Assembly: GCA_030529185.1 (NCBI GenBank)
Contig: JAUMXI010000005.1
Location: forward strand, 38,886-76,738
Source of the DNA: Flavobacteriaceae bacterium
Lineage (GTDB): Bacteria; Bacteroidota; Bacteroidia; Flavobacteriales; Weeksellaceae
DNA: 37,853 bases
Direction of reading: 5' to 3'
A program made the position numbers and the translations under genes. This document shows, one piece after another, positions 1 through 37,853 of the stretch (its first letter is position 1; every line of letters starts with the position of its first letter). The notes under the pieces are model-generated. The model saw only the letters and a list, made by a program, of their open reading frames with translations, had not been told where the DNA came from and did no database searches.

Positions 1-448
1 CTTCTCCACTAATAAAAAACAAAAGCAAAGAAAAACCCGTCCCAAATGTTCCTAACAGTAGAATGATTTTAGATAAAATCTCAAAGCTAAATAAGTTTTT
101 TTTCATCTTTAAGACCTCTATCTCCCTCTGATTGACCACTGCCAAAAACATTTCAAAAGAAGATTTTTCTATCTTATCAAGTCCTTTTTTTATCATTCGC
201 GATTCTGGGGAATGCACTCTTTTACACCAATCCTTTGCAGCCTCTATTCTATGGTCATAGATACAATCTGCCACATTAGCTAGAAAATCATTATCTTGGT
301 TATTAACTTCTTTTAAATAGAAATATTTTACAAAGAAGAAATAAAGCATTACACTCCCCAAAAGCAAAATTCCTACCAAAACTACACTGGTAAAAATATG
401 ACCACTAAACAAAAGCTCCAAAAGAGAAATTTGCTCCATACCTTTCAT
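1..448 (-). CDS. MotA/TolQ/ExbB-family proton channel protein, 3' part missing
   Basis: An open frame runs from an ATG at 448 to the window edge without a stop, so only about 149 N-terminal residues are visible. It begins MKGMEQISLLELL. A transmembrane segment (about residues 17-40, SVVLVGILLLGSVMLYFFF) is followed by a charged cytoplasmic stretch with RMIKKGLDKIEKS and VNQREIEVLKMKKN. A second hydrophobic segment starts at SKIILLLGTFGTG. This is the layout of ExbB/TolQ subunits, which use the proton gradient to energise TonB-type systems. The second segment diverges from the usual PLLGLLGTV signature, so this may be a variant. An in-frame ATG at 439 is the alternative start; 448 is preferred because AAAGG lies too close to 439 to act as its ribosome site. 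ExbD/TonB partners would lie beyond the window. Confidence 0.7.
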   Translation of the reverse strand, partial: MKGMEQISLLELLFSGHIFTSVVLVGILLLGSVMLYFFFVKYFYLKEVNNQDNDFLANVADCIYDHRIEAAKDWCKRVHSPESRMIKKGLDKIEKSSFEMFLAVVNQREIEVLKMKKNLFSFEILSKIILLLGTFGTGFSLLLFFISGE

Positions 449-467
449 AACTAAAACAATCTATAAG

Positions 468-475
468 CAAAGATA
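468..475 (-). promoter_or_regulatory. Candidate -7 box (TATCTTTG) for the ExbB-like gene
   Basis: On the minus strand the bases read TATCTTTG, matching the Bacteroidota TAnnTTTG box, 19 bases before the ATG at 448. The nearest TTG (492-494) is only 16 bases away, so the -33 element is weak. Confidence 0.3.
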
Positions 476-553
476 AGAAGTTTTTTCTTCTCAATCTACA
501 TAATAAAAACTTTCTACTGGGTAAATTTTTAACATTGAGTGAATTTTTTAAAT

Positions 554-586
554 AAAAAAATCACCGGACAAGAAGCGTCCAGTGAT
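554..586 (-). terminator. Intrinsic terminator of the first S8 protease gene
   Basis: Ten-base arms at 560-569 and 577-586 (one mismatch) enclose a 7-base loop. On the minus strand the stem is followed by a run of T (554-560). It lies 28 bases past the stop codon of the protease gene at 614. Confidence 0.85.
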
Positions 587-613
587 TAAATTTAAATAAA
601 TTAAGTATAAGAC

Positions 614-3600
614 TTACTTTATCATCAATTTTGCAGATTGTTTTCCTCCGTTGTTATCCACAAGATTTAGAATATAAATTCCTTTCGGATATTGGGTTAA
701 ATCCAAGTCTGCTTTATTACCTTGATAATCTTTCTTGAAAATCAATTTACCAGCCATATCATACACTTCTGCTTTCAAGGAAGAGATTCCTATTTTAGCT
801 TCTACAACGAATAAGCCATTCGATGGATTTGGATAAACCCTTACGATATTTGAAGTATATAGAGATGACACATCCACGGTCACTGTTCTTTTATCAGATT
901 TCACACCATCGCTATACACGGCATATACATCGTAAGTATAAATTCCGTTCTGCTTAATTTTTTCGGTATATGATGTGTTATCAGCTCCTTCAATACTCTT
1001 CGTTGTGCTTCCATTTTTGGCAATTTCATAGCCCACCAATTTAGGATAATCCGTCACGCCCAAGTTTTGTATTGGTGCTTTTACCGCCTGTTTTTGTTTT
1101 ACTTTTGATAAAGATTTTACAATTCCAGAGGTCTTATTATTTGTTTTTTCAGAAGTATCCGAATTTTGAGTTGGGGTATTCACATATCCTACACTGATAT
1201 CATCTATTCCCAATAAGAATCCCTCGTCTTCCTTTTGAGTTCTGTGATGGAAGGCTACAAAGAAATCTTTTGAGGTAATGTTTTTAATGTTTATCTCTCT
1301 CACAAAGAAATTAGAATCTAAGACATCTCCTTCAAAAGAATATACTTTATGTCCTTTTTTAATTTCCTCTACCGTTGGCACTTTTCCAGATTCTGGAGCC
1401 TCCACGACATAAACATCATAACGCTCCTTAAACTGGTGTTTTACAGCATATTTAAGCAACTCTGCACCTTTTTTCAATTTAGGCGTAACCAACCAATCAT
1501 CAGCAGTGAAGCTATCATTGAGCCAAGAGTAAGAAATTGCTCCGAACTCGCCTTTGTATTTACTCACATCACCGATTTCCCAAACAGAGCCGTCATTATT
1601 TGCATCATAGGAAGTCATATCCGAAGGGATTTCTCCTTGCTCAAAACTTTCGTAGTAATGAGGCTGTAGATTTGGACGCTCCCAAGTCATTTTCAGTTCT
1701 CCTATTTTATCATCAAAGTTGGCTTTGAGATTTTTAACTGGTTCATGCAAACCCGAAACTTTTACAATATCTTTTTTAACGGCAATGTCTTCATTATGAA
1801 GTGATTTCACTTTTAAAGACACGGTATAAACCCCGAATTTATTGAATTTCACGGAAATATTTTCAGAAGTAGCATTCCCTTCAACGAACTCAAATCGGTT
1901 GTTATCCGATGGTGTAATCGTCCATTCATACTCATTCGGCACTGGGTTTCCTTCAGAATAATTGGTGAATTCTATCACTTCTCCTTCTAAGATATCATCA
2001 TTAGATTCTCTAAATACAGCCTTTGCTTGTAAATTAGCTATATTAACAGATTCTGGTCTATTAATGATATCATAGTTTTTCTCTTCATCGGTTACTTTGA
2101 GCTGTACGCTGTACTGCCCTTCTTCATTAAATTTCACCTTTGGAGCAGACGAAGTATTTGAAGTTCCATCTACGAAAGACACCGTATTTGGTGTAAAAGT
2201 CCATTCGTAAGAAAGCTTGGAGTTTGCTATACCTGCAGTCGCATTGCTTTCAAAAGTAATAGGCTCGTAAGTGTTAGAAAAATCTTTGGCTGTAAAATCA
2301 GCTATTGGCATTTTGGCATTTCTTACACTAAAATCATCTACTGCAATTGCGTAAGATTCTCCTTCGGTTTTATTGTGGAAACCGATGTATGTGATTTGGT
2401 CCTTAGGAACGGAAAAATCAAAAAACACTTTTTTATAAGAGCCATCGCTTGGTGCTTCTATCTTTTCTCCAATTTTATTGAGCATTGCAGTACTAATAGG
2501 CTCATCGCCGTAGAATAGCTCTATACTTTCGTCTATATTATCAAACTTTGAAATACTCAATGCTACTCTATAGGTTGTCCCTCCTTTTAATTTTAATGGA
2601 TTGGAGAACAACCAGTCGTTGCTGTTTTGATTTCCTTTCGGGAAATTAACGGCAAAGCTTCTTCCAGAGAGGGATAATTCGGAGCTATCGTATTTTCTCC
2701 AAGTTTTCCCATCGCCATCTACATCTTCTGAAGTCCAACCGTTTTTAATGAAACTTTCCTCAAATCCAAAGCCGTATTTAGCATTTCCTTGTGAAAGATC
2801 TGCCATATAGCCGTAGATGTTTATTTCTTCCTTATTGTTTTCAGCCACCTCATCTCCTGGGAATTCTATGGTAGCGATAAGTTTAAAATCAACGAAAGAT
2901 TGGCTCAAATCCAAATTAATTTCTTTCTTTAAAACAGAATGTGGCTCTACTCTGTCAATCTCAATTTCTCCTTTGCTCACCTCTCTGTTGTTATCAACAT
3001 CTAATAGTTGGTATTTCAGTTTCCCTCCCAAAGCAGGGATAGATTCTTTATTTTCTATTTGAAATTCAATAGGAGTTTGGGTAGTATATTGGGATTCTGG
3101 TACTTTAACGGAAATTTTCTTTAAACTCAAATCTTTAACATTCCCCACACTAATCCCCGTAGCAATGAGAGAGTAATCTTGGCTTTCCGCTGGGAGCAAT
3201 TCCACTACATTTTCTCCTTCGCTATTAAGGCTAATGCTGTTTTTCATCAAATCATCTTTATGGCTAATGATGATTTCATAAGTTGACCCAGCCTCTGGAT
3301 TTGGAATTACAATTTGCTCTACATTATCTACCACATTATCACCTTTTGTAGCAGGAGCTGATGGTCTGGAAGGATCTAATTTCCAAGGGAAAAATTCTTG
3401 ACCGTTATGTCTTACTCGCACATCCAAGTCATTCACCAATACTTTTGTAGGTGCGTCATTTACATTTTGATCTGGTAAAACTTTAGCCACTGGGTCTGCC
3501 CATACAACCGTCACGATAAGCGGTTCTGTTCCTGTAGCCGTCACATTTATAGTTTCTGTAGCTCTATTGTTGAGTTTATTTTCTGAGATTAGAGCGTGTT

Positions 3601-4990
3601 TGTTCTCCGCAGAGATGGTGACCGCCGCTTTATGAGCGTTGAGTAATCCCCAACCTGACTTATAATCTGGTCCTGGGTGGTCTCCTGCTTCATTAGCAGT
3701 ATGAATAGCTAAGGCTTTAAGAGTTGCCGCACGCATAAACTTCCCTTGATGTAAGTTTTTATAATGCTCTTGAAGCAATAACAACGCACCACTTACATTT
3801 GGTGATGCCATAGAAGTTCCACTAATGCTAGCATAGGCTCTATCACTATCCGAATATGAGGACAATATATCAAATCCTACCCCAGAAATATCGGGTTTTA
3901 TTCTACCATCATCAACGGGTCCAAAGGCACTAAAACTCGCCATTACCACATCTTCTGGTTTTTTATACCCGCCTTCTATTTTATGAGCAGCACCTACTAC
4001 CAATATGTTTTTTCCTAATGCTCCGTGATTGATACAATCATAACCTTCTGCTCCACCATTTTTATCTCGAACTTTAGTAGATTCTCTCCATATCAACTGA
4101 TCGTTTTCTTTCACTCTTACGAAATGTCTTTCTCCAGGTTCTGGGCCATCACCTCTTGGGTTTCCTGCTGCCTTTACCTGCAAATACATAGGAGCATTGA
4201 GAGCTATTAGGTCATAATTTCTATCAATCTCGGTGTATTTTCCGTAGAATTTATATTCCGTATCTTCATCTTCTCCTATCCAGTGCCAACCTTCATTTCC
4301 TGAATAATCTCCGTAATCAAAACCTCCATTAAATCCATAAGAGTGATTTGAAACTAAAGCCCCCTCAGATGCTGCTTGTGTCATTTCTTGCTCATCATCA
4401 TTCCAGTCATATGTATCCAAGGTAGCTTTTGGAGCCATACCTTTTGCTTCAGGCACCACACCAGAGGCAATCATTGTTCCTGCCACATGGGTAGCGTGAT
4501 CGCTTTCCGCAAATGGAATATCTTTTTGAATTGCCCTTCCTCCAAATTCTTGGTGAGTGGTTCTGGTTCCACCGCCGTCCCATTCGTGGATTTTCATTTG
4601 AGAGCCTTCCAAGTTAAACACTCCAAAATCAGTTCCTAATTTATCCGTAGAAGTTCCAGCAGCCGCACCTGCATTGGTGGTGATATAGTACAATGCTCTC
4701 CCCTTTTTGTCAAACCCTTTCAATTGGAAATATTTGTTTTTTGATTTCCCAGCAAAAGGGATTTGGCGTTGTTTAGCAATTTTTTGCAATTGAGGGGTGC
4801 TGAGTGTAGTTTTTCTAAATCCCTCCTTCAATATTTCTAACGCACTTAGATTGCTCTCTCTTCTGATTGCTTGTACCTCCTGCTTGGTTTGAGCAAATAG
4901 AAATGTAGGCATCATCATAAAACCTGCTGCAATAGATAACTTCCCATTAACGCTAGGAAAGTCTCCACTAAAAATAGATTTGTCTATCAT
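614..4990 (-). CDS. Secreted S8 (subtilisin-family) protease with PKD, cleaved-adhesin-like and T9SS C-terminal domains
   Basis: This 1458-residue exported endopeptidase keeps the S8 catalytic triad: Asp138 (EWDGG), His165 (DHATHVAGT) and Ser393 (SGTSMASP), with oxyanion Asn277 (AAGNPRG). A hydrophobic signal segment ends near FAQ (residues 31-34). A pro-region follows to about 130, the protease domain to about 455, and a beta-sandwich of P-domain type to about 610. Then come a CARDB-like domain (615-725), a cleaved-adhesin-like jelly roll (730-890), two PKD-like domains (895-985, 990-1080), a second jelly roll (1110-1270), an FN3-like segment, and a Por_Secre_tail (VYPNPSNG at 1385 to the end). 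The tail predicts export by the type IX system with surface anchoring or release. It is a paralogue of the next gene upstream but has its own promoter and terminator. Odd point: about 16 polar residues precede the signal core. Substrate is unknown; a nutritional or virulence role is inference. Confidence 0.92.
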   Translation of the reverse strand: MIDKSIFSGDFPSVNGKLSIAAGFMMMPTFLFAQTKQEVQAIRRESNLSALEILKEGFRKTTLSTPQLQKIAKQRQIPFAGKSKNKYFQLKGFDKKGRALYYITTNAGAAAGTSTDKLGTDFGVFNLEGSQMKIHEWDGGGTRTTHQEFGGRAIQKDIPFAESDHATHVAGTMIASGVVPEAKGMAPKATLDTYDWNDDEQEMTQAASEGALVSNHSYGFNGGFDYGDYSGNEGWHWIGEDEDTEYKFYGKYTEIDRNYDLIALNAPMYLQVKAAGNPRGDGPEPGERHFVRVKENDQLIWRESTKVRDKNGGAEGYDCINHGALGKNILVVGAAHKIEGGYKKPEDVVMASFSAFGPVDDGRIKPDISGVGFDILSSYSDSDRAYASISGTSMASPNVSGALLLLQEHYKNLHQGKFMRAATLKALAIHTANEAGDHPGPDYKSGWGLLNAHKAAVTISAENKHALISENKLNNRATETINVTATGTEPLIVTVVWADPVAKVLPDQNVNDAPTKVLVNDLDVRVRHNGQEFFPWKLDPSRPSAPATKGDNVVDNVEQIVIPNPEAGSTYEIIISHKDDLMKNSISLNSEGENVVELLPAESQDYSLIATGISVGNVKDLSLKKISVKVPESQYTTQTPIEFQIENKESIPALGGKLKYQLLDVDNNREVSKGEIEIDRVEPHSVLKKEINLDLSQSFVDFKLIATIEFPGDEVAENNKEEINIYGYMADLSQGNAKYGFGFEESFIKNGWTSEDVDGDGKTWRKYDSSELSLSGRSFAVNFPKGNQNSNDWLFSNPLKLKGGTTYRVALSISKFDNIDESIELFYGDEPISTAMLNKIGEKIEAPSDGSYKKVFFDFSVPKDQITYIGFHNKTEGESYAIAVDDFSVRNAKMPIADFTAKDFSNTYEPITFESNATAGIANSKLSYEWTFTPNTVSFVDGTSNTSSAPKVKFNEEGQYSVQLKVTDEEKNYDIINRPESVNIANLQAKAVFRESNDDILEGEVIEFTNYSEGNPVPNEYEWTITPSDNNRFEFVEGNATSENISVKFNKFGVYTVSLKVKSLHNEDIAVKKDIVKVSGLHEPVKNLKANFDDKIGELKMTWERPNLQPHYYESFEQGEIPSDMTSYDANNDGSVWEIGDVSKYKGEFGAISYSWLNDSFTADDWLVTPKLKKGAELLKYAVKHQFKERYDVYVVEAPESGKVPTVEEIKKGHKVYSFEGDVLDSNFFVREINIKNITSKDFFVAFHHRTQKEDEGFLLGIDDISVGYVNTPTQNSDTSEKTNNKTSGIVKSLSKVKQKQAVKAPIQNLGVTDYPKLVGYEIAKNGSTTKSIEGADNTSYTEKIKQNGIYTYDVYAVYSDGVKSDKRTVTVDVSSLYTSNIVRVYPNPSNGLFVVEAKIGISSLKAEVYDMAGKLIFKKDYQGNKADLDLTQYPKGIYILNLVDNNGGKQSAKLMIK

Positions 4991-5027
4991 CCTTTTTTAC
5001 TATTTAATTATTACTTTTAAAAACGCC

Positions 5028-5058
5028 CAAAAGTATATAAAATTATTCAACAGAACAA
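5028..5058 (-). promoter_or_regulatory. Promoter of the first S8 protease gene
   Basis: On the minus strand TACTTTTG (5028-5035) fits TAnnTTTG. A TTG (5056-5058) lies 20 bases upstream. The leader to the ATG at 4990 would be about 35 bases. The promoter sits just past the neighbouring gene's terminator, so the two proteases appear to be separate transcription units. Confidence 0.55.
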
Positions 5059-5060
5059 AT

Positions 5061-5096
5061 AAAAAAAGTCGTAGGATATAGCTTTACCCTACGACT
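5061..5096 (-). terminator. Intrinsic terminator of the second S8 protease gene
   Basis: Perfect 9-bp arms at 5067-5075 and 5088-5096, with a 12-base loop, run on the minus strand into seven T residues (5061-5067). The hairpin begins 27 bases after the stop of the gene at 5123. Confidence 0.9.
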
Positions 5097-5122
5097 ATTA
5101 TTTAAAACACTCCAATTTCAGA

Positions 5123-8100
5123 TTATCTAACCATCAATTTAGTGGATTGCTTAGCTCCTTTATTATCTGTTAAACTAAGAATATAAATTCCTTTTGGATG
5201 CTGAGTTATATCTATATCAGCTATATTTCCTTGATAATCTTTCTTAAAGATTAACTTACCTGTAGCGTCATACACCTCTACAGCAAGTGAAGTTGTTCCA
5301 ACTTTTGCCTCTACCTTAAACAAACCGTTTGATGGATTTGGATAAACCCTCGCTTCGTTTTCAAGATTAGCAATATGCTCTGCTCTCACCTTAATTGTCA
5401 AAGGTTCTGATTTTCCACCATCGCTATAGACTGCATACACATCATAAGGATGAACTCCCGCTCTCTTTACAGTTCCTTGATAAGTTTTTTCTGAAATATC
5501 AGAAGTTGTTTTCAAGCTTCTATCGTATTTTGCTACCTCATAGCCTGTAAGCCTTGGGGCATTCACTTTCGGAACCTGCACACCATCTTCAGCACTATTG
5601 TTCATCAATCTATTTTTAAATATAGGGTGAATTCCCTTTCCTTCCTCTGCATCTTTAAGCATCTTTCTACCCTGTGCCGTCATTTTATTAGCCGATAGAT
5701 TTATTTTCTCTGTATCAGCTTTAAAGCCGAGGGATATATCATCTATCAACAACCAAGTGATCACATTACTCGGAGCTTCTGATGCATCTTCTTTAGTGGT
5801 TTTGTGGTGTATTGCGATATAATATTCCGTGTCCTTATATTCGTTCATATCCACTACTAAATTCTTGTACTCTTCACCTGTTTTTTCTACGATTTCCCTC
5901 AAGATAATTCCGTTTCTCGCCTCTTCTATAGTTGGTTTTTCTCCTGCCACGCTGGTTGCCGGAATAAGCACAACATTAAAACGCTCTTTTCCAACGCTAC
6001 GATACCAAAAATCAAGCACTTCGGCACCCTTTCCTACTTTTCCTGTAATGAGCCAACCGCTTACATCTACTCTTTTTTGAGACGCTGCATAAGCACATCT
6101 TCTACCTGAGTGAATGAAATCTCGGATTGATAATACTTCCCATGCCCAAGGGTTTCTTCCATCGTTAAGAATGGTAAAATCAGACGGCATATCTCTTCTA
6201 CTTCCTTCAAAGCCCTCGAAATAGATTGGGAGCAAATCAGGTCTATTCCAACCTATTTTCACTTCGTTTTTATCCTTATCAAAGTCTCCTTGTCCGTTTT
6301 TCACAGGAAGATAAACAGGCTTCACATCTATGAAATTTGGAATCTTCTCTCCTGCACCAATATAAGGAGAAACGGATATCAATTCAACGGTATAAGAACC
6401 TGGCTCTTTAAATTTGACATAGGCTACTTTTGAATTTTGATTTGTTCCATCAACAAATTCAACCGTATTTGGTTCAAACGACCATTTTCTTCTATCTGGC
6501 ATCGGATTTCCTTTACTCTCGTCCGTGAATTTTATCACTTCTCCTTGATAGATTTGCGTTCTACTCGCTACCATATCAGCATAAACAGGAGCGTTTTCCA
6601 CGACTACCTCTCTACGCCTTGTGAATGTATTTTCTCCTGCCGTATTGGTTGCTTTCAAAGTAATATCATATACTTTTTGCTCTTTAAAAATCACTTTCGG
6701 ACTTTCAGAATTCCTATTTGTATTGTCTTCAAAAGTGACGGTATCTGGAGTAAAAGACCATTCGTAAGCCACACTTTCACCATTAGGAACAATCGTTTCG
6801 TTTTTTAGCTCCACAACTTCAAAACTATTTGGATCCTTCTTGCTAATGTAAAAATCTGGGGCTACTTTTCCACCGATATGATGAACACTAAAATCATCTA
6901 TCATTATAGAATAAGATTGATTTTCCGTTCTATGATGAAAACCGATATAGTGTAGCCCATCTTGAGGAGCCGTAAATTCATATACATGACGCTCGTATTG
7001 AGGTCCTACTTTTTCTATGTTAATAGTTGCCAACTCGGTAGCCATCGCTGTTGATGAAGCGGTGTTTCCTACAAATACCTTAAGTTTTTCTTCTACCTCT
7101 GCACCTAATTTACTTGCGTGAAACACAAGCCTATACTTAGCACCTTGTTTTAATTTTAGAGGGTTAGAAAACAGCCAATCATTGGTTTCCTGCCCTCCAG
7201 AAGTAGAGATTGCAAAAGCACTTCCCGACCGTGAAAACTCAGGTTCTTCAAGGATATTCCAAGTATTTTTATCGGCATTAACATTTTCAACAGACCAGCC
7301 TCTTTCGGTTAAATCTCCATCAAAGCCCCAAGTATGATGACTTCCCATTTTCGTTAAATCCGAAACAATCCCATAAACAGAAGCTCCTATTTTATTATTT
7401 CCTTCTACACTATCTCCCTCATAAACCACCTCTGCCACGATACTATAACCAACGAATGCCTTTGCAAGGTCAAAAGTAATGCTTTGGGTATGAGTTCCGT
7501 TAGCGGGAATTTCATTCAAAACAATTTCGCCCTTATTGGTTTCTGTATTATTTTCTGAATTGACAAGTTTGTATTTCAATTTTGCTCCTGTAATAGCTGT
7601 ATCCGAAAGGTTTTTCACCTTTACCTCCACAGCAGTAGCATTAGAAAACGATAGGGCTTCTGGCACCTTGATTTCTTCTACCGCCAAATCGGTAATAACC
7701 CCTTGATTAACTCCCGTTGCGATTAATGAAAAGGCTTGGTTATCGGCATTGATTAAAGTATGTCCTCCTACAGGATTGGTTTTAAGTTGATTTTTATGAC
7801 TTATTTTTACCTTGTAAGCTCTTCCTTTTACGGGGTTTTTAATCTCCACTTGCTCTACATTATCACGGAAGTTATCTCCTTTGGTTGCTGGATTTAATGG
7901 ATTTTTAGGGTCAAGAATCCAAGCAAGATGCTCTTCATTAGTTTGAGTATCTATTATTTTAATATCCAAATCATTTACCAAAGTCGCCGTTTCATTATCC
8001 AAGATATATTCTGGCAATGCCTCCATAACGGGGTCGTCCCAAGAGATGGTTACTTTCAAAGGTTCTTGCCCAGAAGCCGTCACCAAAATCTCTTTGGTTT

Positions 8101-9529
8101 CTCCATTATTTAAAACTTCTTCATTTATCAAAGAATATTTATCTTTTACAGATAAAGTTTGAACTGCTTTTAGGGTATTCATTAGCCCCCAACCGTTTTT
8201 ATAATCGGGTCCATCAGCCTCTCCCGCCTCACTTGCTGTATGAATTGCCAAACCTTTCAAAGTAGCAGATTTCATAAATGGAGTATCATCAGTTCCATAC
8301 ATTTTTTTATACTGCTCTTGCAAAAGCCCAAGTGAAGCTGTAACTCCAGGTGCCGCCATAGAAGTTCCGCTCAATTCTGTATATTTATTATTTCCTTGTC
8401 CTGATGTTGAATAGATATCAAATCCTATTCCCATAATATCGGGCTTTATTCGTCCATCATCGGTTGGGCCGAAACAACTAAATACGGTAGGTTTTACATC
8501 AGAAGGTTGTTGATAAGCATTAGGAATTTTATGAGCAGCCCCTACTACCAATATATTTTTCCCAGTGGTTCCTTGCACTATGGTATCAAAGCCGTGTTCC
8601 CCACCATTTTTCTGTCTTTGCTTTATAGAACGCTCCCAAACTTCTTTGCCATCTTTTATTTTCCTAACATAGTGCATTGCTCTTCTCCCTGTTCCTGGTC
8701 CTCCTCCTCTGGAATTTCCTGCAGCCCGTACTGGCAAATAATAAGGTGCTTTTGAAGAAATATAATCCCACTGAGCATCTATCGCATCATAATATCCATA
8801 ACCTATATACTCTAAATCTTCATCTTCTCCAAACCAATGCCAACCGTCATTTCCACTATAATTTCCCATTTCAAAACCTCCGTGAGCCCCATAGGAGTGA
8901 TTAGAAACCAAAGCCCCATCAATCGCAGCTGTTATCATTTCTTGAACATCTTCTGTCCATTCATATGCTTTTAAATTTGCTTTTGGTGCCATTCCTATGG
9001 CTTTTCCATTAACGCCAGAGGCTACCATTGTACCTGCCACATGGGTAGAATGGTCTTCATATAAACCTTCCTCAACATGCTCTTTATCCCCTTGCGTTAC
9101 TCTGCCTCCAAACTCTGTGTGTCCTGTTCTAACAGCACCACCGTCCCATTCGTGTAGGGTAATACCCTCTCCATCTAAATCAAAAACACCACTTGAAGAA
9201 TTAACCTTATTGGTAGAAATCCCCTTTGAGCCACCAGCATTATAAGTAATGTAGTACAGAGGTTTTCCTGTTTTCTTGTCAAAACCCTGCAACTGGTAGA
9301 TTCTACCCTCATACTCTCCTCTAAAAGGAACATTTCTTTTCTCCGCCTCCATTTTAAGCACAGATAAAGACATCTTCTCCTTTCGAGATTTCTTCTTAAT
9401 TGCTTCAAGCCCTTTCACATCTGTTTTCTTTTGCATCGCCAAAATATCTTTTTCACTTTGAGCGAATGCCACCGTAGCAAATAGATAACATATTGCTACT
9501 GGAATTTTAATTAGTCGTTGTGTATGCAT
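5123..9529 (-). CDS. Secreted S8 (subtilisin-family) protease with PKD, cleaved-adhesin-like and T9SS C-terminal domains (paralogue)
   Basis: This 1468-residue protein has the same domain order as its downstream neighbour. A clean Sec signal peptide (MHTQRLIKIPVAICYLF to AFA|Q, about 23 residues) precedes the pro-region. The triad is Asp129 (EWDGG), His160 (DHSTHVAGT) and Ser390 (SGTSMAAP), with oxyanion Asn272 (AAGNSRG). A P-domain-like beta-sandwich (about 470-605), a CARDB-like region, jelly rolls (about 730-885 and 1100-1270) and two PKD-like repeats (about 890-985 and 985-1075) follow. It ends with a T9SS tail (VYPNPSNG to KLMVR). The tail and the protease core are strikingly similar to those of the 614-4990 protein, while the middle region has drifted. 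That indicates an old tandem duplication with both copies still apparently active. It probably acts at the cell surface or outside the cell. Substrates cannot be read from the sequence. Confidence 0.92.
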   Translation of the reverse strand: MHTQRLIKIPVAICYLFATVAFAQSEKDILAMQKKTDVKGLEAIKKKSRKEKMSLSVLKMEAEKRNVPFRGEYEGRIYQLQGFDKKTGKPLYYITYNAGGSKGISTNKVNSSSGVFDLDGEGITLHEWDGGAVRTGHTEFGGRVTQGDKEHVEEGLYEDHSTHVAGTMVASGVNGKAIGMAPKANLKAYEWTEDVQEMITAAIDGALVSNHSYGAHGGFEMGNYSGNDGWHWFGEDEDLEYIGYGYYDAIDAQWDYISSKAPYYLPVRAAGNSRGGGPGTGRRAMHYVRKIKDGKEVWERSIKQRQKNGGEHGFDTIVQGTTGKNILVVGAAHKIPNAYQQPSDVKPTVFSCFGPTDDGRIKPDIMGIGFDIYSTSGQGNNKYTELSGTSMAAPGVTASLGLLQEQYKKMYGTDDTPFMKSATLKGLAIHTASEAGEADGPDYKNGWGLMNTLKAVQTLSVKDKYSLINEEVLNNGETKEILVTASGQEPLKVTISWDDPVMEALPEYILDNETATLVNDLDIKIIDTQTNEEHLAWILDPKNPLNPATKGDNFRDNVEQVEIKNPVKGRAYKVKISHKNQLKTNPVGGHTLINADNQAFSLIATGVNQGVITDLAVEEIKVPEALSFSNATAVEVKVKNLSDTAITGAKLKYKLVNSENNTETNKGEIVLNEIPANGTHTQSITFDLAKAFVGYSIVAEVVYEGDSVEGNNKIGASVYGIVSDLTKMGSHHTWGFDGDLTERGWSVENVNADKNTWNILEEPEFSRSGSAFAISTSGGQETNDWLFSNPLKLKQGAKYRLVFHASKLGAEVEEKLKVFVGNTASSTAMATELATINIEKVGPQYERHVYEFTAPQDGLHYIGFHHRTENQSYSIMIDDFSVHHIGGKVAPDFYISKKDPNSFEVVELKNETIVPNGESVAYEWSFTPDTVTFEDNTNRNSESPKVIFKEQKVYDITLKATNTAGENTFTRRREVVVENAPVYADMVASRTQIYQGEVIKFTDESKGNPMPDRRKWSFEPNTVEFVDGTNQNSKVAYVKFKEPGSYTVELISVSPYIGAGEKIPNFIDVKPVYLPVKNGQGDFDKDKNEVKIGWNRPDLLPIYFEGFEGSRRDMPSDFTILNDGRNPWAWEVLSIRDFIHSGRRCAYAASQKRVDVSGWLITGKVGKGAEVLDFWYRSVGKERFNVVLIPATSVAGEKPTIEEARNGIILREIVEKTGEEYKNLVVDMNEYKDTEYYIAIHHKTTKEDASEAPSNVITWLLIDDISLGFKADTEKINLSANKMTAQGRKMLKDAEEGKGIHPIFKNRLMNNSAEDGVQVPKVNAPRLTGYEVAKYDRSLKTTSDISEKTYQGTVKRAGVHPYDVYAVYSDGGKSEPLTIKVRAEHIANLENEARVYPNPSNGLFKVEAKVGTTSLAVEVYDATGKLIFKKDYQGNIADIDITQHPKGIYILSLTDNKGAKQSTKLMVR

Positions 9530-9549
9530 AATAGTTTTATTTAACCAGC

Positions 9550-9579
9550 CAAATATATGAATTATATTTAAAAATACAA
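9550..9579 (-). promoter_or_regulatory. Promoter of the second S8 protease gene
   Basis: On the minus strand TATATTTG (9550-9557) is a perfect TAnnTTTG box. A TTG (9577-9579) lies 19 bases upstream, which is standard Bacteroidota spacing. The expected start of transcription leaves a leader of only about 15 bases before the ATG at 9529. Confidence 0.65.
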
Positions 9580-9724
9580 GTTTTAATAAAAAAAATATAA
9601 CATTTGAAAAGAAAAATTAAAAATATTTTATTAAACAGATGTTTAAATTATTAATACAAAAAAAATACAAATACTTTAATAATTATCGTAAAACAGGCTT
9701 TATAAAAGGACTAAATTTTAACAT

Positions 9725-9761
9725 AAAAAATGTCTTTTTAAAAAATAATTTTAAAAAGACA
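9725..9761 (-). terminator. Second, AT-rich hairpin terminator behind the tRNA-Val genes
   Basis: Perfect 13-bp arms (9731-9743 and 9749-9761) with a 5-base loop lead on the minus strand into six T residues (9725-9730). It follows the first terminator and may act as a backup. Confidence 0.55.
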
Positions 9762-9787
9762 CTAGAAAAATCATTAAAATAATCCCA

Positions 9788-9823
9788 CAAAAAAAGCCTA
9801 AAACCTTTCGATTTTAGACTTTT
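9788..9823 (-). terminator. Intrinsic terminator behind the tRNA-Val genes
   Basis: Eleven-base arms (about 9793-9803 and 9812-9822, one G-U pair) are followed on the minus strand by a T run. Pairing can extend into the 3' end of the adjacent tRNA (CCCACAAAA against TTTTGTGGG), so tRNA folding and termination may compete. Confidence 0.8.
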
Positions 9824-9824
9824 G

Positions 9825-9899
9825 TGGGTTCTAAGGGATTCGAACCCCTGACCCTCTGGGTGTAAACCAGATGCTCTGAACCAACTGAGCTAAGAACCC
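9825..9899 (-). tRNA. tRNA-Val (anticodon TAC), copy nearer the terminator
   Basis: A 75-base cloverleaf: acceptor GGGTTCT/AGAACCC, discriminator A, D-arm GCTC/GAGC, anticodon loop TTTACAC on stem TCTGG/CCAGA (anticodon TAC, reads GUA), T-loop TTCGAAT. CCA is not encoded. It follows the other tRNA-Val after 7 bases. The whole region from D-arm to variable loop is identical to that copy; the acceptor stem and the outer T-stem pair differ. Confidence 0.95.
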
Positions 9900-9906
9900 T
9901 AATTCG

Positions 9907-9981
9907 TGGGCGGTGAGGGATTCGAACCCCCGACCCTCTGGGTGTAAACCAGATGCTCTGAACCAACTGAGCTAACCGCCC
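9907..9981 (-). tRNA. tRNA-Val (anticodon TAC), folC-proximal copy
   Basis: A 75-base cloverleaf: acceptor GGGCGGT/ACCGCCC, discriminator A, anticodon loop TTTACAC (TAC), T-loop TTCGAAT, no encoded CCA. It lies 32 bases after the folC stop codon on the same strand, so it may be transcribed with folC or from a promoter not recognised here. Confidence 0.95.
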
Positions 9982-10013
9982 CTCGTTTAGTGGTGCAAAT
10001 ATACAAACTTTTT

Positions 10014-11255
10014 CTAATTCTCCAAATTTTTTTCTAAAAAATCTCCTACCACAAAATTACTCCCTCCTATAAAAATCACCTCATCTAACTGACAATCAGA
10101 TTTTGAAGCCAAATAAGCATCATTAACTTTATCAAAAATTTTATACGAAATTCCAGCTTCTTTTAGCAAATTTTCATAATCTTTTGGATGACGCCCCCGA
10201 AAAATATTAGGCTTTGCAAAATAATACGAAGCATTTTTAGGCAAAATCTTCAAAACCTCATCTATTTTCTTCTCTTGGACAAAACCTAATACCATACGCT
10301 TGTAATGAGGTAATTCATTTAATTGGGAAAAAACTTCTTCCAATCCTGCCTGATTATGTCCCGTATCGCATATGGTAAGCGGATTTTGAGAAAACTCAAA
10401 CCAACGCCCCATAAAATTCGTGTTTTTTTGGACATTCATCAAACCCTGTTTCAAGTTTTCATCACTGATTTCCAACCCTAATTCTCTCAATTTTTCTACA
10501 ATTCCTTGCACTACACGAAGATTTTTCTTTTGATATTTCCCTTTTAAGTCCGTTTCAAAATCAACATTTAGCAAAGTGGCATCTACAAAATCTGCTCCTT
10601 TTTCATTAGCCTTATTTTTAATAATTTCTTTTACAATAGGGTTTTCATCGCCAGAAATTACGGGCGTGTTGGGCTTAATAATCCCTGCTTTTTCTCTAGC
10701 AATTTCCTCAATGCTTTCACCTAAAATATCTTGGTGGTCTAACGCCACATTGGTAATTGCAGAGAGTATCGGCGAAACGATATTCGTAGAATCCAATCGC
10801 CCTCCCAATCCTACTTCTATAATAGCAAAATCTACTTTTTTTTGGTAAAAATATTCAAATGCCATTATCGTGGTAAATTCAAAAAACGAAGGCAAAATAT
10901 CTTTGGGTAATCGTTTTAATTTCTGAATAAAATCATAGACAAAGAGTTTATCTGCATTTTTTCCATTGACTTTAATTCTCTCCGTAAAATCAACTAAATG
11001 AGGGGAATTATACACCCCAACAGAATATCCCTCTTGCTGTAAAATAGACGCTAACATATTACAGGTAGAGCCTTTCCCATTCGTTCCACCTATGTGTATC
11101 GTTTTTAATTTTCGCTGAGGATTATCAAAAAAATCACAAAGTTTCGTAATATTATCCAACCCTGGTTTATAGGCTTTTTTTCCTTCTTTTTGATAATTAG
11201 GAGCCTGAACATAAAGCCACTCCAACGCCTCTTGATATGCCGTTTCTTGAATCAT
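10014..11255 (-). CDS. folC: Bifunctional folylpolyglutamate synthase/dihydrofolate synthase
   Basis: This cytoplasmic ATP-dependent ligase joins glutamate to dihydropteroate and extends the polyglutamate tails of folates. At 413 residues it has normal family length. The Mur-ligase P-loop GTNGKGST is at 57-64, the folate-binding YNSPHLVDFTERI at about 82-94, and EVGLGGRLDSTN at about 147-158. NVALDHQDILG and REKAGIIKP follow, then a C-terminal ligase domain with DTGHNQAG. The gene diverges from the PAP2 phosphatase gene and is followed at once by two tRNA-Val genes. A TATTTTTG box at 11269-11276 lies 13 bases before the ATG. Whether both enzymatic activities are present cannot be told from sequence alone, though bifunctional enzymes are usual in this group. 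Confidence 0.93.
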   Translation of the reverse strand: MIQETAYQEALEWLYVQAPNYQKEGKKAYKPGLDNITKLCDFFDNPQRKLKTIHIGGTNGKGSTCNMLASILQQEGYSVGVYNSPHLVDFTERIKVNGKNADKLFVYDFIQKLKRLPKDILPSFFEFTTIMAFEYFYQKKVDFAIIEVGLGGRLDSTNIVSPILSAITNVALDHQDILGESIEEIAREKAGIIKPNTPVISGDENPIVKEIIKNKANEKGADFVDATLLNVDFETDLKGKYQKKNLRVVQGIVEKLRELGLEISDENLKQGLMNVQKNTNFMGRWFEFSQNPLTICDTGHNQAGLEEVFSQLNELPHYKRMVLGFVQEKKIDEVLKILPKNASYYFAKPNIFRGRHPKDYENLLKEAGISYKIFDKVNDAYLASKSDCQLDEVIFIGGSNFVVGDFLEKNLEN

Positions 11256-11268
11256 TGAAAAAATTTGT

Positions 11269-11276
11269 CAAAAATA
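11269..11276 (-). promoter_or_regulatory. Candidate -7 box (TATTTTTG) for folC
   Basis: A minus-strand TAnnTTTG match 13 bases before the folC ATG. No convincing -33 TTG is visible at the expected distance. Confidence 0.3.
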
Positions 11277-11302
11277 CAAAATATTACTTTTCTAAAATTT
11301 AT

Positions 11303-11310
11303 TATCTTCG
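11303..11310 (+). promoter_or_regulatory. Candidate -7 box (TATCTTCG) for the PAP2 phosphatase gene
   Basis: TATCTTCGCA, a one-base variant of TAnnTTTG, ends 17 bases before the ATG at 11328. This supports 11328 over the in-frame ATG at 11265, which would lie upstream of the promoter. The -33 element is not clear. Confidence 0.4.
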
Positions 11311-11327
11311 CAAAAACCATTAAAATA

Positions 11328-12089
11328 ATGAAAATAAACACATTCTATATCTTAATTTTGATTTTATTTTTTCAAAATACATTGGCTCAGTCGGATAGTA
11401 TTCAAATTGACAACCACCTCACCCCTAACAAAAAGATTGAAATTCAACAGGTTGCAATTCCAGCCTCCCTCATTACTCTTGGTATTGTAGGGCAAATCAA
11501 ACCATTAAAACAAATCTCTACCTCAACTCAACAAGAAGTTGTAAAGCATTTTGACAGAAAATATCGTTTTGATGATTACCTCCAATACACACCAGCTTTA
11601 GGTGTCTTTGCCTTAAGTAATCTTGGGTTTCAGGCTCGGCACAATTTAAAAGAACGGCTTATCATAACAGCCACAGCCTACACCATTGCAGGAATAGGAG
11701 TTAATAGTATAAAATATACCACCAAAGTGATGCGACCCGACCAATCACAGGCTAATTCCTTTCCTTCTGGGCATACCACAACAGCCTTTGTAGGGGCAGA
11801 AATTCTTTGGCAAGAGTACAAAGACGAAAATATCTGGATAGGAATTACAGGTTATACTTTGGCAACCACTACTGGCATAATGCGAATCATCAACAACAGG
11901 CATTGGATTACCGATGTAATAGCAGGGGCTGGGTTGGGAATATTGAGTGCTAAAATAGCCTATTGGATTCTACCAACTACATCTCGATGGTTTTCAAAAG
12001 ACAAAAACAAATCTCTAATTCTAACAGCAATTCCCACTTATATCTCTGAGAATAAAAGTGGGGGACTTTCTATAAATCTGAATTTTTAA
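11328..12089 (+). CDS. PAP2-superfamily phosphatase, exported
   Basis: This 253-residue protein has a signal peptide (MKINTFYILILILFFQNTLAQ, about 20 residues). It carries the three PAP2 phosphatase motifs: K133..R136-P137 (KVMRP), PSGH at 146-149, and R186.....H192...D196 (RIINNRHWITD). Such enzymes remove phosphate from lipid or prenyl phosphates on the periplasmic side of the inner membrane, for example undecaprenyl pyrophosphate or lipid A phosphates. The actual substrate is not shown by the sequence. Hydrophobic stretches around 45-57, 113-126, 170-183 and 198-215 fit a membrane-associated protein. The C-terminal 20 or so residues form a beta-like tail (LTAIPTY, GGLSINLNF). The start at 11328 is chosen over 11265 because of the signal peptide and the promoter position. 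Confidence 0.85.
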   Translation: MKINTFYILILILFFQNTLAQSDSIQIDNHLTPNKKIEIQQVAIPASLITLGIVGQIKPLKQISTSTQQEVVKHFDRKYRFDDYLQYTPALGVFALSNLGFQARHNLKERLIITATAYTIAGIGVNSIKYTTKVMRPDQSQANSFPSGHTTTAFVGAEILWQEYKDENIWIGITGYTLATTTGIMRIINNRHWITDVIAGAGLGILSAKIAYWILPTTSRWFSKDKNKSLILTAIPTYISENKSGGLSINLNF

Positions 12090-12205
12090 TCCACATTTAT
12101 CTTCTATACTGATTATACATTTCCATATCTTTCAATCAATTTTAATATAAAAACTCTCAATTATTTCACTTTTCTACTTTTTTATGTTCAAAATTGGGAA
12201 TAATA

Positions 12206-12235
12206 TTGTTAGGTTTGGCTAATTTTTTAACTTTG
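12206..12235 (+). promoter_or_regulatory. Promoter of the feoAB operon
   Basis: A TTG (12206-12208), 19 bases and TAACTTTG (12228-12235) match the Bacteroidota promoter well. Transcription would start near 12242, about 15 bases before the ATG at 12257. This excludes the longer in-frame start at 12194. Confidence 0.65.
12209..12227 (+). promoter_or_regulatory. Candidate DtxR/IdeR-type metal-repressor operator
   Basis: TTAGGTTTGGCTAA matches the first 14 positions of the classical DtxR/IdeR consensus TTAGGTTAGGCTAA with one difference, keeping the TTAG-N6-CTAA half-site symmetry. The last five positions match poorly. It fills the spacer between the -33 and -7 boxes of feoAB, where a bound repressor would block polymerase. 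The regulator itself is not in the window. Confidence 0.45.
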
Positions 12236-12256
12236 TATGATAAACTAAAAAAAATC

Positions 12257-12493
12257 ATGCACTTAGGAGAGTTAAAAATGGGCGAAATTGCTACTATTAT
12301 TGGGATTTCTTCAGAATGTAAAGGGGAAATCCGTCAGCGTTTATTAGATTTGGGCTTCATCAAGGGCTTTAAAATTATGATACAATCTATAAGCCCCCTT
12401 AACGATCCTATTGCCTACAATATTCATAACACACTGATTGCCTTGAGAAAAGAAGATGCCAAGAACATTCTAATCGAAAAACTAAAACTATGA
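12257..12493 (+). CDS. feoA: Ferrous iron transport accessory protein FeoA
   Basis: A 78-residue protein starting MHLGELKMGEIATI. It shows the FeoA SH3-like pattern: Leu-rich start, EIRQRLLDLGFIKG, MIQSISPLNDPIAYNI and a final strand LIALRKEDAKNI. FeoA is a small cytoplasmic protein that supports FeoB during Fe2+ uptake. The start at 12257 is preferred because the promoter lies between it and the earlier in-frame ATG at 12194, and because 78 residues is the usual FeoA length. The stop codon overlaps the feoB start by four bases (ATGA), so translation is probably coupled. In several Bacteroidota FeoA is fused to FeoB; here they are separate. Confidence 0.9.
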   Translation: MHLGELKMGEIATIIGISSECKGEIRQRLLDLGFIKGFKIMIQSISPLNDPIAYNIHNTLIALRKEDAKNILIEKLKL

Positions 12494-14652
12494 AATCCGC
12501 CTGTAATACTTGTGAATACAACACATCTTCTCCCTTGAAAAAATTAGGAGAACATTCTGATAGTCATCAATTTACCGTCGCTTTAGCAGGAAATCCCAAT
12601 ACTGGAAAAAGTACAATATTTAATGCTTTAACGGGATTAAAGCAACATACAGGAAACTGGCCAGGGAAAACCGTAACTCACGCCGAAGGTTATTTCTCAT
12701 ATCAGGGAGATTCCTTTAAAATTGTGGATTTACCAGGTACTTATTCTCTTCTTGCCAATTCTGATGACGAAGAGGTTGCGAGAGATTTTATTTTATTCCG
12801 AAAACCAGATGTGACGCTCATCGTAATAGACGCGGGGCGTATGCAACGGCATTTTAGTCTTTTACTTCAAATTTTAGAAATTACAGATAAGGCTGTGGTT
12901 TGCCTAAACCTTATGGACGAAGCCCGAAGACACGGCGTGAGTATAGACACGCGTATGCTTTCACGAGATTTAGGCGTGCCAGTAGTGGCTACCAGTGCAA
13001 GGTCAAGAGAAGGGATACCAGAACTTCTTGCTACGATGCACCAAGTCGCGAATGGGAAAATCACCTCCCAAAGAAAAATCACTACAGAAATCCCCAAAGA
13101 TATAGAATCTGCCGTAAAAGAAATTTCAACCCAGCTTCTAGCGATAGATTCTGAAATCCCTAATAGCCAGTGGTTGGCTTTAAGATTGATAGAAAAAGAT
13201 AAAAGTATTCTTCAAAATATTCAAAATGGGAATATTTCTTCCAAAATCAATGCAAAAAATTCAGCTCCGATTTTTAAATATATTGAAAATATTTCGCTTC
13301 CTGAAAATTACCGCGACGATTTAGCAGAACAAATTTATACAAAATCTGCTAAAATTATTCATTCTTCGGTTTCATCAAAAGAAATATCAAAAGCATTCCG
13401 CATAGAAAGTGCCATAGACCGCATCATAACACATAAGATTTGGGGATTTGCCATTATGTTTTTCTTATTAAGCCTCGTTCTATGGCTTTCCATTATTGGG
13501 GCAAACTACCCTTCTCAAATGCTATCGGAATTACTTTTAGAATGGCTTTACCCTAATTTAAAATCTTTAGCAGAAATACTCCATTTTCCTTGGTGGCTCA
13601 GCGGTTTTCTCATTGATGGAATTTACTTGGCAACAGCTTGGGTAATTTCTGTAATGCTTCCTCCTATGGCGATATTTTTCCCATTATTTACCTTATTAGA
13701 GGATTTAGGATATTTGCCAAGGGTTGCCTTTAATTTAGATAGACTTTTTAAAAAGGCTGGTGCTCACGGAAAACAAGCCCTCACGATGAGTATGGGATTT
13801 GGCTGTAATGCTGCTGGAGTAGTCGCTACGAGAATTATCAATAGCCCCAGAGAGAAATTGATTGCTATTATTACCAATAATTTTTCTTTATGTAATGGTC
13901 GTTGGGGAACACAAATATTAATGGGAACTCTCTTTGTTGGTACTTTGGTTTCCGAGCGGTGGTCAAGTTTAGTGGCTATGTTAAGCGTTGCTGGTATTGT
14001 TATTTTGGGAATTGGCTTTAGCTTCTTCACCTCTTGGCTTTTATCCAAAACATTACTCAAAGGTGAAGCTTCATTTTTCACCTTAGAATTACCACCTTAT
14101 CGCCCACCAAGATTTTGGCAAACCCTTTATACATCGCTAATAGACCGTACTCTTATCATACTTTGGAGGGCTATTTTATTTGCCATTCCAGCAGGAGCTT
14201 TGATTTGGCTTATTTCTAACATTCACATTGGAGGGCAAAGCATTGCACTCTGGGGAATACAAGGACTAAACCCTTTTGGGATGATGATTGGGCTTAATGG
14301 TGTAATTCTTTTGGCTTACATTTTGGCAATTCCTGCCAATGAAATCGTTATTCCTACCATATTGATGCTTACCTCCCTTACATTAGGAAATCCCGAATTC
14401 GGAGCGGGAGTACTTTTTGAAGGCGAAGATTCCGAAATTGCGAAGCTTCTTCAGCTGGGTGGTTGGACTACGCTCACTGCTATCAATTTAATGCTTTTCA
14501 GCCTATTGCACAACCCTTGTAGCACAACCATTTACACGATTTATAAAGAAACGGGAAGCAAAAAATGGACGACCATTGCTACTTTACTTCCTACAATATA
14601 TGGAATTATTGTATGTTTTATTGTAGCCAAAATGTGGAATATATTTTCATAG
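12490..14652 (+). CDS. feoB: Ferrous iron transporter FeoB
   Basis: This 720-residue inner-membrane Fe2+ transporter has a cytoplasmic GTPase domain. G1 is GNPNTGKST at 34-42, the switch region contains TGNWPGKTV, G3 is DLPGTYSL and G4 is NLMD. A helical linker follows, then a C-terminal membrane domain from about residue 310 with two gate-like segments (MSMGFGCNAAGVVATRII; LLHNPCSTTIYTIYKE), each containing the Cys typical of FeoB gates. The N-terminus carries an extra CNTC motif (Cys5, Cys8) ahead of the GTPase, which might bind metal; this is inference. It is the middle gene of the feoA-feoB-barrel operon. No FeoC is visible. Confidence 0.95.
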   Translation: MKSACNTCEYNTSSPLKKLGEHSDSHQFTVALAGNPNTGKSTIFNALTGLKQHTGNWPGKTVTHAEGYFSYQGDSFKIVDLPGTYSLLANSDDEEVARDFILFRKPDVTLIVIDAGRMQRHFSLLLQILEITDKAVVCLNLMDEARRHGVSIDTRMLSRDLGVPVVATSARSREGIPELLATMHQVANGKITSQRKITTEIPKDIESAVKEISTQLLAIDSEIPNSQWLALRLIEKDKSILQNIQNGNISSKINAKNSAPIFKYIENISLPENYRDDLAEQIYTKSAKIIHSSVSSKEISKAFRIESAIDRIITHKIWGFAIMFFLLSLVLWLSIIGANYPSQMLSELLLEWLYPNLKSLAEILHFPWWLSGFLIDGIYLATAWVISVMLPPMAIFFPLFTLLEDLGYLPRVAFNLDRLFKKAGAHGKQALTMSMGFGCNAAGVVATRIINSPREKLIAIITNNFSLCNGRWGTQILMGTLFVGTLVSERWSSLVAMLSVAGIVILGIGFSFFTSWLLSKTLLKGEASFFTLELPPYRPPRFWQTLYTSLIDRTLIILWRAILFAIPAGALIWLISNIHIGGQSIALWGIQGLNPFGMMIGLNGVILLAYILAIPANEIVIPTILMLTSLTLGNPEFGAGVLFEGEDSEIAKLLQLGGWTTLTAINLMLFSLLHNPCSTTIYTIYKETGSKKWTTIATLLPTIYGIIVCFIVAKMWNIFS

Positions 14653-14675
14653 AAATACACTAGTTTTATTTAAAA

Positions 14676-15572
14676 ATGAAAACAAAATTATTTTTTCCAA
14701 TTTTATTACTCGCCTTTGCTTTGCCTAAAAAACTTACAGCACAAGGTTGTAGCGATGCGGGATTTTGCTCTATTTCGCATATGAAACCACATCAACAGGA
14801 AAATTTACCCATAAATAGCTTAAAGATAGGGAGTTTTTTTGGTAAAGCAGATCAGTCCATCTCTGTTTATGGAGCTTATTTAGAATATAATTATCAATTT
14901 AACGAAAATTTTGGAGTAGGAACGAAACTCACCACTTTGGGGCAACAAAAATCGCCGATTTCAAAATTTGGATTAGGCGATGTTTTCCTGAACGGAAACT
15001 ACCGATTGAACGAAAAATTGAAATTCACTTTTGGAGTAAAAACTCCTCTAACCAAAGGAAATGCTCAGGAAAATAAAATGATTCTCCCACCTGATTTTCA
15101 ATCAAGTTTAGGGACTTTTGATTTCATTTTCGCCACCTCATATCATATTGAAAAACTACAACTTACCCTCGGGGTTCAACAACCTCTTTCACATGGAGAT
15201 GCACGAGTTGAACACAAAAGTTATCGTGGGCATTTCATCAGAAAAGGCGATGTTTTGCTTAGGGCTTCGTACCCGATTGAAATCAATGAAAAAATCCGAA
15301 TTACACCAAGTTTGCTCCCTATTTACCACTTAGCAAACGACCATTTATTCGTTATCGAACCGCCTGTGGGAAAAACAAATACTCCTCAAACTATTGAAAT
15401 AGAAGGCTCAAAAGGACTTACTTTTAACTCCAATCTTTATTTAGATTATGTTTTTGACAGCAAAAACGCACTTCAAATGAGTGTAGGATTTCCTCTGATA
15501 ACAAGAAAAATTCGCCCCGATGGTCTTACGCGTTCATTTGTAGCTAATTTAGAATATAAACTCAATTTTTAA
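14676..15572 (+). CDS. Predicted outer-membrane beta-barrel protein linked to feoAB
   Basis: This 298-residue protein has a signal peptide (MKTKLFFPILLLAFALPKKLTAQ). The mature end reads GCSDAGFCSI, then come many alternating short strands typical of outer-membrane barrels: SVYGAYLEYNYQFN, NFGVGTKLTTLG, FLNGNYRLNEKLKFTFGVKTPL, LLRASYPIEI. It ends in an aromatic strand, VANLEYKLNF, as barrel-assembly substrates do. It starts 23 bases after feoB on the same strand and is followed by a terminator, so it belongs to the iron operon. A role in moving or sensing iron at the outer membrane is inferred from context only; no assigned family was recognised. The two mature N-terminal cysteines could form a disulphide. 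Confidence 0.7.
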   Translation: MKTKLFFPILLLAFALPKKLTAQGCSDAGFCSISHMKPHQQENLPINSLKIGSFFGKADQSISVYGAYLEYNYQFNENFGVGTKLTTLGQQKSPISKFGLGDVFLNGNYRLNEKLKFTFGVKTPLTKGNAQENKMILPPDFQSSLGTFDFIFATSYHIEKLQLTLGVQQPLSHGDARVEHKSYRGHFIRKGDVLLRASYPIEINEKIRITPSLLPIYHLANDHLFVIEPPVGKTNTPQTIEIEGSKGLTFNSNLYLDYVFDSKNALQMSVGFPLITRKIRPDGLTRSFVANLEYKLNF

Positions 15573-15592
15573 TTCATAAAAACTTTTTTTAC

Positions 15593-15617
15593 GCTCTCAA
15601 AATTGAGGGCGGTTTTT
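15593..15617 (+). terminator. Terminator of the feo operon
   Basis: Arms GCTCTCAA (15593-15600) and TTGAGGGC (15603-15610, one G-U pair) with a two-base centre lead into GGTTTTT. It lies 20 bases past the barrel gene stop. Confidence 0.75.
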
Positions 15618-15690
15618 ATGCTTGAAACTAATTGGCAAGAATTTTGAATATTATTTCCTAAAATAATGTGCTTTTTTGAAAAAAAATATT

Positions 15691-15698
15691 TAACTTCG
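15691..15698 (+). promoter_or_regulatory. Candidate -7 box (TAACTTCG) for the T9SS-tail protein gene
   Basis: A one-base variant of TAnnTTTG, 23 bases before the ATG at 15722. The -33 region is unclear (TTG at 15676-15678 is too close, TGTG at 15667-15670 fits spacing only). Confidence 0.35.
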
Positions 15699-15721
15699 TA
15701 GCACAAAAACTATTATAATAT

Positions 15722-16042
15722 ATGAATAAACTTTTATACTCATTTATCTTTTTGATTTTCTTACACTTTGGGAATTCAGCGTTGTCTCAACCTTTTAATA
15801 ATGAGCCCGTACTTGCATACCCCAATCCTGCAAAAGAATTTTTGTATGTAAAAACAACCGATCCAAACTTAAAGATAAAGTTCGTTTCTTTTTATTCTAT
15901 TTTAGGGAATAAAGTGGCAGATATCAGTATTAATGCCAGTTATTCAGAAATACGAATAGATAAGTTAAAATCTGGAAAATATTTAATGAAATACTCGCTA
16001 AGCGATGATACTCAAAAAATAATTCAAATTATAAAACAATAA
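15722..16042 (+). CDS. Minimal secreted protein: signal peptide plus T9SS sorting domain only
   Basis: This 106-residue protein has a Sec signal peptide (about residues 1-22, LIFLHFGNSALSQ) and, almost at once, a Por_Secre_tail-type domain. That domain shows the key features: AYPNPAKEFLYVKT at about 32-45, SFYSILGNKVADI in the middle, and LKSGKYLMKYSLSD plus KIIQIIKQ at the end. Normally this domain is the cargo tag at the end of a large exported protein. Here there is no room for another domain. It has its own promoter-like box and ends in a terminator shared with the converging gene. It could be a remnant of a larger gene, a decoy or regulator of the T9SS, or a small surface protein; nothing in the sequence decides. 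Confidence 0.75.
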   Translation: MNKLLYSFIFLIFLHFGNSALSQPFNNEPVLAYPNPAKEFLYVKTTDPNLKIKFVSFYSILGNKVADISINASYSEIRIDKLKSGKYLMKYSLSDDTQKIIQIIKQ

Positions 16043-16069
16043 AAAAGCCTCAAAATTGAGGCTTTTTTT
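16041..16069. terminator. Bidirectional terminator between converging genes
   Basis: AAAAAAGCCTCAA, a two-base centre and TTGAGGCTTTTTTT form a perfect stem with an A run before and a T run after. It overlaps the stop codon of the plus-strand gene and the stop codon of the minus-strand gene at 16068. Confidence 0.9.
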
Positions 16070-16469
16070 ATATTAATTGACTTAAACTTTTTGTAGTTTC
16101 TCTCTGTTGATATTCATCTAATGCTTTTTTTCCTTTTTTTACCAAAAGGTAAGTAGCAACTACAGCTCCTACACCCAACAAACCTTTGGCAACCACAGTT
16201 CTAGTTAATCTTCTCTTCACAATATTCTTCAAAACATTGGCTGTTCCTAACTTTAAAGAATTTTCCAAAAATCGCCCTGCCAAAGGCAAAACATTTTGAG
16301 TTGCTTTATTATTAAGGACTCCTCCTAAATATTTTTCTGTAAGTCCATTGGTCATTACTCCAAAAGTTTTTCTTGGATTTTGGAAGGTTAAAACACTTTC
16401 AATCTCAGAAATTTCTGCTTTTAATTGACTTTTTCTTTTTTCAAAATCCTTAATATTCTTTATTTTCAT
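16068..16469 (-). CDS. Hypothetical small membrane protein with N-terminal coiled coil
   Basis: A 133-residue protein starting MKIKNIKDFEKRKSQL. It shows a charged, probably coiled-coil N-terminus (about 8-30), a central Gly/Leu-rich stretch, a basic segment IVKRRLTRTVV, one hydrophobic segment (GLLGVGAVVATYLLV, about 94-108) and a basic tail KKGKKALDEYQQRE. No family was recognised. The start at 16469 is chosen over 16523: it overlaps the upstream holin-like gene by 20 bases, which suggests coupled translation, and the longer form would overlap by 74. It is the last gene of the YtxH/holin-like cluster and probably shares its role in the cell envelope. Confidence 0.65.
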   Translation of the reverse strand: MKIKNIKDFEKRKSQLKAEISEIESVLTFQNPRKTFGVMTNGLTEKYLGGVLNNKATQNVLPLAGRFLENSLKLGTANVLKNIVKRRLTRTVVAKGLLGVGAVVATYLLVKKGKKALDEYQQRETTKSLSQLI

Positions 16470-16785
16470 TATCTTCTTCTGTAAAAATAGTTTGAACAAA
16501 TCTTTCTTTAAAATATTTAACAATACTTCTTCTGCCGTATAAAAAAAGTACGAAACATAATAAGAAAAAACCCGACACCGCTAAAAAACCATAAGCAAAA
16601 TCTCCCAATAATTCTCCCAAAATAAAACCTATCCCAACAAAGAGAAATATGAAAAATACAAGTCCCAACATCAGTAGTAGAAAAATATAAACTACCATGC
16701 TCATTGCCTTGACGATACTTCCTGTGGTTTCTAATTTTATAAGACTAATTCTTTTCTCTATATAATTTTTAAATAATCCTAACAT
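16450..16785 (-). CDS. Phage-holin-like (DUF1469/YqjE-type) small membrane protein
   Basis: A 111-residue protein with an amphipathic start (MLGLFKNYIEKRISLIKLE) and two strongly hydrophobic segments at about 30-54 and 62-84. A basic stretch (YGRRSIVKYFKERF) and an acidic tail follow. This is the layout of the 'phage holin family' proteins that occur in many bacterial chromosomes without any phage, including YqjE of E. coli. The function is not established; it is not evidence of a prophage here. It lies downstream of the ytxH-type gene, separated by a hairpin, and overlaps the next gene. Confidence 0.75.
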   Translation of the reverse strand: MLGLFKNYIEKRISLIKLETTGSIVKAMSMVVYIFLLLMLGLVFFIFLFVGIGFILGELLGDFAYGFLAVSGFFLLCFVLFLYGRRSIVKYFKERFVQTIFTEEDNENKEY

Positions 16786-16801
16786 AATATAACTTAATTA
16801 T

Positions 16802-16830
16802 AAAAAAAGGGGCTTTTTACAAATCCCCTT
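16802..16830 (-). terminator. Terminator between the ytxH-type and holin-like genes
   Basis: A six-base stem (arms 16809-16812 extended by AA/TT, and 16825-16830) with a long loop is followed on the minus strand by seven T residues (16802-16808). It lies 11 bases past the ytxH-type stop; partial readthrough into the holin-like gene is likely because no other promoter was found. Confidence 0.65.
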
Positions 16831-16841
16831 CATTAAAAAAA

Positions 16842-17150
16842 CTATTTCAAGTCTTTAATTTCTGATTCTACCTCATCTATTACTTCCTCTGTAAAATCCT
16901 CTGCTTTTCCTTTATACTTTTTGTATCCGTGTTTTACATTAGAAACCATAGAATCGATACCTTGTCTTGCTTTTTCAGAAAGAGTTTCATAATAATCCAA
17001 AGCATCATCTCTTAAGTCTTCTGCTTTTCTTCCTACTCTTTTTCTTGTCTCACAACCTTTATCTGGAGCAAACAAAATTCCTAATAATGAACCTATCGCA
17101 GCACCTGCTAATAATCCTAAAACAATTCCTGAATTTCTTTCTTTTGACAT
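16842..17150 (-). CDS. YtxH-domain protein
   Basis: A 102-residue protein starting MSKERNSGIVLGLLAGAAIG. One Gly-rich transmembrane segment (about 8-27) is followed by LFAPDKGCETRKRVGRKAEDL, the typical YtxH junction, and then a long amphipathic acidic/basic helix to the end. YtxH proteins are small envelope proteins, often linked to general stress, with unknown biochemistry. The start at 17150 gives the standard family N-terminus; a longer in-frame ATG at 17180 adds ten unconserved residues. The inverted repeat TATAGC-N5-GCTATA at 17189-17205, just upstream, could be part of its control region. Confidence 0.8.
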   Translation of the reverse strand: MSKERNSGIVLGLLAGAAIGSLLGILFAPDKGCETRKRVGRKAEDLRDDALDYYETLSEKARQGIDSMVSNVKHGYKKYKGKAEDFTEEVIDEVESEIKDLK

Positions 17151-17255
17151 CTTGTTAATTTTTAATGTGTTAATATTCATTTACTAAATATAGCTCCCTG
17201 CTATATCTGATGCTAAAATTACAAAAAAAATATTACACCACCAAGTTTTTTTTAA

Positions 17256-17936
17256 TTATTTTTGAATATATGACAAAATCAGGGCTATTGTTTCTTCTTT
17301 ATCAAGATAAGTATTGTCTATTAAAATAGCATCATCAGCCTTTTTTAAAGGCGAAATTTCTCGTTCGCTATCTACCTTATCTCGCTCTATCAAATTTTGT
17401 TTTACTTCTTCAAAATCCACTTCCATTCCTAAACTTTGCAACTCTAAAGTTCGTCTTTTTGTCCTTTCTTCTATACTTGCCGTTAAAAAAAATTTATAAT
17501 CTGCATTAGGGAAAACCACCGTGCCAATATCTCTTCCGTCCATTACCACGCCATTCTTCTCCCCTATTTTCCTCTGTAAATTGACCAAAAGTTCTCTTAC
17601 CTCAGGTTGTTTGGCTATCATACTCACATTTTCTGAAACAACGGCTTCTCGGATTTTCAGACTTACATTTTCTCCATTAAGAAAAACTTGCAAAACGCCA
17701 TTTTCTTCTTTAAACTCTACGGAAATTTTATCTAAATTTCCCAAAAGTTGAGGCAAATCTATCTCAGCATTGTCTTTCTTAAAATTCCTCAAAGCAAAGA
17801 GTGTAATCGCCCTATACATCGCCCCTGTATCTATATGAATTAAACCTAATTTCTCGGCAACAGCCCTTGATACCGAACTCTTTCCCGTAGATGAAAATCC
17901 ATCAACTGCTATGATTGGTTGTCTATTTGTATTCAT
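17256..17936 (-). CDS. cmk: Cytidylate kinase
   Basis: A 226-residue enzyme that phosphorylates CMP and dCMP with ATP in the cytoplasm. The P-loop GFSSTGKSS is at 13-21, followed by LGLIHIDTGAMYRAIT, DGRDIGTVVFPNADYKFFLTAS and EERTKRR in the lid region, with RDKVDSEREISPLKKADDAILIDNT near the end. The start at 17936 (MNTNRQPIIAVDG) is preferred: the longer frame would need a TTG start at 17972 that falls inside a TATTTTTG promoter-like box (17970-17977). It diverges from pyrH, so two nucleotide monophosphate kinases share a control region. Confidence 0.92.
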   Translation of the reverse strand: MNTNRQPIIAVDGFSSTGKSSVSRAVAEKLGLIHIDTGAMYRAITLFALRNFKKDNAEIDLPQLLGNLDKISVEFKEENGVLQVFLNGENVSLKIREAVVSENVSMIAKQPEVRELLVNLQRKIGEKNGVVMDGRDIGTVVFPNADYKFFLTASIEERTKRRTLELQSLGMEVDFEEVKQNLIERDKVDSEREISPLKKADDAILIDNTYLDKEETIALILSYIQK

Positions 17937-18006
17937 AAGGTCAAAATTAAATCTTATTATTTCTTTATCCAAAAATATAATTATATTATTTTATCTTTGA
18001 TTTGTG

Positions 18007-18014
18007 TATATTTG
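18007..18014 (+). promoter_or_regulatory. Candidate -7 box (TATATTTG) for pyrH-frr
   Basis: A perfect TAnnTTTG box 73 bases before the pyrH ATG, in the cmk-pyrH divergent region. A second match, TATCTTTG, lies at 17992-17999. Neither has a clear -33 TTG. Confidence 0.4.
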
Positions 18015-18087
18015 CACATCATTATTTTCTTTTAAGAAAAACAGCCTTCATCTTTTTGATTTAACAATATAAAATTATAAATATACA

Positions 18088-18792
18088 ATGAAATACAAAC
18101 GAATACTACTAAAATTAAGCGGAGAAGCACTGATGGGGGATAAACAATATGGTATTGATACAGAGAAACTTAACGAATATTCTAAGGAAATCAAGAAAAT
18201 AGTAGATATTGGTTGTGAGGTGGCGATTGTCATCGGTGGAGGGAACATCTTCCGTGGCGTTTCTGGTGCTGCCAAAGGAATGGACAGGGTTCAGGGCGAC
18301 TATATGGGAATGTTGGCTACGATTATCAACGGAATGGCTCTACAAGGGGCTTTGGAAGATATCGGCATCAAAACCAGGCTTCAAACAGCCATAGAAATGG
18401 AGAAAATTGCCGAACCCTTCATCAAAAGAAGAGCGGTAAGGCATTTGGAAAAAGGACGAGTAGTGATTTTTGGGGCAGGAACAGGAAATCCCTATTTTAC
18501 GACGGATACTGCGGCTACACTCCGTGCGATAGAAATCGGTGCTGATGTTATCCTAAAAGGCACTCGTGTAGATGGAATTTACAACTGCGACCCAGAGAAA
18601 AACGATGATGCTGTAAAATTCAATGCTTTATCCTTCAACGAAGTAATTGAGAAAAACCTAAAAGTTATGGATATGACTGCCTTTACCTTAAGCCAAGAAA
18701 ACAACCTTCCTATCATCGTTTTTGATATGAACAAAGAAGACAACCTCCTCAAAATTGTATCAGGAGAAGAAATAGGAACAATCGTGAATTAA
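18088..18792 (+). CDS. pyrH: UMP kinase
   Basis: A 234-residue amino-acid-kinase-fold enzyme that converts UMP to UDP with ATP. It shows the bacterial PyrH signatures: [14 protein letters not shown] at the start, [10 protein letters not shown] at about 48-57, [40 protein letters not shown], and [13 protein letters not shown]. Length is normal. It is the first gene of a pyrH-frr pair, a pairing conserved in many bacteria. Bacterial UMP kinases are commonly inhibited by UTP, but no regulatory residues were assessed here. Confidence 0.95.
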
Positions 18793-18823
18793 TATGTGTA
18801 ATTTATCAAATTTTCAATATACA

Positions 18824-19378
18824 ATGGAAGAATTAGATTTAATTATGTCCTCTACGAAACAAGAGATGGACGCAGCCATAAAACACTTAGACCACGCTTT
18901 TCAAAAAATTAGAGCAGGAAAGGCCTCCACGGCAATGGTGCAAGATGTAATGGTAGAATATTACGGAAGTATGACACCCCTAAACCAAGTTGCCAATGTA
19001 ATGGTGCCTGATGCGATGACTATCTCTATCCAGCCTTGGGATAAATCGGCTATTGGAGCAATTGAAAAAGCCATCATCATTTCTAATTTAGGTTTTGCAC
19101 CTTCCAACAATGGTGAAAATATCATTCTTAATGTTCCACCTTTAACGGAGGAAAGAAGAAAAGAACTCGCAAAACAAGCCAAAGCCGAGACAGAATCCAC
19201 TAAAGTGACCATCAGAAACGCAAGACAAGACGGAATGAAAGACCTGAAAAAACTAGAAGGAATTTCGGAAGATATCATTAAAGATACGGAGGCAAAAATC
19301 CAAGAGCTGACAGACAAATATGTGAAAATTGCAGACGAACATCTGAAAGCAAAAGAAACGGATATTATGAAAATCTAA
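18824..19378 (+). CDS. frr: Ribosome recycling factor
   Basis: A 184-residue cytoplasmic factor that, with EF-G, splits post-termination ribosomes. Family signatures are clear: HLDHAFQKIRAGKASTAMVQDVMVEYYG, TPLNQVANVMVPDAMTISIQPWDK, IEKAIIISNLGFAPSNNG, PPLTEERRKELAKQAK and IRNARQDGMKDLKKLE. The start at 18824 (MEELDLIMSSTKQEM) gives the standard RRF length; an in-frame ATG at 18794 would add ten residues. The gene lies 31 bases after pyrH and ends in a bidirectional terminator. Confidence 0.95.
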   Translation: MEELDLIMSSTKQEMDAAIKHLDHAFQKIRAGKASTAMVQDVMVEYYGSMTPLNQVANVMVPDAMTISIQPWDKSAIGAIEKAIIISNLGFAPSNNGENIILNVPPLTEERRKELAKQAKAETESTKVTIRNARQDGMKDLKKLEGISEDIIKDTEAKIQELTDKYVKIADEHLKAKETDIMKI

Positions 19379-19406
19379 AAAAAATCGGCGTAATGCCGAT
19401 TTTTTA
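19377..19406. terminator. Bidirectional terminator between frr and the alanine-dehydrogenase-like gene
   Basis: AATCGGC (19383-19389), loop GTAAT and GCCGATT (19395-19401) form a perfect stem flanked by an A run and a T run, between two converging genes. Confidence 0.9.
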
Positions 19407-19411
19407 TTTTT

Positions 19412-20596
19412 TTAAAACAAAAGCAAATTAATATCGTTGAATTTTAAATTATATTTATCACAAATCATTTTTTTGGTAAATCTTCCTTTATAAACATAAA
19501 AACTCTCTCGGATTTCGTTTTTCATCAACAAATGTTCAATTCCTTCATTCATATGATTTTCCAAAAAATAGCCCAAAAAGAAATTGCTAATGGCACGGCT
19601 TGTCGTTCGCGATATTTTTGAGGTTAGATTAGGCAGACCACAATGCAAAACTCCATACTTTTCCGTATAAGGATTTTTATCGTTGGTAATTTCGGTAGTT
19701 TCTACACACTTCCCAGAACCTACCGCCAAGTCTATTATTACGCTTCCTTTTTTCATCAAGCAGACCATTTCCTCTGTAATCACAGGCGATGAATTAACCC
19801 TTGATAAAGCTCCAATAAGCACATCTGCCCTTCTCAAGCTTTTGGTCAGTTCCTTTGGGTCAATCATTGAAGTAGAAATCGGTCTGCCTACAACATCTTG
19901 TAATTTTCTCAACTTTGGCAAAGAATTATCAAAAACTTTCACCATTGCTCCTAGCCCAATCGCTGTTTTTACGGCGTATTCCCCCACAATTCCCGCTCCT
20001 AAAACCACAATTTCCGTTGGGCGAACCCCTGTAATTCCACCTAGCATTAAGCCTTTGGACAAAACTAATAATTCCGAAGCGTAAAGAACAGAAGCTCTTC
20101 CAGAGATTTCTCCTATTAATTTCACCAAAGAGTGTTCTTTATTTTCATCTCCAATAAATTCAAAAGCAATAGCGTTGATTTTCTTCTCCGAAAGTTTTTT
20201 AAAATATTCCTCATTTCTCAAATTTACCTGCAAAGCACTGATGAGATAGCTGTTTGGCTTCATCAGTTCTATTTCTTTCTCTGTCGGAGGGTTAATTTTC
20301 AACACTAAATCTTGCTCAAAAGCTGTTTTTTTATCCACTATCAAAGCCCCTGCCTCCGAATACTCCAAATCCGAGAAGAAAGCTCCCTGCCCCGCCCCTG
20401 TTTCCACGCAAATTTCGTAGCCATATTTCACCAAAACTTGTATAGCATCAGGCGTAAGGGCTATACTTTTCTCATCAAAACAAACTTCTTTCGGAAGACC
20501 AATTCTCAATTTTCCACTTTTTTTGATGACTTCCAAACGCTCTTCTTGTGGAGTTAATAGTTCTTCTATCAACGAAGGAACAATCGTGCTTTCCAT
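19412..20596 (-). CDS. Alanine dehydrogenase/PNT-family protein, altered active site
   Basis: A 394-residue protein with the AlaDH/transhydrogenase-alpha layout. An N-terminal catalytic-type domain (LRIGLPKE, SIALTPDA) is followed by a Rossmann domain with GAGIVG at 200-205 (GGITGVRPTEIVVLG before it), and by HCGLPNLTSKISRTTSRAISN returning to the first domain. Classical alanine dehydrogenase turns L-alanine into pyruvate with NAD+. Two catalytic positions differ. The segment aligned with the active-site Asp (usually IDxGGC) reads VGSGKC, with Gly293 there. The region of the active-site His reads SYLISALQ. The second change is, as recalled, common in Bacteroidota homologues; the first is less so. 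Alanine dehydrogenase activity is therefore doubtful. It is the last gene of the radA-acpH operon. Confidence 0.75.
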   Translation of the reverse strand: MESTIVPSLIEELLTPQEERLEVIKKSGKLRIGLPKEVCFDEKSIALTPDAIQVLVKYGYEICVETGAGQGAFFSDLEYSEAGALIVDKKTAFEQDLVLKINPPTEKEIELMKPNSYLISALQVNLRNEEYFKKLSEKKINAIAFEFIGDENKEHSLVKLIGEISGRASVLYASELLVLSKGLMLGGITGVRPTEIVVLGAGIVGEYAVKTAIGLGAMVKVFDNSLPKLRKLQDVVGRPISTSMIDPKELTKSLRRADVLIGALSRVNSSPVITEEMVCLMKKGSVIIDLAVGSGKCVETTEITNDKNPYTEKYGVLHCGLPNLTSKISRTTSRAISNFFLGYFLENHMNEGIEHLLMKNEIRESFYVYKGRFTKKMICDKYNLKFNDINLLLF

Positions 20597-20616
20597 TATA
20601 TTAATTTTTTACAAAT

Positions 20617-21195
20617 TTAAATCTTTTTATATAGACTACATTTCTCCATCATCTCTGGGAAAAACCATTCGTAATGTTCTCTCAAAAACTCCTTATATTT
20701 TACAAACAAAGGAAAAACATCAATATTTTTATCCAAATATTTGGCTTTATTCACCACATTGCGAAAGCTATATTCTACGCCCCAATCATACCGATAATTG
20801 TAAAGCCAATTATCCTTTTTCATTCGTTCCAAAACAATTTTAAATTGCTCTGGCAAAAACTCCTGATATTTTGATAGCACTTTATAAACCTTCTGTGCAT
20901 GGGATTTCAATTCCTCATCTGACATTAGCGAAGCATCATTGGCTAAAAAATAATCAAAGCTCACATCTACAAAAGCCCCAGCGTAAAGCCTTACCATTGG
21001 CGAAAAAACCCTTTTCGCACGATGGATAATAGGGTTGGTATCTGTGAAAGTATCTATCTCTCTGTGAAGTTTTATCCCCACCTGAATACCCTCTGGCAAA
21101 AACTTTACCTCTCTATTTCGGACAAAATCAGCTATCATATTGCCAACCAATTGTTCATCAGAATAGGAAAGATAAGAATGGGCTAAAAAATTCAT
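20617..21195 (-). CDS. acpH: ACP phosphodiesterase-family protein
   Basis: A 192-residue protein beginning MNFLAHSYLSYSDEQLVGNMIADFVR and containing GIKLHREIDTFTDTNPI, the HD-like His/Asp signature of the acyl-carrier-protein phosphodiesterase family. E. coli AcpH removes the 4'-phosphopantetheine arm from ACP. The remaining sequence (LYAGAFVDVSFDYFLAND; an aromatic-rich C-terminus WLYNYRYDWGVEYSFRNV) fits the family. It starts four bases after the radA stop and ends 20 bases before the next gene, so it is in the middle of a three-gene operon. The link of this activity with RadA looks like simple co-transcription. Confidence 0.83.
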   Translation of the reverse strand: MNFLAHSYLSYSDEQLVGNMIADFVRNREVKFLPEGIQVGIKLHREIDTFTDTNPIIHRAKRVFSPMVRLYAGAFVDVSFDYFLANDASLMSDEELKSHAQKVYKVLSKYQEFLPEQFKIVLERMKKDNWLYNYRYDWGVEYSFRNVVNKAKYLDKNIDVFPLFVKYKEFLREHYEWFFPEMMEKCSLYKKI

Positions 21196-21199
21196 TTCG

Positions 21200-22552
21200 T
21201 TAAAAAATTTTCTCGTGAAAATCCTCTATTTTACTCACTTCTACCACTTGAATTCCAAAAACTTTTTTCGGAAGTTTATTTTGCTTTGAGATAAAAATCT
21301 TATCATACCCCAATTTTTCCGCTTCCAAAATTCTTTTTTCCACTTGTGGCACAGGACGAATTTCTCCACTCAAACCAATTTCTCCTGCAAAACACACATT
21401 ATCAGGAATGGCAACATCTTCATTAGAAGATAAAATCGCTGCCACTACCGCCAAATCCAACGCCGTATCTCCTGTTTTCATTCCTCCCGTAATATTCAAA
21501 AAAACATCTTTCGCCCCCAACATAAATCCTGCCCGTTTCTCCAAAACTGCCAAAAGCATATTGAGGCGTTTGCTATCAAATCCCGTCGTGCTTCGCTGTG
21601 GCGTTCCATAAACTGCCGTACTTACCAAAGCTTGAATTTCCAAAAGCATCGCCCTATTCCCCTCCAAAGTGACGGCTACAGCGTTCCCCGAAAGTTCCTC
21701 CATCTTTTTGGTAATCAATATTTCAGAAGGATTTTTAATTTCTTTTAAACCCGCCGAAATCATCTCATAAATGCCAATTTCGGAAGTTGACCCAAAACGA
21801 TTTTTATTCGCTCTTAAAAGCCTAAACAAGTGATTTCTATCTCCATCAAAATTCAGCACCACATCTACCATATGCTCCAAAACCTTCGGTCCAGCGATTT
21901 GACCATCTTTAGTAATATGCCCTACGAGGAAAATAGGAATATTAAATTCTTTGGCAAATTTGATGATTTCAGAGGAACATTCTCGGATTTGAGAAATTGT
22001 CCCTGGCGAACTTTCCACCAACTGAGAATGAAGCGTTTGAATACTATCAATAATCATAAAATCAGGTTGAAGTTTTTTCGCCTCCGAGAGAATTTTCTCC
22101 ACCGAAGTTTCGGTATAAAGGAAGCAATTGGGATTTTGCAATTCCGTAAGCCTATCCGCCCTCATTTTGATTTGTGAAGCACTTTCTTCCCCCGAAACAT
22201 AAAGGATTTTCTTCTTCATTTTCAGTGCCAATTGAAGCAACAGCGTAGATTTTCCAATTCCTGGCTCTCCACCGATAAGCGTGACCGAACCCAGCACAAT
22301 CCCTCCACCCAAAACTCTATTAAGTTCTTCACTTGGTGTTTTTATTCGCTGTTCTGCATTTACTTCTACATCTATTATCGTGGTCACTTTTTGCTTTCCT
22401 TCACCTAAAATTTGATAAGTGCTGGTTTTCTTTTTCTCTACAATTTCCTCAACCAAAGTATTCCACGAACTACAGTTTTTGCATTGCCCCAACCATTGGG
22501 GATATTGAGTTCCACAATTCTGACAGAAATACGCCGTTTTTACTTTTGCCAC
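21200..22552 (-). CDS. radA: DNA repair protein RadA
   Basis: A 450-residue RecA-like helicase that promotes branch migration during recombination. A four-Cys zinc finger (C10, C13, C24, C27) precedes the ATPase core with Walker A GEPGIGKST (95-103), a Walker-B-like FMIIDSIQT, and the RadA-specific KNRFG motif at 250-254. A C-terminal Lon-protease-like domain (GAKDVFLNITGGMKTGDTALDLA; EIGLSGEIRPVPQVEKRILEAE) follows without a need for protease activity. It is the first gene of the radA-acpH-AlaDH-like operon and diverges from mlaE, with 54 bases between the two starts. Confidence 0.95.
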   Translation of the reverse strand: MAKVKTAYFCQNCGTQYPQWLGQCKNCSSWNTLVEEIVEKKKTSTYQILGEGKQKVTTIIDVEVNAEQRIKTPSEELNRVLGGGIVLGSVTLIGGEPGIGKSTLLLQLALKMKKKILYVSGEESASQIKMRADRLTELQNPNCFLYTETSVEKILSEAKKLQPDFMIIDSIQTLHSQLVESSPGTISQIRECSSEIIKFAKEFNIPIFLVGHITKDGQIAGPKVLEHMVDVVLNFDGDRNHLFRLLRANKNRFGSTSEIGIYEMISAGLKEIKNPSEILITKKMEELSGNAVAVTLEGNRAMLLEIQALVSTAVYGTPQRSTTGFDSKRLNMLLAVLEKRAGFMLGAKDVFLNITGGMKTGDTALDLAVVAAILSSNEDVAIPDNVCFAGEIGLSGEIRPVPQVEKRILEAEKLGYDKIFISKQNKLPKKVFGIQVVEVSKIEDFHEKIF

Positions 22553-22594
22553 ATTTTTAAATTTTAATAAAGTGCAATTTAATCAAAAAAACAT

Positions 22595-22602
22595 TAATTT
22601 TG
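22595..22602 (+). promoter_or_regulatory. Candidate -7 box (TAATTTTG) for mlaEF
   Basis: A TAnnTTTG match ends only four bases before the mlaE ATG at 22607. If used, the transcript would be leaderless or nearly so. No -33 TTG is seen. Confidence 0.35.
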
Positions 22603-22606
22603 CAGT

Positions 22607-23356
22607 ATGTTTAAAATTTTTAAGGTCTTGGGAGAGTATGTTCTCCTATTGGGAAAAGCCATCAGAAAGCCCCAGAAAACAAGAGTTTTCTTAAAACTTT
22701 TTATGCGAGAGATTTATGATTTAGGGGTTAATTCTTTCGGATTGGTATTATTCACCTCTTTATTTGTGGGGGCAGTGGTGGCTATTCAAATGTATAACAA
22801 TTTCAAAACAGCAGCAATTCCCATACCGCTCACTTATATAGGACACGCTACGAAAGTGGTTCTCATTTTGGAGTTTGCTCCAACGATTATCAGTGTGATT
22901 TTGGCGGGGAAAGTAGGCTCTTATATTGCCTCTTCTATTGGGACAATGCGAGTGACGGAACAGATTGATGCTTTGGATATTATGGGAATCAACTCTCCTA
23001 ATTTTCTTATTTTACCTAAAATTTTGGCGTGCGTAGTTTTCAATCCTTTGCTGATTGCCATTAGCATTGTTTTTGGAGTTTATGGAGGTTATTTAGCGGG
23101 AATATTTACCGAAGCTTGGACGGAGGCAGAATACATCACAGGGATTCAAATGTTTTTCCCATCATTTTTTGTGGTTTATGCCTTTATGAAAACTATAGTT
23201 TTTGCCTTTCTCATTGCTACCATTCCTGCATTTTTTGGTTATAATGTAAAGGGAGGTTCTTTGGAAGTGGGGCGTGCCAGCACCAAAGCCGTAGTTTGGA
23301 CTATCGTAGCCATCATCATCGCCAATTTAATTTTAACTCAATTATTCCTTAGCTAA
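22607..23356 (+). CDS. mlaE: MlaE-type ABC transporter permease
   Basis: A 249-residue inner-membrane permease of the MlaE family, part of the machinery that moves phospholipids between inner and outer membranes. It shows an N-terminal amphipathic segment and five or so hydrophobic segments. Family signatures are GAVVAIQMY (about 51-59), LEFAPTIISVILAGKVGSYIASSIGTMRVTEQIDALDIMGI (about 88-128) and a C-terminal FFGYNVKGGSLEVGRASTKAVV. It is followed after three bases by the ATPase gene. The usual MCE-domain lipid-binding partner (MlaD) is not adjacent. Confidence 0.92.
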   Translation: MFKIFKVLGEYVLLLGKAIRKPQKTRVFLKLFMREIYDLGVNSFGLVLFTSLFVGAVVAIQMYNNFKTAAIPIPLTYIGHATKVVLILEFAPTIISVILAGKVGSYIASSIGTMRVTEQIDALDIMGINSPNFLILPKILACVVFNPLLIAISIVFGVYGGYLAGIFTEAWTEAEYITGIQMFFPSFFVVYAFMKTIVFAFLIATIPAFFGYNVKGGSLEVGRASTKAVVWTIVAIIIANLILTQLFLS

Positions 23357-23359
23357 AAA

Positions 23360-24130
23360 ATGATAGAAGTAATAAATTTAAGAAAAAGTTTTGGAGAAAC
23401 AGAAATATTAAAAGGGATTTCCACTACTTTGGAAACGGGGAAAATCAACCTTATCATTGGGCAAAGTGGCTCAGGGAAAACCGTGTTTTTGAAATCATTA
23501 CTCAATGTTTTTGAGCCAACCAGCGGAAGTATTCTCTTTGATGGCAGGGATATTATGAAGATGAATGCCAAACAAAAAAGGCAACTTCGCGCCGAAATAG
23601 GAACTGTTTTCCAAGGAAGCGCATTGTTTGATTCTATGACCGTTGAAGAAAACATTATGTTCCCTTTGGATATGTTCACCGATCTGACTTACACCGAGAA
23701 AAAGAAACGCGTAAAAGAGGTAATAGACCAGGTTCGGCTTGAAAATGCGGAACATAAATTTCCGTCCGAAATCTCAGGAGGAATGCAAAAAAGGGTGGCG
23801 ATTGCCCGTGCCATCGTGAATAATCCTAAATATCTGTTTTGCGATGAACCTAACTCAGGATTAGATCCTTACACCTCAAAAGTAATTGACGAACTCATTC
23901 AGGATATTACCAAAGAATACAATACGACTACCATTATCAACACCCACGACATGAATTCGGTAATGACCATTGGCGAAAAAATCGTTTATCTCCGAAAGGG
24001 AATTAAAGAATGGGAGGGTAATAAGGATATCCTCATCAAAGCTGAAAGCCAACATCTTATAGATTTCGTTTATTCATCGGAACTTTTTAAAGAGTTGAGA
24101 GAATATTTGTTGGATAAAGAAAAAAAATAA
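23360..24130 (+). CDS. mlaF: MlaF-type ABC transporter ATPase
   Basis: A 256-residue ATP-binding subunit that would energise the MlaE permease. Walker A is GQSGSGKT (34-41). The ABC signature is SGGMQKRVAIARAI at about 137-150, the form typical of MlaF. Walker B reads YLFCDEPNSGLDP and the H-loop INTHD. It lies directly after mlaE and is followed by a terminator, so the operon holds two genes only. The extended C-terminus (DFVYSSELFKELREYLLDKEKK) is charged. Confidence 0.92.
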   Translation: MIEVINLRKSFGETEILKGISTTLETGKINLIIGQSGSGKTVFLKSLLNVFEPTSGSILFDGRDIMKMNAKQKRQLRAEIGTVFQGSALFDSMTVEENIMFPLDMFTDLTYTEKKKRVKEVIDQVRLENAEHKFPSEISGGMQKRVAIARAIVNNPKYLFCDEPNSGLDPYTSKVIDELIQDITKEYNTTTIINTHDMNSVMTIGEKIVYLRKGIKEWEGNKDILIKAESQHLIDFVYSSELFKELREYLLDKEKK

Positions 24131-24132
24131 TC

Positions 24133-24163
24133 AAAAAGACTCGCATTTTTGCAAGTCTTTTTT
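24133..24163. terminator. Bidirectional terminator after mlaF
   Basis: AAAAAGACTCGCA, a five-base T loop and GCAAGTCTTTTTT form a stem with one mismatch, with an A run before and a T run after. It separates mlaF from the converging small membrane protein gene. Confidence 0.85.
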
Positions 24164-24184
24164 ACTGAAATTATATACCCGTAG

Positions 24185-24460
24185 CTATATATTTTCCTCT
24201 TGCTGATTGATTTGTTGTTGAAGTTTATATTTTTCGTTTTGCAACTCAGCAATTTTCTGTTTTGTTTTTTCATGTTTAATTGCCGTTCCTTTGCTAATAT
24301 ACCCCACAATTCCACCGATAATCAAACCAATTCCAATACCTCCCATAATCCCCATAATGTGAGACATTTTGAATTTCTCCACTAAAAAATCAGTAGTCGT
24401 ATAGAACAAAGCTCCAGAAATTGCCAATAATATACTTCCAACAATAGCTAAACTTTTCAT
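24185..24460 (-). CDS. Hypothetical small membrane protein with C-terminal coiled coil
   Basis: A 91-residue protein with two hydrophobic segments (about 4-22 and 36-58, the second very Gly/Ile-rich: MGGIGIGLIIGGIVG). A charged, Gln/Lys/Glu-rich tail (about 62-90, KQKIAELQNEKYKLQQQINQQ) probably forms a coiled coil. No family was recognised. It lies 20 bases after the M48 lipoprotein gene on the same strand and is the last gene of that operon, so a role in envelope maintenance is plausible but unproved. Confidence 0.65.
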   Translation of the reverse strand: MKSLAIVGSILLAISGALFYTTTDFLVEKFKMSHIMGIMGGIGIGLIIGGIVGYISKGTAIKHEKTKQKIAELQNEKYKLQQQINQQEENI

Positions 24461-24480
24461 ATTTATTTTATTTTAATTTT

Positions 24481-25287
24481 TTATAATTTTCCTCCTGATG
24501 CTTTATAATACTCCAAAGCTCTCGGCATATGCTTATCCATATCCGCTCTTCTATTTTCAGGGTGGGGGTGAGTAGATAGAAATTCCGGCTGTCTTGATTT
24601 CCCTGTTCCTGCTTCCATCCTATGCCAAAATGCTTTGGCTTCTCTTGGGTCATAACCTGCCATTGCCATCAGATAAAGCCCCATTTCATCTGCTTCCAAC
24701 TCTTGCTTTCTACCGTAAGATAAAATAACCCCTTGAGCTCCAATAGGATACAACTGCTGAAAAATAGACGCCATTGTTCCTTTTTTCATAACTCCTCCTA
24801 TAATTGCTCCTCCTAACTGAGCTACCATTGCTTGAGAGACTCTTTCATTTCCATGCCCTGCCAAAGCGTGTGCTACTTCATGTCCCATTACTACGGCTAC
24901 ACCTGTATCATCTTTACAAATGGGCATTATTCCTGTATAAAAAGCTACTTTTCCTCCAGGCATACACCAAGCATTCACTTGTTTGTTTTCAATCAAGTTA
25001 AATTCCCAATTGTAATTTGCCAAATCTCCTTCTCTACCAATACTTCTATAATAGTTTTCTGCAGCATTTTTTATTTTCAATCCTACGCTTCGTACTCGTT
25101 TGGCATCTGCGGTATTTGTAATCACTTTTGACTTAGAAAGAGTATTTCTATATTGAGTAAGAGCTGCGGCAGAAAGCTCACTATTACTCGCAGTTTGAAA
25201 ACTTTTTCTGCCCGTCATTGGGTTGGTTACACAGGCTAACATAAAAATAGCCAACAAGGCTAATATTCCTAATCTTATACTTTTCAT
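24481..25287 (-). CDS. M48-family zinc metalloprotease, lipoprotein
   Basis: A 268-residue periplasm-facing protease. A lipoprotein signal (MKSIRLGILALLAIFMLAC, lipid-modified Cys19) is followed by the M48 core: HEVAH at 136-140 with the two zinc His residues, and E197 in ELEADEMG as third ligand. WCMPGGKVAFYTGI precedes the active site and STHPHPENRR follows, both typical of the family. The closest known functions are BepA/LoiP-like quality control of outer-membrane proteins. It follows bcp by 20 bases and precedes a small membrane protein by 20, so the three form an operon. Confidence 0.88.
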   Translation of the reverse strand: MKSIRLGILALLAIFMLACVTNPMTGRKSFQTASNSELSAAALTQYRNTLSKSKVITNTADAKRVRSVGLKIKNAAENYYRSIGREGDLANYNWEFNLIENKQVNAWCMPGGKVAFYTGIMPICKDDTGVAVVMGHEVAHALAGHGNERVSQAMVAQLGGAIIGGVMKKGTMASIFQQLYPIGAQGVILSYGRKQELEADEMGLYLMAMAGYDPREAKAFWHRMEAGTGKSRQPEFLSTHPHPENRRADMDKHMPRALEYYKASGGKL

Positions 25288-25307
25288 TTTATTTTTAATT
25301 TCATTAA

Positions 25308-25760
25308 TTACTTCAAAATTTGTTCCACATGAGATTTTGTTTTCACTTTATCTATAATTTCGGTGCAAATTCCTTCTTCATTAAAGATAAAAGTAGTTCT
25401 CACAATTCCCATAAATTCTTTCCCCATAAACTTTTTTAGCTGCCATACACCAAATAGCTCGCAGATAGTTTTATCTTCATCGGCAATCAAATCATAAGGG
25501 AAAGCGTTTTTCTCGTGAAATTTCTTCTGTTTATCCAATGTATCTGCACTAATCCCCAAGACTTGAAAACCTTTTTCTTCCAAGGCTTGATAATTTTCAC
25601 CTAAATTGCACACCTCTGCCGTACAGCCGGGCGTTCCTGCTTTCGGGTAGAAAAATATCACCAATTTCTTCCCTAAGAATTTCTGAGAAGAGATTTCCTC
25701 TCCATCTTGATTTATCCCTTTAAAATCAGGGAGTTTATCATTAACACTCACTCTTTTCAT
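25308..25760 (-). CDS. bcp: Thioredoxin-dependent peroxiredoxin (BCP/PrxQ type)
   Basis: A 150-residue cytoplasmic enzyme that reduces hydrogen peroxide and organic peroxides. The active site reads YPKAGTPGCTAEVC, with peroxidatic Cys46 and resolving Cys51 five residues later, which marks the atypical two-Cys PrxQ class. KLPDFKGINQDG at the start and LIADEDKTICELFGVW in the second half fit the family. The start at 25760 (MKRVSVND) is chosen over 25775 because a TATATTTG box (25778-25785) lies only two bases before the earlier ATG. It heads the bcp-M48-small membrane protein operon. Confidence 0.9.
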   Translation of the reverse strand: MKRVSVNDKLPDFKGINQDGEEISSQKFLGKKLVIFFYPKAGTPGCTAEVCNLGENYQALEEKGFQVLGISADTLDKQKKFHEKNAFPYDLIADEDKTICELFGVWQLKKFMGKEFMGIVRTTFIFNEEGICTEIIDKVKTKSHVEQILK

Positions 25761-25777
25761 ATCAGTCAAATTCATTA

Positions 25778-25785
25778 CAAATATA
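25778..25785 (-). promoter_or_regulatory. Candidate -7 box (TATATTTG) for bcp
   Basis: A perfect minus-strand TAnnTTTG. Transcription would start near 25771, giving an 11-base leader to the ATG at 25760. No -33 TTG is visible. Confidence 0.45.
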
Positions 25786-25825
25786 CAGAAAATCTTTATT
25801 TTTCATTTATAAATGAGAAATAAAT

Positions 25826-25861
25826 AAAAAACTCCTCTATTTTTCAATAGAAGAGTTTTTT
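25826..25861. terminator. Terminator after rpsB
   Basis: A long stem (AAAAACTCCTCTATT against AATAGAAGAGTTTTTT, one wobble) with a short loop and a T run in either direction. It lies about 20 bases past the rpsB stop and separates the ribosomal genes from bcp on the same strand. Confidence 0.88.
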
Positions 25862-25881
25862 ATTATAATGAAACTTTTATA

Positions 25882-26607
25882 TTATTCAGCACTTGTTTCT
25901 TTTGCTTTTTCTTTGTCTGCTTTTCTTTGAGACAAACCTTCTTTCATAGATTCTGAAACTACAGAAAGAAGCATATCAATAGACTTAGAAGCATCATCGT
26001 TTCCTGGAATTACGAAATCTACTTTTCTTGGGTCTGAATTCGTATCTACGATACCGAAAACTGGAATTCCCAATTTTTTAGCTTCTGTCACCGCGATGTG
26101 CTCTCTCACAATATCTACCACAAAAATAGCAGATGGAAGACGCACCATGTCTGCGATAGAACCTAAGTTCTTTTCAAGGTTAGCTCTTTGTCTATCTACT
26201 TGAAGTCTTTCTTTTTTAGATAGCGTTTCAAAAGTACCATCTTTCTTCATTCTATCGATAGAGTTCATTTTCTTCACTGCTTTTCTGATAGTAACGAAGT
26301 TAGTAAGCATACCTCCTGGCCATCTTTCCGTAATATACGGCATATTAAGCTCTTGAGCGTGTTTTGCAACCACCTCTTTTGCTTGTTTTTTAGTAGCTAC
26401 GAAAAGGATTTTTTTACCTGCAGAAGCTAATTTTTCTAATGCAGTACAAGCCTCTTCTAGTTTCACAGCTGTTTTATGCAAATCGATAATGTGAATACCG
26501 TTTTTCTCCATAAAGATATACGGAGCCATGTTTGGATTCCACTTTCTTGTCATATGACCGAAGTGTACTCCTGCTTCTAATAAGTCTTTAACTTGAACTT
26601 TTGCCAT
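25882..26607 (-). CDS. rpsB: Small-subunit ribosomal protein uS2
   Basis: A 241-residue protein of the 30S subunit head. Clear S2 signatures: LLEAGVHFGHMTRKWNPNMAPYIFMEKNGIHIIDL at the start, ILFVATKKQAK, ERWPGGMLTNFVTIRK and PVFGIVDTNSDPRKVDFVIPGNDDA. An unconserved charged tail (RKADKEKAKETSAE) ends the protein. It lies 204 bases after rpsI, in a gap with strong secondary structure. It is followed by a terminator; tsf, the usual next gene, is absent. Confidence 0.97.
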   Translation of the reverse strand: MAKVQVKDLLEAGVHFGHMTRKWNPNMAPYIFMEKNGIHIIDLHKTAVKLEEACTALEKLASAGKKILFVATKKQAKEVVAKHAQELNMPYITERWPGGMLTNFVTIRKAVKKMNSIDRMKKDGTFETLSKKERLQVDRQRANLEKNLGSIADMVRLPSAIFVVDIVREHIAVTEAKKLGIPVFGIVDTNSDPRKVDFVIPGNDDASKSIDMLLSVVSESMKEGLSQRKADKEKAKETSAE

Positions 26608-26811
26608 TTTTTTGTTGTTTGTTAGTTTACTTTCCGCTGTTACGCAATCAACAAATTCTATAGATGGGAGAATTGTTTGGGTGCTAAACTAAACGGGCAA
26701 AGTGGCATTTTGCTTTTAGCTTTTGGCTATCGGCTTTTGCCTTAATGATTAAAATTAATTGGTAATTTTCTATAAAGCCAACGGCAAACTACCATTAGCC
26801 AATATTGAATA
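26608..26811 (-). other. Structured rpsI-rpsB intergenic leader
   Basis: There is no gene and no TAnnTTTG promoter here, although the flanking ribosomal genes share a strand. A two-tier inverted repeat spans about 26683-26720 (GCTAAA...TTTAGC enclosing GCAAA...TTTGC). A second spans about 26724-26801 (TTGGCTA...TAGCCAA enclosing GGCTTT...AAAGCC). A leader that lets S2 control its own synthesis is possible but unproved. Confidence 0.4.
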
Positions 26812-27198
26812 TTAACGCTTAGAGAATTGGAATTTCTTTCTCGCTTTTTTCTGTCCTGGTTTCTTTCTTTCCACCATTCTTGCATCTCTTGTAAGAAGTC
26901 CCGCCGGTTTAAGAACCGCTCTAAACTCTTCATTGATAGCACATAAAGCTCTTGACACTCCTAATCTAATAGCTTCTGCCTGACCAGTAGTTCCTCCCCC
27001 TATTACATTTACGGTAAGGTCATACTGCCCTACAGTTTCTGTCAATAAGAATGGCTGATTTACTTTATAAACCAATACATCTGTGCAGAAATAAGTTTTT
27101 GCGTCCTTACCATTTACAGAGATATTCCCTGTACCTGGCTTCACATATACTCTTGCTACGGAAGTTTTTCTTCTTCCAATTTTGTGAACTATAGACAT
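26812..27198 (-). CDS. rpsI: Small-subunit ribosomal protein uS9
   Basis: A 128-residue 30S protein whose C-terminal tail reaches the P-site tRNA. Signatures: [20 protein letters not shown] near the start, [21 protein letters not shown], and the basic tail [22 protein letters not shown] ending in Lys-Arg. It starts two bases after the rplM stop, the standard L13-S9 pair. Confidence 0.97.
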
Positions 27199-27200
27199 AA

Positions 27201-27656
27201 TTATTTAATTTCGTTAAGGTTAATTACTTTTGGCTGTTGAGCTTCTTGCTTATGCTCAGCACCTTCATAAACATACAAATTCTTGAAAATTGCTCTTCCT
27301 AATCTATTCTTTGGCAACATACCTTTTACGGCTTTTTCTACCAATTTTAGATTATTTTTCTTGTGCAATTCTTCTGCAGTTAATGATTTCTGACCACCAG
27401 GGTATCCTGTATGCCAAATGTATTCCTTATCTGCCCACTTGTTGCCTGACAACGCAACTTGACTTGCATTCAAAACGATTACATTATCTCCACAATCTGT
27501 GTGAGGAGTAAAATTCGTTTTGTGCTTACCTCTCAAAATCTTTGCAACTTTAGAAGCCATACGCCCCAAAGGTTGCCCAGCAGCATCTACTACAACCCAT
27601 TCTTTTCTAGCAGTAGCCTTATTTGCTGATACTGTTTTGTAACTCAATGTATTCAC
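27201..27656 (-). CDS. rplM: Large-subunit ribosomal protein uL13
   Basis: A 151-residue early-assembly 50S protein. Signatures: [62 protein letters not shown] and [27 protein letters not shown]. The C-terminus ([16 protein letters not shown]) is slightly extended. It heads the rplM-rpsI(-rpsB) operon with a TACTTTTG box 45 bases upstream. Confidence 0.97.
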
Positions 27657-27709
27657 AATTTATCGTTTACGATTAAACATATTTTCCCCTAAAAGGGTTT
27701 GCAAAAGTA
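27657..27709 (-). promoter_or_regulatory. rplM -7 box and leader with small hairpins
   Basis: On the minus strand TACTTTTG (27702-27709) fits TAnnTTTG. The transcribed leader of about 40 bases holds CCC-TTTTA-GGG and ATCG-TAAA-CGAT stem-loops ahead of the ATG. In other bacteria r-protein leaders can bind their own product; this is only a possibility here. Confidence 0.4.
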
Positions 27710-27756
27710 TAAAAAATATTTGAAATATAAAAATTATCTGCCGTTTTTATACTTTT

Positions 27757-27801
27757 AAAACAATACAAATCCTACTTATAGAGTAGGATTTGTATTGTTT
27801 T
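27757..27801. terminator. Long perfect inverted repeat after the DUF3467 gene
   Basis: Perfect 20-bp arms (27757-27776 and 27782-27801) enclose a 5-base loop. The outer part of the stem is A/T only, so the T-rich arm can serve as the U-tract. It starts 12 bases past the DUF3467 stop and probably ends the rpoBC transcript. An RNA stem this long could also be cut by RNase III. Confidence 0.8.
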
Positions 27802-27813
27802 ATATACTTTTCC

Positions 27814-28122
27814 TTAAGCTTGTGGAGTATTGTTTCCTCCTAAAACAAAAGGCTCTACCTCTTTGATTTCTCCAAATTGTTGCTCAAAATTAGCTACATT
27901 TTGTTGTAAAGCCGTTAAAATTCTTTTAGCGTGAAGAGGAGCCAAAATCACTCTACTTCTTACTTTCGCTTGTTGAACCCCTGGCATTAATTGAATAAAA
28001 TCTAAAACGAACTCCGATGGAGAGTGATTTACCAATGCTAAATTAGCATACACACCAGCTGCTACCATTTCGTTTAGCTCAATATTAATGTTGTTTGGGT
28101 CTTGATTTTGATGATTGTCCAT
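27814..28122 (-). CDS. DUF3467-family protein
   Basis: A 102-residue cytoplasmic protein. It matches the DUF3467 pattern: INIELNEMVAAGVYANLALVNHSPSEFVLDFIQLMPGVQQAKVRSRVILAPLHAKR, followed by LTALQQNVANFEQQFG. The biochemical role is unknown. Members commonly sit beside rpoC in Bacteroidota, and this one starts 84 bases after the rpoC stop on the same strand. A promoter-like pair in the rpoC end (28193-28223) may allow separate expression. Confidence 0.85.
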   Translation of the reverse strand: MDNHQNQDPNNINIELNEMVAAGVYANLALVNHSPSEFVLDFIQLMPGVQQAKVRSRVILAPLHAKRILTALQQNVANFEQQFGEIKEVEPFVLGGNNTPQA

Positions 28123-28192
28123 AATAATTATTATTTAATTTAAAATTTAATTTTTATTGAATCTTCGGAGTGCAAATCTAAAATTTACACCC

Positions 28193-28223
28193 CAAAGATA
28201 ATACTTTTAGTTCATATCTTCAA
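28193..28223 (-). promoter_or_regulatory. Candidate internal promoter for the DUF3467 gene
   Basis: On the minus strand TATCTTTG (28193-28200) lies 20 bases after a TTG (28221-28223) at the very end of rpoC. A second box, TAGATTTG, is at 28173-28180. The leader to the ATG at 28122 would be about 65 bases and includes a short imperfect hairpin (about 28171-28190). Confidence 0.45.
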
Positions 28224-31200
28224 ACTCTTTGTTTGAGCCTACCACTACATTTTGATAAACTTTCAGACCTGTACCCGCTGGTATTCTGTGCCCTACGATT
28301 ACATTTTCCTTCAATCCGTTGAGTTCATCTACCTTACCAGATACCGCTGCTTCATTCAATACTTTTGTAGTTTCTTGGAATGATGCTGCAGACATAAAGG
28401 ACTTGGTTTGAAGAGCCGCTCTTGTAATCCCCTGAAGAACAGGATTTGCTGTAGCCGTAAGTGCTTCTCTCACTTGAACCAACTGCAAGTCTTCACGCTT
28501 CAACTTAGAGTTTTCATCTCTCAATTCTCTTGCCGTAATCATCTGCCCCGCTTTCAATTCCTTGGAATCTCCTGGGTCGGTCACTACTTTCAATCCGAAT
28601 ACTCTGTTGTTTTCCTCGATGAAATCTTGCTTGTGCTCCAACGAACCTTCCAAGAATTGCGTATCTCCACCATCTACAATTTCTACTTTGGTCATCATCT
28701 GGCGAACGATAATTTCAAAATGTTTGTCATCAATTTTTACCCCTTGAAGACGATATACATCTTGAATTTCATTCACGATATATTCCTGAACTGCCGTAGG
28801 TCCTTTGATTGCCAAAATATCATCTGGCGTAATAGAACCATCGGAAAGTGGCATACCTGCTCTCACGAAGTCATTTTCCTGAACGATGATTTGGCTGGAA
28901 AGTTTTACCAAATACTTTCTGATTTCCCCAGTTTTAGACTCTACTATCAATTCGCGGTTTCCTCTCTTGATTTTTCCGTAAGATACTACCCCGTCTATCT
29001 CCGTCACTACCGCTGGGTTAGAAGGATTTCTCGCTTCAAACAATTCCGTCACCCTTGGAAGACCTCCCGTGATATCCCCTGCTTTCGCAGATTTTCTTGG
29101 GATTTTAATCAAGATTTTACCAGCCTTAATTTTCTCTCCATCATTAACCATCAAGTGAGCTCCCACAGGCAAGTTGTAAGCCTTCTGCTCTACACCTTTG
29201 GAATCTACTACCCTCAATGTAGGAACCGCTTTTTTATTTCTTGATTCAGAGATTACTTTCTCTTCAAATCCTGTTTGTTCGTCAATTTCCAACTGGAATG
29301 ACACCCCTTGAATAATATCCTCATACTCTACCTTACCAGCAGTTTCGGCGATGATAACGGCGTTATATGGGTCCCATTTACAGATAGTATCTCCTTTTTG
29401 AACTTTATCACCAGGTTTTACAGAAAGAATAGCACCATAAGGAATATTGGCTGTCATAATTTGAGTTCTCGCCTCGTTATCTGCCACCAAACGGAATTCC
29501 GTAGAACGCGAAACCACGATTTCTGCTTTATTTCCGTTTTCATCTTCGGAAGTAATGGTTCTTACTTCGTCCATTTCCACGATACCATCTCTTCTTGCCA
29601 CGATGGAAGGATTTACAGAGACATTCCCTGCTGTACCCCCTTGGTGGAAGGTTCTCAATGTCAACTGAGTACCAGGTTCCCCGATGGACTGAGCAGCGAT
29701 AACTCCCACTGCTTCCCCCATATGAATCATCTTACCAGTTGCCAAGTTTCTTCCGTAACACTTCGCACAAATACCTTTTTTAGCCTCACAAGAAAGTGGC
29801 GAACGCACCTCTATCATTTCTAAACCAGCATCTTCCAATTTCTTCGCTAAAACCTCATCAATGATTTGGTCTGCTTCTACCAATAATTCATCGGTTTCTG
29901 GATTGTAAATATTGTGAAGAGAAACTCTACCCAAAATTCTTTGAGAAATAGGCTCTACGATTTCATCGTTTTTCTTCAATGCAGAAACTTCTACCCCTCT
30001 CAATGTGCCACAATCATCTTCTGTAATGATAACATCTTGTGCCACATCTACCAATCTTCTGGTCAAATAACCCGCATCGGCAGTTTTAAGAGCCGTATCC
30101 GCAAGACCTTTTCTCGCTCCGTGAGTAGAGATAAAGTATTCCAAGATAGAAAGCCCTTCCTTAAAGTTTGCAACAATCGGGTTTTCAATAATTTCCGCAC
30201 CAGTAGAACCTGCTTTTTGAGGTTTTGCCATCAAACCACGCATACCAGAGAGCTGACGAATCTGTTCCTTAGACCCTCTCGCACCAGAATCCAACATCAT
30301 ATACACAGAGTTGAAGCCACCTTGGTCGGTTTTCATTCTGTTCATAATCATTTCGGTAAGACTGGCGTTAGTATTCGTCCAAACATCAATCACTTGGTTA
30401 TAACGCTCTGTATCCGTAATCAACCCCATATTATAGTTGGCTTTGATTTCATCAACCGTTTCCACCGCTTGGGCAATCATTTGGATTTTCTCTTCTGGAA
30501 TTACAATATCCGCCAAACTAAACGAAAGACCTCCTTGGAAGGCGTTTTTATACCCCAAGTTCTTCATTTCGTCAAGGAACTTCACCGTAGTTGGGAAGTC
30601 TGTTTCGGCTAAAATAGTTCCGATAACATCTCTCAAAGATTTTTTCGTTAATAATGTATTGACATAACCTACTTGCTTCGGCACAATTTGGTTGAATAAA
30701 ATTCTACCTACCGTAGTATCAATGAGTTTCGTTACTAATTCTCCGTTTTCTTTCACGGCAAGACGACATTTTACTTTTGCATTAAGAGATGCTTTCCCTT
30801 CTGCGTAAGCAATTTCTGCCTCTTCTGGCGAATAAAATACCAAACCTTCTCCTTTCACTTTATGGTCTTCCGTAGAGTGGGCTTCTTTCGTCATAAAATA
30901 AAGCCCCAAAACCATGTCCTGAGAAGGAACTGTAATTGGCGAACCATTCGCAGGGTTCAAGATGTTTTGCGAACCGAGCATCAACAATTGAGCTTCCAAA
31001 ATGGCTTCTGGTCCTAATGGTAAATGCACCGCCATCTGGTCACCGTCAAAGTCCGCGTTGAATGCCGTAGTCACCAATGGGTGAAGTCTAATCGCTTTAC
31101 CCTCAATCATTTTTGGTTGGAATGCTTGGATACCCAAACGGTGAAGTGTAGGTGCCCTGTTCAATAGCACTGGGTGCCCTTTCATCACATTTTCCAAAAT

Positions 31201-32472
31201 ATCATAAACTACTGGCTCTTTTCTATCAATAATTCTCTTGGCAGATTTTACGGTTTTTACAATACCTCTTTCAATCAATTTTCTGATAATGAATGGCTTG
31301 TAAAGTTCCGCCGCCATATCTTTCGGGATACCACACTCGTGAAGTTGCAAGTCTGGACCAACAACAATTACCGAACGCGCAGAGTAATCCACCCTTTTAC
31401 CAAGCAAGTTTTGACGGAAACGCCCTTGCTTTCCTTTCAATGAATCTGAAAGGGATTTCAATGGTCTGTTGGATTCCGATTTTACCGCCGAAGATTTTCT
31501 CGTATTATCAAATAAAGAATCTACCGCCTCTTGAAGCATACGCTTTTCGTTTCTCAAAATCACCTCTGGTGCTTTGATTTCCAAAAGACGCTTCAAACGG
31601 TTGTTTCTGATAATCACCCTTCTATAAAGGTCGTTCAAATCCGAAGTAGCGAAACGCCCACCATCAAGCGGAACCAATGGTCTTAATTCTGGTGGCGTCA
31701 CAGGAAGTACACGCATTACCATCCACTCTGGGCGGTTAATCATTCTCGTGTTTGCTCCTCTCAAGGCTTCCACTACGGAGAGTCTTTTTAATGCCTCGGT
31801 TCGTCTTTGTTTAGAAGTTTCATTGTGAGCCTTGTGTCTTAAATCATAAGAAAGAGCATCAAGGTCTATTCTCTTCAATAAATCTTCCACTGCTTCTGCT
31901 CCCATTTTCGCGATGAATTTATTTGGGTCAGAATCATCAAGATATTGATTTTCTACTGGAAGCGTATCCAAAACATCAAGGTATTCTTCTTCTGTAAGGA
32001 ATTCCATTTCTTCAAAATCAGAACCATCGGCTTTTTTCGCAATTCCTTGTTGGATAACGACATACCTCTCGTAGTAGATAATCATATCCAACTTCTTGGA
32101 AGGCAAACCTAAAAGATAACCGATTTTGTTTGGTAAAGAACGGAAATACCAAATATGAGCCACTGGCACCACCAAATTAATATGCCCAATGCGGTCTCTT
32201 CTTACTTTTTTCTCCGTCACTTCTACCCCACAACGATCGCAGACAATCCCTTTATAGCGGATTCTCTTATATTTGCCACAAGCACATTCATAATCCTTCA
32301 CAGGACCGAAAATTTTCTCGCAAAACAAACCATCTCTTTCTGGTTTATGCGTTCTATAATTGATGGTTTCTGGCTTTAGAACCTCTCCTCTTGATTCTTG
32401 AAGGATAGATTCTGGTGAAGCTAAACCAATCGTGATTTTACTAAATCTACTTGTTTTATTTTTATTTGACAT
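28207..32472 (-). CDS. rpoC: DNA-directed RNA polymerase subunit beta'
   Basis: A 1421-residue catalytic subunit of RNA polymerase. The N-terminal zinc ribbon (CACGKYKR...VCDRCGVEV), the active-site loop [16 protein letters not shown] that binds catalytic Mg, and the second zinc site ([17 protein letters not shown]) are all present. So are the trigger-loop/bridge-helix region ([22 protein letters not shown]) and the C-terminal [16 protein letters not shown]...[10 protein letters not shown]. It is intact. Unusually, it is not directly behind rpoB: two genes for secreted proteins intervene, and no TAnnTTTG promoter was found in the gap just before the ATG at 32472. Confidence 0.98.
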
Positions 32473-32511
32473 ATCTTGTGTTTATAGATATTTTTGTTTA
32501 ATGTATAATGT

Positions 32512-33147
32512 TTATTGTGTTCTATCTTCAGCTGCCACGAAGGCTTTCTTAATGAAAAGAACATCAATCTCTGATCGTGCTTCTACCCTTTCAATATCAC
32601 CTATTATTTTCCAAGTACCAGCAGATTTTAATCTAAAACCTAATCTGGTATCTTTTCTTAGAATATCCACAATATGATTTGCAGTTGAATTGCTTGTAAA
32701 TTTAAACATCCAGCCAGAGATGATCGCTTCCCATTTGTCTACAGACATACCTGTATCAAAACCTGCCTGCGTTTTAGTCTGAGCATTTGTAACCGTGTAT
32801 CTTTTCACAACAAACATTGATGTAGAATCATCCTCTGCGTTGAAGCCCGCAATTGTATTATTTGGAAGCAAATCTTTCTCATCATTTATTACCCCCAAGA
32901 CTCCATTTGCGTCTGTCACAACTATTTTTGTGCTATTGTAAGCCCCCGTTTTAGTAGCAGACGAGGTGTCTGGTCCTGTGGTATAGATGGTGTTTGTGCT
33001 TCCATTTTCGGGCAACTCTCTTACCCTAAGAGTTCCTTTTATATCTAAATTCTCCGTTGGGGTAGCAGTGTTAATTCCTACATTTCCCTGTTGTGCTGTG
33101 ATAGTAATCATCGTTAATGTCAATACTATACCTAAAATACTTCTCAT
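32512..33147 (-). CDS. Secreted protein of unknown function, second insert between rpoB and rpoC
   Basis: A 211-residue protein with a short signal peptide (MRSILGIVLTLTMITITAQ). The mature part starts with NVGINTATPTENLDIKGTLRVRELP (split motif at 23-46), the VGI(N)T..P...LD..G..R.R pattern seen at the start of many Bacteroidota extracellular and tail-fibre-like proteins. A linker rich in Ser/Thr follows, then KIVVTDANGVLGV and MSVDKW (134-139) with IISGWM. The C-terminal segment is GTWKIIGDIERVE...IDVLFIKKAFV. It is clearly paralogous to the neighbour at 33170-33829. There is no T9SS tail. The gaps are 22 bases before and 39 bases after, all on the rpoB/rpoC strand. No function can be assigned. 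Confidence 0.8.
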   Translation of the reverse strand: MRSILGIVLTLTMITITAQQGNVGINTATPTENLDIKGTLRVRELPENGSTNTIYTTGPDTSSATKTGAYNSTKIVVTDANGVLGVINDEKDLLPNNTIAGFNAEDDSTSMFVVKRYTVTNAQTKTQAGFDTGMSVDKWEAIISGWMFKFTSNSTANHIVDILRKDTRLGFRLKSAGTWKIIGDIERVEARSEIDVLFIKKAFVAAEDRTQ

Positions 33148-33169
33148 TATGGTTATTGTTTTTTGATTG

Positions 33170-33829
33170 TTAATTTACATTTTTAAAACTTACAAATTTT
33201 CTTTTGATGAATAGAATGTCTATAAATTGCTTTTCTTGAATAGTAGCAATATCCCCCTTCAATCTCCATTTGGTACCATCATTAAATAATTGGAAACCGA
33301 ATTCATCAGCTCTTCCAAGCTTACCAAACACCCCAGCAGGAGAGGAGTTCCGTTGAGTATTGGTAGACTCCATCATCCAACCTGTAAGGAGGGCTTGCCA
33401 TTTATCAACCGACATCTCCGTATCAAAACCTTTTCTTCCTCCTTGTCCGCTTGGCCAGTCGGAAACCTCATATCTTTTGATGACCATAATGGCGGACGAG
33501 TTATCCGATGTATCTTTAGATTTAAAAGGCTCAGCTACAACTTCAGCAAAAGATTTTGTACCTATCACACCCATATCATTACTCACTAATACATTTAAAG
33601 GTGTGTATTTTTCTGAGGCTTGAGCAGAGGGGTTTCCTGAGGAAGCCTTAGACGCTCCTTTTACAGGTAACTTTCTCACTCTTATAGTCCCATTTACATC
33701 TAAAATTTCTGTTGGAGTTTGAGTCTTCACTCCTACTTTTCCTACTTTTTCTACTTTTTCTTGTCCAAAAAGCAGATCTGTTCCTCCTCCGAACAAAATA
33801 GATAAAATTAACAATTTGGTGATTCTCAT
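33170..33829 (-). CDS. Secreted protein of unknown function, first insert between rpoB and rpoC
   Basis: A 219-residue protein with a signal peptide (MRITKLLILSILFGGGTDLLFGQ). VGVKTQTPTEILDVNG and TIRVRKLP occupy residues 32-55. A Ser/Ala/Pro-rich linker leads to PLNVLVSNDMGVIG, then MSVDKW (139-144) with LLTGWM, and the end KWRLKGDIATI...IDILFIKRKFV. It shares this whole layout with the gene at 32512-33147, so the pair arose by tandem duplication. The start at 33829 is chosen over 33874 because it begins a proper signal peptide; the longer form would overlap the hairpin at 33852-33876. It lies 71 bases after rpoB. Function unknown; extracytoplasmic location is predicted. Confidence 0.8.
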   Translation of the reverse strand: MRITKLLILSILFGGGTDLLFGQEKVEKVGKVGVKTQTPTEILDVNGTIRVRKLPVKGASKASSGNPSAQASEKYTPLNVLVSNDMGVIGTKSFAEVVAEPFKSKDTSDNSSAIMVIKRYEVSDWPSGQGGRKGFDTEMSVDKWQALLTGWMMESTNTQRNSSPAGVFGKLGRADEFGFQLFNDGTKWRLKGDIATIQEKQFIDILFIKRKFVSFKNVN

Positions 33830-33851
33830 AATAATTAAAAGTTTTATTTCA

Positions 33852-33876
33852 CTTTGGGAGCTGATGACTCCCAAAG
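33852..33876 (-). promoter_or_regulatory. Perfect hairpin between rpoB and the first insert gene
   Basis: CTTTGGGAG (33852-33860) and CTCCCAAAG (33868-33876) form a 9-bp perfect stem with a 7-base loop. On the minus strand no T run follows, so it is not a standard intrinsic terminator. It could protect the rpoB 3' end, mark a processing site or lower downstream expression. Confidence 0.6.
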
Positions 33877-33900
33877 CTCTTGTTTGTGTTATTTTAGATA

Positions 33901-36900
33901 TTACTCTTCAAGTCTTACATCAAGTCCAAGCCCTTGCAACTCGTGAAGCAATACATTGAAGGACTCTGGAATGCCTGGTTCTGGCATCGCTTCGCCTTTT
34001 GCAATTGCTTCGTAAGTTTTCGCTCTACCTACCACATCATCGGACTTCACTGTTAAGATTTCTCGCAAGATATTTGATGCACCGAATGCCTCCAATGCCC
34101 AAACCTCCATCTCTCCGAAACGCTGACCACCAAACTGAGCTTTACCACCGAGTGGCTGTTGCGTAATCAATGAATAAGGTCCGATAGAACGCGCGTGCAT
34201 CTTATCATCAACCATATGTCCTAATTTCAACATATAGATGACCCCAACAGTTGCAGGTTGAGTAAATCTCTCGCCTGTTCCTCCATCATATAGGTAAGTA
34301 TTTCCATATTTCGGAAGCCCTGCTTGGTCTGTGTATTCCGTAATTTGTTCCAAACTTGCTCCATCAAAGATAGGCGTTGCAAATTTCACTCCTAACTTCT
34401 TACCAGCCCAACCAAGAACTGTTTCGTAAATCTGACCGATGTTCATACGCGAAGGTACCCCAAGTGGGTTCAACACGATATCCACTGGCGTTCCATCTTC
34501 CAAGAATGGCATATCCTCTTCACGAACGATTTTAGATACAATACCTTTGTTTCCGTGACGACCCGCCATTTTATCCCCAACATTCAATTTACGCTTCTTC
34601 GCGATATAGACTTTTGCTAATTTAATGATACCCGTAGGAAGCTCATCACCGACAGAGATTGCAAATTCTTCGCGGTTTTTCACTCCTTGAAGTTCATTAT
34701 ATTTAATTTTGTAATTATGAATTAATTTGTTAATCAATTCATTACTTTCTTCCTCAGAAACCCAATTGGTACCATTTACATTTTTATAATCTTCAACACT
34801 GGTTAATAACCTCATTGTAAATTTCACTCCTTTCCCGATGATTTCTTCTCCCAAATCATTGGTAACACCTTGCGAAGTTTTTCCACTTACAATAGTATTA
34901 AGTTTTTCTAACAATGTGCCTCTTAGTTGGTCAAACTGTTTTTGGAATTTGTTGGCTACTGCCTCCAATTTAAGTTTGTCCTCGCTTCTTCTCTTTCTGT
35001 CTTTAATATTTCGTGAGAAGAGTTTTTTATCAATTACCACCCCTCTTAATGACGAGTCAGCCTTTAATGATGCATCTTTCACATCACCTGCTTTATCTCC
35101 AAAGATGGCTCTCAATAATTTTTCTTCTGGCGTTGGGTCAGACTCCCCTTTTGGCGTGATTTTACCAATCATAATATCGCCAGGTTTCACCTCTGCCCCA
35201 ATTCTAATCATACCGTTTTCATCAAGGTCTTTTGTAGCCTCTTCGGAAACATTCGGAATATCTGAAGTCAATTCCTCCATACCCAATTTGGTATCACGAA
35301 CTTCCAAGGAATATTCATCTACATGGATAGAAGTGAACCAGTCTTCGCGAACTACTTTTTCGTTGATTACGATCGCGTCCTCAAAGTTGTATCCTTGCCA
35401 AGGCATAAACGCCACCACCAAGTTTCTACCTAATGCCAACTCTCCGTTTTCGGTAGCATAACCATCGCAAAGCACCTGACCTTTTTCTACTCTATCCCCT
35501 ACTCTTACATTTGGTTTCAAAGTAATGGTAGTAGATTGGTTGGTTTTTCTAAACTTCGTAAGGTGGTAAGTTTTTGTAGCAGATTCAAATGAAACTAAAT
35601 CTTCATTTTCTGTTCTATCATATTTAATGGTGATTTTATCTGCATCTACATATTCTACCTCTCCGTTTCCTTCGGCATTAATCAAAATTCTGGAATCTTT
35701 TGCTACTTGTCTCTCCAATCCTGTTCCTACAATTGGAGCCTCAGGCTTAATCAATGGAACTGCCTGACGCATCATGTTAGACCCCATCAATGCACGGTTC
35801 GCATCATCGTGTTCCAAGAAAGGAATAAGCGATGCCGAAATACCAGAAATCTGGTTCGGTGCAATATCAATCAAATGAACTTCATCTGGTTCTACTACTG
35901 GATAATCCCCATCAAGACGAGCAATCACTCTATTCGTAGCGAAAGTTCCATCATCATTAAGCTCCACATTCGCCTGAGCGATTACCTTCGCTTCTTCATC
36001 TTCTGCATTAAGGTAAATTGGTTTCGCAGAGAAATCTACTTTACCATTTTCTACCTTTCTATAAGGCGTTTCAATGAAACCTAAATTGTTGATTTTCGCA
36101 TAGCATCCAAGAGATGAAATCAAACCGATGTTTGGTCCTTCCGGAGTTTCAATCGGACAAATTCTTCCGTAGTGCGTATGGTGAACATCTCGCACCTCAA
36201 ATCCCGCTCTCTCTCTTGACAAACCACCAGGCCCTAATGCAGATAATCTACGCTTGTGCGTAACTTCTGACAGCGGATTGGTTTGGTCCATAAACTGAGA
36301 AAGTTGGTTGGTTCCAAAGAATGAATTTACCACCGATGTTAATGTCTTAGCATTCACCAAATCAAGCGGTGTAAATATCTCATTATCACGAACATTCATT
36401 CTTTCCTTAATGGTTCTGGCAATTCTTGAAAGCCCAACGCCGAACTGACCTGCCAATTGCTCTCCAACCGTTTTAATTCTTCTGTTAGAAAGGTGGTCAA
36501 TATCATCTACTTCTGCCTTAGAGTTAGCCAATTCTATTAAGTGGCGAACAATCGCAATGATATCCTCCTTCGTTAAAACTTCTGTTTCAACAGGGATATT
36601 CAAACCTAATTTTTTATTTAATCTATAACGCCCTACTTCGCCCAAAGAGTATCTTTGTTCGGAGAAGAATAATTTTTCAATGATTCCTCTTGCTGTTTCC
36701 TCATCTGGCGGGTCTGCGTTTCTCAACTGGCGATAGATATACTCCACCGCCTCTTTTTCAGAGTTGGTAGGGTCTTTTTGCAATGTATTCTGAATGATAG
36801 AGAATTCACTACTATTTTCGTTGTGTAGCAAGATAGTTTTAACACCAGAATCCAAAATCAACTCCAAGTGTTCTTTCTCTAAAATTGTTTCTCTATCAAG

Positions 36901-37728
36901 GATGATTTCATTTCTTTCAATAGAAACCACCTCTCCTGTATCTTCATCTACGAAATCCTCAAACCAAGTATTCAAAACTCTCGCCGCCAAAGTTCTTCCT
37001 TCTGCTTTTTTCAAAGCCGCTTTGGAAACTTTCACTTCTTCAGCAAGGTCAAAGATTTGAAGAATATCTTTATCAGATTCATATCCGATAGCTCTCAATA
37101 AGGTTGTGAATGGTAATTTCTTCTTACGGTCAATATAAGCATACATCACATTATTAATATCCGTAGTAAATTCCATCCAAGACCCTTTGAAAGGAATAAT
37201 TCTTGAATAATACAATTTCGTTCCGTTAGCGTGGTAAGTTTGCCCAAAGAACACCCCTGGCGAACGGTGCAATTGAGTTACCACAACTCGTTCTGCTCCA
37301 TTAATGATGAACGAACCGCTCGGCGTCATATAAGGCACTGGACCTAAATACACATCTTGAATTACGGTTTCAAAATCTTCGTGCTCTGGGTCCGTACAAT
37401 ATAACTTCAATCTCGCTTTTAGTGGAACGCTATAAGTAAGCCCTCTCTCAACGCATTCATCAATAGAATAACGAGGAGAATCTACCATATAATCTAAAAA
37501 TTCCAACACAAACTGATTTCGCGAGTCTGTAATTGGGAAATTTTCTTGAAAAGTCTTATAAAGACCTTCTTTCACTCGGTTCTCAGGCAAAGTATCCATC
37601 TGGAAAAACTCCTTGAATGATTCCACTTGAATATCCAAGAAATCTGGCACTTCTACATTCCCTTTCGCAGAAGAGAAGTCAATCCTTTGGTTTCCCTGAG
37701 GGTTTTTCGTCGTTTTTGATTTACTCAT
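33901..37728 (-). CDS. rpoB: DNA-directed RNA polymerase subunit beta
   Basis: A 1275-residue subunit forming much of the RNA polymerase active-site cleft and the rifampicin pocket. Signatures seen: [92 protein letters not shown] (rifampicin-resistance-determining region, wild-type-like), [31 protein letters not shown] and [24 protein letters not shown]. Length and ends are normal for Bacteroidota. The partner gene rpoC is 1428 bases away instead of adjacent. The rpoB promoter is probably further upstream, outside the window, with rplL. Confidence 0.98.
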
Positions 37729-37853
37729 AAAAAACTCTAAAAAGAAATGTTAATAAAAATATTTTGTTCACATAAAAAATATCGGAAATATTGAAACTCA
37801 AATTAAAGACTCAAATTTTCAAACTTTCCAACTGCAACACTGGTATATCTTTT
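37729..37853 (-). other. Upstream region of rpoB
   Basis: 125 AT-rich bases up to the window edge. On the minus strand a direct repeat TTTGAGTCTTTAATTTGAGT is visible, but no gene, terminator or clear TAnnTTTG promoter was recognised. In most relatives rplL would be the next gene. Confidence 0.4.

Follow-up and report, generated by a model that had tools for sequence, protein, structure and literature searches.

Recurrent gene insertion between rpoB and rpoC within one family of Bacteroidota

In the genome analyzed here (G000), rpoB and rpoC are separated by two paralogous genes, A and B, that are predicted to encode exported proteins, and ten further species of the same family carry other genes, of six kinds, at this junction. 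The adjacency of rpoB and rpoC is a textbook case of a constrained operon, and it is assumed both in annotation and in the use of phylogenetic markers. A literature search covering papers available without subscription turned up no earlier description of genes in this position; what is new is that insertion recurs at this junction within one family. Our preferred explanation, to which we assign a probability of roughly 0.7, is that the A/B pair represents a tolerated, co-transcribed insertion and belongs to a series of insertions at this junction, no fewer than seven or eight of them independent, as part of a relaxation that affects the rpo region across the family.

The whole stretch of DNA analyzed (hereafter, the window) comprises 37,853 nucleotides and contains the following features around the insertion:

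33901 to 37728, minus strand: rpoB, 1,275 aa, the 5' flank of the insertion; the contig ends 125 bp beyond the rpoB start
33852 to 33876, minus strand: inverted repeat (post-rpoB hairpin) with a perfect 9-bp match and an 11-bp stem with G-U closing pairs, 24 bases past the rpoB stop
33170 to 33829, minus strand: gene A, 219 aa from ATG, with an N-terminal signal, the MAT-type capping-loop motif VGVKTQTPTEIL, and a beta-rich C-terminal domain
32512 to 33147, minus strand: gene B, 211 aa, a paralogue of A, with the motif VGINTATPTENL
28207 to 32472, minus strand: rpoC, 1,421 aa, 39 bp 3' of gene B

The original prediction held that two signal-peptide paralogues split rpoB and rpoC, with all four genes on one strand and gaps of 71, 22, and 39 bp, and both the coordinates and the 35% identity of A and B (across 191 aa; E = 5e-36) agree with it. 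An alternative start for gene A, a TTG at 33874, is possible and would add 15 residues. A and B are the sole genes of the 1,428-bp rpoB-rpoC interval, in which no recombinase, transposase, or integrase gene was found, and their composition (GC 0.38, GC3 0.30) does not set them apart from the remainder of the window (GC 0.37), so that nothing flags them as recently foreign. Relative to the canonical Bacteroidota rpoBC arrangement, gene order and strand are the same and a hairpin follows rpoB as in many relatives, whereas G000 has 1,428 bp and two extra genes where about 30 to 200 bp are usual. Elsewhere in the window, two adjacent genes on the minus strand (614 to 4990 and 5123 to 9529) encode large secreted proteins of ~1,460 aa each; both contain choice-of-anchor J domains, end in T9SS type A tails, and match subtilisin-type proteases weakly.

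We surveyed the spacer in 270 species of the family of G000, using the rpoB C terminus and the rpoC N terminus as probes (the tally being 40, 6 fused matches, 79, 1 split, 2, 72, and 70); the genus of G000 is represented in this sample by one genome. For part of the family survey and for the phylum sample, spacers were read off listed coordinates rather than by script. Spacer length was ~30 to 200 bp in 258 of the 270 species, and the 12 exceptions were as follows:

G000: spacer of 1,428 bp
G107: spacer of 1,388 bp
G379: spacer of 4,122 bp
G012: spacer of 980 bp
G122: spacer of 1,058 bp
G238: spacer of 1,224 bp
G257: spacer of 1,728 bp
G266: spacer of 1,724 bp
G287: spacer of 1,736 bp
G313: spacer of 1,728 bp
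G342: spacer of 637 bp
G003: rpoB and rpoC on different contigs (L079 and L080)

Since some of these insertions are found in single-contig genomes of 4 to 5.6 Mb, insertion between rpoB and rpoC is not an assembly effect. In G003, rpoC is divergent from gyrA and rpoB is convergent with an aminotransferase gene; with rpoC standing apart from rpoB, it follows that rpoC can be expressed alone. Outside the family, a gene-sized spacer was found in none of 125 Bacteroidota (59 of the same order and 66 further), the largest spacers being 305 bp within the order (by script) and about 400 bp in G450; the difference between 12/270 and 0/125 (p = 0.01) is indicative only, as the species are related. A/B homologues were detected at the rpoB-rpoC junction in no other family genome (320 searched), and the A/B insertion is private to the G000 lineage. 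Most relatives therefore do not carry the same genes at this site, and the idea of a tolerated insertion in a constrained operon is supported. The interruption by A and B is real, of a rare type, and probably read through. The choice that had been posed between a conserved clade insertion and a single accident is incomplete: A/B are indeed private to G000, but the junction recurrently receives unrelated cargo in this family.

All of the linked insertions (11/11) are co-directional with rpoBC (p = 0.001, or 0.008 for 8 independent events), and their cargo can thus be expressed from the rpo promoter. The cargo is envelope-related or exported except for PhyH, which is not a surface protein. More specifically, G107 and G379 carry TMEM260/PMT_2-like polytopic proteins (30% identical to each other and under the Pfam cut-off), followed in G379 by further ORFs, one of which has a T9SS sorting tail. 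The insertion in G238 encodes a 400-aa polytopic protein and that in G342 a 204-aa protein with a lipobox, and a 516-aa polytopic membrane protein with homologous flanking spacer is shared by four species, where it probably stems from one insertion event. PADLOC returned no defence-gene match among six cargo proteins scanned.

The remaining cargo is a PhyH-family dioxygenase, present in G012 and G122 (68% identical), which belong to two genera. Of 320 family genomes, 122 have PhyH orthologues, which lie at rpoBC in G012 and G122 and at least tens of kilobases from rpoBC in the others for which both positions were available. The insertion in G122 is recent, because G097, which is ~96% identical to it in rpoB and rpoC, has an empty spacer of 89 bp. 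As G012 and G122 stay apart in both rpoB and rpoC trees and the G097 site is empty, the two PhyH insertions look independent. We rejected transfer of PhyH together with long rpoB/rpoC flanks, given that the trees split G012 from G122 and that identity between G122 and G097 does not drop beside the insert. Between these two genomes, a slight excess of differences was observed in the final 30 bases of rpoB; the rpoC-proximal end of the spacer is similar and the rpoB-proximal part has been replaced, with no clean target duplication. G000, by contrast, has no close relative with an empty site. Overall, the sequences point to no fewer than seven or eight separate insertion events at the rpoB-rpoC junction in this family.

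Bacteroidetes promoters have as their consensus a -7 box, TAnnTTTG, and a -33 TTTG; they are weakly defined in Bacteroidota, and a consensus scan may have overlooked one that serves A or rpoC. A scan of positions 32440 to 34050 on the coding strand gave no exact match to the -7 box and no one-mismatch -7 box beside a perfect -33 TTTG, just as the original prediction had noted no promoter box between the inserts and rpoC. Sigma70-like sites numbered 9, against a shuffle mean of 4.7 (SD 1.9; both strands pooled), with a top score of at most 10 of 12, but sigma70 is the wrong promoter model for this phylum. The only terminator-like site in the interval is on the plus strand, opposite to the rpoBC coding strand, and the whole interval yielded no promoter or terminator that would isolate rpoC.

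Folding of the post-rpoB hairpin, which the original prediction had overlooked, yielded -16.6 kcal/mol (z = -4.9). Two identifications were rejected: that of an intrinsic rpoB terminator, because the coding strand has no U-tract, and that of a mobile element or dispersed repeat, because the hairpin is single copy genome-wide and has no Rfam match. Among rpoB-rpoC spacers of insertion-free family members, 34/52 contained stem-loops with z < -2 (median z, -2.8). Because stem-loops are common in the spacers of these relatives, the hairpin, whose sequence is not conserved, is probably a resident element of the rpoB-rpoC spacer behind which A/B were inserted. Repeated TCTAAAA-type units are often present in the insertion-free spacer stem-loops (e.g., L167, L175, L201, and L209). 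These stem-loops of insertion-free relatives possibly have a role in message processing or stability.

We propose that the tandem A/B pair entered a dispensable rpoB-rpoC spacer, probably behind the resident hairpin, and that it would have been kept because it lies in the direction of transcription and has no terminator. By read-through, rpoB-A-B-rpoC would be transcribed as a single message, and the cargo would obtain growth-linked transcription off the rpo promoter, with no need for a promoter of its own. The co-directional bias would then be the expected trace of purifying selection against blocked transcription of rpoC. Regulatory coupling of A/B to RNA polymerase synthesis is plausible as a hypothesis.

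It is possible, if on balance unlikely, that the insertion is a neutral accident, with A and B being of no consequence and rpoC being driven by its own, unrecognized promoter. Such an accident would accommodate the presence of A/B at rpoB-rpoC in a single genome, the lone rpoC beside gyrA in G003, and the free variation of spacer lengths and sequences; it is harder to reconcile with 11 of 11 linked insertions being co-directional and mostly carrying envelope or exported cargo, or with the missing promoter consensus ahead of rpoC.

As to the products of the inserted genes, the N-termini of A and B, judged by sequence, are basic and hydrophobic, as is typical of a Sec signal, and neither protein matched a family in Pfam or NCBIfam. 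Full-length relatives were found in 6 of 320 family genomes, i.e., G000 and 5 others. In the three of these five whose neighbourhoods were read, tandem A/B-like pairs lie away from rpoBC: in G027 the neighbours are kdsA and a transposase gene, in Chryseobacterium oleae the pair is flanked by uvrB and an AI-2E-type permease gene, and in G150 the setting is different again. The N-terminal part is common to many paralogues and carries the motif VG.[GNK]...P...L; the capping-loop motif VGx[GN]...P...L is exact in B, and A has K for G/N. In profile searches, this part matched structures of MAT fibres from Bdellovibrio (8ojn, E = 8e-4; 8ond, 8on4, and 8oml), a match carried by a short motif. MAT proteins form trimeric fibres with a capping-loop motif and exchangeable tips, and are kin to phage fibres (PMC10769870). 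A and B resemble these MAT/S74-type fibres in a putative capping-loop motif of the form V-G-x-G/N...P...L and in the beta-rich character of their C-terminal part; unlike them (PMC10769870), they are only ~215 aa long, with one motif, apparently no long beta-helix, and no S74 chaperone, and Pfam gave no match to the S74 chaperone domain in any of nine relatives. PHROGs matches were mostly to families of unknown function, and a few were to tail or virion proteins. A monomer structure model of B was poor (mean pLDDT 54), and Foldseek searches with it gave no significant match, phage needle and pyocin fibres being among the top rows; a fold assignment for B was dropped, as the model is too weak. 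A and B are probably exported, trimeric fibre- or adhesin-like proteins that may be located at the cell surface, which we offer as a lead and not as membership of a superfamily. Elsewhere in G000, C88 and C96 (L003 and L007) carry more tandem genes in which this N-terminal motif is joined to unrelated C-terminal parts, an arrangement that suggests fibre-tip shuffling.

Other junctions of the rpl-rpo region served as controls, in 71 stretches 5' of rpoB that included the 11 other exceptional species. Within rplK-rplA-rplJ-rplL, no interruption was found (0/33, 0/41, and 0/47 per junction; 0/121 in total). The nusG-rplK distance exceeded 1 kb in 3/25 stretches; it was 1.3 to 2.7 kb in L205 (G378), L233 (G379), and L186 (G026). 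The rplL-rpoB distance exceeded 1 kb in 24 of 51 measurable stretches and was intact (88 to 155 bp) in genera g8, g17, g22, g29, and g30; in 20 stretches, some of them short, rplL was not found in the DNA covered. Given that rplL-rpoB is interrupted far more often than rpoB-rpoC, the rpoB-rpoC insertions form the less frequent component of a general relaxation around rpoB that affects some members of the family. In many family genomes (L189, L190, L200, L207, L226, and others), up to >5 kb of mostly co-directional genes lie between rplL and rpoB, and many of the inserts in stretches of this type encode large secreted proteins.

Among rplL-rpoB ORFs, 94 were on the same strand as rpoB versus 19 on the opposite strand, and a crude hydropathy test assigned signal-like N-termini to 66 of the 94. 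These counts, together with rpoB-rpoC cargo that, PhyH aside, is envelope-related, would be expected if rpo junctions were selected as sites for strong, growth-rate-coupled expression of exported proteins. We consider such a selective benefit doubtful, because exported and envelope genes are abundant throughout these genomes and the cargo changes between species. A broader proposal, that rplL-rpoB and rpoB-rpoC are preferred expression sites for interchangeable envelope or secreted genes, whereby transcription would link surface composition to RNA polymerase synthesis, is speculative, and we think it improbable. An assembly or binning artefact in G000, which the original prediction had named as a way for its claim to fail, is very improbable: the assembly consists of 118 contigs, with 93% completeness and 3.3% contamination, and is thus fragmented, but the rpoB/A/B/rpoC junctions are internal to a 76.7-kb contig, reading frames are intact, base composition matches the remainder of the window, and similar arrangements occur in single-contig genomes.

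With a tolerated, co-transcribed insertion as the preferred reading, the closest precedent is the work of Brandis (2021; PMC8046335), which treats the same gene cluster in other phyla (Gammaproteobacteria and Bacilli), infers insertion followed by disconnection, and, in the passages considered, discusses insertions lying between operons or at rplL-rsmC. As in the cases described there, a few genes are inserted: the foreign DNA between cluster neighbours stays below 10 kb (1,428 bp in G000 and 637 to 4,122 bp in ten others, i.e., 11 species with insertions), and one relative, G003, has the pair disconnected, a split that fits the path from insertion to disconnection. The difference from the insertions discussed in PMC8046335 is that the break here falls within the rpoB-rpoC pair, recurs in one Bacteroidota family, and involves mainly envelope-related cargo.

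The repeated breaks, together with close relatives that have an empty site, constitute a natural experiment on the need for rpoB-rpoC adjacency, and they also inform how genes enter essential operons. In this family, a supposedly untouchable rpo operon is under remodelling, mostly by cell-surface genes.
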